This document shows, in pieces, positions 1 to 64,000 of a stretch of DNA of 64,000 bases. The stretch lies in contig JAUIJH010000002.1 in assembly GCA_030431335.1 (NCBI GenBank), forward strand, positions 1-64,000. The letters are read 5' to 3'. Both the position numbers and the translations under genes were made by a program. This stretch comes from Alphaproteobacteria bacterium (GTDB taxonomy: Bacteria; Pseudomonadota; Alphaproteobacteria; Rhizobiales; Amorphaceae). Position 1 is the stretch's first letter. The number at the start of each line of letters is the position of its first letter. The notes beneath the pieces were generated by a model. That model had not been told where the DNA came from. It saw only the letters and a list, made by a program, of their open reading frames with translations, and made no database searches.

Positions 1-1
1 G

Positions 2-367
2 GTGCGCTTCGTGCTCGACCATATCGGCAAGCCCGGCATCAAGGATGGGCGGATGGATCCCTGGCGCGCGCACATGCGCACGCTCGCCGGCTTCGACAAT
101 GTATGGTGCAAGATCTCGGGCGTCATCACCGAGGCGGACCACGAGAACTGGACGCGCGAAGAAGTGCGCCCGTACATCGAGCACACGCTGGACTGTTTCG
201 GCTTCGAGCGCTCGATGTTCGGCGGCGACTGGCACGTGGTGGAGCTGGCCGGCACCCACTCGGGCTGGGTCGAGGTGGTCGACTGGGTCACCGCCGAGGC
301 GTCCGCCGACGAGCGCCGGCGCCTGTTCCGCGACAACGCGATCGCCTTCTACCGGCTCGACGGCTGA
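2..367 (+). CDS. Amidohydrolase family 2 protein, C-terminal part (cut by window edge)
   Basis: The reading frame is open from the window edge, so this is the last 121 residues of a longer protein; the first GTG in the track is probably not the start. The motif DHIGKP near the beginning and FGGDW near residue 74 are typical of the TIM-barrel metal-dependent hydrolases related to L-fuconolactonase and 2-pyrone-4,6-dicarboxylate lactonase, the Asp of FGGDW being the usual late catalytic or metal-site acid. Its stop codon shares one base with the ATG of the next gene, so the two are translationally coupled. Lactone hydrolysis is a family-level inference and the substrate is unknown. Confidence 0.8.
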   Translation: MRFVLDHIGKPGIKDGRMDPWRAHMRTLAGFDNVWCKISGVITEADHENWTREEVRPYIEHTLDCFGFERSMFGGDWHVVELAGTHSGWVEVVDWVTAEASADERRRLFRDNAIAFYRLDG

Positions 368-1521
368 TGGGCGCCGAGCGGCGGGCCTCCGGCATCGCCG
401 CCATGCGGCAGATGGCGCGGCGCCGACTGCCGCGCCCGGTGTTCGACTTCGCCGACGGCGCCGCCGAGAGCGAATGGACGATGCGCCGCAACGAAGGCGC
501 CTTCCGCACCCACGCGCTGCTGCCACGCCCGCTGCGGGGCGCCGGCGAGCGCGACACGTCGATCACCCTCTTCGGCCATCGACTGTCGATGCCGCTGATT
601 CTCGGCCCGACCGGGCTCGCGGGCCTGTTCTGGCCCGATGGCGAGGCGTGCGCCGGGCGCGCCGCCAAGGCCGCCGGGGTCGCCGCCTGTCTCAGCCACG
701 GCTCGGTGTGCACGCTGGAGGACTTCGCCGCGACGGGGCTCGTGCCGCGCATGATGCAGGTGTTCGTCTACACCGATCGCGGCTTTACCAACGAGCTTGC
801 CAACCGGGCGGCGGCGGCCGGTTACAACGCGCTCGTGCTCACCATCGACAACCAGCTCACGGGCAACCGCTGGCGCGACCGGCGCAACGGCTTCACCATC
901 CCGCCGAGCCTCGGGGTGCGCGGCCTTGCCCAGTTCGCGGCGCGGCCCGGCTGGCTGTGGCGCATGCGCCGCCATCTCGGCCGCATCACCTTCGGCAACT
1001 ACGTGCGCCCGGGCGAGCCCAGCGATGCCGCCTCGCTCGCCGGCCGCATGGGCGCGCTGCTCGACCCCTCCATGTCGTGGGCGGATGTCGACGCGCTGCG
1101 CAAGGTCTGGCAGGGCCCGCTGATCCTCAAGGGCGTGATGCATCCGGACGATGCGCGCGAGGCGCTGGAGCGCGGCGTCGACGGGCTCATCGTGTCCAAC
1201 CACGGCGGCCGGCAGCTCGACGGGGCCGCGGCCTCGCTCGACGCCTTGCCGGCCATCGCCGAGGCGGTGGCGGGCCGCTGCCCGGTGCTCGTCGACGGCG
1301 GCGTGCGGCAGGGGTCCGACATCGTCAAGGCGCTGGCGCTGGGGGCGAGCGCCTGCCTCGTCGGGCGCCCGCAGCTATGGGGGCTCGCCGTGGGCGGGGA
1401 GGCCGGCGTCGCGCGGGTGCTTCAGATCTACCGCGAGGAGCTCGACCGGGCGATGGGCCTGTGCGGCCATGCCCGCATCGCCGACATCGCCGGCAGCGAC
1501 CTCATGGTGCGCCGCGCCTGA
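367..1521 (+). CDS. FMN-dependent alpha-hydroxy-acid dehydrogenase (LldD/glycolate oxidase family)
   Basis: A 384-residue protein of the FMN-dependent TIM-barrel family that oxidises L-2-hydroxy acids (lactate, glycolate, mandelate) to 2-oxo acids. Visible family signatures are the Lys of ILKGV, the catalytic His and substrate Arg in SNHGGRQ around residue 280, the flavin-phosphate loop DGGVRQGSD, and the C-terminal VGRP. The length matches the usual 350-400. The ATG at 367 overlaps the preceding stop TGA by one base; the longer ORF in the track only extends back into the upstream gene in another frame. Coupling to a lactonase-like amidohydrolase suggests one sugar-acid or hydroxy-acid catabolic step, but the substrate is not evident. 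Confidence 0.9.
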   Translation: MGAERRASGIAAMRQMARRRLPRPVFDFADGAAESEWTMRRNEGAFRTHALLPRPLRGAGERDTSITLFGHRLSMPLILGPTGLAGLFWPDGEACAGRAAKAAGVAACLSHGSVCTLEDFAATGLVPRMMQVFVYTDRGFTNELANRAAAAGYNALVLTIDNQLTGNRWRDRRNGFTIPPSLGVRGLAQFAARPGWLWRMRRHLGRITFGNYVRPGEPSDAASLAGRMGALLDPSMSWADVDALRKVWQGPLILKGVMHPDDAREALERGVDGLIVSNHGGRQLDGAAASLDALPAIAEAVAGRCPVLVDGGVRQGSDIVKALALGASACLVGRPQLWGLAVGGEAGVARVLQIYREELDRAMGLCGHARIADIAGSDLMVRRA

Positions 1522-1549
1522 CGGTGGCTTGAGGTGGCCGGAGGGCGCG

Positions 1550-1765
1550 TCAGGGCGTGTCGTCCTTTTCCCGCAGCGCCGGGCCGTCCTCGAAGGTGAC
1601 GAAGAACTGATACGCCAGCAGTCCGCCCGCCGCGCCGAACAGGATGGCCCACAAGTACCCGCCGTTCATCGCCTCGAACAGCGCCCAGGCGAGGCAGATC
1701 GCCGTGGCGAGGATCCGCCGCCACAGCGGGCGGAAGAACGGTGTGCGGACCTCGAAGAATTTCAT
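1550..1765 (-). CDS. Small membrane protein, 71 aa
   Basis: A short ORF convergent with the preceding gene. It starts MKFFEVRTPF, has a basic patch PLWRR, then two hydrophobic stretches (about residues 19-30 and 37-56) that could form one or two membrane segments, and ends in a charged tail. The long ORF in the track (356 aa) places it at the C-terminus of an implausible translation running antisense to the GntR gene, so the internal ATG is preferred. I do not recognise a family. Composition and hydrophobic pattern support a real small inner-membrane protein. Confidence 0.55.
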   Translation of the reverse strand: MKFFEVRTPFFRPLWRRILATAICLAWALFEAMNGGYLWAILFGAAGGLLAYQFFVTFEDGPALREKDDTP

Positions 1766-1984
1766 GCAGCCACTCCCATGCGCCGGCGCCGGGCTGGCGC
1801 GAACTTGCGACCGCCAGCATGGCACGAGTCCGGCGGCCCGCGCCATCTCGCGCCGCCTTTGGAGCCCCATGTTGCCGCGATGGCTGCGACAGGAGGGGAG
1901 CCGCGCACGCAGCGCGGTTAGCGCCTTCGCGGTTGCCGTGGCAGGGCGGTTGCCGCATCTTCGCGCGGCAGCGGAGGACCGAAC

Positions 1985-2725
1985 GTGGCCGATGGCACCA
2001 AACCCACCACGCACACCATGCGGGCCATCGTGGAGCTGCGCCGGCGCATCCTCAACGGCGCCTATGCCGGCGGCACGCGCCTGTTCGAGGTGAGCCTCGG
2101 CGAGGAGCTCGCCATATCCCGCACACCCATCCGCGCGGCCCTGTCGCGCCTTGCCGAGGAGGGGCTGCTGGAGCGCTTTCGCGGCGGCGGCTTCGTGGTG
2201 CGCAGCTTCGCCTACGAGGATGTGCTCGACACCATCGAGCTGCGCGGCGTCCTGGAAGGTACCGCCGCACGCCTTGCCGCCGAACGCGGCGTCCCCCCCG
2301 CCAAGATGACCGCGATGGCCGAGATCCTGCGCGCCCTCGACGGCGCGTTCGGCACCGGGGGCGAGGTCGATTTCGAAGCCTATTCGGAGCACAACAGCCG
2401 CTTCCACGATGCCCTCGCGAGCCTTGCCGGCAGCGCGACGGTGGCGCGCGAGCTGGCGCGGCTCAAAAGCCTGCCATTCGCCTCGCCATCGGCCTTTCTG
2501 ACCACGGGCGTCGCGGCCTACCGCCATTCGCTGACCACGGCGCAGGCCGAGCACCACGCCATCGTGGTGGCCATCGGCGCGCGCGAGGGCACCCGCGCCG
2601 AGGCGCTGGCCCGCGAGCACGCCCGCACGGCGCGCGAGGATATGAAGCGCATCCTGTCCGGCGATCAGAGTTTTGCCGATGCGATGCCGGCGCTGGCACT
2701 GGTGGCGGCCGATGGCACCCGATGA
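1985..2725 (+). CDS. GntR-family (FCD) transcriptional regulator
   Basis: A 246-residue regulator with an N-terminal winged helix-turn-helix (about residues 10-75; core ELAISRTPIRAALSRLAEEG) and an all-helical FCD-type ligand domain to the C-terminus. GTG start with AGGA eight bases upstream. FCD GntR proteins bind short palindromes centred on GTATAC or similar and are usually released by a metabolite of the pathway they control. A perfect GTATAC-centred palindrome lies 48 bp downstream of this stop, in front of the demethylase gene, and again in front of metF, so this is the obvious candidate regulator. No copy is visible in front of the regulator gene itself. Confidence 0.92.
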   Translation: MADGTKPTTHTMRAIVELRRRILNGAYAGGTRLFEVSLGEELAISRTPIRAALSRLAEEGLLERFRGGGFVVRSFAYEDVLDTIELRGVLEGTAARLAAERGVPPAKMTAMAEILRALDGAFGTGGEVDFEAYSEHNSRFHDALASLAGSATVARELARLKSLPFASPSAFLTTGVAAYRHSLTTAQAEHHAIVVAIGAREGTRAEALAREHARTAREDMKRILSGDQSFADAMPALALVAADGTR

Positions 2726-2772
2726 GCGCGCCGCCTTCGCGCTTGTCGCCGAGGCCGCCCCCGCGCTATGGA

Positions 2773-2784
2773 TATGTATACATA
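2773..2784. promoter_or_regulatory. Predicted GntR operator O1, TATGTATACATA
   Basis: A perfect 12-bp palindrome 25 bp upstream of the GTG start of the demethylase gene and 48 bp after the GntR stop. The same 12 bases recur at 9048-9059 in front of metF. A/T-rich perfect palindromes of this length are conspicuous in such GC-rich DNA, and the GTATAC core fits FCD-type GntR operators. Binding is inferred. Confidence 0.72.
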
Positions 2785-2808
2785 ACTCATAAAGCGGGAG
2801 GGGTCGGC

Positions 2809-4215
2809 GTGGCCGGTCAAAGCCTATCTTCAGTGATGCAGAAGTATTCGAGCCCAGTCGAGCTTCTGCGCAATTCCATGGTCGGGATGTATGTATACCC
2901 GGTGGTGGCGCCGGAATACACCAACTGGCGTGACGAGCAGCGCGCCTGGCGCGACTCGGCCGTGCTGTTCGACCAGACGCACCACATGGACGAGCTGATC
3001 GTCGAGGGGCCCGACGCCGCCGACTTCCTCAACCATGTCGGCATCAACTCGTTCTCGAATTTCGATCTCAACCGCGCCAAGCACTTCGTGCCCGTCACCC
3101 CGGCGGGCCATGTGATCGGCGACATGATCATCTTCCGCGAGCGGGAGGACAAGTTCATCCTGGTCGGCCGGGCGCCCACCGCGAACTGGACCAAGTTCCA
3201 GGCCGCTATCGGCAAATGGCGGGTGCGCCTGTTCCACGATCCGCGCTCGCCCAGCCGGCCGGACGGCGAGCGCGTCCTGCGCACCCACTACCGCTTCCAG
3301 ATCCAGGGGCCGGACGCCAACAAGATCTTCGAGAAGATCAACGGCGGCCCGGTGCCTGAGGTGAAGTTCTTCCACACCGACTGGATCAATGTCGGCGCCC
3401 GCCGCGTGCAGGCGCTGCGCCACGGCATGGCCGGCGCGCCGGGCCTCGAGATCTGGGGCCCCTACGCCGACAAGCACTACGTGGAGAGCACGATCCTGCA
3501 GGCCGCGCGCGACGTGGGCGTCGATCTGCGTCAGGTCGGCAGCCGCGCCTATTCCACCAACACCTTGGAATCGGGCTGGATCCCGTCTCCCCTGCCAGCC
3601 ATCTACACCGGCGGCGGCATGATGCAGGACTATCGCGACTGGCTCGGCGCCGACAGCTACGAGGCCAACGGCTCCATCGGCGGCAGCTTCGTCTCCGACA
3701 ATATCGAGGACTATTACGTCAACCCGTTCGAACTCGGCTACGGCTTCTACATCGGCTGGAAGTCCGACTTCATCGGCAAGGACGCGCTGGCCAAGATGAA
3801 GGACGGCAAGAACCGCAAGAAAGTCACATTCGAGTGGCATCGGGACGATGTGCTCAAGGTCATCGCCTCGGGCCTGGAGAAGGGCGATCTGTACAAGTGG
3901 ATCGACTTCCCGCAGCCGAACTACGCCTCCTCGTCCGCCGACATGGTAATGAAGGACGGCAAGATGGTCGGCATGTCGATGTTCAACGGCTACTCGTTCA
4001 ATGAGCGCTGCTTCCTGTCGCTCGGCGTGGTCGAGGACAGCGTGCAGGTGGGCGACGAGCTGACCATGCTGTGGGGCGAGCCGGAAGAGACGAAGAAGAC
4101 CTCGACCGAGAAACACAAGCAGACCGAGATCCGCGTGCTGGTCTCGCCGGTTCCTTACTCGAACGAAGCGCGCCAGAACTATGCCACCGGCAGCTGGCGC
4201 GAAAAGGCGCTCTGA
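2809..4215 (+). CDS. ligM: Tetrahydrofolate-dependent aromatic O-demethylase, LigM/DesA type
   Basis: A 468-residue cytoplasmic member of the GcvT (aminomethyltransferase) superfamily. It matches, from memory, the vanillate/3-O-methylgallate demethylase LigM of Sphingobium almost end to end: YVYPVVAPE near the N-terminus, LFDQTHHM, VGRAP, LRHGMAGAPGLEIWGPY, SNTLESGWIPSPLPAIYTG with T in place of the first S, IGGSFVS-NIEDYYVNP, and a C-terminal EKHKQ...VSPVPYS block. LigM moves the methyl of an aromatic methoxyl to THF, giving 5-methyl-THF and a phenol. I chose GTG 2809 because it follows GGGAGGGG; the 824-aa track ORF reads through the GntR gene. Vanillate, syringate, 3-O-methylgallate or guaiacol-type substrates are all possible; the co-regulated metF supports THF dependence. 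Confidence 0.88.
   Translation: MAGQSLSSVMQKYSSPVELLRNSMVGMYVYPVVAPEYTNWRDEQRAWRDSAVLFDQTHHMDELIVEGPDAADFLNHVGINSFSNFDLNRAKHFVPVTPAGHVIGDMIIFREREDKFILVGRAPTANWTKFQAAIGKWRVRLFHDPRSPSRPDGERVLRTHYRFQIQGPDANKIFEKINGGPVPEVKFFHTDWINVGARRVQALRHGMAGAPGLEIWGPYADKHYVESTILQAARDVGVDLRQVGSRAYSTNTLESGWIPSPLPAIYTGGGMMQDYRDWLGADSYEANGSIGGSFVSDNIEDYYVNPFELGYGFYIGWKSDFIGKDALAKMKDGKNRKKVTFEWHRDDVLKVIASGLEKGDLYKWIDFPQPNYASSSADMVMKDGKMVGMSMFNGYSFNERCFLSLGVVEDSVQVGDELTMLWGEPEETKKTSTEKHKQTEIRVLVSPVPYSNEARQNYATGSWREKAL
2890..2901. promoter_or_regulatory. Degenerate operator O2 inside the demethylase gene
   Basis: TATGTATACCCG matches the O1 palindrome at 9 of 12 positions. It is spelled by codons 28-31 of the demethylase gene (Tyr-Val-Tyr-Pro) using TAT and GTA, both unusual in this GC-rich genome. 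Its offset from O1 is 117 bp, close to 11 helical turns. The protein motif is conserved in LigM, so coincidence is possible. Confidence 0.4.
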
Positions 4216-4278
4216 CCGCGCCACGACGCGCCGCGGGCCGCGAAAATGGCACGCGGCGTGGGCGGGCATGATAGAAAT

Positions 4279-4301
4279 GCGCCGGGCCGCGTGCCCGGCG
4301 C
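4279..4301 (+). other. GC-rich stem-loop between the demethylase and dctP genes
   Basis: GCGCCGGGC and GCCCGGCGC form a perfect 9-bp stem around a 5-base loop, followed by CAAAATAAC rather than a T-run. It lies 64 bp after the demethylase stop and 33 bp before dctP. It could attenuate read-through or protect the dctP transcript end. Confidence 0.5.
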
Positions 4302-4333
4302 GCAAAATAACAAACACAATCGGGAGGTTACTC

Positions 4334-5317
4334 ATGGCTAAGCTAATGTCGCGACTTGCCGCAGCGCTGGCGCTGTCGGCCCTCGCCACCGCCGGCGCGC
4401 GCGCCGAGGAATTGTCCTTCGCGCACTTCGTGCCGCCGGCCCACACCATCACCGCCTCGACGGTGGAGCCGCTCGCCAACGGCGTCTCCGAGGCGACCGG
4501 GGGCGATCTCACCATCCGCGTCTATCCCGGCGGCGAGCTGGGCGCGGGGCCGCTCGAGCAATACGTGCGCGTACTGCAGGGCGTCGCGGACATGGCGTGG
4601 GGGCTCCAGGGCTATACGTCCACGCAGTTCCCCAAGACCATGATCGCCGAGCTGCCCGGCGTCATCGACAACGGCAAGTTCGGCTATCCGGCGTTGTGGG
4701 CCGCCTACGATCTCATCAAGGACGAGTATCCCGGCACCCGGCCGATCGCGCTGTGGACCGCCGAGCCCAACATCATCATCATGAAGGACAAGGACGTCCG
4801 CACGCCGGACGATCTGAAGGGCCTCAAGATCCGCGTCTCCGGCTCGGCCGCGGCCGCCGCCGTGGAAGCGCTCGGCGCGACGCCGGTGCAGATGCCGGCC
4901 AACGAGATCTACAACTCGCTGCAGACCGGCCTGATCGACGGCGTCATCACCGGCGCCAGCGCGGTGACCGACTTCAAGATCAACGAGGTGGCGAATTCCT
5001 ACACCCTCGGCGCACCGCTCGGCCGCATCACCTTCTTCGTGGTGATGAACGAGGCGCGCTACCAGGGCCTGAGCGACGCCCAGAAGGCGGCCATCGACAA
5101 ATATAGCGGCGAGTGGCTGTCGGAGAGCGCCGAAAGGGGCTGGAACGCCAAGGCAGACCAGACCATCGAGAGCCTGAAGGCGGACCCCAACAAGACCGTC
5201 ATCGAGCTCGACGACGCCGCGATCGCCCAGTTCGGCGCACTGACCAACCCGATCACCGAGCGAATCGTCGGCGAGGTCGGCGGCGAGGACGTGCTCAAGA
5301 CGATGCAGAGCCAATAA
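4334..5317 (+). CDS. dctP: TRAP transporter substrate-binding protein DctP
   Basis: A 327-residue periplasmic receptor with a signal peptide (MAKLMSRLAAALALSALATAGARA, cleavage after ARA). The body carries DctP landmarks: GGELGAG near residue 60, the LKGLKIRV segment with the neighbouring substrate-contacting Arg, and a MPANEIYNSLQTGLIDG block. The start at 4334 is favoured by GGGAGG and the signal peptide; the track ORF starts 51 codons too early. It is the first gene of dctP-dctQ-dctM. Location between the demethylase and the ring-cleavage dioxygenase makes an aromatic acid or related carboxylate the likely cargo; the ligand is not provable from sequence. Confidence 0.93.
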   Translation: MAKLMSRLAAALALSALATAGARAEELSFAHFVPPAHTITASTVEPLANGVSEATGGDLTIRVYPGGELGAGPLEQYVRVLQGVADMAWGLQGYTSTQFPKTMIAELPGVIDNGKFGYPALWAAYDLIKDEYPGTRPIALWTAEPNIIIMKDKDVRTPDDLKGLKIRVSGSAAAAAVEALGATPVQMPANEIYNSLQTGLIDGVITGASAVTDFKINEVANSYTLGAPLGRITFFVVMNEARYQGLSDAQKAAIDKYSGEWLSESAERGWNAKADQTIESLKADPNKTVIELDDAAIAQFGALTNPITERIVGEVGGEDVLKTMQSQ

Positions 5318-5321
5318 TCAC

Positions 5322-5834
5322 GTGCTCGCGATCCTGCGCAAAGTGGCGGACGGGCTGATCGGCCTGTCCGCGATGGTCGGCACCCTCGCCCTCATCGCGG
5401 TGGTCGGGGTGATCCTGGTCGACGTGGTAGGGCGCTATTTCGGCTCGCCGCTGTGGGGCGCGCAGGATTATTCGCAGATGGGCATGGTGATCATCGTGTT
5501 CGGCGGCATGGCGCTGTGCGACAAGGTCGGCGGCCACGTGGCCGTCGACGTGTTCGAGCGGGCCTATCCGGCCTTCCTCAACCGCGCCATCGACATCGTG
5601 GCGGCGGCGCTCGGGGCGGTGGTGTTCACCATCATCGCCTGGGCCGTCTACGACAGCTCCAAGATTTCGCAGTTGCTCAACTTGTCCACCAACATCGTCA
5701 ACCTGCCCAAGGCGTGGTTCCAGTGGGCGGTGTGCGTGTTGTCGCTGATCACGGCGCTCGGCATGGGCCTGCGCGCGGTGGAACTGACGCTGCGGCGCGG
5801 CGAGGCGGCCCACCACGCCGAGGCGGCGTTGTGA
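5322..5834 (+). CDS. dctQ: TRAP transporter small permease DctQ
   Basis: A 170-residue membrane protein with four predicted helices (about residues 15-35, 48-65, 88-110, 130-150), the standard DctQ layout. The sequence VVGVILVDVVGRYF in helix 1 and the acidic pair after GG-MALCDK are typical. GTG start four bases after the dctP stop. Its own stop overlaps the dctM GTG (GTGA). It partners DctM in the sodium-coupled TRAP permease. The C-terminus is short and cytoplasmic, with a His pair. Confidence 0.9.
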   Translation: MLAILRKVADGLIGLSAMVGTLALIAVVGVILVDVVGRYFGSPLWGAQDYSQMGMVIIVFGGMALCDKVGGHVAVDVFERAYPAFLNRAIDIVAAALGAVVFTIIAWAVYDSSKISQLLNLSTNIVNLPKAWFQWAVCVLSLITALGMGLRAVELTLRRGEAAHHAEAAL

Positions 5835-7135
5835 GCGGAGCCGAGATCGGCTTCGTCGGCATCGGTGCGCTGTTCGTCCTGCTGGCGCTGCGCATCCCGG
5901 TGGCGCTGGCGATGTTCGCGGTCGGCTTCATCGGCGTCGCGGTGCTGAACGGCACCAAGTCCGCCTTCAGCCTGATGGCCTCGGAGAGCTTCACGCTCGC
6001 CTCTTCGGCCGAGCTGGTGGTGGTGCCGCTGTTCATCCTGATGGGCAACGTCGCCGCCGTCACGGGCATGAGCCGGCGCCTCTACGATGCTGCCTACGCC
6101 GTCATCGGCCACGTGCGCGGCGGGCTTGCCTCGGCGACGCTGCTCGGTTGCGGCGGCTTCGCGGCGCTGTCGGGCTCCTCGGTCGCCTCGGCGCTGACCA
6201 TGGGCAAGGTCTCGCTGGCCGAGATGGAGCGGTACAATTACGACGACCGCCTCGCCACGGGCGCGGTCGCCGCCGGCGGTACGCTCGGCATTCTGATCCC
6301 GCCCTCCACCGGCTTCGTCGTCTACGCGATCCTCACGCAGGAGAGCATCGGGCGCCTGTTCCTGGCCGGCGTGCTGCCGGGGCTTCTGCTGCTCGCGCTG
6401 TTCATCGCCACCGTGTCGCTCATGTGCCGGCTGCGCCCCGCCTACGGGCCGGCCGGGCCGAAGACGACGGGCCGCGAGAAGGCGAGGGCGCTGGCGCGGG
6501 CGCTGCCGGTGCTGTTCATCGTGCTCGCCACCATCGGCGGCATCTATGGCGGCATCTTCTCGCCCGTGGAGGCGTCGGCGGTAGGAGCGGCGCTGGTGAT
6601 CCTGATGGGGATCGGGGAGCGGACGCTGTCCCTCGGCGCGTTCTGGCGGGCGGCCAAGGATTCGGTTGTCACCACCGCGACGGTGATGCTGATTCTCATC
6701 GCCGCCCACATGATCAACCCGTTCCTCGCGCTCACCCATGTGCCGCAGGTGGTGGGCGAATATCTCGCGGCGCTGGAGGTGGCGCCCATCGCCATCCTCG
6801 GCCTCATCCTCTTGTCCTACCTGGTGCTCGGCTGCTTCCTGGAGGGCTTCTCCATGCTGGTGCTGACGATGCCGATCTTCTTCCCCGTCATCGTCGCGCT
6901 CGGCTACGACCCGATCCTGTTCGGCGTCCTCGTGGTTCTCACGCTGGAGATGGGGCTGATATCGCCGCCAGTGGGGGTCAACGTCTTCATCGTCAAATCG
7001 GTGGCGCGCGATGTTCCGCTCATCCGCATCTTCGCCGGCGTCATGCCGTTCTGGGGCGCGATGATCGTCTGCCTCCTCCTTCTCCTCGCGTTCCCGCAGA
7101 TCGTGCTGATCCTGCCCAACACCATGATCCAATAG
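5831..7135 (+). CDS. dctM: TRAP transporter large permease DctM
   Basis: A 434-residue protein with about a dozen hydrophobic segments, matching the family length. Typical sequence includes SASALTMG-like GSSVASALTMGKVSLAEMERYNYDD, ATGAVAAGGTLGILIPPS and, late in the protein, GLISPPVGVNVFIVKSVA, the IPPS/SPPVG repeats of the ion-transporter superfamily. The GTG at 5831 overlaps the dctQ stop; the longer track ORF only reads through dctQ in another frame. Together with DctP and DctQ it forms the high-affinity uptake system of this cluster. The next gene starts 10 bp downstream, implying one transcript. Confidence 0.93.
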   Translation: MSGAEIGFVGIGALFVLLALRIPVALAMFAVGFIGVAVLNGTKSAFSLMASESFTLASSAELVVVPLFILMGNVAAVTGMSRRLYDAAYAVIGHVRGGLASATLLGCGGFAALSGSSVASALTMGKVSLAEMERYNYDDRLATGAVAAGGTLGILIPPSTGFVVYAILTQESIGRLFLAGVLPGLLLLALFIATVSLMCRLRPAYGPAGPKTTGREKARALARALPVLFIVLATIGGIYGGIFSPVEASAVGAALVILMGIGERTLSLGAFWRAAKDSVVTTATVMLILIAAHMINPFLALTHVPQVVGEYLAALEVAPIAILGLILLSYLVLGCFLEGFSMLVLTMPIFFPVIVALGYDPILFGVLVVLTLEMGLISPPVGVNVFIVKSVARDVPLIRIFAGVMPFWGAMIVCLLLLLAFPQIVLILPNTMIQ

Positions 7136-7145
7136 GAGTGTCGTG

Positions 7146-8111
7146 ATGGCCGAATTGTCGTTCGACGTCGCACATCTGGGACACGTCGAAGTCTACACCG
7201 ACAAGTTCGACGACAGCCTCGACTTCTTTACCCGCATCTACGGGCTGAAGCTGTCCGAGCTCACCGGGGACAGCGCCTACCTGCGCGCCTGGGACGACTA
7301 CGAGTTCCACACCCTCAAGCTGACGCGCCACCACACCACCGGCGTCGGCCACATCGCCTACCGCGTCTCCTCGCCCGAGGCGCTGGCGCGGCGCGTGGCC
7401 ATCATCGAAGCCTCGCCCTACAAGGTGCTCGGCTGGACGGACGGCGACAGCGGGCACGGCCCCGCCTTCCGCTTCGAGGATCCGTTCGGCCATGTCTTCG
7501 AGCTCTACTGGGAGACGGTGGTGTACGAGCCCGGGCCCGACGACCGCCCGGCGCTGAAGAACATGGCGAGCCGCTTCCACGCGCAGGGCGCCTGCCCGCG
7601 CCGGCTCGACCACCTCAACCTCCTCGCCGAGGATGTGAGCGCGTTCCGCGCGTTCATGACCACTTGCCTCGGCTCGCGCGTGACGGAGGAGATCCGCCTC
7701 GACAACGGGCGCGTGGGCGGCTCCTGGTTCACCGTCAACAACAAGAGCTACGACCTCGCCTGCACCGAGGAGCACGGCAAGGGCCACGGCCGCTTCCACC
7801 ACGTGACCTACGCCACCGACCAGCGCGAGGACATTTTACGCGCGGCCGACGTGTTTTTGGAGAACGGCGTCCATATCGAGACCGGGCCGCACAAGCACGC
7901 GATCCAGGGCACGTTCTTTCTTTATGTGTGGGAGCCGGCCGGCAATCGCGTCGAGCTTGCCAACGCCGGCGCGAGGCTGATGCTGCGGCCGGACGTCCAA
8001 ACGGTGGTCTGGACCGAGGCGGAGCGCAAGAAAGGCCAAGCATGGGGCCTCAAGACCATCGAGACGTTCCACACCCACGGCACTCCGCCCGTCGCCGTCG
8101 ATCCCGAATAG
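7146..8111 (+). CDS. Type I extradiol ring-cleavage dioxygenase (vicinal oxygen chelate fold)
   Basis: A 321-residue protein of two repeated glyoxalase/VOC modules (about 8-120 and 150-275), the layout of catechol 2,3-dioxygenase. The three Fe(II) ligands can be placed in the C-terminal module: His of RLDHLNL, His of RFHHVTY and Glu of NRVEL. Such enzymes cleave catechols next to the diol with O2. The track start is GTG 7143; ATG 7146 is better spaced from AGGAG. It follows dctM by 10 bp. With a LigM-type demethylase in the same cluster, a catechol freed from guaiacol or a methoxycatechol is a reasonable substrate. No hydrolase or dehydrogenase for the meta-cleavage product is present in this cluster. 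Confidence 0.88.
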   Translation: MAELSFDVAHLGHVEVYTDKFDDSLDFFTRIYGLKLSELTGDSAYLRAWDDYEFHTLKLTRHHTTGVGHIAYRVSSPEALARRVAIIEASPYKVLGWTDGDSGHGPAFRFEDPFGHVFELYWETVVYEPGPDDRPALKNMASRFHAQGACPRRLDHLNLLAEDVSAFRAFMTTCLGSRVTEEIRLDNGRVGGSWFTVNNKSYDLACTEEHGKGHGRFHHVTYATDQREDILRAADVFLENGVHIETGPHKHAIQGTFFLYVWEPAGNRVELANAGARLMLRPDVQTVVWTEAERKKGQAWGLKTIETFHTHGTPPVAVDPE

Positions 8112-8154
8112 GCTTCCCGCCCCGCTGCAATTCCGACGAGAGAAGATCCCGCGC

Positions 8155-9003
8155 GTGACCAACTACATCCTGACGCTCATCTGCAAGAACCGGCCCGGCA
8201 TCGTGGCGGCCATCGCCTCCTACCTCGCCGAGGGGGACGGCAACATCACCGAGGCGCGGCAGTTCGACGACCCGGTGAGCGGCAAGTTCTTCATGCGCGT
8301 GTGCTTCGACCACGAGCAGGCGCCGGACGGGCTCGTCGACGGCATCGGCCGCATCGCGGAGCGCTTCGGGATGGAGTGGGACCTGCGCCCCGCCGCCCGG
8401 CCGATGAAGGTCCTGATGATGGTGTCGCGCTCCGCCCATTGCCTGGGCGACCTCCTCTATCGCCACCGCATCGGCGAATTGAACATGGACGTGGTGGGCA
8501 TCGTCTCCAACCACCCCAAGGAGCAGCTGCAGCTCACCGTCAGCGAGGGCTTCGCCTTCCATCACCTGCCGGTGACGCGCGAGAGCAAGGCGGCGCAGGA
8601 GAGCGAGATCAAGCGCCTCGTGGAGGCGACCGGCGCCGAACTCATCGTGCTGGCGCGCTATATGCAGATTCTGTCGGACGACCTGTCCGCGTATCTGTCG
8701 GGCCGCTGCATCAACATCCACCACTCGTTCCTGCCCGGCTTCAAGGGCGCGAGGCCCTACCACCAGGCCTACGAGCGCGGCGTGAAGATGATCGGCGCCA
8801 CCTCCCACTACGTGACGGCGGACCTCGACGAGGGGCCGATCATCGCGCAGGACGTGGAGCACGTCAGCCATGCCGATACGCCCGACGATCTCATCGCCAA
8901 GGGGCGCGATATCGAGCGCCGCGTTCTGGCGCGGGCGGTGCGGCTGCATCTGGAGCGCCGCGTGCTGATCAACGATTCCCGGACGGTGGTGTTCGAAAAA
9001 TAA
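8155..9003 (+). CDS. purU: Formyltetrahydrofolate deformylase
   Basis: A 282-residue enzyme with an N-terminal ACT domain (about 1-80, starting YILTLICKNRPGIVAAIASYLAE) and a C-terminal formyltransferase-fold domain. The catalytic Asn-His is visible in INIHHSFLP and the Asp in ADLDEGPIIAQDVE. It hydrolyses 10-formyl-THF to formate and THF. GTG start 43 bp after the dioxygenase. Placement beside a THF demethylase and metF makes sense: methyl groups loaded on THF are oxidised and removed as formate, regenerating free THF. In Sphingobium the analogous role near ligM is held by formyl-THF synthetase, so PurU would be a variant solution. Confidence 0.93.
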   Translation: MTNYILTLICKNRPGIVAAIASYLAEGDGNITEARQFDDPVSGKFFMRVCFDHEQAPDGLVDGIGRIAERFGMEWDLRPAARPMKVLMMVSRSAHCLGDLLYRHRIGELNMDVVGIVSNHPKEQLQLTVSEGFAFHHLPVTRESKAAQESEIKRLVEATGAELIVLARYMQILSDDLSAYLSGRCINIHHSFLPGFKGARPYHQAYERGVKMIGATSHYVTADLDEGPIIAQDVEHVSHADTPDDLIAKGRDIERRVLARAVRLHLERRVLINDSRTVVFEK

Positions 9004-9030
9004 GGCGCCGCGGTTCGGCCAGCGCCCGTG

Positions 9031-9059
9031 TTGAAATTTTTGCTGAGTATGTATACATA
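9031..9059 (+). promoter_or_regulatory. Predicted metF promoter with embedded operator
   Basis: TTGAAA at 9031 can serve as a -35 box. TACATA at 9054 (17-bp spacer) or TATACA at 9052 (15 bp) can serve as a -10. Both -10 choices lie inside the palindrome at 9048-9059, so a bound repressor would block polymerase directly. The stretch is clearly more A/T-rich than its surroundings. Confidence 0.5.
9048..9059. promoter_or_regulatory. Predicted GntR operator O3, TATGTATACATA
   Basis: Exact copy of the 12-bp palindrome found at 2773-2784, here 24 bp upstream of the metF start. Two identical perfect palindromes in front of two functionally linked genes define a likely local regulon of the GntR protein at 1985. 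Confidence 0.72.
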
Positions 9060-9083
9060 AAAATCCTCGCATGATCGGGGGGC

Positions 9084-10001
9084 GTGACGCATTTGCTCGA
9101 CTTCCTAGCCAGAAAGCGTCAGCCCGACGCTCCGGATATCGACATTCGCGCCCGAATTCGGGGATTTTCCGTCGAGGTGATGCCCCGAACGGCCAACAAG
9201 GTCGACGCCTTCGACAAGATCTTTCCGAAAGGCACTCGTGTATACATAGCCCATATCGAGGGCACGCCGCTGGACGAGATGGTGGCGACCGCCAGGCGTC
9301 TCGCCGACGCCGGCATGCATGCAATGCCGCACATCCCGGCCCGCCTGATCGCCGGCGAAGCGATGCTGGCCGACTGGCTCGCGCGCTATTGCGGCGAGGC
9401 GGGGGTCTCGCAGGCGCTCCTCCTTGCCGGCGGGGTCGCGGCGCGGCCGGGCAGCTTCGCCTCGTCGATGGAGATGATGGAAACCGGCCTGTTCGACCGG
9501 TACGGCTTCACCCGCCTCCACGTGGCCGGTCATCCGGAAGGCAACAGGGACATCGATATCGGCGGCGGGACCGCCATCGTGGACGAGGCCCTGCGCTGGA
9601 AGCAGGGTTTCGCGGCGCGCACCGACGCGGACGTCGCCATCGTGACGCAGTTCCTGTTCGAGGCGGAGCCGCTCCTGGGCTGGATCGCGCGCCTGCGCGA
9701 AGCGGGCATCACGCTGCCGGTGCACGCGGGCCTCGCCGGCCCGGCCAAACTCACGACGTTGATCAAGTACGCGGCCAGTTGCGGCGTCGGCGCCTCGCTC
9801 AAGGTGCTGCAGCGGCGCGCGCTCGATGTCGGCCGGCTGATGGTCCCCTACGAGCCGACCGACATCATCGCCGATATCGTGCGTGCGGAGCGGGCGGCCG
9901 GCGCGCCGCTGGTGGAGCAGCTGCACTTCTTCCCCTTCGGCGGCATCAAGGCGTGCGCCGATTGGGCGAGGCGCAAGAGCGGCGAAGCGGCGGCGCGGTA
10001 G
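9084..10001 (+). CDS. metF: Methylenetetrahydrofolate reductase
   Basis: A 305-residue FAD TIM-barrel enzyme. The family motif AGHPEGN is at about residues 151-157, with an early SVEVMP-like segment containing the usual catalytic Glu, and a late LHFFPFGG close to the family's F-P-F/L-GG signature. It interconverts 5-methyl-THF and 5,10-methylene-THF. Beside a methyl-loading demethylase it would run in the oxidative direction, returning methyl-THF to the C1 pool, as proposed for metF next to ligM in Sphingobium. GTG start after GGGGGG. It has its own promoter and operator rather than relying only on read-through from purU. Confidence 0.9.
   Translation: MTHLLDFLARKRQPDAPDIDIRARIRGFSVEVMPRTANKVDAFDKIFPKGTRVYIAHIEGTPLDEMVATARRLADAGMHAMPHIPARLIAGEAMLADWLARYCGEAGVSQALLLAGGVAARPGSFASSMEMMETGLFDRYGFTRLHVAGHPEGNRDIDIGGGTAIVDEALRWKQGFAARTDADVAIVTQFLFEAEPLLGWIARLREAGITLPVHAGLAGPAKLTTLIKYAASCGVGASLKVLQRRALDVGRLMVPYEPTDIIADIVRAERAAGAPLVEQLHFFPFGGIKACADWARRKSGEAAAR
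9237..9248. promoter_or_regulatory. Degenerate operator O4 inside metF
   Basis: CGTGTATACATA matches the palindrome at 10 of 12 positions. It encodes Arg-Val-Tyr-Ile (metF codons 52-55) with GTA and ATA; ATA is among the rarest codons in such a genome. It lies 189 bp (18 helical turns) from O3. Confidence 0.45.
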
Positions 10002-10095
10002 AGCCATCCCCGCGCCAGAGACGGCTGCCATCATGGGCGTGAGCGTTGCCCGCCCGGATCGGGGCTGGGCCGCGTCGCCCACCGGGGAAGCCGCC

Positions 10096-10683
10096 ATGAA
10101 TGATGACCAAATCGCCGCCGTCCAGCGCACCTTTGCCGACGTGGCGCCGATCGCCGACCAGGCCGCCGCGCTGTTCTACGGGCGCCTGTTCGCCATCGCG
10201 CCGCAGCTGCGCCCGCTCTTCAAGGGCGACCTCGACGCGCAGGGCCGCAAGCTGATGGCCGTGCTGTCCGTGGCGGTCAACGGCCTGAGAGACCTCGACA
10301 GTATCCTGCCCGCCGTCCGCGCGCTCGCCGACCGCCACGTCGACTACGGCGTCGTGCTCAAGGACTATGCGCCGGTGGGCGAGGCGTTGTTGTGGACCTT
10401 GCGCGAAGGGCTCGGCGAAGCTTTCGACGCCGAGGTGGAAGCCGCCTGGGCTACCGTCTACGCGACGCTGAGCGCCGCGATGATCGAGGCCGCGTACGGG
10501 CACGCGGCGCCTGCCGTCTCAGTACTGGAGGTCCCGGTCGACGAGGTTGACCAGCCGGTCCCCGGCGAGGAGCCGGCCGATGTTGCCGAGCACGAGATCG
10601 AGGGTGCGGGGGGTGTAGTGGTCGGGATCGTCGGAGGAGGAGTGGGGGGTGATCACGAGGTTGGCGGTCGACCACAGCGGTGA
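10096..10683 (+). CDS. Bacterial single-domain globin with an antisense-encoded C-terminal tail
   Basis: Residues 1-136 form a Vitreoscilla-type haemoglobin domain: FYGRLFAIAPQLRPLF in the B-C region and a proximal-His segment ADRHVDYGVVLKDYAPVGEALL, where the His would bind haem iron. ATG with GGGGAAG upstream. The domain ends near 10505 but the frame stays open to 10683, adding about 60 Gly/Val-rich residues encoded antisense to the convergent dehydrogenase. This is either a real tail or a lost stop codon. The gene follows metF by 94 bp and could help deliver O2 or detoxify NO for the neighbouring oxygenases, which is inference. Confidence 0.78.
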   Translation: MNDDQIAAVQRTFADVAPIADQAAALFYGRLFAIAPQLRPLFKGDLDAQGRKLMAVLSVAVNGLRDLDSILPAVRALADRHVDYGVVLKDYAPVGEALLWTLREGLGEAFDAEVEAAWATVYATLSAAMIEAAYGHAAPAVSVLEVPVDEVDQPVPGEEPADVAEHEIEGAGGVVVGIVGGGVGGDHEVGGRPQR

Positions 10684-11508
10684 ATCGGACGGCAGCGGCT
10701 CCGGCTCGAACACGTCGAGCACGGCAGAAATGTCGCCCGCATCGAGCCGGGCCCGCAACGCCTCGTAGTCGACCAGGCCGGCTCGGCTGTAGCACACGAG
10801 GCCCGCTCCGGGCTTCATCGCGGCGATCTCGTCGGCGCCGATCATATGCCGGCTCTCGGCCGTCAGGGGCGCCGTCACCAGCACGAAATCGGCCTGGGGC
10901 ATCAGGCGCGGCAGCGCGTCGGGCGTGTACATTTCGGCCACCGCCGGATGCGGCGCACCGGAACGGCGCACGCCGATCACATTGAGCCTGAAGGCGCTGA
11001 CCAGCTCCGCCACCGACCCGCCCACCGAGCCGACGCCTACGATCAGCAGCGTCTTGCCCGCGATCGATGTGTTGTACAGCTGCTTCCACAACGCGGCGCG
11101 CTGGTTGGTCACCATCTCGGGCACGCGGTTGTTGAGCATCAGCACCGCCATCACCGCATATTCCGCCGCGCGTTCGCCGTGCACGCCACGGCTGTTGGCG
11201 AGCAGGACGTGGGGCGGCAGCCAGTCGAGCGGCATCAGATGGCTGACGCCGGCGGCGTGCGCGTGGATCAGCTTCAGCTTCGGCGCGCGCTTGGCGAAAT
11301 CGTCGCGCGGCAGTTCCCAGCACATGAGAACATCGGCGCGAGCGAGCCCCTCGGCGAGGCCCTCATCGTCGTGCGAGACACTCACCGTGAGGTGTTCGGC
11401 GATCTCCGGCTGGCGCGCCAGCGCCGCGTCGAGGCGCTGCGGCGTGACCTCGAACACGGGGCCGAGATCGACGCTGTTGGCGATGTGAAGGTGAACCGTG
11501 TCGGTCAT
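10519..11508 (-). CDS. D-2-hydroxyacid dehydrogenase family oxidoreductase
   Basis: A 329-residue NAD(P)-dependent enzyme. The Rossmann motif VGVGSVGGSVAEL sits near residue 145. The catalytic triad can be placed as Arg in YSRAGLVD, Glu in DVFEPEPLP and His in ITPHSSSDD. The family reduces 2-oxo acids to D-2-hydroxy acids or the reverse. The start at 11508 overlaps the stop of the upstream Rieske gene (ATGA); the 687-aa track ORF is a chimera reading through that gene in another frame. Its 3' end overlaps the globin ORF by 165 bp in convergent orientation. Coupling to a Rieske oxygenase suggests it processes a product of that oxygenase. Confidence 0.9.
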   Translation of the reverse strand: MTDTVHLHIANSVDLGPVFEVTPQRLDAALARQPEIAEHLTVSVSHDDEGLAEGLARADVLMCWELPRDDFAKRAPKLKLIHAHAAGVSHLMPLDWLPPHVLLANSRGVHGERAAEYAVMAVLMLNNRVPEMVTNQRAALWKQLYNTSIAGKTLLIVGVGSVGGSVAELVSAFRLNVIGVRRSGAPHPAVAEMYTPDALPRLMPQADFVLVTAPLTAESRHMIGADEIAAMKPGAGLVCYSRAGLVDYEALRARLDAGDISAVLDVFEPEPLPSDSPLWSTANLVITPHSSSDDPDHYTPRTLDLVLGNIGRLLAGDRLVNLVDRDLQY

Positions 11509-12668
11509 GCTGCCGGCTTTGTGCCCGCCGGCACCGTTCCGTTCAAGACCCGCTCGATCACCCAGTTGTCCAGCGCGTGCACGATCGGCTCCTTGAGCGA
11601 GAAGCGGCCCGGCAGGCCGAGACGCGAATTGAGCCCGACCTGCTGGACTTCGGAGATCTCGTTGTCCTCCGTGAGCGACTTCTCCCAGCGCTTGAAATAA
11701 CGCGGCACCACCTCGGCAAAATCGGCCCGCTCGGTGGTGGCGCGCGGAAAGCAGGCGCCGTGGATGACGCGGGTGCGGTCGGCCGCCACGGGCACCGCGT
11801 TGAGCCACCACATGCAATCGTGCGTCGAGGCGAAGAAGGTGTTGGGGTAGATCACCGTGAAGAAGGTGCCGGCAGCCGGCTTGCCCGCCAGCGTCGGCAC
11901 GTGCGGAAACGTGGTCGTGTCGCCGGGCAGGATCGCGATGGTGTCCGCCGCGGGCATGTGGATCGCGTCCCATTCGCCCGACACGTCCTCGCGCGTGGTC
12001 TCCTGCGTCCCGATGGATTTCCGGTGCACCGTGGCGGTGTGATAGTCCTCCATCGCGTTCTCGATATAGATCTTCCAGTTGCACGCGAGGTCGTATTCGG
12101 TGCGCTTCACGCACACGAAATCGGCAAAATTGTACGACTGGAAGGCATCGGGCAGGTTGCCCAGATGGTCCGCAAGAGGGGGCGCCTCGCCGGACAGGTC
12201 GAGGAACAGGAAGCCCTCCCAGCTGTCCAGCCTGAGCGGGATCAGCCCGTAATCCTCGCGGCGGAAATCGGCCACCCCTTCCATGCCGGGCGCACCGCGC
12301 AGGACACCGTCGAGGCCATAGGTCCAGCCGTGATAGGGGCACGCGATCGCGCTCTTGCGGCCGGTGTCGCACACCAGCCGGGCGCCTCGGTGGCGGCACA
12401 CGTTGAGGAAGGCGCGCACCGCGCCGTCGCTGCCGCGCACCAGCAGGATCGGCTCGCCGAACAGTTCGAGCGCCATGAAGTCGCCCACCTCGGCGAGTTC
12501 GTCCGCTCGCCCGATGAAGTTCCACGTGCGCCGGAAGATCGTATCGACCTCGCGCTCGAAGAACGCCGGCGAGCTGTAGCACCAGGGCGGCATAGTTTCC
12601 GCGCGATCCAGCGGTTGGCGAAGTCGTTCATAAAGGCCGGGATCGAACAAGTTGTCGGGCTGATTCAT
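11505..12668 (-). CDS. Rieske non-heme iron oxygenase, alpha subunit
   Basis: A 387-residue oxygenase. The Rieske [2Fe-2S] motifs are CRHRG (C-x-H) and CPYHGW (C-x2-H) around residues 91-113. The mononuclear Fe site follows the pattern NAMEDYHTATVH, giving the two His ligands plus the bridging Asp. The split resembles the quaternary-amine and aromatic hydroxylase groups. I chose ATG 12668 (GGAGGT upstream) over the track start 27 codons earlier. It needs an electron donor, and a Rieske ferredoxin gene lies at 19424 beyond the ABC operon. The substrate is unknown; the adjacent HAAT-type transporter, transcribed divergently, may import it. Confidence 0.92.
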   Translation of the reverse strand: MNQPDNLFDPGLYERLRQPLDRAETMPPWCYSSPAFFEREVDTIFRRTWNFIGRADELAEVGDFMALELFGEPILLVRGSDGAVRAFLNVCRHRGARLVCDTGRKSAIACPYHGWTYGLDGVLRGAPGMEGVADFRREDYGLIPLRLDSWEGFLFLDLSGEAPPLADHLGNLPDAFQSYNFADFVCVKRTEYDLACNWKIYIENAMEDYHTATVHRKSIGTQETTREDVSGEWDAIHMPAADTIAILPGDTTTFPHVPTLAGKPAAGTFFTVIYPNTFFASTHDCMWWLNAVPVAADRTRVIHGACFPRATTERADFAEVVPRYFKRWEKSLTEDNEISEVQQVGLNSRLGLPGRFSLKEPIVHALDNWVIERVLNGTVPAGTKPAA

Positions 12669-12970
12669 CGGATTCTTGACCTCCGCGGACAGGTCTTGGT
12701 CGTGTTGGCGTCCGCTGCCAAGGTTAGTGGCAGCAATTTCTCCCGCCAAGCATCAATACTTGCCAAAAATTGAGGCTTTTTGTGATTGAAAACATGGCAG
12801 GGCGGCAAAAACCGCCGCAATCGCGGGGCGATCCGGTGGTGCGCGGGCGGGGTGGGCGCCTGTTTGTGGTATCACCTCCTATTTGGCATGGCGCTTGAAA
12901 CGGCAGGGGCAGCGACACGGCCCAGCACCCCGGCGAACGGGGGTCGGGGCAAGCCACAGGATGGAGCGCC
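12669..12970. promoter_or_regulatory. Divergent promoter region between the Rieske oxygenase and the ABC operon
   Basis: About 300 bp without a convincing ORF, less GC-rich near 12735-12795. TGGTATCACCT at 12867-12877 resembles the FCD GntR operator pattern TNGT-N3-ACNA with one end mismatch. CAAGCATCAATACTTG at 12747-12762 is an imperfect 16-bp palindrome. Neither has an adjacent dedicated regulator gene. Promoters for both directions must lie here, but no single -35/-10 pair stands out. Confidence 0.45.
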
Positions 12971-14182
12971 ATGCCGAACGATATTCGCCCGATTGCCATT
13001 GCCGCCATCGCCGCCGCGATGGCCGCCGCCGCGCCCGTCGGCGCCCGCGCCGACGATGACGGCGTCCTCAAGATCGGCGCGCCGCTGGCGCTGACCGGCG
13101 GCCTCGCCGACGAAGGCAAGAAGCAGCAGGACGTCTGGAACCTCTGGCTCGACAAGGTCAAAGAGGCCGGCGGCATCTCCGTCGGCGGCGAGATGCTGCC
13201 GGTCGAGTTCGTCGAGTACGACTACCAGACCGAGGGCAACCGCGCCGGCCAGCTCGCCGAAAAGCTGATCACCGACGACGGCGTCGACGTGCTGATGGCG
13301 CCCTTCGGCTCCGGCCACACCAAGATCGTGTCCGCCGTGGCGGAGCGCTACCAGGTGCCGCTGATCGCCTGCGTGTCTTCTTCCGAGGCCGTGTTCGACC
13401 AGGGCTTCGACTACCTGTTCGGCACGCTGGCGCCCAACGCGGGCGTGGTCGATTCGATCACCGCCTACCTCAAGGACAAGATGCCGGAGCTGAAATCGAT
13501 CGCGATCTACGGCCGCGACGACGTGTTCCCCAAATCGATGGCGGCCTCGGCCCAGGCCGCGGCCGAAGCGGCCGGCATCGAGGTGGTCTACAACGAGCTC
13601 TACTCCGTCGGCACCATGGACCATGCCGCCGCGATCTCGGCCATCAAGGCCGCCGATCCGGACTGGATCTACATGACCGGCTACACGCAGGACCTCATCC
13701 TCGGCCGCAAGCAGATGGCCGACCTCGACGCCGAGGCGCCCGCCATCACCATGATCACCGGGCCCGCCTACCGCGAATTCACCGACGGCCTCGGCCCGCT
13801 GGCCAACGGCGTCAGCAGCGCCACCTGGTGGCACCACGCCACCAACTTCACCGACGGCGTGGGCGTCTGGCCGACCACGCAGGACTTCTACAAGGACTTC
13901 CTCGACCGCTTCGGCTCCGATCCCGACTACGTGCACGCCTCGTGCGCGGCAGCGGCCGAAGCGCTGGTCAGCGCGGTGACGGAAGCCGGCTCCACCGACA
14001 AGGCGGCCGTCCGCGACGCCCTCGCCAAGACCGACATCATGACCTTCTACGGCCCGATCAAGTTCGGCGAGAACGGCATGAACCAGGCGCGCGAGATGCC
14101 GATCATCCAGGTGCAGGACGAGGCCATCAAGGTGCTCTACCCGCCGGTGATCGCCAACGCCGAGCTCGAGCTGATCGAATAG
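12971..14182 (+). CDS. ABC transporter substrate-binding protein, branched-chain amino acid/amide (HAAT) family
   Basis: A 403-residue periplasmic receptor of the Leu/Ile/Val-binding type. It has an N-terminal signal peptide (about 27 residues to ARA-DDD), then LKIGAPLALTGG, the usual first strand and glycine turn, APFGSGHTKIVSAVAE and a long two-lobed body. HAAT receptors bind amino acids, amides, urea or aromatic acids, so the ligand is open. It leads an operon with two AhpD-like proteins, two permeases and two ATPases. A strong stem-loop follows the stop, typical of receptors made in excess over permease. Confidence 0.9.
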   Translation: MPNDIRPIAIAAIAAAMAAAAPVGARADDDGVLKIGAPLALTGGLADEGKKQQDVWNLWLDKVKEAGGISVGGEMLPVEFVEYDYQTEGNRAGQLAEKLITDDGVDVLMAPFGSGHTKIVSAVAERYQVPLIACVSSSEAVFDQGFDYLFGTLAPNAGVVDSITAYLKDKMPELKSIAIYGRDDVFPKSMAASAQAAAEAAGIEVVYNELYSVGTMDHAAAISAIKAADPDWIYMTGYTQDLILGRKQMADLDAEAPAITMITGPAYREFTDGLGPLANGVSSATWWHHATNFTDGVGVWPTTQDFYKDFLDRFGSDPDYVHASCAAAAEALVSAVTEAGSTDKAAVRDALAKTDIMTFYGPIKFGENGMNQAREMPIIQVQDEAIKVLYPPVIANAELELIE

Positions 14183-14190
14183 CGCCGCCT

Positions 14191-14214
14191 GCCGGGGCGG
14201 TCCGCCGCCCCGGC
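14191..14214 (+). other. 10-bp GC stem-loop after the HAAT receptor gene
   Basis: GCCGGGGCGG and CCGCCCCGGC pair perfectly around the loop TCCG, starting 9 bp after the stop codon. There is no T-run, so it probably acts as an RNA-stability or partial-termination element rather than a full terminator. Confidence 0.6.
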
Positions 14215-14237
14215 TCGCCCCCTCGCGAGGAGCCCCC

Positions 14238-14804
14238 ATGCCGTTCTTTCCCTCATGGCCGCCGGAAGTGGGCGAAGATGCGATCCATCGGTACATCTTC
14301 GCGCTGAACCCCAAGGTGTTCGCCCCCTGGCTCAAGGTGGAGGGCGCGGTGATGCGCGGCGAAAGCGCCTTCACTCCCGGCGACCGCGAGTTGATGGGCG
14401 GCTTCACCTCCCGCCTCAACGAATGCACCGTGTGCGCCAGCACCCACGGCGAGGCGGCGGTCCTGCTCGGCGTCGACGCCGACGCCCTGGAAGGGCTGAT
14501 GGCCGACATCGACACCGCGCCCGTTCGCGAGGAGTTGAAGCCCGTCTTCCATTTCATCAGGAAGCTGACGCTGACGCCCTACAAGATGATCCAGTCCGAC
14601 GCCGACAAGGTGTTCGCGGCGGGTTGGGACGAACGAGCGCTGCAGGACGCGATCCTCGTGACCTGCGTCTATTCCTTCATGAACCGCATCGTCGATGGCC
14701 ACGGGCTGCCGCGCGACGCGGCCATCTTCGCCAAGAGCGGCCACCGGCTCGTCGAGCGCGGCTACGTGCCCGCGACCGACTGGGCCGACGCGGCGACCGA
14801 CTAG
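14238..14804 (+). CDS. AhpD-like peroxidase-related protein, paralogue 1
   Basis: A 188-residue all-helical protein of the carboxymuconolactone decarboxylase/AhpD superfamily. The redox motif is CTVCASTHGE (C-x2-C-x3-H) with an upstream Glu in RELMGGF, matching the AhpD proton-relay layout of Glu, Cys, Cys, His. Members reduce peroxides through the CxxC pair or serve as uncharacterised peroxidase-related proteins. It lies between the receptor and permease genes of an ABC operon, followed by a second paralogue sharing the block LTLTPYKMIQSDADKVFAAG. Its role here is unknown; antioxidant support for the oxygenases is one possibility. Confidence 0.85.
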   Translation: MPFFPSWPPEVGEDAIHRYIFALNPKVFAPWLKVEGAVMRGESAFTPGDRELMGGFTSRLNECTVCASTHGEAAVLLGVDADALEGLMADIDTAPVREELKPVFHFIRKLTLTPYKMIQSDADKVFAAGWDERALQDAILVTCVYSFMNRIVDGHGLPRDAAIFAKSGHRLVERGYVPATDWADAATD

Positions 14805-14832
14805 CCCCGGCCATCCGACAAAGGAACCACCG

Positions 14833-15381
14833 ATGCCTCTCTTCCCCACGCTCCCCGAGGATGCGCTGGTCAAGGATATCTACCCGCTCAACCCAAAGCT
14901 CTTCCGCGTCTGGTGCGAGGTGGAGGAGGGGATCATGCGCGGCGCCTCCGCCTTCACGCCCGGCGAGCGCGAGCTGATGGGCGCCTTCTGCTCCCAGCTC
15001 AACAGCTGCACCTACTGCCAGAGCAGCCACTTCGAGGCGGCGATCAATTTCGGCATCCCGCGCGAGGTGTTCGACCCGCTGATGGCCGACATCGACACCG
15101 CCCCCATCCGCGACGAGCTGAAGCCGGTCTTCCACTACCTCGAGAAGCTGACGCTCACGCCCTACAAGATGATCCAGTCCGATGCGGACAAGGTGTTCGC
15201 CGCCGGGTGGGACGAGCGGGCGCTGCAGGACGCGATCCTGGTGTGCTGCTGCTACGCCTTCATGAACCGCCTCGTGGATGGTCACGGCCTGCCCTCCGAC
15301 CCGGCCCTGTTCGAGGCGCGCGGCAAGCGGCACTTCGAGGAAGGCTACGTGTCCCAATACGCCACCGAAACGACGGACTGA
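14833..15381 (+). CDS. AhpD-like peroxidase-related protein, paralogue 2
   Basis: A 182-residue tandem paralogue of the preceding gene. The motif CTYCQSSHFE keeps C-x2-C-x3-H, and ERELMGAF keeps the Glu. Between roughly residues 90 and 155 the two proteins are nearly identical (EELKPVFH/DELKPVFH through DERALQDAILV and the NRIVDGHGLP/NRLVDGHGLP box), while the ends diverge. It has an additional CCCY cluster late in the sequence where paralogue 1 has TCVY. Good AAGGAA upstream. The pair may form a heteromer. Confidence 0.85.
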   Translation: MPLFPTLPEDALVKDIYPLNPKLFRVWCEVEEGIMRGASAFTPGERELMGAFCSQLNSCTYCQSSHFEAAINFGIPREVFDPLMADIDTAPIRDELKPVFHYLEKLTLTPYKMIQSDADKVFAAGWDERALQDAILVCCCYAFMNRLVDGHGLPSDPALFEARGKRHFEEGYVSQYATETTD

Positions 15382-15388
15382 GGCGCGC

Positions 15389-16249
15389 GTGGACGTCGGA
15401 CAGATCCTCGCCAACGGCATCGTCCTTGGCGCGCTCTACGCCTGCATCGCGGTGGGCTTCTCGCTGGTGTGGGGCGTGCTCAACGTGATCAACATGCTGC
15501 ACGGCTCGTTCATCATCCTGGGCGGCTATCTTACCTACTTCGCCTGGGCCTATTCGGGCATCAACCCGGTGGTGTTCCTGCCAGTCGTGGCGCTGATCCT
15601 CTACGGGCTCGGCTTCGCGGTGCAGTACCTCTTCATCAACAAGGTGGTGTCGGCACCCGTCCTCACGACGCTGACCCTCACCTTCGGCCTCGACATGATC
15701 CTCTACAACGTCATGACCGTGGTCTTCACCGCCACGCCGCGGCGCATCACGCTCGACCTCGGCTCGGTCGATTTCTTCGGCGTCATCCTGCCGGTCGACC
15801 GCGTGGTCGGCATGGCGCTCGCCCTCATCCTGACCGGCCTGCTCTACGCGGTGATGCGCACCTCCAAGATCGGCCGCGCCATCGTCGCTGTGCGCATGGA
15901 CCGGCAGGCGGCCGAGCTGATGGGCATCCGCGTCAACCGCATCTATGCCATCACCTTCGGCATCGGCGCGCTGATGGCGGGGGCGGCCGGGGCCGTCTTC
16001 GCCATGGTCTTCCCGGTAACCACCAACCTCACCGGCGCGTTCCTGGGCAAGGCGTTCGTGATCTGCGTGATCGGCGGGCTCGGCTCGGTGCCGGGCGCGC
16101 TGGTCGGCGGTCTGGCGCTCGGCATCATCGAGAGCTTTTCGGGCTACGTCCTGGGCCCGCAGCACGCCATCACCGTCGGCTTCGTGCTGATGCTGATCCT
16201 GCTCGTGGTGCGCCCCACCGGCCTCGTCGGCGTGAAGGGCTACGAATGA
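15389..16249 (+). CDS. livH: Branched-chain-type ABC permease, LivH family
   Basis: A 286-residue inner-membrane protein with about eight helices. Diagnostic LivH sequence includes ANGIVLGALYACIAVGFSLVWGVLNVINMLHG at the N-terminus and MDRQAAELMGIRVNRIYAITFGIGALMAGAAG in the coupling region. GTG start eight bases after the AhpD-like stop. Its stop overlaps the livM-type start (ATGA). Symbols are given for family position only; the substrate may not be an amino acid. Confidence 0.88.
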   Translation: MDVGQILANGIVLGALYACIAVGFSLVWGVLNVINMLHGSFIILGGYLTYFAWAYSGINPVVFLPVVALILYGLGFAVQYLFINKVVSAPVLTTLTLTFGLDMILYNVMTVVFTATPRRITLDLGSVDFFGVILPVDRVVGMALALILTGLLYAVMRTSKIGRAIVAVRMDRQAAELMGIRVNRIYAITFGIGALMAGAAGAVFAMVFPVTTNLTGAFLGKAFVICVIGGLGSVPGALVGGLALGIIESFSGYVLGPQHAITVGFVLMLILLVVRPTGLVGVKGYE

Positions 16250-17220
16250 CCGTCCGCCGCGCCTTCGTCTTCGTCCTGTTCGCCGTGTGGGTGGCGCTGC
16301 TCGCCACCACGCCGTTCTCGGGCGACAACTACACGGTCCGCATCGCGATCCAGATCGCGATGTATTCCGCGCTCGCCCTGTCGTGGAACATGATCGGCGG
16401 GTTCACCGGCTACCCGTCGTTCGCCACCGCGGCGTTCTTCGGTCTCGGCTGCTATATCGGCGCGCTGTCGCAGATCGCCGGCGCGCCCACCGTCGTCGCC
16501 TGGATCGTCGCGACGGCCGGGGTGGCGCTGTTCGCGGCCGCGCTGGGGCTCATCATCCTGCGCCTCAAGGGGCACTATTTCGCCATCGGCTCCATCGCCA
16601 TCGTGGAGGTGCTGCGCCTCGTCATCTCCTCCTGGAGCGGGCTGACAGGCGGGGGCGACGGGCTCAACGTGCCGTTCCTGCGCGGCGGCCCGGAATTCGT
16701 CTCCCAGCTCGTGCTCGGCGTGATGCTCCTCATCATGGTGATCGCCTTCGCGGTAACGGTCTGGGTCGACCGCGGGCGGCTAGGTTTCGGCCTCAAGTGC
16801 ATCAACCAGAACGAGGACGCGGCCGACATGGTCGGCATCGACGTCACGCGCTACAAGATCGCCGCCTTCGTGCTGTCGGCGTTCCTGTGCGGCACGGTCG
16901 GCGCGGTCTACGCGTCCTGGGTCGGCTACATCGACCCGACCGATTCCTTCTCCATCGTCTTCACCGTGAAGGTCGCGGTGATGACGATCCTGGGCGGGGC
17001 GGGCACGGTGCTCGGCCCCGTTGTCGGCGCGGCCGTCTTCGTGGTGCTGGAGGAATATTTCTGGGCCAACTTCCTCGCCTGGAACCGGGCGATCCTGGGT
17101 GCCATCATCGTGTTCCTGATCTTCTTCCTTCCCGGCGGCATCCTGCGGCTGGACTACCGGCACCTGTGGTCGCAGGCCAAGGCGCGGCACGGCCGCATCG
17201 GCATGGCGGGCGGCGAATGA
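16246..17220 (+). CDS. livM: Branched-chain-type ABC permease, LivM family
   Basis: A 324-residue inner-membrane protein with multiple hydrophobic segments. LivM landmarks are LSWNMIGGFTGYPSFATAAFFGLGCY near residue 45, ALGLIILRLKGHYFAI, and the cytoplasmic coupling segment INQNEDAADMVGIDVTRYKIAAFVLSA. It overlaps both neighbours by 4 bp. It forms the permease dimer with the LivH-type protein. Confidence 0.88.
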   Translation: MTVRRAFVFVLFAVWVALLATTPFSGDNYTVRIAIQIAMYSALALSWNMIGGFTGYPSFATAAFFGLGCYIGALSQIAGAPTVVAWIVATAGVALFAAALGLIILRLKGHYFAIGSIAIVEVLRLVISSWSGLTGGGDGLNVPFLRGGPEFVSQLVLGVMLLIMVIAFAVTVWVDRGRLGFGLKCINQNEDAADMVGIDVTRYKIAAFVLSAFLCGTVGAVYASWVGYIDPTDSFSIVFTVKVAVMTILGGAGTVLGPVVGAAVFVVLEEYFWANFLAWNRAILGAIIVFLIFFLPGGILRLDYRHLWSQAKARHGRIGMAGGE

Positions 17221-17975
17221 GCACGGTTCTGGAGGTCAGCGACCTGTCGAAATCGTTCGGCGGCATCCGCGCCGTCAACGGGGTCTCCTTCAGCCTCGAC
17301 GAGGGCGAGATCGTCGGCCTCATCGGCCCCAACGGGGCGGGCAAGACGACGCTGGTCAACCTCATCACCGGGGTGCACCGGGTCTCCTCCGGGCGCATCG
17401 TCTTTCAGGGCGAGGACGTCACCCGCCAGCGGCCGTTCCAGGCCGCGCGGCGCGGGCTGGCGCGCACGTTCCAGATCGTGCAGCCCTTTCCGGCCATGAG
17501 CGTGGTGGAAAATGTCGGCGCCGGTGCGCTGTTCGGCGGCAGCGCCACCTCCAAGCGCGAGGCGATGGCGCTGGCGCGCGAGGAACTCGCCTTCGTCGGG
17601 CTCGATGCCTTGGCCGACGCGCCCGCCGCCTCGTTGACGCTGCCCAACCGCAAGCGCCTGGAACTCGCGAAGAGCCTCGCCATGCGCCCCAAGGTGCTGC
17701 TGCTCGACGAGGTCAATGCCGGCCTCAACACGGCCGAGATCGACAACGCGCTCGCGCTGATCCGCGCCATCGCGGCGCGCGGCGTCACCATCGTCATCAT
17801 CGAGCATCTGATGAAGGTCGTCTTGTCCATCACCAGCCGCATCCTCGTCCTGCACCATGGCGAGCTCATCGCCGAGGGCGAACCGCACGCCGTCGTTGCC
17901 GACGAGAAGGTGATCGAGGCCTATCTCGGCGCCAAGTTCGCCGCCCGTTACCGCGCCGAGGCACAAAATGGCTGA
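17217..17975 (+). CDS. livG: ABC ATPase, LivG family
   Basis: A 252-residue cytoplasmic ATPase. Walker A is GPNGAGKTT near residue 41, the Q-loop lies in ARTFQIVQPFP, and Walker B is VLLLDEV. The ABC signature is degenerate: the expected LS-GQ-type loop reads LTLPNRKRLELAKSLA, lacking the glycines. Similar variants are known in LivG-like subunits. His of the switch is in VIIIEHLMK. It pairs with the LivF-type ATPase, which has a canonical signature, so the dimer would hold one normal and one altered site. Confidence 0.88.
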   Translation: MSTVLEVSDLSKSFGGIRAVNGVSFSLDEGEIVGLIGPNGAGKTTLVNLITGVHRVSSGRIVFQGEDVTRQRPFQAARRGLARTFQIVQPFPAMSVVENVGAGALFGGSATSKREAMALAREELAFVGLDALADAPAASLTLPNRKRLELAKSLAMRPKVLLLDEVNAGLNTAEIDNALALIRAIAARGVTIVIIEHLMKVVLSITSRILVLHHGELIAEGEPHAVVADEKVIEAYLGAKFAARYRAEAQNG

Positions 17976-18684
17976 GCCGCTCTTGGAGATCGAGAAGCTC
18001 GAGGCCGGCTACGGCGACGTCCAGGTGCTGTGGGACGTGACGATGGCGGTGGAGCCCGGCGAGATCGCCTGCATCGTCGGCTCCAATGGCGCCGGCAAGA
18101 CGACGCTGCTGCGCACCATCTCCGGCCTCATCAAGCCGCGCGGCGGCACGATCCGCTTCGCGGGCGGCGAGATCGGCGGGCGCGCGCCGGACCATGTGCT
18201 GGGCGGCGGCATCGCCCACGTGCCGGAGGGGCGGCGCCTGTTCAAGGGCCTGTCGGTGCGCGACAACCTGATGCTCGGCGCCTACCTGCGCGACGACCGC
18301 GAGGCCATCGAGGCGGATCTCGAAAAGGTGCTCGAACTGTTCCCGATCCTGAAGGACCGGGCGCGGCAGGACGCGACCACCCTGTCGGGCGGCGAGCAGC
18401 AGATGTGCGCCATCGGGCGCGGTATCATGGCCCGGCCCAAGCTCCTGATGATCGACGAACTGTCGCTCGGCCTCGCGCCGCGCCTCGTTGATCGGCTGGG
18501 CGAGGCGCTGATCGAGATCAACCGCACCGGCCTCACGATCCTGCTGGTCGAACAGGACGTGATGACCGCGTTCGAGATCGCCCGCCACGCCTACGTCATC
18601 GAGACGGGGCGGGTGTCGATGGCCGGCAGCACCAAGGTGCTGGGCGACGACCCGCGCATCCGGCAAGCCTACATGGGATTGTGA
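17968..18684 (+). CDS. livF: ABC ATPase, LivF family
   Basis: A 238-residue ATPase. Walker A is GSNGAGKTT, the signature is LSGGEQQMCAIGRGIM, and Walker B is LLMIDEL followed by SLGLAP, the latter typical of LivF. The start overlaps the LivG-type gene by 8 bp. It ends the operon; the last 16 bp overlap the convergent phosphoribosyltransferase-like gene, leaving no room for a separate terminator. Confidence 0.9.
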   Translation: MAEPLLEIEKLEAGYGDVQVLWDVTMAVEPGEIACIVGSNGAGKTTLLRTISGLIKPRGGTIRFAGGEIGGRAPDHVLGGGIAHVPEGRRLFKGLSVRDNLMLGAYLRDDREAIEADLEKVLELFPILKDRARQDATTLSGGEQQMCAIGRGIMARPKLLMIDELSLGLAPRLVDRLGEALIEINRTGLTILLVEQDVMTAFEIARHAYVIETGRVSMAGSTKVLGDDPRIRQAYMGL

Positions 18685-19397
18685 GCGGCGATCGGCACCC
18701 AGCCGCCCTCGGCGCGGGCAAAGATCGGGCTGTCGAACACGCCGTGCACGCGCGCGGGCAGCGCCGGATCGCGCGCCGCGAGCGTTTCGCGCCAGCGCAC
18801 GCCCTGGCGCATGGCCACCACCACGCGCACCGGCTCGGCGCCGACCCGCTGCAGCAGCGACAGCACCGAGACCATGGTGGTGCCGCTGGAGATCGCGTCG
18901 TCGACCACCACCACGCGCTTGCCCGCCACGCGCGGCACCAGGTTGGGGTCGAGATAGACGCGCTTGCCGGCGGTGGGGGTGGTGATCGAGTGGGTGGGCT
19001 CGGAAAGCGCCTCCTGGTACCAGAATTTCCGCGAGTACCCGAGGGGGACGTAGTTGGCATGACCCAGGAGCCGCGCCACCTCCGGCGCGAAGGCGAGCCC
19101 CAGCGTGGGCATTCCCACCACCGCGTCGGCGCCGGCCGGCCGCGCGCAATCGGCCATCAGCGCGGCGAGCCGCGCCACCACGGCAAAGCTCGCGTGGTTG
19201 GCGATCAGCGAGGCGGTGGCGTGCTCTCCGTCCGGCAACCGGCGCAGCGGCAGCATCAGCACGGTGCCGTCGCTGAGCCGCGCCGGATAGCCGAGCCGGT
19301 AGGGCGGGGCAGCCTGCGCGCGCGGATCGTCGGCGGCAAGGATCTCCTGCCAGTACTGGGTGGTCGGCTCGATGGTGTCGTCGTCGGCGCCGGTCAT
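18669..19397 (-). CDS. Phosphoribosyltransferase-family protein
   Basis: A 242-residue protein. The PRPP-binding motif is VVVVDDAISSGTTM at about residues 165-178, preceded by a hydrophobic strand. An upstream VVGMPTLGLAFAP segment fits the PPi-loop region, and YSRKFWYQE is seen between. The fold transfers ribose-phosphate to a base, or in some members acts as a regulator. It is convergent with the LivF-type gene and divergent from the Rieske ferredoxin gene (26 bp apart). Its presence among genes that look like N-compound catabolism is suggestive of a base-like substrate, but no specific acceptor can be assigned. Confidence 0.82.
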   Translation of the reverse strand: MTGADDDTIEPTTQYWQEILAADDPRAQAAPPYRLGYPARLSDGTVLMLPLRRLPDGEHATASLIANHASFAVVARLAALMADCARPAGADAVVGMPTLGLAFAPEVARLLGHANYVPLGYSRKFWYQEALSEPTHSITTPTAGKRVYLDPNLVPRVAGKRVVVVDDAISSGTTMVSVLSLLQRVGAEPVRVVVAMRQGVRWRETLAARDPALPARVHGVFDSPIFARAEGGWVPIAAHNPM

Positions 19398-19423
19398 GGC
19401 CGGATGGCGGCGGCGGCCGGTTG

Positions 19424-19765
19424 ATGGCGGGCTGGCAGAAGGTCGCCGACCTCGATGCGCTCGCGCCGGGCGCCCTGTCGGACGTGGTCGTGGGGCAGGA
19501 ACTGGTCCTGCTGGTGCGCGACGCCGCCGGAACCGTGCGCGCCTTCCAGGGCCTGTGCCCGCACGAATACGCCCGCCTCGCCGAAGGCACGCTGGAGGAA
19601 GGCGATGGCGGGGCGAGGATCCGCTGCTCGCGCCACCTCGCGCGCTTCGACCTCGCGGACGGGGTGTGCAGGCGCGGCTGGGTGTTGCCGCCCTTGCGCC
19701 GCTACGCGGTCGAGGTGGCGGACGGTGCGGTGCTCCTGCCGGACCCGCTCGTGGCGCTCGCCTAG
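19424..19765 (+). CDS. Rieske [2Fe-2S] ferredoxin
   Basis: A 113-residue soluble Rieske protein. The cluster ligands are C-x-H in LCPHEYA and C-x2-H in RCSRHLARFD, separated by about 20 residues. The rest is the usual beta-barrel. This size is typical of ferredoxin components feeding Rieske oxygenases, so it is the natural partner of the oxygenase at 11505. TTG 19421 and ATG 19424 are both possible starts; ATG is chosen. It stands alone on the plus strand between two minus-strand genes. No ferredoxin reductase is seen in the window. Confidence 0.88.
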   Translation: MAGWQKVADLDALAPGALSDVVVGQELVLLVRDAAGTVRAFQGLCPHEYARLAEGTLEEGDGGARIRCSRHLARFDLADGVCRRGWVLPPLRRYAVEVADGAVLLPDPLVALA

Positions 19766-19797
19766 CCCGTCGCAGCCGGCAGACGGCACCGCCGCGA

Positions 19798-20931
19798 TCA
19801 CGGCGCGGGCCACGGGGCGATGCCGCGCCCGATCAGCCCGGCGTGGCCGGCCGACTCCACCATGCCCAGCATGACGCCGAGACAAATCCGCTCGCGCCCC
19901 AGATCGAGCCCCACCCGGACGCCCTCCGGCAGGCCCGGATGCGGGCCGACGAACGGCAGATGCGCCTTGTCGGTGAAGAAGGCGGGGTCGACATGGTCGG
20001 CCAGCGCGGCGCCGAGGTCCGGAGCGAAGCGCAGGCACGCGGCGCCGAAGCCGACGGCGTCGATGACCGCGCTGTCGCCGATGGCGGGCAGGGGTGTGCG
20101 GCCGGCGGCGCCGGGCAGCAGCGGGCCGATGGGCTCCTGCGCCGGACGCACCACCCACGCGTCGGGCGCGCTCGCCACCTTCCAGCCGAAATCGCGGCCG
20201 TTGCCGCCCGCGGCCACCACGAGGGTCGCATCGGGTGTGCCGGCGGCGGCGCCCAGCATCGTCGCCGCCGCCGCCATGATGGCGTTGAGCACAAACTGGT
20301 TGGCGGCCTTCAGATAGGCTTCCGCCGGCGCGGGCAGCGGCCCGAACCAGCCCCGCACGAAGCTCTGTGCGGCCTCGACGCGGCCGTGGAGGTCGTCGCC
20401 ACGCGAGAGCCCGGCCGCGAGAACGGGCAGGAGCGGCACCGGCCCTTGCAGCGCCGCGGCGAGGGCATCGCCGATGCCCTCGGTGAGGTCGTGCAGCAGG
20501 GCGAGCCCGGCGGCGCTGTCGGCGCCGAAGCGCAGCGCATGGGGCAGCGGCCCGTCGTTGAGCGGCGCGACGCGGCGCACGCCGGACACCGGGTCCACCA
20601 CCTCGAGGCCGAACATCGTCGCCCCGGCGACGAAGGCGAGGGGGGTGACGATGCCGGCATCCTGGGCCGGCATGAGGCGGATCGTCCCGGCGCGCAGGCC
20701 CGCGAGCGTGCCCGCCTCGTCGGGCGCGAGCGCTTCGTGGCGCGCGGCGGCGACGACGGCGTTACGCATGGGGGCGGGCAGATCGTCCACGCTCTGGAAC
20801 GGGGGGCCGGCGTGCAGCAGCGTCGCCTCGTCGAGCCCGGCGACGAGGTCGCACAGCGGGGCGATGCGCGTCAGCTCCGGCGTGGCGGCGACGAGGGCGG
20901 CATGGGCCGCGAGGTTGGCAGTCGTGCTCAT
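19798..20931 (-). CDS. DUF1116 (YlbE/YahG-like) protein
   Basis: A 377-residue protein. Recognisable DUF1116 features are LLHAGPPF followed by MRNAVVAA, an APLNDGPLPHALRFG block, ANQFVLNAIMAAAA, the glycine stretch GGNGRDFGWKVA, GDSAVIDAVGFGA, and a C-terminal VRVGLDLGRE. DUF1116 proteins usually sit with FdrA and carbamate kinase in allantoin/oxamate catabolism, releasing carbamoyl groups. FdrA is absent here, so this is an atypical context. Its start overlaps the MarR stop by 4 bp, making it the last gene of the MarR-linked operon. Family assignment is from pattern recall. Confidence 0.72.
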   Translation of the reverse strand: MSTTANLAAHAALVAATPELTRIAPLCDLVAGLDEATLLHAGPPFQSVDDLPAPMRNAVVAAARHEALAPDEAGTLAGLRAGTIRLMPAQDAGIVTPLAFVAGATMFGLEVVDPVSGVRRVAPLNDGPLPHALRFGADSAAGLALLHDLTEGIGDALAAALQGPVPLLPVLAAGLSRGDDLHGRVEAAQSFVRGWFGPLPAPAEAYLKAANQFVLNAIMAAAATMLGAAAGTPDATLVVAAGGNGRDFGWKVASAPDAWVVRPAQEPIGPLLPGAAGRTPLPAIGDSAVIDAVGFGAACLRFAPDLGAALADHVDPAFFTDKAHLPFVGPHPGLPEGVRVGLDLGRERICLGVMLGMVESAGHAGLIGRGIAPWPAP

Positions 20932-21455
20932 GCGTCGGCCCCGATGCGTTCTGCGGGCGTCGCGGCGGTCTCGCCGTCGGCCTCGGTTTCGCTGGCGGCG
21001 ACGATGCGGGCCAGGAAGTCCAGGAATTGCGCCTGCTCGCTTGGATCGAGCGCCGCGATGGTGCGGGCGTGGGCGCGGGCGACGGGCTCGTCCATCGCGT
21101 CCAGCAGCGCCTGGCCGGCGGGGGTGAGGGTGGCAAGGCGCACCCGCCGGTCCGCCTGGGGCACGCGCCGGGCGACCAGGCCGCGCTTGCGCAGCCGCTC
21201 CAGGAGGTCGGCGAGGTTGGTCTTGTCGATGGCGACGGTGCGGGCGAGGCGGGTCTGCTCCATCGCCCCGTTCTGGCCCAGCGCGGACATCACCGAGTAC
21301 ATGATCGGTGTGATGCGTTCTGCGCCGATCTCTTGGGAGAACAGCGCCGTGTGCACCTGTTGCACGCGGCGGATGAGAAAGCCCGGCCGGCTCTCCACCG
21401 GCTGGCGCCGCCAGCTCTCTGCCGAAATCTTGGGCGGCGGCCTGCCGTTGCCCAT
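20928..21455 (-). CDS. MarR-family transcriptional regulator
   Basis: A 175-residue winged-helix regulator. The recognition region QTRLARTVAIDKTNLADLLERLRKRGLVARR and wing QADRRVRLATLT are clear, with helices for dimerisation on both sides. I chose ATG 21455 (AGGAAGGGG upstream) over the track start 32 codons earlier. It sits 58 bp after the molybdenum hydroxylase genes and overlaps the DUF1116 gene. MarR proteins commonly respond to aromatic or phenolic ligands, so it probably controls this operon or the divergent amidohydrolase gene. Confidence 0.9.
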   Translation of the reverse strand: MGNGRPPPKISAESWRRQPVESRPGFLIRRVQQVHTALFSQEIGAERITPIMYSVMSALGQNGAMEQTRLARTVAIDKTNLADLLERLRKRGLVARRVPQADRRVRLATLTPAGQALLDAMDEPVARAHARTIAALDPSEQAQFLDFLARIVAASETEADGETAATPAERIGADA

Positions 21456-21513
21456 CGTGAACCCCTTCCTGGCCCGGAAGGCCCTGTGCGACGATCGAAC
21501 CCCTGCCATAAGA

Positions 21514-22689
21514 TCATGGCCGCCGGCCCCGCAATGCGCGGGCGAAGGCATCGCGCACGATCCCCACGAGAAGCGCGAACCCGCCGAGCCGGCGCGGGGC
21601 GGGCGCCGCCTCCTCGCCGCGAGCGCGGCGGGCGATGGATGCGATCGCCTCCTCGAGGATGCGGTCGGCCGCCGCCGCCACCAGCGCCGGGCGGCCGAAC
21701 TGCGCCAAGGGGCCGTTGAGCGCGTAGGTCGCGGTGAACGAAAGCTGCGTGCCGCCGTCCTCCCGCGGCGCGAGCGTGAAGGCGAGCGCGGCGGCGAGGC
21801 CGGTGCGGCTCAGCCGGTCCTGGCCCTCGCCGCGCAATTCGCCCTGCCGGCCGGCCGGGTCGAGCCGCATCGCGCCGACACCGGCGAAGCGCGCGCGCAT
21901 CGGGCCGAGCGCGACCTCCAGATGGCCGCGCAAGGTGCCGTCCTCGCCGAGCGCGTCGAGGTGGGCGCCGGGAATGGCGGCGGCGATGGTCTTGGGGTTC
22001 TCCACCATCGCCCACACCGCCTCGCATGGGGCGTCGATGGTGATCGAGCGCGCCAGCGTGGCCTCGCCCGTGAGCGCATCGGCGGCGGGGTAGGCGGCGA
22101 ACGGCTTGAGCACGCTTGCCGGTCCATCGGCGACCGCCGCCGTGCGTTCCGGCGCCGGCACGTCCGCCGGGGCCTCCCGCGGCATGCGGCTGCGGTGCGC
22201 GGTCGGCACCAGCGCGGCGGGCGGCGGCCCCTCCGCCAGCACCGCCTCGATGGCCGCGACGATGCCGTGATAGCCCGTGCAGCGGCACAGGTTGCCCGAC
22301 AGCTCGCGCCGGATCCGGGCGGTGTCCGCCTGCGGCAGCCGGCGCACGATATCGTAGGCCGTCGCCAGCATTCCCGGCGTGCAGAAGCCGCATTGCAGCC
22401 CGTGATGCGTCTTGAAGGCGTCGCGCAGCCGGGCCATCAGCGCGTCGTCGTCGAAGCCCTCCACGGTGCGCACGCTCTGCCCGTCGCAGGCGTGGGCGAG
22501 CGTCAGGCACGCGCGCACCGGCCGCCCGTCCACGAACACCGTGCACGCCCCGCACACGCCCTGCTCGCAGCCCAGATGGGTGCCCGTAAGGAGGAGTTCT
22601 TCGCGCAGGAAATCCGCCAGGTGAGTGCGCGGTTCGGCCTCGCCCGCCACCGTGCGGCCGTTGATGTCGAGGGTGATCGCCGTGCTCAT
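21514..22689 (-). CDS. Molybdenum hydroxylase [2Fe-2S] subunit fused to a CoxG-like domain
   Basis: A 391-residue fusion. Residues 1-150 are a two-cluster FeS subunit: plant-type cluster CEQGVCGACTV with a later C, then the alpha-helical cluster QCGFCTPGM and LCRCTGY. After a proline/alanine-rich linker (about 155-200), residues 205-345 form a CoxG/SRPBCC domain (ITIDAPCEAVWAMVENPKTIAAAIPGA). The C-terminal helix could touch the membrane. The FeS part passes electrons from Mo to FAD. CoxG normally is a separate membrane-anchoring or maturation protein. Start overlaps the FAD-subunit stop (ATGA). Confidence 0.9.
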   Translation of the reverse strand: MSTAITLDINGRTVAGEAEPRTHLADFLREELLLTGTHLGCEQGVCGACTVFVDGRPVRACLTLAHACDGQSVRTVEGFDDDALMARLRDAFKTHHGLQCGFCTPGMLATAYDIVRRLPQADTARIRRELSGNLCRCTGYHGIVAAIEAVLAEGPPPAALVPTAHRSRMPREAPADVPAPERTAAVADGPASVLKPFAAYPAADALTGEATLARSITIDAPCEAVWAMVENPKTIAAAIPGAHLDALGEDGTLRGHLEVALGPMRARFAGVGAMRLDPAGRQGELRGEGQDRLSRTGLAAALAFTLAPREDGGTQLSFTATYALNGPLAQFGRPALVAAAADRILEEAIASIARRARGEEAAPAPRRLGGFALLVGIVRDAFARALRGRRP

Positions 22690-23501
22690 TGTGCGGCCTC
22701 CGCCTGCTTGGCGGCGGCTAGAGCGCGGCGCAGCGCGACCACGTGGAGCTGCGGGTCGGCAACGCGCCCCGCGAGCGCCGCGCGCACCGCCCCGTCCGGA
22801 TCGACGCGTCCCTCGATCAGCCCCGCGCCGTCCGCCAGCACCACCGGCGCCCCGCCGAGCGCGCCGAGGGCGCAGCGCTGCCGCCCCGCCGCCGGATCGT
22901 CCAGCACGGTGGCGCTCGCCTTGGCGAACTCGCCCACCTGCCGCGTATATTTCCAGTAGCCCCAGCGGGCGCCGGGAGAGGGTTTTGCGATCTCCACCGC
23001 CACGATCATCTCGTCCGCCCGGAGCACCGTCTCGAACGGGCCGGTGACGAATGCGTCGGCCGGCACCACCCGCTCCCCGTTTGTCCCGGCGAGGACGAGG
23101 TTGGCGCCGAGCCCGGCCATCACGATCACCCAGTCGGCGGCCGGGTCGGCATGGGCGAGGCTGCCGCCGAGGGTGCCGCGATTGCGCACGGCGCGGTGGG
23201 CGATGGCGCCGGCGGCGGCGCGCAGCCAGCCGAGCGTCGGGTCAGGCGCCTCGCCGTCCTCGATCTCGGCATGGGTGAAGCCGGCGCCGATGCGCACCGC
23301 GCCCCCCGAATCGGTGACGGCGCGCAGCTCGGCCAAACCGGCAATGTCGATCAGCGCGCCCGGGCGCGCCAGGCGCAGGTTGAGCATCGGCCCCAGCGAC
23401 TGGTTGCCCGCCGACAGCTTGGCGTCGGCATCCGCGGCAAGGGCGCGCTGCGCGTCGGCGAGGCTCGTTGCCGGGCGGTAGGCGAAGGGAGCGGGCTTCA
23501 T
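22686..23501 (-). CDS. Molybdenum hydroxylase FAD-binding subunit (CoxM/XdhB type)
   Basis: A 271-residue flavoprotein subunit. FAD-binding sequence includes KLSAGNQSLGPMLNLRLARPG near residue 30 and RNRGTLGGSLAHADPAADW near residue 110, the hallmark of medium subunits. It carries electrons from the FeS subunit to the final acceptor. Both ends overlap neighbours by 4 bp, giving the tight order large-medium-small. The 866-aa track ORF is a read-through of the large-subunit gene in another frame. Confidence 0.92.
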   Translation of the reverse strand: MKPAPFAYRPATSLADAQRALAADADAKLSAGNQSLGPMLNLRLARPGALIDIAGLAELRAVTDSGGAVRIGAGFTHAEIEDGEAPDPTLGWLRAAAGAIAHRAVRNRGTLGGSLAHADPAADWVIVMAGLGANLVLAGTNGERVVPADAFVTGPFETVLRADEMIVAVEIAKPSPGARWGYWKYTRQVGEFAKASATVLDDPAAGRQRCALGALGGAPVVLADGAGLIEGRVDPDGAVRAALAGRVADPQLHVVALRRALAAAKQAEAAQ

Positions 23502-25918
23502 GCGCCGGCCTCTGCGCCGGCGGCGGCCAGCGCGGCGCGCACCGCCTCGGGCGTCATCGGCAGCGAAGCCACGCGGGCGCCGAGCGGACGCAGCGCATCG
23601 TTGACGGCGTTGGCGATGGCGGCCGGCGGCCCGATCGCGCCGCTCTCGCCGATCCCCTTCTGGCCGAAGCGGCTGAGGGGAGAGGGCGTTGCCATGTGGA
23701 TGATACGGATCGGCGGAATATCGGCCGCCACCGGCAGGTGATAGTCGGCGAGCGTCGAGGCGAGCGGCTGGCCGGCGCCATCGTAGCGCATCTCCTCGAA
23801 CAGCGCCGTGCCGATCCCCTGCACCGCGCCGCCATAGACCTGGCCGTCGACGATCATCGGATTGATCATGGTGCCCGCGTCCTCGACGATCACGTAGTCG
23901 AGGAGGGCGATGTCGCCGGTCTCGATGTCGACCTCCACGCTCACGGCGTGGCAGGCGTAGGAGAAGGTGCCTGTGTCCTTCACCGTGCGGTAGCCCTCGC
24001 TGGCCTCGAGCCCGCGCCGGTCGACGTCGGCCGGCAGGTTCTGCGGCGCGCGGTAGAAGGTGTAGGCGACGTCCGCGAGCCGCACCGAGGCGCTGCCGGC
24101 GCGGGCGAGGCCGTCCCCGATTTCGACGTCCGCCGGATCGGCCTGCAGAAGGTGGGCGGCGATGCGCTTCACCCGCTCGGCGAGCGTGGTGCAGGCCGCG
24201 GCGACGGCGCCGCCCGCCATCACCCCGCAGCGTGAGCCCCAGGTGCCGGTGGAGTAGGGCGTCAACGCCGTGTCGCCGTGCACCAGCTTCACCCGCGCGG
24301 GGTCGATGCCGAGCGTTTCGTGCGCGATCTGGGCGAGCGTTGTCTCCAGCCCCTGGCCGTGGCTGTGCACGCCCACGCGCAACTCCAGCCCGCCATCGGG
24401 CGTCAGCCGCGCGGTCGCCTGCTCGAAGCCGGGCACCATCGGGATGCCCCAGCCATGGTAGACCGAGGTACCGTGCGCGCCCTGCTCGCAGAAAATGGCG
24501 AGCCCGACGCCGCGCCGCTTCGGCCCCTCCTTGGGCGCTGCCGCGCGCAGGCTGTCGAGGTCGAGCGCCTCGACGGCGCGGCGCAGCGCCTGCGGGTAGT
24601 CGCCGCTGTCGAAATATTTGTTGGTGATGTTGGTGAAGGGCATCGCCTCCGGCGGCACCAGGTTGCGGGCACGGATCGCCTCGGGCGGGAGGCCGAGCTC
24701 GGCGGCCAGCGCATCCATGACGAGCTCCATCGCGAAGCACACGCCGGTGCGCGCCACGCCGCGATAGGGCAGGATCGGCGGCTTGTTGGTCGCCACCGAC
24801 ACCGCGCTGCAGCGATAGCCGCGCATCGTGTAGGGGCCGGGCAGGATGCTCGTCACCTGCGCCGCCTCCAGGCACGCCGAAAACGGGTAGGCGGAGTAGG
24901 CGCCCGAATCCACCAGCGCCGCGCAATCGACGGCCAGGAGTTCGCCGTCGGCGGCGGCATAGCCGGTGATCTCGTAGGCGTGCTCGCGGCAGTTGGCGCC
25001 GGCGACGAGGTGCTCGCGGCGGTCCTCCAGCCAGCGCACCGGGCGGCCGAGCTTCAGCGCCAGGGCGCTGGCGCACACCTCCTCGGCCAGCAGGATGCCC
25101 TTGTAGCCGAAGCCGCCGCCCACGTCCGGCGCCACCACGCGCACCTGCCCCTCTTCGAGCCCCAGGCATTCGGCGAGCCCGGAGCGCACGATGTGGGGCA
25201 TCTGCGTGGCCGAATAGAGGATCAGCATTTCGAGGTTGCCGTCCCACACCGCGACGCAGCCGCGCCCCTCGATGGGGGCCATGCACTGGCGCGCGGTGCG
25301 GTAGGTGCGCTTGACCACCGCCGCGGCGCCCTCGATGGCCGCCTCGAGGCCGGTCTCGATGCGCGTCTCCAGGAATGCGTTCTCGGTCCAGCCTTCGTGC
25401 AGGATCGGCGCGCCGGCGTCGCGGGCGCGGGTCATGTCGTGGAGGGCCGGCAGCGGGTCGATGTCGATCGCGACCGCCTCCGCGAGGTCCTCGGCCGCCG
25501 CGCGGGTGTCCGCGATCGCGGCGGCGATCAGCTCGCCGACATGGCGCACCCTATCGCTCGCCAGGATCGGCTGCACCGAGGATTGGAAGCCCGGCAGCCC
25601 CGAATCGGCGCGGATGCCATGCACGCCCGCCAGATCCTCGGCGAGGAAGACGGCGTCCTGCGCGCCGACGGGCTTGTGCGCCGCACGCAGGATGCCGTGC
25701 GCGACGGGGCTGCGCAAAAAGGCGAGCTCCACCATGCCGGCAAGGCGAATATCGCCGACATAACGGCCCTTGCCGGCGAGGAAACGGTCGTCCTCCTTGC
25801 GGGGAAGGCGGGCGCCGACGCCGCGGGGCGGCGGGGAGTGGGGGTGGCCGGCTGGGGCATCGGCGGCATCGGACGCGCTCAGAACGTCTCCTTCGCGCTG
25901 GGGCGGTCGAACAGGCAT
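23498..25918 (-). CDS. Molybdenum hydroxylase large, molybdopterin-binding subunit (XDH/CoxL family)
   Basis: An 806-residue catalytic subunit. The N-terminal domain (about 35-180, GARLPRKEDDRFLAGKGRYVGD) and the molybdopterin domains follow. Mo-cofactor motifs include GGGFGYKG, the active-site loop ILPYRGVARTG and the late KGIGESGAIGPP containing the conserved catalytic Glu. The CO-dehydrogenase loop with its Cys is absent, so this is a hydroxylase or aldehyde oxidase, acting on N-heterocycles, aromatics or aldehydes. First gene of the operon with subunits, MarR and DUF1116. Its ribosome site is not obvious, so the start is uncertain by a few codons. Confidence 0.9.
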   Translation of the reverse strand: MPVRPPQREGDVLSASDAADAPAGHPHSPPPRGVGARLPRKEDDRFLAGKGRYVGDIRLAGMVELAFLRSPVAHGILRAAHKPVGAQDAVFLAEDLAGVHGIRADSGLPGFQSSVQPILASDRVRHVGELIAAAIADTRAAAEDLAEAVAIDIDPLPALHDMTRARDAGAPILHEGWTENAFLETRIETGLEAAIEGAAAVVKRTYRTARQCMAPIEGRGCVAVWDGNLEMLILYSATQMPHIVRSGLAECLGLEEGQVRVVAPDVGGGFGYKGILLAEEVCASALALKLGRPVRWLEDRREHLVAGANCREHAYEITGYAAADGELLAVDCAALVDSGAYSAYPFSACLEAAQVTSILPGPYTMRGYRCSAVSVATNKPPILPYRGVARTGVCFAMELVMDALAAELGLPPEAIRARNLVPPEAMPFTNITNKYFDSGDYPQALRRAVEALDLDSLRAAAPKEGPKRRGVGLAIFCEQGAHGTSVYHGWGIPMVPGFEQATARLTPDGGLELRVGVHSHGQGLETTLAQIAHETLGIDPARVKLVHGDTALTPYSTGTWGSRCGVMAGGAVAAACTTLAERVKRIAAHLLQADPADVEIGDGLARAGSASVRLADVAYTFYRAPQNLPADVDRRGLEASEGYRTVKDTGTFSYACHAVSVEVDIETGDIALLDYVIVEDAGTMINPMIVDGQVYGGAVQGIGTALFEEMRYDGAGQPLASTLADYHLPVAADIPPIRIIHMATPSPLSRFGQKGIGESGAIGPPAAIANAVNDALRPLGARVASLPMTPEAVRAALAAAGAEAGA

Positions 25919-25934
25919 GTCGGGGATGGTATCG

Positions 25935-25962
25935 TTGAATTAGGCGGTGTTACAACTATCAT
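25935..25962 (+). promoter_or_regulatory. Predicted promoter of the amidohydrolase gene
   Basis: TTGAAT and TATCAT with a 16-bp spacer, in a 101-bp divergent gap between the molybdenum hydroxylase and amidohydrolase genes. The stretch is A/T-rich relative to its surroundings. The divergent promoter must overlap it, so shared control by the MarR protein is plausible. Confidence 0.45.
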
Positions 25963-26019
25963 TGCGCCCATGGGGCACCGTGCGACGAGGCACGATCGGG
26001 GCCAACGAGGAGTTTATCG

Positions 26020-27279
26020 ATGAGTGAGGTCATGGAATTCGACACGGTGATCGTGAACGGCACGCTGATCGACCCGGCGGCCGGGCGCAACGGCCGCTTC
26101 GATGTGGGCGTCACGGACGGCCGGATCGCGGCCATCGCGCCCGACCTGTCAGGCGCCGCGGCGAAGGAGCGGATCGACGCGAGCGGCCAGATCGTGCTGC
26201 CCGGCATGATCGACACCCATGCCCACGTCTACCAGTACGTCACCGGCAAGTTCGGCCTCAATCCGGACGATGTGGGCGTGCGCTCCGGCGTGACCACGCT
26301 GATCGACCAGGGCGGGCCGAGCTGCATGACCATCGGCGGCTTCCGCCACTACGTCGCCAACCCGGCCAAGACGCGCGTCCTGTGCTTCATCTCCGCCTAT
26401 CTGGTGGGCGGGCTCGAAGGCCATCTCTATCCGGACCTCTACGGCCCCAACGGCGTCAACCCCGAGCACACCATCCGCGTCGCCAAGGAAAACCTCGACA
26501 TCGTGCGCGGGATCAAGGCGCATGCGGAGATCGGCGGCCAGTCGCGCTGGGGCATGGAGGTGATCAAGGTCGGCCGCCAGATCGCCGACGCGGTGGGGGT
26601 GCCGCTCTACATCCACCTCGGCCAGCTCTGGCCCACCGCCGACAGCGCCGAGATCCCCGATGCGGACGAACTGATCCGCGAGCTCGTCCCCATCATGAAG
26701 CCCGGCGACGTGATGGCCCACCCCTTCACCCGCCACCCTGGCGGCTTCGTGACGGCGGAAGGCGAGATCCACCCGATCCTGCTGGAAGCGGTGCACAACC
26801 ACGGCATCAACGTCGATGTCGGGCACGGCTCGCACTTCTCCTTCGCGGTGGCGCGGCGGGTGCTGGATGCCGGCATCGTGCCCTATACGCTGGGCGCCGA
26901 CATGCACGGCTACAACGTGAAGGCGCCGGACGCGGATGGCTCGCGGGCGGAAAACCCCTTCTTCGGCGTCGCCCCGTTCAACCTCACCGTGGCGATGAGC
27001 GAGCTCCTGCACCTGGGCGTTCCGCTGGAAACGGTGGTGGCGATGGTGACGGAAAACCCGGCCAAGCTGCTCCGGATGGAAGACGAGCTCGGCACGCTGG
27101 AGCCGGGGCGTGAGGCGGACATCAGCATCCTCCAGATCGAGACCGGCCGCTTCAAGCTGTCCGACAATTCCGGCGCGCAGGAGACGGCCGAGCGGCTTGT
27201 GCGCCCGGTCATGTGCCTCAAGGCCGGCACCCGGTACGATGCCGACTCGCCGCTGGTGCCCGGCGCCATCGCCGCGTGA
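26020..27279 (+). CDS. Cyclic amidohydrolase (dihydroorotase/enamidase-like)
   Basis: A 419-residue TIM-barrel metallohydrolase. Metal ligands can be placed: HxH in DTHAHV, a likely carboxylated Lys in GIKAHAEIGG, His in YIHLGQ, His in MAHPFT and catalytic Asp in LGADMHGYN. The N- and C-terminal segments form the usual small beta domain. The family opens cyclic amides and imides or hydrolyses N-acyl amino acids. GAGGAG precedes the ATG. Divergence from a molybdenum hydroxylase recalls N-heterocycle pathways, where hydroxylation precedes ring opening. A specific substrate cannot be named. Confidence 0.88.
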   Translation: MSEVMEFDTVIVNGTLIDPAAGRNGRFDVGVTDGRIAAIAPDLSGAAAKERIDASGQIVLPGMIDTHAHVYQYVTGKFGLNPDDVGVRSGVTTLIDQGGPSCMTIGGFRHYVANPAKTRVLCFISAYLVGGLEGHLYPDLYGPNGVNPEHTIRVAKENLDIVRGIKAHAEIGGQSRWGMEVIKVGRQIADAVGVPLYIHLGQLWPTADSAEIPDADELIRELVPIMKPGDVMAHPFTRHPGGFVTAEGEIHPILLEAVHNHGINVDVGHGSHFSFAVARRVLDAGIVPYTLGADMHGYNVKAPDADGSRAENPFFGVAPFNLTVAMSELLHLGVPLETVVAMVTENPAKLLRMEDELGTLEPGREADISILQIETGRFKLSDNSGAQETAERLVRPVMCLKAGTRYDADSPLVPGAIAA

Positions 27280-27544
27280 TCGCGAGCGCAGCCGATTGCC
27301 CCCGGCGGCGCCCGCCTGCGCGAAGTTAAGGCAGCCTCTGCCTACATTTTCCGCGCGCCTTAATCTCGCGCAATGCTAGGTTCGCGGAAGTATTAGGGCG
27401 GGAGTGGCCAGCAACGGCCATCCCGTGCAGCAGTCCGGGGGCGTCACTGATCCATCGCGAACTGAATTCATGCCGGACGTCGGCTCCGCGATCTTCGGCG
27501 GCTGCGCTGGGTGCGCGGCGGTCGGACGGCCGGGTGGTCTAGTC
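27280..27544. promoter_or_regulatory. Leader region of the two-ATPase ABC operon
   Basis: 265 bp with no convincing gene. TTAAGGC (27326) and GCCTTAA (27357) form 7-bp inverted arms 24 bp apart in an otherwise GC-rich context. These could be an operator pair or a stem. The track ORF starts at 27404, but the codons before GTG 27545 do not resemble an ABC ATPase. Confidence 0.35.
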
Positions 27545-28651
27545 GTGGCAACGGTTCGCTTCGAGGCGGTGACCAAGCGGTACGGTAACGTTTCCGCCGT
27601 CCGCAGCCTCAACTTGATCTGTCCTCAGGGCGAAATGCTGGCTCTGCTCGGCCCCTCCGGGTGCGGAAAATCTTCGACGCTCAAGATGGTCGCCGGCATC
27701 GAGGCGGTGACCGAAGGCGAGATCTATTTCGACGACAGGCCGGTGTCGGCCCTGACACCGGGCGCGCGCGACATCGCCATGGTTTTCGAGGACTACGCGC
27801 TCTATCCGCACCTGTCGGCACGCGACAACATCGCTTTTCCGCTGTCGGTGCGCGGCGTGCCGGCCAAGACGGCGGCCGAGCGCGTCGCGTCCGTGATCGA
27901 CCTGCTCGGCCTCGGCGGGATGGCCGGCGACACGGTGCGCGACCTGTCCGGCGGGGCGCAGCAGCGCATCTCCATCGGCCGCGCCCTGGTGCGCGATCCG
28001 GAACTCATCCTGTTCGACGAGCCGCTCAGCCACCTCGACGGCGACCAGAAGGTGCAGCTGCGCGCCGAGATCAAGCGCTTGCAGCAGACCGCGCATCTCA
28101 CCTCGATCCTCGTCACCCACGACCAGAGCGAGGCCATCGCCATGGCCGACCGCGTGGCCGTGATGAACGATGGCGTGCTGCAACAAGTCGCCACGCCCGC
28201 CGAGCTCTACGCGCGCCCGGCCAACGAATTCGTCGCCAACTTCATCGGTGAGCCGCCCATGAACCTTCTCTCCGCCACCGTCGAGGGGGAGGAGGGGGCG
28301 CCCGTCCTCGTGGGGGCGGGCTGGCAAGCGCCGCTCAATGGCGGCACGGAGACCGAGGTGCTGAGGGCGCTTCGATCCGGCGAACGCCTCACGGTGGGGA
28401 TCCGGCCCGAGCATGTGGCGATCGCGCCCCCCGGCGCCGGTCCATCCGGCTTCGAGGCGCGCGTCGCCGCCGTCGAGCCGCGCGGTGACAGCGATATCCT
28501 GACCCTGCAGCTCGGCACCGAGCGGGTGACGGCGGAGGTGGACGGCCCCAGCCGCTGGCGCAGCGGCGAGCGGGCCCGCGTCGCCCTCCCGGCGGAGGCG
28601 CTGCATCTGTTCTGCGGCGAATGCGGCCACAATCTGAGGCGGGCCGCATGA
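27545..28651 (+). CDS. ABC importer ATPase 1 (MalK/UgpC-like, carbohydrate type)
   Basis: A 368-residue ATPase. Walker A GPSGCGKSS, Q-loop FEDYALYPH (Glu where Gln is usual), signature LSGGAQQR, Walker B LILFDEP and switch His in THDQSE are all visible in residues 30-200. A C-terminal TOBE/OB region follows (about 240-360), ending with an unusual FCGECGHN (C-x2-C). GTG 27545 begins the family-like sequence. It is followed, with a 4-bp overlap, by a second different ATPase, suggesting a heterodimer as in the rhizobial glycerol importer GlpST. Confidence 0.88.
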   Translation: MATVRFEAVTKRYGNVSAVRSLNLICPQGEMLALLGPSGCGKSSTLKMVAGIEAVTEGEIYFDDRPVSALTPGARDIAMVFEDYALYPHLSARDNIAFPLSVRGVPAKTAAERVASVIDLLGLGGMAGDTVRDLSGGAQQRISIGRALVRDPELILFDEPLSHLDGDQKVQLRAEIKRLQQTAHLTSILVTHDQSEAIAMADRVAVMNDGVLQQVATPAELYARPANEFVANFIGEPPMNLLSATVEGEEGAPVLVGAGWQAPLNGGTETEVLRALRSGERLTVGIRPEHVAIAPPGAGPSGFEARVAAVEPRGDSDILTLQLGTERVTAEVDGPSRWRSGERARVALPAEALHLFCGECGHNLRRAA

Positions 28652-29793
28652 GCACGCCAGCGATCCTCGCCATCGCGGACCTCGCCAAGTCCTACGGCTC
28701 CACGGCGGCGCTGGGCGATGTCGGCCTCACGGTGGCGCCGGGCGAGATCCTCGCTGTCACCGGGCCCTCCGGCGCCGGCAAGACCACGCTGTGCCGGCTC
28801 ATCGCGGGGCTCGCCGCACCGGACCGGGGCACCATCGCCCTCGGCGGGCGCGATCTCCTCGCCATTCCCGCCGTCCGCCGGCGTGTCTCCTATCTGTTCG
28901 AGAGCTACGCGCTGTTTCCGCACCTCACGGTGTTCGACAATGCCGCCTCGCCGCTGGCGGTGCCGGGCCGGCGCGTGCTGTCGCCTGCCGAGCGGCGCGA
29001 TCGGGTGGGGGAGATGCTGGCACTCTTGGGCATCGGGCACCTGGCTGACCGGCGCCCGGCCGAGCTGTCGGGCGGCCAAAAGCAGCGCGTGGGCCTCGCC
29101 CGCGCCCTGGTGCAGGACGATGCCGCGCTCGGCCTTCTCGACGAACCCATCTCGCACCTCGACGCCAAGCTGCGCCACCGCCTGCGCGCCGACATCAAGA
29201 CGCTCCTCAAGAGCCGCGCGACCCCGGCCCTGTGGATGACGCCGGACGGGCTGGAGGCCCTTTCGGTGGGCGACAGGGTGGCCGTGCTGATCGACGGGCG
29301 GCTCGAGCAGGTCGCGCCGCCGGCCGAGATCTGGAACGCGCCGGCGAGCGTCGCCGTCGCGCGGCTCATCGGCGATCCACCCATCAGCGTCGTCACGGGC
29401 GAATTGGACATGTCCGCGGCGCCGTGCCTGCGCACCGCCGCCGGCGGGCGCTTGCCGCTCGGCCATGCCGCCGCGGGCGCCATCGCCAGTGCCGTGGGGC
29501 GCGGGCCGATCGCGCTCGGCATCAAGCCGCGTGCGCTCGCCTTTCAGGCCGCCGAGGCCGGCGACGGCCAGGACAGCGTCGAGATCTATGCCGTCGAGCC
29601 GTTCGGCAAGCACACCATCGTCAGCGCCCGCATCGGCGCCGAGCTGGTGCGCGCCAAGGTGCCCGGCCTGTCGGCTCTCGCCGTGGGCGCGCGCGCCGTG
29701 CCGCGCATCGACCCGGCCGGTCTTCTTTTCTTCGACGCCGCCACTGGCGCGCGTCTTGCCGTCAAGCCGCCGATGATGGCGAGCGTCGCCTGA
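28648..29793 (+). CDS. ABC importer ATPase 2 (MalK-like)
   Basis: A 381-residue ATPase. Walker A GPSGAGKTT, signature LSGGQKQR and Walker B GLLDEP are present. The Q-loop reads FESYALFPH (Glu) and the switch region WMTPDGLEAL has Pro-Asp where the usual catalytic His-Asp is found, so this subunit probably cannot hydrolyse normally. A TOBE-like C-terminal half follows. The pair of non-identical ATPases implies an asymmetric dimer. Overlaps ATPase 1 by ATGA. Confidence 0.86.
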   Translation: MSTPAILAIADLAKSYGSTAALGDVGLTVAPGEILAVTGPSGAGKTTLCRLIAGLAAPDRGTIALGGRDLLAIPAVRRRVSYLFESYALFPHLTVFDNAASPLAVPGRRVLSPAERRDRVGEMLALLGIGHLADRRPAELSGGQKQRVGLARALVQDDAALGLLDEPISHLDAKLRHRLRADIKTLLKSRATPALWMTPDGLEALSVGDRVAVLIDGRLEQVAPPAEIWNAPASVAVARLIGDPPISVVTGELDMSAAPCLRTAAGGRLPLGHAAAGAIASAVGRGPIALGIKPRALAFQAAEAGDGQDSVEIYAVEPFGKHTIVSARIGAELVRAKVPGLSALAVGARAVPRIDPAGLLFFDAATGARLAVKPPMMASVA

Positions 29794-29822
29794 CGCCCGC
29801 CCTGCGAGCAAGGAGCAACTGC

Positions 29823-31226
29823 ATGGTATCGATCTCGTCCCGCCGACGCCGAACGGGCAGTGCCCTCGGCCTCGCGTTCGTCCTCTGCGCCGGGCCGGCC
29901 GCGGCGGACTGGTCCTACAAGACCGCCGCCGAGCCCTATCAGGGCGTCACCATCCGCGTGCTGGACGAGATCACCCCGTTGCAGGAAACGCTCGCCACCC
30001 TCGTGCCGCAGTTCACCGAAGAAACCGGCATCGAGGTGGACTACGAGCTGCTCAACCACTTCGAGGTCATCAACAAAGGGCAGGCCGATCTCCTGTCCGG
30101 CCGCGGCTACTACGACGCCATCATGCTGCACGGCTTCCAACTCGGCCCAATGCTGAGTGCCGAGGTGCTGCGGCCCATCGACGACCTCCTCGCCGACGAA
30201 GCGCTGCAAAGCCCGGAGTTCGACGCCGCCGACATGATCGAGCCGGCCTATTCCACCACCGCCGCCTTCGGCGACAAGCGCTATGGCCTGATCAACTGGA
30301 ACTACAATCAGATCTACTGGGCGCGGAAGGATCTCTTCGAAAATCCCGACGAGATGGCCGCCTTCAAGGATAAATACGGCTACGAGCTCGCCCCGCCCGA
30401 GACCTTCACGCAGCTGCGGGACATCGCCGAATTCTTCACCCGCCCGGCCGGCACGACACTGGCGGGCGAGACGCTCGACAGCGATTTCTACGGCATCGTG
30501 ATGGAAGGGGTGAAAGGCGGCTCCACCTTCCTGTCGCTGTGGGGCAACTTCATCAAGTCCTACGGCGGCGACATCGTCGACGCGGACGGCAAGCCCACCT
30601 TCGACAGCCCCGAAAACATCGAAGCCATCGTCGCCTGGGCGGATCTCTGGCAGTTCGCCCCTCCGGGCATGGCCGAATATTCGCTGCTCGACGTGCCGAC
30701 CGTGATGGGCAACGGCATCGCGGCGCAGGCCATCGCCTGGTCCGACTTCGTGCTCGGCATCGACCAGCCCGGCGCCGCGCCCTACGCCGGCAAGTTCATC
30801 TATGCCGGCATGCCCCACAAGGAGGGCATGGAAGCGGAGCGCTCGGTGGAGGGCGAAACCTCGGTGACGGCCATCTCGGTGCATTCGGAGCACCCCGAGG
30901 CGACGTTCCTGTTCCTGCAATGGCTCGCCGAGCGGCGGCAGCAGGAAGCGCTGTTGGAGGCGGGCAACGGCGGCGTGCCGATCCGCAATTCCAGCTGGGC
31001 GCTGCCGGTGATGCAGGAGGGCGAGCTCGCCGGATTGTTTTCGGCGATGGAGGATTCGCTTAAGGTGATCGTCGCCAAGCCGAAGATGCCGGACTTCTAC
31101 GAGCTGTACGACGTCCTCACCGGCATCTCGCAGGAGATCGGCCTCGGCGCGCTGACGCCGGAGGAGGGCGCCGCCAAGGCCCAGGCCGCGATGCTCGACA
31201 TCTGCGAGACGTGCCTGCTCGACTGA
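29823..31226 (+). CDS. ABC transporter substrate-binding protein, family 1 (carbohydrate type)
   Basis: A 467-residue receptor with an RR-rich N-terminus and signal peptide cleaved after about residue 31 (AGPAAA). The body shows the family-1 pattern: ITPLQETLATLVPQFTEETGIEVDYELL, GYYDAIMLHG, and AAFGDKRYGLINWNYNQIYWARKDLF. AAGGAG lies before the ATG. These receptors bind sugars, polyols or, in some subgroups, other polar ligands. A formamidase homologue at the end of the operon hints at an amide or a nitrogenous ligand. The last four residues before the stop include a Cys pair (ICETC). Confidence 0.85.
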   Translation: MVSISSRRRRTGSALGLAFVLCAGPAAADWSYKTAAEPYQGVTIRVLDEITPLQETLATLVPQFTEETGIEVDYELLNHFEVINKGQADLLSGRGYYDAIMLHGFQLGPMLSAEVLRPIDDLLADEALQSPEFDAADMIEPAYSTTAAFGDKRYGLINWNYNQIYWARKDLFENPDEMAAFKDKYGYELAPPETFTQLRDIAEFFTRPAGTTLAGETLDSDFYGIVMEGVKGGSTFLSLWGNFIKSYGGDIVDADGKPTFDSPENIEAIVAWADLWQFAPPGMAEYSLLDVPTVMGNGIAAQAIAWSDFVLGIDQPGAAPYAGKFIYAGMPHKEGMEAERSVEGETSVTAISVHSEHPEATFLFLQWLAERRQQEALLEAGNGGVPIRNSSWALPVMQEGELAGLFSAMEDSLKVIVAKPKMPDFYELYDVLTGISQEIGLGALTPEEGAAKAQAAMLDICETCLLD

Positions 31227-31245
31227 TGGTCCACCGCACCAGCCT

Positions 31246-31285
31246 CCCGCCGCGCTGCCATTCGCCCGTCCACGCGGCGGGCGAA
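31246..31285 (+). other. Two mutually exclusive stem-loops after the receptor gene
   Basis: CCCGCCGCG (31246) can pair with CGCGGCGGG (31273), a 9-bp stem. TTCGCCCG (31261) can pair with CGGGCGAA (31278), an 8-bp stem. The partners share bases 31278-31281, so only one stem can form at a time. They sit between receptor and permease genes. Confidence 0.5.
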
Positions 31286-31302
31286 CACACGGCCGCGCGC
31301 TG

Positions 31303-32235
31303 ATGGCCGCCGCCGACGGCACCGTCGACGATGCCGCCGTGCCGGCGGGCCAGCCGGCCAAGGCCGGCCCCGCCTGGTGGTACCCCTACGCGCTGATCGC
31401 ACCGGCGATGATCACCTTCGTGATCATCTCGCTGGTGCCGTTCATCTATACGATCTTCATCTCCTTCCATGAGATGAAGTTCGCGCGCCTGGGAGACTTC
31501 GCCGGCTTCGACAACTATACGGCGCTGCTGACCGATTCCCGCTTCTGGAACTCCATGAAGATCGCCGGCATCTTCGTCGCCATCGCGGTGCCGCTGGAGT
31601 TCATGCTCGGTCTCCTCGGCGCGCTGTTGTTGAACCGGCCCCTCTATGGTCGCTCGATCCTGGTGCCGTTCCTGTTCATCCCGTCCATGATGGCACCCAT
31701 CGTGGTCGGACTCCTGTGGAAGATCATGCTGGCCGGCTCGTGGGGGCTCCTCTCCACCAACATCATCGAGCCGCTCGGCCTGATCGGCGACAGCTCGATC
31801 TTCGCCTCGCCCAACCTCGCGCTCTATGCGCTGATCTTCGTCGACGTGTGGCAGTGGACGCCGTTCATGATGCTGGCCTTCTACGCCGGCCTGCAGGCGC
31901 TGCCGGTGAACCCTTACCGCGCCGCCGCCGTCGACGGGGCGAGCCCGCTGCAATCGTTCATCCGCCTGACCTTGCCGATGCTGGCGCCGCTCCTGGTGGT
32001 TATCGGGCTGTTGCGCCTCATCGACGCCTTCAAGGTGTTCGACAGCATCTTCGTCCTGACCGGGGGCGGGCCGGGCACCTCGACGGAGATGCCGAGCGTG
32101 CTCGCCTACAAGATGACCTTCGAATTCTGGAACCTGGGCGAGGCGTCCGCCTTGGCGGTGATCGTCTGGCTGATCTTCTTTGCCTTCTGCAACGTCTTCT
32201 ACCAGCTCGCCAAGCGCAAGCTGAACGCGTTTTGA
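31303..32235 (+). CDS. ABC transporter permease, MalF-type
   Basis: A 310-residue inner-membrane protein with six helices. The EAA-type coupling segment is NPYRAAAVDGASPLQSFIRLTLPML, near residue 205. The cytosolic N-terminus (about 25 residues) is Ala/Asp-rich. The ribosome site is weak, perhaps relying on the upstream stem-loops. Partner of the MalG-type permease 8 bp downstream. Confidence 0.88.
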   Translation: MAAADGTVDDAAVPAGQPAKAGPAWWYPYALIAPAMITFVIISLVPFIYTIFISFHEMKFARLGDFAGFDNYTALLTDSRFWNSMKIAGIFVAIAVPLEFMLGLLGALLLNRPLYGRSILVPFLFIPSMMAPIVVGLLWKIMLAGSWGLLSTNIIEPLGLIGDSSIFASPNLALYALIFVDVWQWTPFMMLAFYAGLQALPVNPYRAAAVDGASPLQSFIRLTLPMLAPLLVVIGLLRLIDAFKVFDSIFVLTGGGPGTSTEMPSVLAYKMTFEFWNLGEASALAVIVWLIFFAFCNVFYQLAKRKLNAF

Positions 32236-32242
32236 GCCGCCG

Positions 32243-33082
32243 ATGAGCGCATCCTCCCCCGACGGCCCGTCGCCGCTGCGCAAACTGGCGTGGACCGTGG
32301 GCGCCGTCCTGATCGCCGTCCTCATCCTGTTTCCGGTGGTGTGGATGGGCCTGATGATGATCAAGCCCACCGACGCCATGTTCGCCCGCCCCACCGTCTG
32401 GCTGTTCACCCCGACGTTGGAACATTTCGACTACGTGGTGGAGCGCGGCTTTCACGTCTACCTCCTCACCTCGCTGGTGCTGGGGGCGGTGTCGACGCTG
32501 CTGGTGGTCATCATCGGAACGCCGGCGGCCTATGCCTTCGCCCGCTTCGAGATGCGCTTTCGCGACGATCTCTTCCTCTTCATCCTGGCGACGCGCATGG
32601 CCCCGCCGGTCTGCCTCGTCATTCCCTACTACCTGATCTTCGCCAAGCTCGGCCTGCTCGACACATTTCTTGGGCTCACGCTCGCCTACATGACGTTCAA
32701 CCTGTCCTTCTACATCTGGGTGCTTCGCAGCTTCTGCCGCGACCTGCCGGTGGAACTGGAGGAGGCGGCGATGCTGGAGGGGTGGTCGCGCCTCGCCGTG
32801 TTCCGCCGCGTCGTCTTCCCGCTGCTGAGGAACGGCATCATCGCGACGTCGGTGCTGTGCTTCATCTTCGCCTGGAACGAGTTCTTGTTCGCCTTCATGC
32901 TGGGCGGCAAGAACGTGCACACGCTGCCCGTCGCGATCCCGACCCTGATCACCGCGCAAGGGGTGCGCTGGGGCGAGATGGCCGTGGTCGGCATGGTGGC
33001 GCTGACGCCGGTGATGCTCGCCGTCTTCCTCCTGCAACGCCACATCGTGCGCGGCCTCACCATGGGCGCCGTCAAGGGATAG
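32243..33082 (+). CDS. ABC transporter permease, MalG-type
   Basis: A 279-residue protein with six helices. The coupling loop reads VELEEAAMLEGWSRLAVFRRVVFPLL (E-E-A-A...G type). Helix content and length fit MalG/UgpE proteins. It completes the importer with the two ATPases, the receptor and the MalF-type permease. Confidence 0.88.
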   Translation: MSASSPDGPSPLRKLAWTVGAVLIAVLILFPVVWMGLMMIKPTDAMFARPTVWLFTPTLEHFDYVVERGFHVYLLTSLVLGAVSTLLVVIIGTPAAYAFARFEMRFRDDLFLFILATRMAPPVCLVIPYYLIFAKLGLLDTFLGLTLAYMTFNLSFYIWVLRSFCRDLPVELEEAAMLEGWSRLAVFRRVVFPLLRNGIIATSVLCFIFAWNEFLFAFMLGGKNVHTLPVAIPTLITAQGVRWGEMAVVGMVALTPVMLAVFLLQRHIVRGLTMGAVKG

Positions 33083-33104
33083 CGCTGGCCGCCGAGGCCG
33101 GCGC
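33082..33104 (+). other. Stem-loop after the MalG-type gene
   Basis: GCGCTGGCC and GGCCGGCGC form a 9-bp stem with one G-U pair and a 5-base loop, starting on the last base of the stop codon. It may reduce transcription into the formamidase gene. Confidence 0.4.
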
Positions 33105-33195
33105 GCCCACTTGGCAAGGGACTTGGAAGAAGCCGGGCGACGACAAAGAGCGGCCGGAGCCGCAACCCAGCCGCCTGCCATCATCGGAGAAGCCC

Positions 33196-34131
33196 ATGAC
33201 GACCGACCACCACCTCGAAGCGAGCCCGCGCACCGTCCACTGGGGGCACTGGGACGCGGCGCTGGCGCCGGTGCTGTTCGTGGCTTCGGGCGATACGGTC
33301 ACCATCGACACCCTCTCCGGCGAGCCCGAGGACATGCCCCCCGGCGGCCCGACACTCGCCGGACATGGCGCGGTCCACGCCGAAAATGTCAGCGGCCCCG
33401 GCCCGCACTTCCTCACCGGCCCGGTCCATGTGGCCGGGGCCGAGCCGGGCGATGTCCTGCAGGTGGATATCCTCGACATCACTCTGCGCGAGGACGTCGG
33501 CTGGAACCTCCAGCTGCCGCTCCACGGCACGCTGCCGGAGGATTTCCCGGAAAAGCGGCTCGTCCACATCCCGCTCGACCGGGTAGCGATGGTGGCGAAG
33601 CTGCCTTGGGGCGGCCAGCTCCCGCTGCGGCCCTTCTTCGGCAATTTCGGCGTCGCGCCGCCGCCGGCCTGGGGGCGCCTGTCCTCCAAGGAACCGCGCG
33701 AGTTCGGCGGCAACATGGACAACAAGGAGCTGGTGGCCGGCACCACGGTCTATTTCCCCGTCTTCAACGAGGGGGCGCTGTTTTCCGCCGGCGACGGCCA
33801 CGCCGTTCAGGGCGACGGCGAGGTCTGCCTCACCGCCATCGAGACGGGGCTCACCGGCACCTTCAAGCTCACCGTGCGCAAGGACATGCGCCTGACGCGA
33901 CCGCGCGCGGAAAGCGCCACCGAGCTGATCACCATGGGCCTGCACGAGGACCTCGACGATGCCGCCTGCCAGGCGCTGCGCGACATGATCGCGCTCATCG
34001 TGGCCGAGGCCGGCCTTGCGCCGCAGGACGCCTATTCGCTGTGCAGCCTAGCCGCCGACCTGCGCGTCACCCAGCTCGTCGACGGCAACAAGGGCATCCA
34101 CTGCGTGCTGCCCAAGGCGGCGCTCCCCTGA
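33196..34131 (+). CDS. Acetamidase/formamidase family protein
   Basis: A 311-residue member of the FmdA/AmdA family. Its features are GPHFLTGPVHVAGAEPGDVLQVDILD, an aromatic FFGNFGVAPPP strand, and the strong signature FGGNMDNKELVAG followed by YFPVFNEGALFSAGDGHAVQGDGEVC. Family enzymes hydrolyse short amides such as formamide and acetamide to the acid and ammonia. ATG follows GGAGAAG. As the last gene of the two-ATPase transporter operon it probably acts on the imported compound or on a breakdown product of it. Confidence 0.9.
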   Translation: MTTDHHLEASPRTVHWGHWDAALAPVLFVASGDTVTIDTLSGEPEDMPPGGPTLAGHGAVHAENVSGPGPHFLTGPVHVAGAEPGDVLQVDILDITLREDVGWNLQLPLHGTLPEDFPEKRLVHIPLDRVAMVAKLPWGGQLPLRPFFGNFGVAPPPAWGRLSSKEPREFGGNMDNKELVAGTTVYFPVFNEGALFSAGDGHAVQGDGEVCLTAIETGLTGTFKLTVRKDMRLTRPRAESATELITMGLHEDLDDAACQALRDMIALIVAEAGLAPQDAYSLCSLAADLRVTQLVDGNKGIHCVLPKAALP

Positions 34132-34146
34132 GGCTGCGCGAGGGCA

Positions 34147-34497
34147 TCAGAAAGCGGCGCCGTCGATCCGGTTGAGGGTGAGCGCGTCGAGGTCGATCTC
34201 GGGCACGCAGCGCAGGTTGATGGCGCGCATGTCGCCCCCGCCTGGACCCGCACCGCGCGCGAACGGTTGCGTGCCGCAGGTCTCGCAGAAGAGGTGCTCG
34301 ATGCGGTGCGCATTGAACTGGTAGGATTGCAGCCTGTCCTCGCCTCGTTCGAGCGTGAAGCGCGTCGCCGGCACGAAGCTCAGCAGGAAGCCCTTGCGGC
34401 GGCAGTGCGAGCAGTTGCAGCTGTTGGCTTCGGTCGGCAGGTCGCCGTCCACGGTGAAGGCGACGGCGTCGCAGTGGCAGCTTCCGGAGTAGGACAT
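34147..34497 (-). CDS. GFA/CENP-V family zinc protein (glutathione-dependent formaldehyde-activating type)
   Basis: A 116-residue protein with the GFA zinc-ligand pattern: CHC near residue 7, CNCSHC near 28 and CETCG near 79. AGGAGG six bases before ATG 34497 fixes the start; the track version adds 13 codons. The founding member (Gfa of Paracoccus) was linked to S-hydroxymethylglutathione formation, although that activity has been questioned. Nearness to pcaGHC and to demethylation chemistry makes one-carbon detoxification a tempting idea only. It is convergent with the formamidase-family gene (15 bp apart). Confidence 0.85.
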   Translation of the reverse strand: MSYSGSCHCDAVAFTVDGDLPTEANSCNCSHCRRKGFLLSFVPATRFTLERGEDRLQSYQFNAHRIEHLFCETCGTQPFARGAGPGGGDMRAINLRCVPEIDLDALTLNRIDGAAF

Positions 34498-34548
34498 GGG
34501 GACCTCCTGTGGCGGCTCGGCTCCCCTCGCCGCCACAGGATGCTATCG

Positions 34549-35163
34549 TCAAATGTCGAAGAAAACAGTCTCGTCTTCGCCCTGCAGGTGCACGTCGAAG
34601 CGGTAGGTGCCCTCGCCCTCGGCCTTGGCGATGAGGGTCGCGAGGCGTGGCTTGTGCTCGACGCGGGCGAGCACGGGATCGGCCGCGTTGGCCTCCTCCT
34701 CCTCGGGGAAGTACATGCGCGTGTGCAGCCCGATATTGATGCCGCGCGCCACGATCCAGAACGTGATGTGCGGCGCCATCATGCGCCCGTCGCGGAAGGG
34801 GACGCGGCCGGGCTTCACCGTCTCGAACGCGAACTCGCCCGTCGCGGCGTCGCCCGCCTGGCGGCCGAAGCCGGTGAAGTGCGGATCGCCCGGTCCGCGC
34901 GGATCGCTGCCGCCGGGATAGATGCCGTCGGCATCGGCCTGCCAGATCTCGATCAGCGCATCGCGCAGCGGCGTGCCGGTGCCGTCGAACACCTGGCCCT
35001 TCACCGTGATGCGCGTGCCCCTGGTCGCCTCCTTCAGCATCGTCTTGCCGAGGTCGGCCGGGAACACGCCCCCGATGCCGGCGAAATTGGGCACGCAGCC
35101 GATGTGGACGTACGGCCCAGCGGTCTGCGAGGCGCTTTCCTTGAACCTGTTGAGGCTTTGCAT
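34549..35163 (-). CDS. pcaG: Protocatechuate 3,4-dioxygenase alpha subunit
   Basis: A 204-residue intradiol dioxygenase subunit. Family sequence is seen in SASQTAGPYVHIG near the N-terminus, GTPLRDALIEIWQADADG at about 64-81, and APHITFWIVARGIN, where the alpha chain carries a degenerate version of the metal-site region found in beta. It assembles with PcaH and cleaves protocatechuate between the hydroxyls to 3-carboxy-cis,cis-muconate. Two bases separate it from pcaH. Confidence 0.94.
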   Translation of the reverse strand: MQSLNRFKESASQTAGPYVHIGCVPNFAGIGGVFPADLGKTMLKEATRGTRITVKGQVFDGTGTPLRDALIEIWQADADGIYPGGSDPRGPGDPHFTGFGRQAGDAATGEFAFETVKPGRVPFRDGRMMAPHITFWIVARGINIGLHTRMYFPEEEEANAADPVLARVEHKPRLATLIAKAEGEGTYRFDVHLQGEDETVFFDI

Positions 35164-35165
35164 GG

Positions 35166-37461
<2,296 letters not shown>

Positions 37462-37624
37462 CGGGTCTCCCAAGTCGTGCGTCGCCACCGGCGGGGCTGC
37501 CGGGGCCTCGACTTTGTGCACGGCGTGGGAGCGGCCGACAAGGCTGCGGCGGAACGCGCGCGGCCGAATGCTGGCGCGGCGCCGGCCCCTGCGGGGCCAG
37601 CCAGAGGCGTTTGACACGGGAGGC

Positions 37625-37643
37625 AGGCGAACGCGGTTCGCCT
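37625..37643 (-). terminator. Stem-loop after the DUF1028 gene
   Basis: AGGCGAAC and GTTCGCCT form a perfect 8-bp stem around GCG, 11 bp past the DUF1028 stop on the minus strand. There is no U-run, so it is either a rho-assisted end or an RNA-stability element. Confidence 0.4.
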
Positions 37644-37653
37644 CGGGGGCGTG

Positions 37654-38355
37654 CTAGCTGGAGGACGCCCCGATGCTCTCCAGGTGGCGGGCGCGCCAGC
37701 GGTCCTCGCGCTCGATGTAGGGGTCCTGCACGCGTTCCAGATAGTATGGAATCAGCGGGCGGAACCAGTCGTAGATGCGCCGGAGCTCGGCGATGGCGTT
37801 GTCCTTGAGATCGACACGGAGGTCGAGCTCGGCGAACGGTTCGCTGCCGAAGACCTGAATGCCGCCGGAGAACTGGCCCTCCTCCTGGCCGCCCGCGTTG
37901 CCGCCTGCCTCGATGGCGAGCATCAGCCGGTCGGCGAGGTCGAGCTCTACGTTGGCGCGCATCGCCTCGGCCATAGCATCGACCACGTCCTGCGAGACGA
38001 CGGCGTTGCCCATGGCGACGAACCCTTCGCCCAGGATGTGGCCGCTGAAGCCGTTCGCCGTCTTGCCGCTGAAGGCGGCGGTGTTGCCGTAGCTGTCGAC
38101 GATGCCGATCTGGCGCCGCCCGATGTGCGGATCGCTCGCCTGCAGCTCGGCCAGCACCTTGGTCGCCGAATAGCCGAGGTCGAGCAGGCGGCCGGCCAGC
38201 ATGGTCTGGCGCGGGTCGGCGATGAGCTGGACGCTGGCGGCGCCGTACTGGGGGCGCACGATGGGGCAGCGGTTGCCGACGGCGGGCGCGCGCGTCGCGA
38301 TGACGACGCCGAGACGGTGCGAGCGGGCACAACGGGCGACGACGGTGAACGTCAT
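37654..38355 (-). CDS. DUF1028 (Ntn-hydrolase-like) protein
   Basis: A 233-residue protein beginning MTFTVVARC, followed by ATRAPAVGNRCPIVRP and GAASVQLIADPR, which is the conserved DUF1028 opening. A further family motif appears in QIGIVDSYGNTAAFSG. These proteins resemble N-terminal-nucleophile hydrolases and occur in amino-acid or peptide catabolic clusters, but no activity is established. Here it is 26 bp downstream of aspartate dehydrogenase. The track ORF is a chimera across that gene. Confidence 0.85.
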   Translation of the reverse strand: MTFTVVARCARSHRLGVVIATRAPAVGNRCPIVRPQYGAASVQLIADPRQTMLAGRLLDLGYSATKVLAELQASDPHIGRRQIGIVDSYGNTAAFSGKTANGFSGHILGEGFVAMGNAVVSQDVVDAMAEAMRANVELDLADRLMLAIEAGGNAGGQEEGQFSGGIQVFGSEPFAELDLRVDLKDNAIAELRRIYDWFRPLIPYYLERVQDPYIEREDRWRARHLESIGASSS

Positions 38356-38381
38356 GCGGATGTCTCCTTGGGCTGCGGCCC

Positions 38382-39167
38382 TCAGGCCGGGACGACGATG
38401 GGGGCGGTCGAGCGCCGCAGCGCCGCCAGGATGCTGAGCGAGGCGAGGCGGGCGGTGCGGGGATTGGCGGCGCTGGGCAGGTTGCGGATGGTCACGTCCA
38501 GCTCGCCGAACGCGCCTTCCACGCGCAGCTCGGCGATGTTGCGCGACACCGAAGGGTCGGCGACGACGGACACCTCCGTCGCGTCGAGCCCGAGGCCGGC
38601 AAGGGCGATGGCGGCGGAGATGTTGGCGTTCTGCGGGAAGGCGAGGGCGGCGTCGCGGGCGCTGCCCTGGGAGACGGTCGTCGCCTCGCTGGCGGACTGG
38701 TCGAGGTCGGGGAAGGCGCGCAGCGGCTTGCGCTGAACGAGGCTGACGCGGGTGAGCCCGCCCTCGCGTGCAGCCGATATGGCGTCGAGCCCGGCGACCG
38801 CGCCGCTGGCGACCAGGAGCCGGCCGCCGCCGGCCGCGCTCGCCTCGCGCACCGCCGCTTCCACCGCCCGGTCTGCCATCGCCGCGACGGAGACGGCCAG
38901 CACGTCCACCCCCCGCGCGAGGCATTGCGGCACGAGATCTGCAAAGGCCTTGCCGCCGGCCGCCTCGACCACGATGCGCGGGCGGTGCGACAGCGCTTCA
39001 TCGGGGGTGGCGAAGAGGCGGATGCCTTCCTCGAGCGTGTCGGGGGCGGTGCGGGTCACGATGCCGATCAGCTCGATTCCCGCCAGTTCATTGCGGACCA
39101 GTGGCCCGGCAACGGCACGACCGATGGCGCCGAAGCCGAAGATCGCCACGCTGTTTATCTCGCTCAA
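38382..39167 (-). CDS. Aspartate dehydrogenase
   Basis: A 261-residue NAD(P)-binding protein: FGFGAIGRAVAG near residue 14 (Rossmann), VVEAAGGKAFA, LLVASGAVAGLDAI and PQNANISAAIALAGLGLD, all typical of L-aspartate dehydrogenase, which interconverts oxaloacetate/ammonia and aspartate. No ATG is near the conserved start; TTG 39167 with GGAG 10 bases upstream is preferred to the track start 37 codons further out. Transcribed divergently from a GntR gene, which probably controls it. Confidence 0.87.
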   Translation of the reverse strand: MSEINSVAIFGFGAIGRAVAGPLVRNELAGIELIGIVTRTAPDTLEEGIRLFATPDEALSHRPRIVVEAAGGKAFADLVPQCLARGVDVLAVSVAAMADRAVEAAVREASAAGGGRLLVASGAVAGLDAISAAREGGLTRVSLVQRKPLRAFPDLDQSASEATTVSQGSARDAALAFPQNANISAAIALAGLGLDATEVSVVADPSVSRNIAELRVEGAFGELDVTIRNLPSAANPRTARLASLSILAALRRSTAPIVVPA

Positions 39168-39277
39168 GTTGTTGTTCCCGCTCCGAAATTTTTCACAGTG
39201 TAGCCGCTGGACGACCGTCTGGCAAACTGTTAGCCTGTTTGTCTGACACGAACGATAAATGGGCAAGCCCAAAATCA
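39168..39277. promoter_or_regulatory. Divergent region with TGTCTGACA palindrome
   Basis: A 110-bp gap between the aspartate dehydrogenase and GntR genes. TGTCTGACA at 39240-39248 is a perfect odd-centre palindrome 30 bp before the GntR start, and GCCAGACGG on the minus strand nearby repeats the CAGAC half. It is a good place for autoregulation and control of both sides. Confidence 0.45.
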
Positions 39278-39958
39278 ATGCAGACTGTCACCCGCGTCGT
39301 CGCTCCCGTCCGTTCCCAGGTTCAGGATCTCCTGAAGCTGATGATCTTCGAGGGGCAGCTCGCCCCCGGCGACCGGTTGATCGAGCGCGACCTGTGCCAG
39401 CGCTTCGGCGTCAGCCGCCCGCTTCTGCGCGAGGCGTTGCGCCAGCTCGACGCGGAGGGTCTCGTCACCTCGCAGCCCAACGGCGGCGTCGTGGTCAAGA
39501 TGATGACGGTGGAGGAGGCGACGGACGTCTACGCGGTCCGCGCCTTTCTGGAGGGCGGCGCCGCCCGGCTCACGGCGCAGCTCGGAACCGATGACGCGAT
39601 CGAGGCGCTGCGCGAGCGCACCCGCGCCGTGGAGCGGGCGCTGGGGGACAGCGATCCGCTGGCGCTGCGCCGCGCCAAGAACGCCTTTTACGAAGCCCTT
39701 CAGGAAAGCTGCGGCAACCCGACCTTGGCGGAGATGCTGCGCATCGTGCACGGGCGGATCCACCTCCTGCGCACCCTGACCCTCAACGAGCCGGGCCGCA
39801 TGGCGGCCGCCGTCGCGGAGATCCGCGCGATCTTCGACGCCATCGAGGCGCGCGACGCGGAAGAGGCGTTCCGCCTGTCGGTCCGCCACATCGAGAATGC
39901 GGCCAGCGCGATGCGCAAGGCCTGGCGCCCGAGCGCCGGCACAACCCTGGAAAATTGA
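39278..39958 (+). CDS. GntR-family (FCD) transcriptional regulator
   Basis: A 226-residue regulator. The winged helix-turn-helix (about 10-75) has LCQRFGVSRPLLREALRQLDAEGLVTSQP. The FCD domain shows helix pattern ending RHIENAASAM. I chose ATG 39278 because the preceding residues of the track ORF do not fit the family. It lies between the aspartate dehydrogenase/DUF1028 pair and the dipeptide-type ABC operon, so it may control both. Confidence 0.9.
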   Translation: MQTVTRVVAPVRSQVQDLLKLMIFEGQLAPGDRLIERDLCQRFGVSRPLLREALRQLDAEGLVTSQPNGGVVVKMMTVEEATDVYAVRAFLEGGAARLTAQLGTDDAIEALRERTRAVERALGDSDPLALRRAKNAFYEALQESCGNPTLAEMLRIVHGRIHLLRTLTLNEPGRMAAAVAEIRAIFDAIEARDAEEAFRLSVRHIENAASAMRKAWRPSAGTTLEN

Positions 39959-40017
39959 ACATCGGTCAGCCGCGGCCCGACCCGAGCGGGCCGCTCTTAC
40001 GAACGGAGGATGGGCGA

Positions 40018-41544
40018 ATGGCTAAAACATCGTTTGAAATCACGCGGCGCGGCCTTTTGGCGGCAGGCGCCTCGCTCGGCGGCATGGCGCTGCTCAACGG
40101 CGTGCCGGCGGCCTTCGCGGCCGAGGGTACCCTCGAAGTGGCGGTCCAGGGCGTGCCCGATTCGCTCATCACCGGCTTCAGCAGCTTCGCCTCGCAGAGC
40201 GTGATGTTCCAGATGATGGAGCCTCTCGTGCTGCGCGACTGGAAGGGCGACCTGCACCCCGGCCTCGCCACCGAATGGAAGGCGATCGACCCGGAGACCT
40301 GGCGCTTCAAGCTGCGCGAGGGCGTCACCTTCCATGACGGCACCCCGTTCACGGCCGAGGACGTCAAGTACACGTTCGACTACGTGCTGGCGCCCGATTC
40401 GCTCTACGGCACCAAATCGCGCGTCTCCCAGGTCGAGAGCGTCGAGATCGAGGACGATCACACCATCCTCATCAAGACCAAGGGTCCGTTCCCGACCCTG
40501 CTCAACGGTCTGTCCAACATCGGCATCGAGCCCAAGCACTACGTGGAGGAGGTCGGTCGCGACGGGATGACCTCCAAGCCCATGGGCACCGGCCCGTTCC
40601 AGCTTTCCCGCTGGGTGCCGGGCGACCGCATCGAATACACCGCCTTCGACGATTATTGGGGCGGCAAGCCGGCCATCGACACGCTCGTCCTGCGCCAGGT
40701 GCCGGAGGGTTCCACCCGCGTCGCGTCGCTGCTCGCCGGCGAGGTCGCCATCTCCGAAGAGCTGCCCATCGACCTGCTCGAGACGGTGGACCAGTCGCCC
40801 AACGCCTCCGTGGTCTCGGTGGAATCGACGGTCGGCCTGCTGCTCACCTTCGATACCAGCAAGGCCCCCTTCGACGATGCCCGCGTTCGCCTCGCGCTCA
40901 ACATGGCGGTCGACAAGGAAGCGATCCTGGAGCGCCTGCTGCTCGGCCGCGGCACCGTGCTGCAGGGCCAGATGCTGACCTCCAACACCTTCGGCTTCAA
41001 TCCGGACCTCGGCCCGATCCCCTACGACCCGGAGAAAGCCCGCGCGCTGCTGGAAGAAGCCGGCTACGGCGACGGCTTCGATACCTCCATCACCACCCGC
41101 TCGGGCAAGTATCTCGCCGACGTCGACATCAGCAACGTCATCGCCGCCATGTTCGCCGACATCGGCGTCAACACCACCGTCAACGTGGTCGAGCAGGGCG
41201 TCTATTCCAAGATGGCGACGGCGCACGACATGGGCCCGATGCACATGGTCGGCTGGTACAGCCTGGGCGACGCCGACTTCGCCACCGTCTGGTTCACCGA
41301 TGGCGGCAAGCGCAACTACTGGCACAACGACGAGTACGAGAAGCTGTTCCTGGCAGCGCGCTCCACCGTCGACGACGACGAGCGCCTCAAGGCCTATCAC
41401 CGCATGATGGAGATCATGCACGAAGAGGTGCCCGCGATCTTCCTGTTCGGCCTGCCGACGATCTACGGCGCCGTCGACAATCTCGAAGGCTGGGACGCGC
41501 CGGCCGACAAGATCCTGCGTCTGTCAGACGCCAAGCTGAACTGA
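40018..41544 (+). CDS. ABC transporter substrate-binding protein, family 5 (dipeptide/oligopeptide type)
   Basis: A 508-residue receptor with a probable Tat signal (ITRRGLLAAGASLGGMALLNG). The body contains the SBP family-5 patterns LREGVTFHDGTPFTAEDVKYTFD, GTGPFQLSRW and VRLALNMAVDKEAIL. GGAGGA precedes ATG 40018. Family members bind peptides, opines or other compounds. It heads an operon with an M24 peptidase homologue and DppBCDF-like proteins. A very strong stem-loop follows the stop. Confidence 0.9.
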   Translation: MAKTSFEITRRGLLAAGASLGGMALLNGVPAAFAAEGTLEVAVQGVPDSLITGFSSFASQSVMFQMMEPLVLRDWKGDLHPGLATEWKAIDPETWRFKLREGVTFHDGTPFTAEDVKYTFDYVLAPDSLYGTKSRVSQVESVEIEDDHTILIKTKGPFPTLLNGLSNIGIEPKHYVEEVGRDGMTSKPMGTGPFQLSRWVPGDRIEYTAFDDYWGGKPAIDTLVLRQVPEGSTRVASLLAGEVAISEELPIDLLETVDQSPNASVVSVESTVGLLLTFDTSKAPFDDARVRLALNMAVDKEAILERLLLGRGTVLQGQMLTSNTFGFNPDLGPIPYDPEKARALLEEAGYGDGFDTSITTRSGKYLADVDISNVIAAMFADIGVNTTVNVVEQGVYSKMATAHDMGPMHMVGWYSLGDADFATVWFTDGGKRNYWHNDEYEKLFLAARSTVDDDERLKAYHRMMEIMHEEVPAIFLFGLPTIYGAVDNLEGWDAPADKILRLSDAKLN

Positions 41545-41585
41545 CCAGCGCGCCGCAACCTTTCCAACCAGAACGAGCTGGCGAA

Positions 41586-41611
41586 CGAGCGGCGGGCCAA
41601 CCCGCCGCTCG
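41586..41611 (+). other. 11-bp GC stem-loop after the family-5 receptor gene
   Basis: CGAGCGGCGGG and CCCGCCGCTCG pair perfectly around CCAA, 41 bp after the stop. It probably protects the receptor message or lowers downstream transcription. Confidence 0.62.
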
Positions 41612-41632
41612 CACCGCCGGTCAGGAGCAGCC

Positions 41633-42760
41633 ATGAAAAAAATCGATGATGCCGCTGGCGATATCGCCGGGGTTCGCAAGGCGCTGGAAGCCAGCGATTT
41701 CGACGCGATCATCGCCTGTTCGCCCGAGAACATCCGCTACGTCAGCGACGCGAGCATCGCGACGCTGAAGTCGATCCGCGACCGCCTGGGCCTGATCGTC
41801 TGGGCCAAGGGGCGCGAGCCGGTCTTCGTCATCTGCCAGGTCGAGGAAGCCTACGTCCGCCAGGAGAGCTGGATCTCCGAGATCCGCGGCTACAAGGAAT
41901 TCGTCAACCCGCCGATGAAGCTGGTCGAGGAGGTCCTTCGCGAGATGGGCCTGGAGAGCGGCAAGGTCGGCTGCGAGCTCGACTTCCTGCCCGGCCGCTA
42001 CGTGCTCGAACTCCAGGCGGCGCTCCCCTCGCTCAACCTCGTGCCGTGCGATGCGCTGTTCCGCAGCGTGCGCATGTTCAAGACGCCGCGCGAGGTGGAG
42101 ATCCTGCAGGAGGGCTACCGCGGCACCGAAAAGGCCATGATGGCCACCTACCTCACCACCCGCGTGGGCGAGGACGAGTGGAGCCTGTCGCGCCGGCTCG
42201 CCGACCAGATCTTGCTGTCAGGCGCCGAGAGCATCGCCTTCAACCACATCAACGCCGGGCCGAACACGGGCTTCCCCCACGCCGCCCCGTCCGACTACCG
42301 CGTCCAGAAGGGCGATATCGTCAAGGCCGATTCGGGCGGCTTCTACCAGGACTACTATTCCAACGTCGGCCGCACCGCGAAGGTGGGCAAGCCGACGGCG
42401 GACGAGGTCGACACCTGGAAGCGCCTGCGCGAAATCCACCACGCCATCATCGACATGCTCCGCCCCGGCAACACCGGCGGCCAGCTGTTCGAGGAAGCGC
42501 GGCGCCTGCACGAGAAGCACAAGCTGCCGTTCCCCTTCGCCCACAACGGCCACAGCATCGGCCTCGAAGTCCACGAGTACCCGATGATCAAGCCGTACGA
42601 AGACACGGTCTACGAAGTGGGCATGGTCTCGACGGTCGAAACGCGGATCCGCGAAGTCGGCGTCAAGGGGCTGCACATGGAAGACCTCATCCAGATCACG
42701 GAGAACGGGCCGGTTCTGCTCTCCGATGCCTTCGACAACGAGGAAATTCTTGCAGTCTAG
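41633..42760 (+). CDS. M24 (Xaa-Pro peptidase/creatinase-like) protein with an altered metal site
   Basis: A 375-residue protein with an N-terminal creatinase-type domain (1-140) and a pita-bread catalytic domain (150-370). The usual five metal ligands are Asp, Asp, His, Glu, Glu. Here they read D in KADSGG, N in YYSNVGRT, H in GHSIGLEVHE, E in TVETRI and E in HMEDLIQIT, so the second Asp is Asn. It may be a peptidase, ectoine hydrolase-like, or creatinase-like enzyme working without two metals. Placed between receptor and permease genes, it probably acts on the imported compound. Confidence 0.86.
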   Translation: MKKIDDAAGDIAGVRKALEASDFDAIIACSPENIRYVSDASIATLKSIRDRLGLIVWAKGREPVFVICQVEEAYVRQESWISEIRGYKEFVNPPMKLVEEVLREMGLESGKVGCELDFLPGRYVLELQAALPSLNLVPCDALFRSVRMFKTPREVEILQEGYRGTEKAMMATYLTTRVGEDEWSLSRRLADQILLSGAESIAFNHINAGPNTGFPHAAPSDYRVQKGDIVKADSGGFYQDYYSNVGRTAKVGKPTADEVDTWKRLREIHHAIIDMLRPGNTGGQLFEEARRLHEKHKLPFPFAHNGHSIGLEVHEYPMIKPYEDTVYEVGMVSTVETRIREVGVKGLHMEDLIQITENGPVLLSDAFDNEEILAV

Positions 42761-42871
42761 GACCCGCTCGGCCGACATGGCGGCGAGGCCTCGGCCTCGT
42801 TCCGCCGCGTCGGCCGTGCCCCTGACGCCAGCGGGACAGGGCATGGCGCCCGCGACCCCGAGGACCGCGCC

Positions 42872-43789
42872 GTGCTGAATTTCATCCTCCGCCGTCTCGC
42901 GACCATCCCGATCTCGATCCTGATCGTGACGGCGGTGACGTTCTTCATCCTGCGGCTGACCGGCGATCCGGTCGAACTCTATCTCGACATCACCCGCACG
43001 CCCGAGCAGGAGGCGCTGCTGCGCCAGGAACTGGGCCTCGATCAGCCGCTGATCGTGCAGTACCTGCAATTCCTGGCGGACATCGTGCGGCTCGATTTCG
43101 GCCGCTCGCTGCAGTTCCAGGCGCCGGCCATCGACATTGTCGTCCAGCGGCTTGGCGCCACGTTCCAGCTCATCGGCGCGGCGCTCGTCATCGCGCTGGT
43201 GGTCGGCCTTGTGGGCGGGCTCGTGTCGGCCCGCTACAAGGACCGCACCGCCGACATGGTGATCTCCTCGCTGGCGGTGGCGGGCCAGTCGATGCCCTCC
43301 TTCTGGCTCGGCATCCTCCTGGTGCAGCTCTTCGCGCTTAATCTCGGCTGGCTGCCCACCTCCGGCACCGGCGGATGGCAGCACCTCGTGTTGCCATCGG
43401 TGACGCTGGCCGCCTTCATCGCGCCCAACCTCGTGCTGATCACCCGCACCAGCGTCCTGGAAATCACCGACGAACTCTATGTGACGACGGCCCGCTCCAA
43501 GGGCCTGCCGCGCCTGCGCATCCTGCTGCGCCATATCCTTCCCAACGCGCTCAACCCGATCATCAGCTTCTTCGGCCTCCAGGTCGGGCGCCTCGTCGGT
43601 GGGTCGGTGGTGACGGAGACGATCTTCGCCTGGCCCGGCATCGGCCGGCTGATGATCGGCGCCATCTACCAGCGCGACGTGCCGGTGGTGGTCGCCTCGG
43701 TGATCATCGTCGCGCTCGCCATCATCATCGCCAATCTTCTGGTCGACCTCATCCTTTCGGTGGTCGACCCGCGCATCCGGCTGGATTGA
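42872..43789 (+). CDS. ABC permease, DppB family
   Basis: A 305-residue inner-membrane protein. Typical sequence: N-terminal LNFILRRLATIPISILIVTAVTFFILRLTGDP, the coupling region TARSKGLPRLRILLRHILPNALNPIISFFGLQ and VTETIFAWPGIGRLMIGAIYQRD. GTG start 111 bp after the M24 gene. It forms the permease dimer with DppC-type protein. Confidence 0.9.
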   Translation: MLNFILRRLATIPISILIVTAVTFFILRLTGDPVELYLDITRTPEQEALLRQELGLDQPLIVQYLQFLADIVRLDFGRSLQFQAPAIDIVVQRLGATFQLIGAALVIALVVGLVGGLVSARYKDRTADMVISSLAVAGQSMPSFWLGILLVQLFALNLGWLPTSGTGGWQHLVLPSVTLAAFIAPNLVLITRTSVLEITDELYVTTARSKGLPRLRILLRHILPNALNPIISFFGLQVGRLVGGSVVTETIFAWPGIGRLMIGAIYQRDVPVVVASVIIVALAIIIANLLVDLILSVVDPRIRLD

Positions 43790-43800
43790 GGAGGCCGGCG

Positions 43801-44637
43801 ATGTTCACTCCCACCGTCAAGATCGTGCTCGGTGCGATCGTCGTCGCGATCTTCGTGCTTGTGGCGATATTCGCCCCCGCGCTGGCGCCCTACGACCCGC
43901 TCAAGCAGGACCTCTTCAGCCGCCTCGTGCCGCCGGTCTGGGACGCGCGCGGCAGCGTCTCCCACATCCTCGGCACCGACGGCTACGGCCGCGACGTCTT
44001 CTCCCGCCTCATCTACGGCTCGCGCGTGTCGATCCTGGTGGGCGTCTCCTCGATGCTCCTGTCCTGCCTCATCGGCACGCTGCTCGGCATGATGGCCGGC
44101 TACAATGGCGGGCGCACCGAGCAGCTCATCATGCGCTTCGCCGACGCGCACCTCGCCTTTCCGGAGATCCTGCTCGCCATCCTCGTCGTCGCGGTGCTGG
44201 GGGGCAGCCTCATCAACATCGTCATCATCCTGGGCGTGTCGAGCTGGATGGTCTACGCGCGGGTGGTCTACGGGCTGACGCTGTCGCTCAAGGAGCGGCC
44301 CTTCATCGAGGCGGGGCGCTCCCACGGCGCTTCGGCGAGCTACCTGATCCGCCGCCACATCTTCCCGCACCTCCTGCCGATGATCGTCGTCGTGTCGACG
44401 CTGCAGGTGGCGCAGATGATCCTGACCGAGACGGCGCTCTCCTTCCTGGGCCTCGGCCTGCCGCCGCCCACGCCGAGCTGGGGCAACGTCCTGGCCGAAG
44501 GGCGCGACCGGCTATTCGTGGCGCCCTGGGTCGCCAACAGCGCGGGCGTCGCCATCATCTTGATGGTGTGGGGCGTCAACACGCTGGGCAACGGGCTGCG
44601 CGAGCGGCTCGACCCGAAGGCGGCCGGCCGTGGCTGA
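43801..44637 (+). CDS. ABC permease, DppC family
   Basis: A 278-residue inner-membrane protein with LGTDGYGRDVFSRLIYGSRVSILVG, EAGRSHGASASYLIRRHIFPHLLP and LTETALSFLGLGLPPPTPSWGNVL, all DppC hallmarks. ATG 43801 with GAGGAGG upstream. It overlaps the next ATPase gene by 8 bp. Confidence 0.9.
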   Translation: MFTPTVKIVLGAIVVAIFVLVAIFAPALAPYDPLKQDLFSRLVPPVWDARGSVSHILGTDGYGRDVFSRLIYGSRVSILVGVSSMLLSCLIGTLLGMMAGYNGGRTEQLIMRFADAHLAFPEILLAILVVAVLGGSLINIVIILGVSSWMVYARVVYGLTLSLKERPFIEAGRSHGASASYLIRRHIFPHLLPMIVVVSTLQVAQMILTETALSFLGLGLPPPTPSWGNVLAEGRDRLFVAPWVANSAGVAIILMVWGVNTLGNGLRERLDPKAAGRG

Positions 44638-45616
44638 CCCGCGCCCCCTCCTGGAGGTCCGCGACCTCTCCGTGTCGTTCCGCAGCGGCGGGCGCGACCT
44701 TCGCGCCGTCGAGGGCATCGATTTCTCGCTCGGTGCGGGGGAGGTGATGGGGCTCGTCGGCGAATCGGGCAGCGGCAAGTCGGCGACGGCGATGGCGCTC
44801 CTGCGCCTCCTGCCGGACGCCGCCACCATCGGCGGCCAGATCCTGTTCGAGGGCGAGGATCTCGCCCAGGTGCCCGAAAAGCGGCTCAACGAGATCCGCG
44901 GCCGCGATATCGCGATGATCTTCCAGGAACCGATGAGCTCGCTCAATCCAGTGATGAGCATCGGCGCGCAGATCATGGAGCCAATGCGCTTCCATCTCGG
45001 GCTGTCGGCGCGCGATGCCCGCCTGCGCGCCATCGAGCTCTTGGAGCGCGTGCGCATTCCGGCGGCCGAGCGGCGGCTCAAGAACTATCCGCACGAGCTG
45101 TCGGGCGGCCTGCGCCAGCGGGTGATGATCGCCATGGCGCTGTCGTGCAAGCCCAAGCTCCTCCTCGCCGACGAGCCGACCACCGCCCTCGACGTGACGG
45201 TGCAGGCGCAGATCCTCGATCTCCTCTACGAGCTGAAGGAAGAGACGGGGCTGTCGATCATCATCATCACCCACGATCTCGGCGTGGTGGCCAACTTCGC
45301 CGACAATGTGGCGGTGATGTATTGCGGCCGGATCGCCGAAACCGGGCCGGTGTCGGCCTTCTTCGACCGGCCGGGCCACCCCTACACCAAGGCGCTGATC
45401 GAGAGCATCCCGGACGACGACACGTCCGGCCGCCTCGCCACCATCCCCGGCACGGTCCCCAAGCTGACCGAGCTGCCGCCGGGGTGCCGCTTCGCGCCGC
45501 GCTGCGCCCACAGCCGCCCCGCCTGCTCGGACATTCTGGCTGACCTCTACCAGCTGGAGCCCGACCATCGCGCTGCCTGCATCATGCCCTTCGACTACCG
45601 GATCCCCGACCAATGA
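44630..45616 (+). CDS. ABC ATPase, DppD family
   Basis: A 328-residue ATPase. Walker [11 protein letters not shown]-loop [12 protein letters not shown], signature [15 protein letters not shown], Walker [14 protein letters not shown] and the C-terminal peptide-transporter extension [14 protein letters not shown] (cysteines for an FeS cluster in some members). GTG start inside the dppC-like end. Confidence 0.9.
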
Positions 45617-46602
45617 TGGCTGACGCGGAACCCGCCGGGCGGCCGCTCCTGGAGGTGGAGGCGCTCACCAAGCACTTCCCCGTCGGCCGGCATTTGCTGC
45701 GCCGCGCGCCGCGCCATGTTCTGCGCGCGGTGGACGGCGTGTCCCTGACCGTGGCGCGCCATTCCACGCTCGGGCTCGTGGGGGAGAGCGGCTGCGGCAA
45801 GTCCACGCTCGGGCGGCTGATGATCCGCCTCTTGGAGCCCACCTCCGGCCGCATCGTCTTCGACGGCATCGACATCGCCACCGCCGACCCGGCGGCCTTG
45901 CGCCAGATGCGCAGCCGCTTCCAGATGGTGTTCCAGGATCCGCTCGGCTCGCTCGATCCGCGCGTGCGCGTCGGCGACAGCATCGCCGAGCCCCTCGGCA
46001 TCCTCGGCGAGGGCAGCCCCAAGCGCAATCTGGAGCGGGCGGCGCAGATCCTGAGCCTCGTGGGCCTCGACCCGTCCGTCATGGGGCGCTATCCGCACGA
46101 ATTCTCGGGCGGCCAGAAGCAGCGCATCAGCATCGCGCGGGCGCTGATCGTGTCGCCGCAGCTCATCGTCGCCGACGAGCCCGTCTCCGCGCTCGACGTG
46201 TCGGTGCGCGCGCAGATCGTCAACCTCTTCCAGGACGTGCAGGAGAAGCTGGGCCTCTCCTACGTGTTCGTCTCGCACGATCTCGGCATCGTGCGCCACG
46301 TCGCCGACCACGTGGCGATCATGTATCTGGGCAAGCTGATGGAGTATGGCGTCGCCCGCGAGGTGCTGCGCGAGCCGGCGCACCCCTATACGCGCGCGCT
46401 CGTGGCCACCATTCCGCCGCCCCGCCCGCTCAAGGAGCGGCCGCGCGCGGCGATCGTGGGCGATCTGCCCAACCCCATCGACATTCCGCGCGGCTGCCGC
46501 TTCGCCTCGCGCTGCCCGCTGGTGCAGCCGATTTGCCGCGAAGAGGAGCCCGAGTTGCGCGCCCTCGACGATGGCCGCAAGGCCGCCTGCCACTTCGCCT
46601 GA
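45613..46602 (+). CDS. ABC ATPase, DppF family
   Basis: A 329-residue ATPase. Walker A GESGCGKST, Q-loop MVFQDPLGSLDPR, signature FSGGQKQRISIARAL, Walker B IVADEPVSALDV, and C-terminal CRFASRCPLVQPIC. It overlaps the DppD-type stop by ATGA. Last gene of the importer operon. Confidence 0.9.
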   Translation: MMADAEPAGRPLLEVEALTKHFPVGRHLLRRAPRHVLRAVDGVSLTVARHSTLGLVGESGCGKSTLGRLMIRLLEPTSGRIVFDGIDIATADPAALRQMRSRFQMVFQDPLGSLDPRVRVGDSIAEPLGILGEGSPKRNLERAAQILSLVGLDPSVMGRYPHEFSGGQKQRISIARALIVSPQLIVADEPVSALDVSVRAQIVNLFQDVQEKLGLSYVFVSHDLGIVRHVADHVAIMYLGKLMEYGVAREVLREPAHPYTRALVATIPPPRPLKERPRAAIVGDLPNPIDIPRGCRFASRCPLVQPICREEEPELRALDDGRKAACHFA

Positions 46603-46853
46603 CGCCTTCGCCGGGCTGCGGCGCCGTCAAGGGGCCGCCCGGAGCCACCCGCAGCGAAGCGAGGATGGCGAGGACGGGGCGAAGCCGTACCCCTTTACGG
46701 CGTCGCGGTGCGGCCCAGGCTCGACCGGGTTTCAGGTCAGCTGCCCGAAGGGCATCTGATCCTGCAAACCTGCCTGCCGGCGAGGTGGAGGGAGCGCGAG
46801 GGGGGAACCCCCTCGTATCTCTTGGAAATGAACGTCGGCGCAACGCGCCGCCT
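46603..46853. terminator. Convergent gap with two hairpins
   Basis: No credible gene in this 251-bp gap. GCCGTA/TACGGC (46684-46701) is a 6-bp hairpin. CGAGGGGG/CCCCCTCG (46797-46815) is a strong 8-bp hairpin with a 3-base loop, followed by TATCTCTT. The second is well placed as a terminator shared by the convergent DppF-type and aminotransferase genes. Confidence 0.5.
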
Positions 46854-48170
46854 TTATTGCGGCAGCGTGTCGAGCGCCTTGCGGAACTTGCCGACGATCT
46901 CGTCGATGTGCGCTCGTTCGGCGACGAACATGGGGGCCACGATGCCGGTGTCGCCGGTGAACTTCACGTGCAGGCCGCCCCAGAACATCTCGATCTGGGC
47001 GAGGGTGCCGCGCTTGCCCGGCTTCTCATGCGCGTGGAGCTCCACGCCGGCCATCATGCCGATGGTGCGGATATCCTTCACCATCGGATGGTCCGCCAGG
47101 GTGAGGATCGCCTCCTCGAAGTAGGGTGACATCTCCGCTGCGCGTGCGAACAGGCCCTCTTCGCGGTAGATGCCGAGCGAGGCCAGGCCCGCCGCGCAGG
47201 CAGCCGGGTGGCCGGAATAGGTGTAGCCGTGGAACAGCTCGATGCCGCCCATCGCCGCGCTGTCGGTGACGGTCTCGTAGATGTCGTCGCGCACGGCGAC
47301 GGCGCCCATCGGGATCGATCCGTTGGTGAGTGCCTTGGCCATCGTGATCATGTCCGGCACAACGCCGAAGGCGTCGGCGCTGAAGTTGCCGCCGACCCGG
47401 CCGAAACCGCAGATCACGTCGTCGAACACCAGGAGCAGCCCGTACTCGTCGCAGATCTGCCGCAGGCGCTCCAGGTATCCCTTGGGCGGCGGCAGCGTGC
47501 CGGTTGAACCGGCCACCGGCTCCACGAACACGGCCGCGATGGTCTCCGCGCCGTAGTTGTCGATGAAGCGCTTCAGGTCTTCCGCCCGGTCCGCGCCCGT
47601 GGCGCGCTGGCCCGGCACGAACAGCTCCTCCTCCGTCCACGTGTGGCGCATGTGGACGACATCGGGCATCGTGCCGGGGAAGGCGCGGCGGTTGTTGACG
47701 AGCCCGGATAGGCTCACCCCGCCGATGTTGACGCCGTGATACGCCCGCTCGCGGCTCACGAAGCGGGTGCGCCGCTCGCCGCGGGCATAGTGGTAGGCCA
47801 TCGCGATCTTGAGCGCGGTGTCGATCGCCTCGGAACCGGAGTTGACGAAGAAGACGTGGTTGATCGTCTCCGGCGTCAGCCGCGCCACCTCCTGGGCGAG
47901 CGCGAAGCTCATCGGATGGCCGGTGCCGAACGGCGACACGTAGGTCATCTCCTGCATGGCGGCATGGACCGCCTCGATGATGCGTGGATGGCAGTGCCCA
48001 GCCGGCGAGCAGAACAGGCCCGACGAACCGTCGATCACCGTGCCGCCCTTGTGGTCCGTCATATAGACGCCCGCGGCGCCGGTGATCAGCCGCGGCGCCT
48101 GCTTGAAGCCGCGGTTGTCGGTAAACGGCATCCAGAATTCTTCGAGAGAATTCGTTTTCACGTCGAGCAT
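46854..48170 (-). CDS. Class III aminotransferase (omega-amino acid type)
   Basis: A 438-residue PLP enzyme. VNSGSEAIDTALKIA is the phosphate-binding cup, FDDVICGFGRVG contains the pyridine-nitrogen Asp, and ITMAKALTNGSIPMGA holds the Schiff-base Lys. The N-terminal FWMPFTDNRGFK fits the omega-amino acid:pyruvate aminotransferases, which move amino groups from beta-alanine, putrescine or similar onto pyruvate. ATG 48170 is the first sensible start. It follows pgm by 94 bp on the same strand but is metabolically unrelated to it. Confidence 0.9.
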   Translation of the reverse strand: MLDVKTNSLEEFWMPFTDNRGFKQAPRLITGAAGVYMTDHKGGTVIDGSSGLFCSPAGHCHPRIIEAVHAAMQEMTYVSPFGTGHPMSFALAQEVARLTPETINHVFFVNSGSEAIDTALKIAMAYHYARGERRTRFVSRERAYHGVNIGGVSLSGLVNNRRAFPGTMPDVVHMRHTWTEEELFVPGQRATGADRAEDLKRFIDNYGAETIAAVFVEPVAGSTGTLPPPKGYLERLRQICDEYGLLLVFDDVICGFGRVGGNFSADAFGVVPDMITMAKALTNGSIPMGAVAVRDDIYETVTDSAAMGGIELFHGYTYSGHPAACAAGLASLGIYREEGLFARAAEMSPYFEEAILTLADHPMVKDIRTIGMMAGVELHAHEKPGKRGTLAQIEMFWGGLHVKFTGDTGIVAPMFVAERAHIDEIVGKFRKALDTLPQ

Positions 48171-48264
48171 GCTCGGAACCTCGATTAGGCGCGCAAGATC
48201 AAATGGTTGTAGCACACCGGCCCGCGCTTGTACGGGCTGGCGCACACGTCGGCGGCAGTTTGGC

Positions 48265-51367
<3,103 letters not shown>

Positions 51368-51372
51368 CGGCG

Positions 51373-52629
51373 TCAGCCCAGCGCGTCGATCATGGGCTGG
51401 GTGATGAGGCAGACGCCGCTGTCCGTGCGGCGGAAGCGGCGCGCGTCCTCCTGCGGGTCTTCGCCCACCACCAGGCCTTCGGGGATGTGTACGCCGCCGT
51501 CGATGACGACGTTCTTCAGCCGCGCCCGCCGCCCGATATTGACGCCCGGCAGCGCCACCACGCGATGCAGCGAGGAGTAGGAGTTGCATTTGACGCGGGT
51601 GAACAACAGGCTCTGGTCGACGTTGCTGCCGGAGATGATCGAGCCGCCGCACACCATCGAGCTGGTGGCCGCGCCGCGCCGGTTGGGCTCGTCGTGGATG
51701 AACTTCGCCGGCGCGGTCAGCTCGGCGTAGGTCCAGATCGGCCACTCGTTGTCGTAGAGGTCGAGGTCGGGATCGAAGTCGGTGAGGTCGATGTTGGCGC
51801 GCCAGTAGGCGTCGATCGTGCCGACGTCGCGCCAGTAGGCTTTGCCGCTCTCGTTGCGCACGCAACTGTCGGAGAAGGAGTGCGCCACGGCCTTGCCGCT
51901 CTTCACGATGGCGGGGATGATGTCCTTGCCGAAATCGTGCGAGGAGTTGGGATCGGCGGCGTCCGCGCGCAGGTGGTCGAACAACTCGGTCGACTTGAAG
52001 ACGTAGATGCCCATGGAGGCGAGGGCGATGTCGGGCTTGCCGGGCATTGCCGGCGGATCGGCCGGCTTCTCGAAGAACTCGATGATCCGGGCGCTCTCGT
52101 CGATGTGCATAACGCCGAAGGCGGACGCCTCCTCGCGCGGAACCTCGACGCAGCCGACGGTGACGTCCGCGCCGCTTTCCACGTGCTGGCGCAGCATCAC
52201 CTCGTAGTCCTGCTTGTAGATGTGGTCGCCGGCCAGGATCACCATGTATTCGGGCGCATAGGCCTCGATGATGTCGATATTTTGAAACACCGCGTCGGCC
52301 GTGCCGAGATACCACTGCCCCTCGTCGACGCGCTGGGAGGCGGGGAGGATGTCGAGCCCCTCGCCGCGATCGACGGACAGGAAGTTCCAGCCCCGCTGCA
52401 GGTGGCGGATCAGCGAGTGCGCCTTGTACTGCGTCGCGACGCCGATCCGGCGAATGCCCGAGTTGATGGAGTTGGACAGCGCGAAATCGATGATCCGGCA
52501 CTTGCCGCCAAAGGGGACCGCAGGCTTGGCGCGCCGATCGGTCAGCTCGCGCAGGCGGCTGCCGCGTCCGCCGGCCAGGACGAATGCCATGGTGTTACGC
52601 GTCAGTCGATGGTTGGGGCCGTCGATCAT
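51373..52629 (-). CDS. glgC: Glucose-1-phosphate adenylyltransferase
   Basis: A 418-residue nucleotidyltransferase. The N-terminal [37 protein letters not shown] is the signature loop. Other landmarks are [13 protein letters not shown] (catalytic Asp) and the C-terminal beta-helix. It makes ADP-glucose for GlgA and is normally the regulated step. GGGAGGAG precedes ATG 52629. Confidence 0.96.
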
Positions 52630-52744
52630 CTTCGTCTCCTCCCTGTTGCCGCGGCGCTCGGTCTTCGTGCCGGCGGCGCCACCATCATAGTGGCTGCCGC
52701 AAGCGCTCGCGCCAACAATAACGCGCCATGTGCCCGTGCGTTCG

Positions 52745-55180
52745 TCAGTGGGTGGGCTCGACCCCCCAAATATCGCGCGCGTATCCGCGGATCGTGCGGT
52801 CGCTGGAGAAGAACCCGCACTTGGCGGTGTTGATGACGGCGCTGCGCGTCCACGCGCTCTGGCCGCGCCAGGATTCCTCCACCAACCGTTGGGCCTGCCA
52901 GTATGCGTCGAAATCGGCGCACACCATGAAGTAGTCGCCGTGATGGATGGTCTCGACCAGGCCCTTGAAGCGGTCGGGCTGTTCCGGCGAGAAGTACCCC
53001 GTCTCGATCTTGTTGAGGACGTCCGCGAGGCGCGGCGAGTTGGCGATGCATTCGGCCGGGTTGTTGTGCGGGCGCCGCTCGGCCACCTCCGTCGCGGTGA
53101 GGCCGAAGATGAAGATGTTGTCGCGCCCGACGCAATCGCTGATCTCGACGTTGGCGCCGTCCAGCGTGCCCACCGTCAGGGCGCCGTTCAGCGCGAACTT
53201 CATGTTGCCGGTGCCGGAGGCTTCCATCCCGGCGGTGGAGATCTGCTCGGAGACGTTGGCGGCCGGAATGAGCCGCTCCGCCATCGAGACGTTGTAGTTG
53301 GGCGGGAAGACGACGGTCAGCTTGCCCCTGACGTCTGGATCGGCGTTCACCTTGGCGGCGACGTCGTTGATCAGCTTGATAATCAGCTTCGCCATGAAGT
53401 AGCCCGGCGCCGCCTTGCCGCCGAAGATCTTGACCCGCGCGGGGCGATCGGCGGTCGGATCGCGCTTGATCTCCTCGTAGAGGGCGATGGTCTCCAGGAT
53501 GTTGAGGAACTGGCGCTTGTATTCGTGGAAGCGTTTCACCTGGATGTCGAAGATGGCGTCGGGGTCCGCCTTCAACGCCATCTCGCGCGCGATCCAGTTG
53601 CTGAGCGCCACCTTGTTGTGCCGCTTGGCGGCGGCGAAATGCTGGCGGAAGCCGGCATCGTCGGCGTAGGGGGTCAGCTCCTCGAGCGCCTCCAGGTGGT
53701 CGATCCAGCGCTCGCCGATGGTCTCCACCAGGAGCTTGCGCAGCGGCGGGTTGCAGCCGTACAGCCAGCGCCGCGGCGTCACCCCGTTGGTCTCGTTGAC
53801 GATGCGGTCGGGGTGAACCTGGTTCAGCTCGGCGAAAATGGTCTGCCGCACCAGCTCCGTGTGCAGGGCCGAAACGCCATTCACCTTGTGCGCGGTGATG
53901 AAGGCGAGCTCGCCCATGCGCACCACCCCGTCGCCGATGATCTTGACGCTGTCGCTGCGCGGGCGGCCGGCGTCGGCGCAGTCCTTGGCGTGGCGCTCGT
54001 CGATGCGGCCGATCAGCTCGTAGTGGCGCGGCAGGCAGTGGCGCATCAGGTCGACCGGCCACTTCTCCAGCGCTTCCGGCAACAGCGTGTGGTTGGTGTA
54101 GGACAAGCAGCCGTTGGCGATGTCGTAGGCTTCGTCGAAGGCGAGGCCCCGCTCGTCCACAAGGCGGCGGATGAGCTCGGGCGCCGCGATGGCGGGGTGC
54201 GTGTCGTTGAGCTGGATCGCGACCTTTTGGGGCAGCGTGCGCAGGTCCGTGTTGTAGAGGTCGAAGCGGCGCAGGATGTCGCCGATCGAGGCGGCGGTGA
54301 AGAAATACTCCTGCTTCAGGCGAAGCTCGCGGCCCTGGTGGGTGGAATCGTCCGGGTAGAGCACGCGGCTGATCGTCTCCGCCAGCACGGCCGGCGCGGC
54401 GGCGCCCAGATAGTCGCCCCGGTTGAATGCCTGCAGCTCGAACTCGCGCGTCGGCTTGGCCGACCACAGGCGCAGCGTGTTGACCCAGCGCGCCCGCCAG
54501 CCCGGCACCGGCGTGTCGTAGGCGGCGGCCAGCACCGTCTCGGCGGCGCGCCACTCGGCCCGGTCGCCCTCGCCGGGCACCGTCTCGCCGCCGAAGCGGA
54601 TGGGGTAGGTGGCCTCGCGCCGCTCGAACTCCCACACGTGGGACTGCGCGAGCCAGTCCTCCGCCTCCTCGGACTGCCAGCCGTCCTCGAAACCTTGCTC
54701 GAAGATGCCGTGATTGTAGCGGATGCCGTAGCCCATGGCGGCGATGCCGAGCGTCGACATGGAATCCATGCAGCAGGCCGCGAGCCGGCCGAGACCGCCG
54801 TTGCCGAGCGCGGCGTCCGGCTCGCTCTCCACCAGGGCGGTGTAGTCGACCCCGAGGTCGGCCATCGCCTGCCGGGCGGCCTCGTCGACGCCGATATTGG
54901 CGGCGGCGTCCTGCAGCAGCCGGCCGATCAGGAACTCCATCGACAGATAGTAGACGCGCTTGCGCTTCTCGCGCTCGGCCCGCTCGTTGGCGGAAAGCCA
55001 TGGCAGCACGAGGAGGTCGCGCACCGCGTGGGACAGCGCGACGCGCCAGTCCGTCAGGCTGGCAAGAGCTTTTGCCCGGCCGATCGAGAACGTGAGGTGA
55101 TGCTCGACGCGCGCACGCAACTCATCCGCGGAGAGTGGTGCCTTCATGTGGGCGATGGGGGCAGGGTGATCCGGCGCCAT
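52745..55180 (-). CDS. glgP: Glycogen phosphorylase
   Basis: An 811-residue GT35 enzyme. Features are [52 protein letters not shown] and [17 protein letters not shown], the last carrying the PLP-binding Lys. It releases glucose 1-phosphate from alpha-glucan ends. AGGAGG precedes ATG 55180. It is first in the order glgP-glgC-glgA-pgm. No branching or debranching enzyme gene (glgB, glgX) lies in this cluster. Confidence 0.95.
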
Positions 55181-55432
55181 TCATCCTCCTTGGCCTCTGC
55201 GCCGCGCCATTGTGCCGCGTCGCTGTGGGGTTGATTTGGCCTGACAGCAATAACGAGGCCGGGCAAGCCTGCCGGCGCGCTTTTTGTGGTGACTGGGGCT
55301 GCTCTGAGCGTGGGGCATGGCAGCCCTGAACCCAGCCGGGGTGCTGGGACGCGCCCGCGACGCTACCTCTGTTGCAGATGATGCAACGGGGCCGGCGAAC
55401 CGCCGCCAGCCCATCCGGTTCGAGGAACGACG

Positions 55433-55630
55433 ATGACCACCTCCCTGCTCGCCCGCTGGCGCTCGGCCCTGGAAGAGCGCGCCGCTTTCCGCGACGCCAT
55501 TTCCCGCACCACGCGTGAACTCGATTCCTACAGCCCCGGCGACCTCGCCGAGCTGGGCCTGTCGCCCAGCGATATCCCCCGCATCGCCCGCGAGACGGCG
55601 GAAGCCCGTTTCGGTCGCGGGTCGCGATAG
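55433..55630 (+). CDS. DUF1127 (YjiS-like) small protein
   Basis: A 65-residue protein ending in the DUF1127 pattern ELDSYSPGDLAELGLSPSDIPRIARE. GAGGAAC upstream. DUF1127 members are short Arg-rich proteins with roles in RNA turnover and phosphate or C/N metabolism in alphaproteobacteria. It lies alone between the glg and Entner-Doudoroff clusters. Confidence 0.85.
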   Translation: MTTSLLARWRSALEERAAFRDAISRTTRELDSYSPGDLAELGLSPSDIPRIARETAEARFGRGSR

Positions 55631-55741
55631 TTCCTCTGCAAGGCCGGCCACGCCGTTAACGGGCTGGCGCTGACCTCGTTGCTGCAAGCCACACCCCACG
55701 CCGCGTGCGTGGGGAGGCCACCCTAGCGGCGATACCTGTTT

Positions 55742-56368
55742 TCAGGCCGCCTTGAGTTGGGCCGCTTCGGCGGCCAGCGCGGTGATGCCGTCCCAGTCGC
55801 CAGCCGCCAGCTTGTCGCCGGGCGCGACCCATGAGCCGCCGACGCACACCACGTTGGGCAGGCTGAGATAGTCGAGGGCGTTTGCCTTCGACACGCCGCC
55901 GGTGGGGCAGAACAGCAGTCCCTTGAGAGGGCTTGCCCAAGCCTTGAGCGCCGGTGCCCCGCCGTTGGCCTCGGCGGGGAAGAACTTCAGCACCGACAAG
56001 CCACGCTCGGCCGCCGCCATCGCCTCGCTGGGCGTCGCGACGCCTGGGAGCATGGGTAGGCCCACCTCGTCCGCCGTGTCGAGCAGTTTCGCGCTCAATC
56101 CGGGCGAAACGCCGAAGCGGGCGCCGGCGGCGTGTGCGTTCTTCACGTCCTGCGGCGTGCGCAGCGTGCCGGCGCCGACCACTGCGTCGGGCGCGGCGTC
56201 GATCATCGCGCGGATCACGTCGAGCGCGGCGGGGGTGCGCAGCGTCACCTCCAGCGCCTTCAGCCCGCCTGCCGCCAAGGCCTTGGCGAGCGGCGCGGCC
56301 ACCGACACGTCCTCCACCACCAGAACCGGGATGACCGGCGCCAGCCGGCAGACCGCGAGAATGTCCAT
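55742..56368 (-). CDS. eda: KDPG aldolase
   Basis: A 208-residue TIM-barrel class I aldolase. The Schiff-base Lys is in LKFFPAEANGG and the catalytic Glu in KALEVTLRTP. It cleaves 2-keto-3-deoxy-6-phosphogluconate to pyruvate and glyceraldehyde-3-phosphate. 18 bp after edd on the same strand. Confidence 0.95.
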   Translation of the reverse strand: MDILAVCRLAPVIPVLVVEDVSVAAPLAKALAAGGLKALEVTLRTPAALDVIRAMIDAAPDAVVGAGTLRTPQDVKNAHAAGARFGVSPGLSAKLLDTADEVGLPMLPGVATPSEAMAAAERGLSVLKFFPAEANGGAPALKAWASPLKGLLFCPTGGVSKANALDYLSLPNVVCVGGSWVAPGDKLAAGDWDGITALAAEAAQLKAA

Positions 56369-56386
56369 CTGAGATGCCTCCAGTTG

Positions 56387-58192
56387 CTAAACGACGACCG
56401 CCGCGCCGGTCTCGCCGGCGCCGACGACGGCACGGAAGGCGCTGAACAGCTCCCGCCCGATCCCCTCGTGGCTGTCCGACAGGTCCACCTCGACCGGCGG
56501 CCGGGCCGCGAACTCGGCCGCATCCACCTTGACCTCCACGGTGCCCGCGACGGCATCGACGCGCACCACGTCGCCGTCGCGCAGCTTGGCGATGGGCCCG
56601 CCGTCCGCCGCTTCCGGCGACAGGTGGATGGCCGAGGGCACCTTGCCGGAGGCGCCCGACATGCGCCCGTCGGTCACCAGCGCCACCTTGTGGCCCCGGT
56701 CGAGCGTGACGCCGAGGCACGGGGTGAGCGAATGCAGCTCCGGCATCCCGTTGGCCTTGGGGCCCTGGAAGCGCACCACCACCACCATGTCGCGGTCGAA
56801 CTCGCCGGCCTTGAAGGCCGCCTTCACCGCCTCCTGGTCGTGGAAGATGCGCACCGGCGCCTCCACGATGTGGTTCTCCGGCTTCACCGCCGACACCTTC
56901 ATGACGGCCCGGCCGAGATTGCCGGTCAATAGCTTCAGCCCGCCGGTGGGCTGGAAGGCGTCCGCCACGGGGCGCAGGATGTCGTGCTTGCCGCTCTCGC
57001 CCGCGCCCGGGCGCCACACGATCTCGCCGCCCTCCAGCTTGGGCTCCTCGGTATAGCGGCGCAGCCCGTGGCCGGCGATGGTGGACACGTCCTCGTGCAG
57101 CAGCCCCGCGTCCAGGAGCTCGCCGATCATGAAGCCGAGCCCACCCGCGGCGTGGAAGTGGTTCACGTCCGCGATGCCGTTGGGATAGACGCGCGCCATC
57201 AGCGGCGTCACCTCCGAGATCTCGGCCATGTCCTGCCAGTCGATCAGGACACCCGCGGCCCGCGCCATCGCCACCAGGTGAAGGACGAGATTGGTCGACC
57301 CGCCCGTCGCCGACAGGCCCACCACGCCGTTGACGAAGGCTCGCTCGTCGAGCACCTCCGACACCGGCGTGAAGGCGTTGCCCTTGGCGGTGATGGCGAG
57401 CGCCCGGCGCGCGGCCTCGGCGGTCAGCGCATCGCGCAGCGGCGTGTTGGGGTTGACGAAGCTCGCGCCCGGCAGGTGCAGCCCCATGAACTCCATCAGC
57501 ATCTGGTTGGTGTTGGCGGTGCCGTAGAAGGTGCACGTGCCGGGGCCGTGATAGGACGCCATCTCGGCCTTCAACAGCTCCTCGCGCCCGATCTCGCCCG
57601 AGGCGAAGCGCTGGCGGACCTTGGATTTCTCGTCGTTGGGCAGGCCGCTCGTCATCGGCCCCGCGGGCGCGAAGATCGCGGGCAGGTGGCCGAACGTCGC
57701 CGCCGCGATCACGAGGCCGGGCACGATCTTGTCGCAAACGCCGAGATAAATCGCGGCATCGTAGCAATTGTGGCTGAGCGAGACGCCGGCCGCCAGCGCG
57801 ATCACATCGCGCGAGAACAGGGACAGCTCCATGCCCGGCTGGCCTTGGGTGACGCCGTCGCACATCGCCGGGACGCCGCCGGCCACCTGTGCCGTGCCGC
57901 CGGCTTCGCGCGCCGCGGCCTTGATGAGGTCGGGAAAGCGCTCGAACGGCTGATGCGCCGACAGCATGTCGTTGTAGGCGGTGATGATGGCGATGTTGCC
58001 GCCCGAATCCTTCGCGATGGCGTCCTTGTCGGTGCCGCTCGCGGCGGTGACGTGGGCAATGTTGCCACAGGAAAGGTGCGCCCGCGCCGGGCCCGCTTCG
58101 GCCGCCCGCCGGCAGCGCTCCAGATAGCGCCGCCGCGTGTCGGCGGAGCGCTCTTTGATGCGGTCCGTGACCGCCGAGATCGTGGCATGCAT
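56387..58192 (-). CDS. edd: 6-phosphogluconate dehydratase
   Basis: A 601-residue IlvD/Edd enzyme with FeS-ligand cysteines in [25 protein letters not shown] and the late TPCLGVTLD context. It dehydrates 6-phosphogluconate to KDPG. AGGAGG before ATG 58192 fixes the start 20 codons inside the track ORF. Second gene of the zwf-edd-eda operon. Confidence 0.95.
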
Positions 58193-58301
58193 GGCCGCCT
58201 CCTTTTGAGGGTCAGTCGGCAGATGGCGGGCAGGACCGCCTTTCAAGAGCACATACGTCCGGCCGGCGCGAATTCCAAACGCCGGCCGCCGGTTCGTCGC
58301 G

Positions 58302-59768
58302 TCAGCCGATCTCGCGCCAGCGCCGCCCGTCGCGGTGCATCAGCATCAGGGCGTCTTCGGGGCCGGCCGAGCCGGGGTCGTAGGTGGGCGGGTATTCCGC
58401 CCGCTCCTCCCACGCCGCGATGATCGGATCGACCCACGCCCAGGCCGCCTCCACCTCGTCGCCGCGCATGAACAGCGTCTGATCGCCGCGCACCACGTCC
58501 ATGACCAGGCGCTCGTAAGCGTCGGGCATGCGCAGCTTGGCGGCCTGCAGGCGGTCGGCGAAGGTCATGTCGAGCTCGGCCGGGGCGAGGCGCATGCCGC
58601 CGGGGCCGGGATCCTTGATGGTCATCGTCAGGCGGATGCCCTCGTCGGGCTGCAGCCGGATCGCCAGCACGTTGTGCCCGGCCTTGCCGTTCTTGGCGGT
58701 CGGAAAGATGGAGTGCGGCACGGCCTTGAAGGTGACCGAAATCTCCGAAACCCGCGCCCTCAGCCGCTTGCCGGTGCGCAGGTAGAACGGCACGTCCGCC
58801 CAGCGCCAGTTGCTCACGTGCGTCTTCAGGGCGACGAAGGTCTCGGTGTGGCTGGTGGGGTTGTCCACCTCCTCCTGGTAGGAGGGGTTGCCCTTGCCGG
58901 CGGCATATTGGCCGCGCACCATGTCGTCCGCGTCGGTGATCGGCGCCAGCGCGCGCAGCACCTTCAGCTTCTCGTCGCGCACCGCGTTGGGCTCGAAGTT
59001 GGCCGGCGGCTCCATCGCGATCAGGCACAGGAGCTGGAGCATGTGGTTCTGCACCATGTCGCGCATCGCGCCGATGCCGTCATAGTAGGCGCCGCGCCCT
59101 TCCACGCCGACGCTTTCGGCGACGGTGATCTGCACGTGGTCCACGTGCCCGGCGTTCCACAACGGTTCGAACAGGTTGTTGGCGAAGCGCAGCGCCATCA
59201 GGTTCTGCACCGTCTCCTTGCCGAGATAGTGGTCGATCCGGTAGATCTGCCGCTCCTCGAACTTGGAGCCAAGGAACTGGTTGAGCTTGTGGGCCGACGC
59301 GAGGTCGCGCCCCAGCGGCTTCTCGACCACGATGCGCGGCTCGCCCTCCGTCAGCCCCACCTCGCTCATGCGCGTGACGACGGGCTCGAAGAAGCGCGGC
59401 GCCACCGAAAGATAGAACACGCGCGGACGGCCGCTGCCGTCGTCCTTGTAGGGCAGGAGGCTCGCCCAGCCGGATTCCGACATGGCGTCGACACGATGAT
59501 AGTCGATCATTGTCAGGAAGCGGTCGACGCAATCCTTGTCCAGCGCGTCCGGCCCGACGAATTCGTTCAGCGCCTCCAGCACGATGTTGCGATAGTTTTC
59601 GGTGGAATGCTCGCTGGAGGCGGCGCCGCGGATGCGCGCGTCGGGAGGCATTTGACCGTCGTGCAGGCGGTGGTAGAGGGCCGGAATGAGCTTGCGGCGC
59701 GCAAGGTCCCCTGTCGCGCCGAACACCACGAGATCGAAGGGTTCGACGGGTACAACGCGTGCGACCAT
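58302..59768 (-). CDS. zwf: Glucose-6-phosphate dehydrogenase
   Basis: A 488-residue enzyme. The NADP fold is at [19 protein letters not shown] and the catalytic motif at [14 protein letters not shown]. It oxidises glucose-6-phosphate to 6-phosphogluconolactone. I chose ATG 59768 after GGAG; the track ORF begins 31 codons earlier. The lactonase gene pgl, often between zwf and edd, is absent: 109 bp separate the two genes. Confidence 0.95.
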
Positions 59769-59992
59769 CGCTGGGCTCCATAGCAGGTACGACTGGCGGG
59801 GCGCTCGCAAGACGCATGCCCCGCGCCAAGATAGTGAGACGTGCGGGCCGCAGCCAGGCATTCATCCCTGCGCCAGCGTCCCGCGTCGACCCCGCAGATA
59901 CCACACTGTACGCTCCCGTCCGCCCCCGAGGCTGAACAATTGCGCGGCACCCGTCCCGGACCCGTCTCCCCCCTTCGTGCAAAGGGCCTGAA

Positions 59993-61482
59993 ATGAGCGA
60001 AAATTCCAGCGCTGCCGATGCCCAGGCGCGCATCGTGGCCTTCCTGGCCAGCCCCGCCGCGCACGGCGGCGCGCAGCCGGCGCACATCGAAACGCATTTG
60101 TCGCACCTTTCCTCGGCCCCGAGATCGCGCTGAAGCTGAAGAAGGCGATCGCCTGGAGCGTCGTCGACTATTCGAGCCTTGCCGCCCGCGAGCGCTTCTG
60201 CCGGCGCGAACTGGAGATCAACGAGCCCAACGCACCCGAGATCTACCTGTCGGTCGAGCCGGTTTGCGAGGGGCCGGACGGCCTTGCCGTCGGCGGCGAC
60301 GGCGAGGTGGTGGACTACGTCCTCAAGATGCACCGCTTCCCCGACAAGGCGCAGCTCGACCGGGTGGTCGAGGCCGGGATCTTCACCGTCGCGCTGGCGG
60401 AAGCGACGGCCGACACCATCGCCGCGCTCCACCGCCGCGCCCCGATCGTGCGCCGGCGCGATCACCACGCCCATGTCGCGACGCTCGCCGAGCAGCTCGC
60501 GCGCGACGTCGCCGCCGAACTCGGCGAGGCGGACGCGGCCGACGTCGCCGCCTGGGCCGATGCCTGCCGCGCCGCCCTTGCCGCCAACGCGACACGCATC
60601 GATGCGCGCGCGCGGCACGGGTTCGTGCGCCGCTGCCACGGCGACCTGCACCTGTCCAACCTGTGCCTGTGGCACGGCGAGCCGGTCGCCTTCGACGCCA
60701 TCGAGTTCTCCGAGGAGATCGCCACCATCGACGTGATGTACGACCTCGCCTTCGTGCTCATCGACCTGGAACATCGCGGCCATGCGGACCGTGCGAGCGT
60801 GCTCCTGTCGCGCTACCTGCAACGCACCCGCGACTATGGCGCATTGGCGCTGGCGCCGCTCTACCGGAGCCTGCGCCATATGGTGCGCGCGCTGGTGGGC
60901 GCCCGCAAAGGGCGGGACGTGTCGGCCCACCTTGCGGCGGCGCGGCGGATCCTGGCGCCCGGCGCGCCGCCGTCGCTCATCGCCATCGGCGGCCTGTCGG
61001 GCTCCGGCAAGAGCACCGTCGCGCGGAGCCTGTCGGCCGCCACCGGCACCGTCGTCCTGCGCTCCGACGTCGCGCGCAAGACGCTGTTCGGCCTCGAGCC
61101 GGAGGACCCCTTGCCCGAGGAGGCCTACACCGAGGCGATGTCGCAGCTCGTCTACCGGCGTCTTGCCACCGATGCGCGCCGCGCGCTCGCCGCCGGCGCG
61201 TCCGTCATCCTCGATGCGACGTTCCTCGCCCCGGCCGAGCGCGACATGGCCCGCCGTCTCGCCGCCGGCGCCGGCGTCGCCTTCCACGGCATCTTCCTGG
61301 AGGCGCCGCCCGCCATTTTGCGCGCGCGCGTCGCCGCCCGCCGGCACGACGCGTCCGACGCCGACGCGAGCGTCGTCTCCCTCCAGAGCGAGCGGGATCT
61401 GGGCCCGCTCGACTGGACGCGCATGAATGCCCAGCGGCCCACGGCCGACCTCGCCCGCGCGATCATCGCACTGGGGGCCTAA
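59993..61482 (+). pseudogene. APH/P-loop kinase fusion, frameshifted near the 5' end
   Basis: The intact family is about 500 residues: an aminoglycoside-phosphotransferase-like domain followed by a P-loop kinase. Here the ATG frame encodes ...HIETHLSHL and then stops at 60133, while the next conserved words LGPEIALKLKKA continue in the frame one base over. The break is at 60107-60111, where CTTTCC is read and one more T would restore the frame. Downstream the APH core (CHGDLHLSNLC, AFDAIEFSE) and P-loop (GGLSGSGKST) are intact to 61482. A frame beginning at 60307 (GTG) could make the C-terminal part. Confidence 0.72.
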
Positions 61483-62216
61483 CCTCGGGGCTTTTCGTGC
61501 GCGGCGAGCCAGTCGGCGACGATGCGCCGGTGCCGCGCGGCGCCGTAGCTGGGGAAATGCCCGGCGTGCACCACGCGCACCGGCAGGTCGTGGAGGCGCA
61601 CCATGGAGCGGTAATAGTCGGCCGCGTTTGCGTGGTAGGTGTCCTCCACCAGCGGCCCGTCATAGACGATGTCGCCGGCGAACAGGATGCCGCTCGCCCG
61701 CTCGAACAGCGCGATGCCGCCGGGCGAATGGCCCGGCGTGTGGATCACCTCGAAGCGCCGGTCGCCCAGATCGATCACGTCGCCGTCGGCAACCGTGCGC
61801 GTGGCGGGTGCGGCGCGCACCTTGTAGGTGGCGCTCTCGTAGGGTGTGGGCGGCAGGATATCGAAGATGTCGTCGGTCACGTAGGGGTCGGCGAGCGTCG
61901 CCCGGTTCTGCGGGTCGGCGAGGATGGCCGCCTCCGCTTCGTGCACCACGCGGTCGGCGAACTCGTGGTGGCAGCCGATGTGGTCGAAGTGGGTGTGGCT
62001 CGCGACGGCGGTCAGCGGCCGCTCCGTCACCAGCGGCACCCACTGGCGCAGCGGCACCACGCCCATGCCCGAATCAACCAGCATGTCGCCGTCCCGCCCG
62101 CGCACGTGCCACATGTTGCAGCGATAGAATTCCTGGATGAAGGGCTCGCCGATGTGGCTGACGCCATCGCCCATCGGCGTCACCTGGTACCAGTCTTGCG
62201 GCCGCGCGCGCTGCAT
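61479..62216 (-). CDS. MBL-fold metallo-hydrolase
   Basis: A 245-residue beta-lactamase-fold enzyme. The zinc motif is SHTHFDHIG, with later ligands His in TPGHSPGG, Asp in FAGDIVYD and His in VHAGHFPS. Such proteins hydrolyse thioesters, lactones or other esters. It overlaps the preceding frameshifted gene by 4 bp in convergent orientation. No pathway is indicated by the neighbours. Confidence 0.88.
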   Translation of the reverse strand: MQRARPQDWYQVTPMGDGVSHIGEPFIQEFYRCNMWHVRGRDGDMLVDSGMGVVPLRQWVPLVTERPLTAVASHTHFDHIGCHHEFADRVVHEAEAAILADPQNRATLADPYVTDDIFDILPPTPYESATYKVRAAPATRTVADGDVIDLGDRRFEVIHTPGHSPGGIALFERASGILFAGDIVYDGPLVEDTYHANAADYYRSMVRLHDLPVRVVHAGHFPSYGAARHRRIVADWLAAHEKPRG

Positions 62217-62238
62217 GGTCGGTCCTTTGCAAATGGCC

Positions 62239-62262
62239 CGATCGGCAAAAGTCGGCCGATCG
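62239..62262. repeat. 8-bp inverted repeat upstream of the MBL gene
   Basis: CGATCGGC and GCCGATCG are separated by AAAAGTCG, beginning 23 bp before the MBL start on the minus strand. It could be an operator or a 5' RNA hairpin. The rest of the 290-bp gap to the next gene holds nothing I recognise. Confidence 0.45.
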
Positions 62263-62506
62263 CATGGGCACCGTGCCGTCCGCGCGCTCCGCCGTCGGCG
62301 GCAGGTGCGCGGCGAGGACGATATCGCCCGCCGTCGCCATTTCGGGCAAGAACCCGGCTGCCGGCAACCCGTCTTTGGGGGGGCGGCGACGGGGAGATAT
62401 CACCGCCGGCGGGCGCCACCCCAATCGCGGGCGCCGGGCTTATCCCCGTGCGGCCGCCGGCGCTTATCCTTCGCAAGACGAAACAAGCCGACCGGAGGAC
62501 CCTGCG

Positions 62507-62776
62507 ATGCCGGCACAAGACACCTACCGTTCCTACGACCGCGGGCTGAACGCGCCCGCCGCCGATGCCTTTGCCATCACGCCCAACGATGCGACCGACC
62601 TCGCCATCGCCGCGCGCGCCATCTATGTCGGCGGGGCGGGCAACCTCGAGATCGTCACGCTGGCCGGCAGCACGGTGCAGTTCACCGGCCTCGGCGCCGG
62701 CACCACCTTGCCCTGCAGCGCGGTGCGCGTCCGCGCCACCAACACCACCGCCACGGGCCTCGTCGGCCTCGTCTGA
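62507..62776 (+). CDS. Head-spike base-like protein (RCAP_rcc01079/GhsA family)
   Basis: An 89-residue protein. The pattern AITPNDATDLAIAARAIYVGGAGNLEIVTLAGSTVQFTGLGAGTTLPCSAVRV resembles the small beta-rich base protein of the head spikes of Rhodobacter gene-transfer agents (from memory). GGAGGAC precedes the ATG. No other phage or GTA structural gene is near, so it is an orphan here. Confidence 0.62.
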   Translation: MPAQDTYRSYDRGLNAPAADAFAITPNDATDLAIAARAIYVGGAGNLEIVTLAGSTVQFTGLGAGTTLPCSAVRVRATNTTATGLVGLV

Positions 62777-62787
62777 GGCGGCCGGCG

Positions 62788-63816
62788 CTACAGCGTGTGG
62801 CCGCTGCGCGCGCGCTTGGTGGCGAGATAGCGTGCGTTCTCGGCCGTCACCGGGCCATGCAGCGGCTCCGCCGTCACGGCAAGGCCGCCGATGGCGAGCC
62901 CGTCCGCCTTGCGCGGATTGTTGGTCAGGAGCCGGACGCGGCGCAGCCCGAGATGGCGCAGCACCACGGCGGCGGCGGCATAGTCCCGCTCGTCGTCGTG
63001 GTAGCCCAGCGCCACGTTGGCATCGACGGTGTCGAGCCCGTCCTCCTGCAGCGCATAGGCGCGCAGTTTGCTCACGAGGCCGATGCCGCGCCCCTCCTGG
63101 GCGGTATAGATCAGCACCCCGCCCGCCGCCGCGATGCGCTGTAGCGACAGGCGAAGCTGCCCGCCGCAATCGCATTTCAACGAGCCGAACACGTCGCCCG
63201 TGATGCAGGACGAGTGGACGCGCACCAGCGCCCCGTCGGCCACCTCGCCGATGGCGAGCGCGCTGACCGTGCCGCCCACCGCATCGCGAAAGGCCGTCAT
63301 CCGGGCCGTGCCGCCGGTCGCGAGCGGCACCGGCGCGGCGGCGACCGGCTCGATGGTGCCCGCCAGCGTGGCGCGGAAGGAGAGGATGTCCGCAGCGTCG
63401 GCGCTCAAAGTGCCGGCGGGCGCGCGCTCCGGATCGGCCACCGTCATCGCCGGGAGCCGCTCGGCGAGCTTGGCGAGCTCGCTCGCTGCGGCCGCGATGG
63501 TGGCCCCTTCGGCGATGGCAATGCCGGCGAAGTCCACACCAGGCGCCGTCGCGAGTTGGAAGATCCGCCCGGCGTCGTGCTCCGGCGCCGAAAGCAACGT
63601 CGGCACCCGCTTCAGCCCCAGATAGGCCGCCCGGTCGGCCGAGACGGCGAGCGTCGCCGAAACCAGGCGCCCACCCTCCAGCGGCGAGACCAGCACCTGC
63701 CGCCCGCCGTCGCGCACGAGCACCGCACGCCCTGCCGCCACCTCGTTGATGGCGCGGTGCACGGCGACGAAGCCGGCCGAGGCGGTGGACAGGCGTGCGC
63801 GGGGGTCGCTCAGCAT
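62788..63816 (-). CDS. ribA: GTP cyclohydrolase II
   Basis: A 342-residue enzyme. The zinc cysteines and catalytic region are in HSSCITGDVFGSLKCDCGGQLRLSL, with QEGRGIGL and LLTNNPRKADGL following. It converts GTP to the first riboflavin precursor. The N-terminal 130 residues look like the degenerate DHBP-synthase-related extension common in alphaproteobacterial RibA. ATG 63816 chosen; the track ORF starts 60 codons earlier in the promoter region. Confidence 0.9.
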   Translation of the reverse strand: MLSDPRARLSTASAGFVAVHRAINEVAAGRAVLVRDGGRQVLVSPLEGGRLVSATLAVSADRAAYLGLKRVPTLLSAPEHDAGRIFQLATAPGVDFAGIAIAEGATIAAAASELAKLAERLPAMTVADPERAPAGTLSADAADILSFRATLAGTIEPVAAAPVPLATGGTARMTAFRDAVGGTVSALAIGEVADGALVRVHSSCITGDVFGSLKCDCGGQLRLSLQRIAAAGGVLIYTAQEGRGIGLVSKLRAYALQEDGLDTVDANVALGYHDDERDYAAAAVVLRHLGLRRVRLLTNNPRKADGLAIGGLAVTAEPLHGPVTAENARYLATKRARSGHTL

Positions 63817-63922
63817 GGCGGGTTCCCGAATAATTGAGTGGCGGTGACATGGATCGCTTGACGCCATGGTGCAAGCGTAGCACCCCCGCCTTTCCCGGCC
63901 CCCGCGCCCCAGGAGCCCGCCC

Positions 63923-64000
63923 TTGCACGATACGCCTTCCCCCGCTGCGCCCACCGGACCGCTCGCCGGGCTCCTGGTGCTCGACCTGTCGCGCATCCTC
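63923..64000 (+). CDS. CoA-transferase family III (CaiB/BaiF), N-terminal fragment
   Basis: 26 codons from TTG 63923 to the window edge. PLAGLLVLDLSRIL matches the typical opening of class III CoA-transferases. AGGAG lies eight bases upstream. It is divergent from ribA, with promoters in the 106-bp gap. Confidence 0.65.
   Translation, partial: MHDTPSPAAPTGPLAGLLVLDLSRIL

Follow-up and report, generated by a model that had tools for sequence, protein, structure and literature searches.

The 64-kb stretch of DNA analysed here (the window) carries a cluster of eight genes running from a repressor gene to a metF-like gene:

1985..2725, + strand: gntR/vanR-like repressor gene (FCD, VanR group, Atu1419 relative); Pfam GntR and FCD; PDB 6z74, E = 5.1e-69
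2836..4215, + strand: ligM, tetrahydrofolate-dependent vanillate/3-O-methylgallate O-demethylase; NF047885, 634 bits; PDB 5x1i, E = 8e-163
4334..5317, + strand: TRAP transporter DctP; Pfam DctP
5322..5834, + strand: TRAP transporter DctQ; Pfam DctQ
5831..7135, + strand: TRAP transporter DctM; Pfam DctM, TIGR00786
7143..8111, + strand: extradiol (catechol 2,3-dioxygenase-like) dioxygenase; TIGR03211, 292 bits, under the cut-off of 320
8155..9003, + strand: purU, formyltetrahydrofolate deformylase; TIGR00655 above cut-off
9084..10001, + strand: metF-like methylenetetrahydrofolate reductase (MTHFR), divergent; PDB 7xg9, E = 4.5e-42; weak TIGR00676/677

This gene set fits a pathway in which O-demethylation loads the methyl group onto tetrahydrofolate (THF) and the group is then recycled. 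The LigM score exceeds the curated equivalog cut-off of NF047885 (580). The metF product (9084-10001) has no Pfam match and its TIGR MTHFR scores (TIGR00676) are under cut-off, while its best PDB match is the MTHFR 7xg9; we therefore assign it to a divergent MTHFR branch, one that escapes family searches. Elsewhere in the same genus, seven further genomes contain no comparably close match to gntR (E <= 1e-42) or metF (E <= 1e-40), so the cluster was either gained by transfer or lost in these relatives.

Four operator sites around ligM and metF

An earlier note on this DNA had proposed that a perfect palindrome ahead of the demethylase gene and metF, with a degenerate copy inside each gene, forms paired operators for looping by the GntR protein. 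Both exact copies and both internal copies (9/12 and 10/12) are present, and the proposed distances of 117 bp (O1-O1') and 189 bp (O2-O2') are correct:

2773..2784, no strand: operator O1, perfect palindrome TATGTATACATA, upstream of ligM; exact match
2890..2901, no strand: intragenic degenerate operator O1' in ligM, TATGTATACCCG, 9/12; codons TAT GTA TAC CCG (YVYP)
9048..9059, no strand: operator O2, perfect palindrome TATGTATACATA, upstream of metF; exact match
9237..9248, no strand: intragenic operator O2' in metF, CGTGTATACATA, 10/12; codons CGT GTA TAC ATA (RVYI)

These sites are rare. A search of 5.61 Mb in 285 contigs returned only the two exact copies of TATGTATACATA at 2773 and 9048, and six copies of the 8-bp core TGTATACA, three of them within the 6.5-kb stretch considered here; the motif is not common in this genome. 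Within the window, the 12-mer occurs three times at two mismatches or fewer, against 0.01 expected from shuffled sequences. We also scanned for sites with at most two mismatches to ATGTATACAT, demanding G3 and C8 since this guanine and cytosine are essential for Atu1419 binding. Exactly four sites were retained in the window, at 2774, 2891, 9049 and 9238, the same four that had been named before; those at 2774 and 9049, near ligM and metF, are perfect. The genome-wide and window counts rule out a chance origin.

The ligM-internal site has a good half-site on one side only. The codons that spell the internal sites had been described as rare: in the eight cluster genes this holds for GTA (6/210 Val) and ATA (3/147 Ile), but TAT is common (23/72 Tyr). 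No operator was found in front of gntR (1985) itself, and a consensus scan detected no sigma-70 promoter at the operators. The genome's remaining TGTATACA sites, at L004, L005 and L015, have no GntR relative inside their 3-kb loci. The site of L015 (TAGTGTATACAATTAG, contig C196:37972) lies in an apparent promoter region.

A repressor of the VanR/Atu1419 type

The GntR protein encoded at 1985 combines a GntR winged helix-turn-helix with an FCD effector domain (PF00392 and PF07729, both above cut-off). A phmmer search of solved structures places it closest to 6z74, Atu1419 of Agrobacterium fabrum. In the alignment to 6z74, the DNA-contact residues (R31, E34, R45, T46, R49, G66), the zinc ligands (N137, H141, H192, H214) and the published dimer-interface residues are all identical. 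At the tetramer interface, helices alpha8/alpha9 are well conserved and the short alpha5-alpha6 loop differs; in the effector pocket, R86 is kept and N221 is replaced by D, a difference from Atu1419.

Atu1419 is a VanR-type GntR/FCD repressor that binds ATGTATACAT as its operator and represses metF (atu1418), ligM (atu1420) and its own gene (PMC7797058). It is tetrameric in all states, is released by its effector 5,10-methylene-tetrahydrofolate, and binds each palindrome on its own; electron microscopy makes visible both DNA loops and tetramers on single sites (PMC7797058). A degenerate palindrome inside atu1420, 109 bp from the promoter palindrome, was bound in EMSA (PMC7797058); the corresponding gap is 107 bp here. 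Our cluster thus has in common with that of A. fabrum C58 the regulator subgroup, the palindrome, the two target enzymes and the DNA-contact and zinc residues. It differs in the partner site of metF, which is inside metF here (189 bp) and in the metF-gntR intergenic region in A. fabrum (190 bp), in lacking the operator for autoregulation of gntR, and in including the TRAP transporter, the extradiol dioxygenase and purU.

Because this relative has published binding and loops and the key residues are kept, the paired-operator reading is well supported. From this homology we infer that the protein at 1985 would also bind its sites as a tetramer, form loops and respond to the same effector. The idea put forward earlier is correct in its main points. 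The paired-operator system of this locus is largely explained by known biology.

Could the sites be used by a different GntR/FadR-family regulator rather than by the adjacent protein? Their core does resemble the general FadR-subfamily consensus (PMC4494728), and a first look at the genome yielded 84 candidate regulators, one of which matches at E <= 1e-20. However, the sites travel with orthologues of gntR (1985) across many genera, at the targets ligM, metF and vanA, and the closest characterised relative binds exactly the same palindrome (PMC7797058). We consider another regulator hardly conceivable.

Codon choice at the intragenic sites

Searches of one order and of named genomes gave 110 distinct loci after duplicate removal. 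A perfect or near-perfect operator lies at -52 to -76, mostly at -64, in 70 of 71 ligM loci, and GTATAC is kept at the YVYP codons in 51 of these 71 genes and missing in the other 20; where both sites occur, most spacings of the O1-O1' type are 117-122 bp. The valine of YVYP is encoded by GTA in 52 of 70 ligM genes, compared with a median of 1.5% at conserved Val columns of the same genes, and this column ranks first of 23 for GTA use. Where LigM homologues come from lineages further away and their 4.3-kb loci give no VanR hit, the same valine is encoded by GTC or GTG. Judged from these sequences, codon choice maintains the ligM-internal site in Hyphomicrobiales and Rhodobacterales. We also considered a compensation, in which ligM genes devoid of the internal site would acquire a partner upstream (5/19 vs 2/51, p = 0.014); it was unsupported on independent tree pairs and we dropped it as a claim.

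The upstream operator has a counterpart at 30 of 49 related metF genes. GTATAC is found at the RVYI codons in 9 of the 49 loci and is absent from 40; it occurs only with the gene's own upstream operator (9/30 vs 0/19; Fisher p = 0.007, a value that ignores descent), and on independent tree pairs this association is not significant. The metF-internal site requires six changes on the tree and may have a single origin. The two metF sites are 189-192 bp apart in seven of the nine loci and 292-297 bp in two.

A third gene shows a comparable arrangement. At loci of the Rieske demethylase VanA (L092-L107, L185, L191, L197, L199 and L203), vanA itself contains the TGTATACA core, at a distance of 290-307 bp from the operator ahead of it, in the codons TGT GTA TAC ATG (CVYM), with GTA in 17/17 and TGT in 16/17. 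VanA proteins that are more distantly related and lack the site read CT[F/H/Y]M in place of CVYM. The Atu1419 paper makes no mention of vanA (PMC7797058).

The amino acids of YVYP and RVYI are conserved with or without a site, and one could argue that the degenerate internal copies are a mere coincidence of these protein motifs. Synonymous codons are nevertheless free elsewhere and fixed to GTA at the internal sites; related genes without operators do not use the odd codons, with GTC/GTG/CGC/TAT found instead for LigM in other lineages and for those MetF that have no operator of their own; and the window contains no further site of equal quality. On these codon statistics we reject the coincidence as very improbable.

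Operator spacing and the proposed repression loops

Is the spacing of paired sites compatible with looping? Outside the ligM-internal class, pairs cluster at 62-65, 71-75, 84-87, 95-98 and 106-110 bp; degenerate sites have a low background frequency (0.086 per kb). The distinct distances of these pairs between 50 and 140 bp are periodic, with a best period of 10.5-10.8 bp (p = 2e-4); when one random pair is drawn per genus over 27 genera, in the same range and with the same class left out, the register has a median p of 6e-5. The ligM-internal pairs, with a mode of 119-120 bp, are about 3-4 bp off the register of the others, and pairs 140-320 bp apart have no significant register. Taken together, these patterns support loops without proving one for every pair.

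The offset of the ligM-internal pairs is one reason to ask whether the internal sites, as real binding sites, act as roadblocks or local repressor reservoirs without DNA loops. Intragenic repressor sites can block elongation, and the single-site binding and single-site tetramers of Atu1419 (PMC7797058) would suit such a role. It does not, however, account for the helical register that the remaining pairs keep over 27 genera, for the loops observed with Atu1419 (PMC7797058), or for the narrow spacing in ligM (mostly 117-122 bp) and in seven of nine metF loci (189-192 bp), and we find it unlikely.

We regard as very probable, instead, a VanR/Atu1419-type system of methoxy-aromatic (lignin-type) metabolism with promoter and intragenic operators, looping, and release by 5,10-methylene-THF. 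As a pair of dimers, the tetrameric GntR protein would bind palindromes resembling ATGTATACAT and would bridge each promoter operator (O1, O2) to the auxiliary operator downstream in the same gene (O1' by 117 bp, O2' by 189 bp), closing a repression loop around the ligM and metF promoters. LigM would demethylate vanillate or 3-O-methylgallate, yielding methyl-THF, which MetF would oxidise to 5,10-methylene-THF, releasing the repressor; PurU would help to return C1 units to free THF. As the product of MetF would itself release the repressor, metF would be part of a positive feedback loop.

A similar architecture is known in the lac operon, where the LacI tetramer bridges the promoter operator O1 and the intragenic O2 in lacZ. 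Both systems would have a tetramer spanning a promoter operator and a coding-region operator; LacI, however, belongs to an unrelated protein family, and in our case a target enzyme would itself produce the inducer, a form of a cofactor. The comparison of Atu1419 with LacI is also made in PMC7797058. Sphingobium sp. SYK-6, which catabolises vanillate and syringate, has a homologous THF-dependent O-demethylase LigM, beside which a MetF is named (PMC7797058). Its published regulator is the MarR-type DesR (PMC6888825), in contrast to the GntR protein here.

Coding-embedded auxiliary operators are likely to be a general, selected design of the VanR-type family: GTATAC stands at a fixed codon position in no fewer than three unrelated genes (ligM, metF and vanA), the operator would have shaped synonymous codons (and, for vanA, possibly the amino acids too, CVYM vs CT[F/H/Y]M), and most other pairs are in register across many genera. 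In the limited open-access literature covered, we found no published account of the ligM codon constraint, of the metF- and vanA-internal sites or of the pair register. A single characterised case, Atu1419, would in this way be extended to a widespread repressor family in lignin-derived aromatic and C1 metabolism, and would illustrate clearly how regulatory DNA can restrict the codons used within enzymes. The natural series of operator spacings could be used to test helical phase control of repression loops, and recoding of ligM, metF or vanA in synthetic biology could silently lose an operator.

The regulon may have a further member in Rhizobium. In related loci there, a degenerate site, GAGTATACAT, overlaps the start codon of an apparent transporter-type binding-protein gene whose product begins like a signal peptide, and an operator lies 119-121 bp from this site. 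The combination of operator and degenerate site suggests that this gene belongs to the regulon. The pairs are located as follows:

L135:16920-17039, operator and GAGTATACAT
L171:16999-17120, operator and GAGTATACAT
L178:17105-17225, operator and GAGTATACAT
L179:16991-17111, operator and GAGTATACAT
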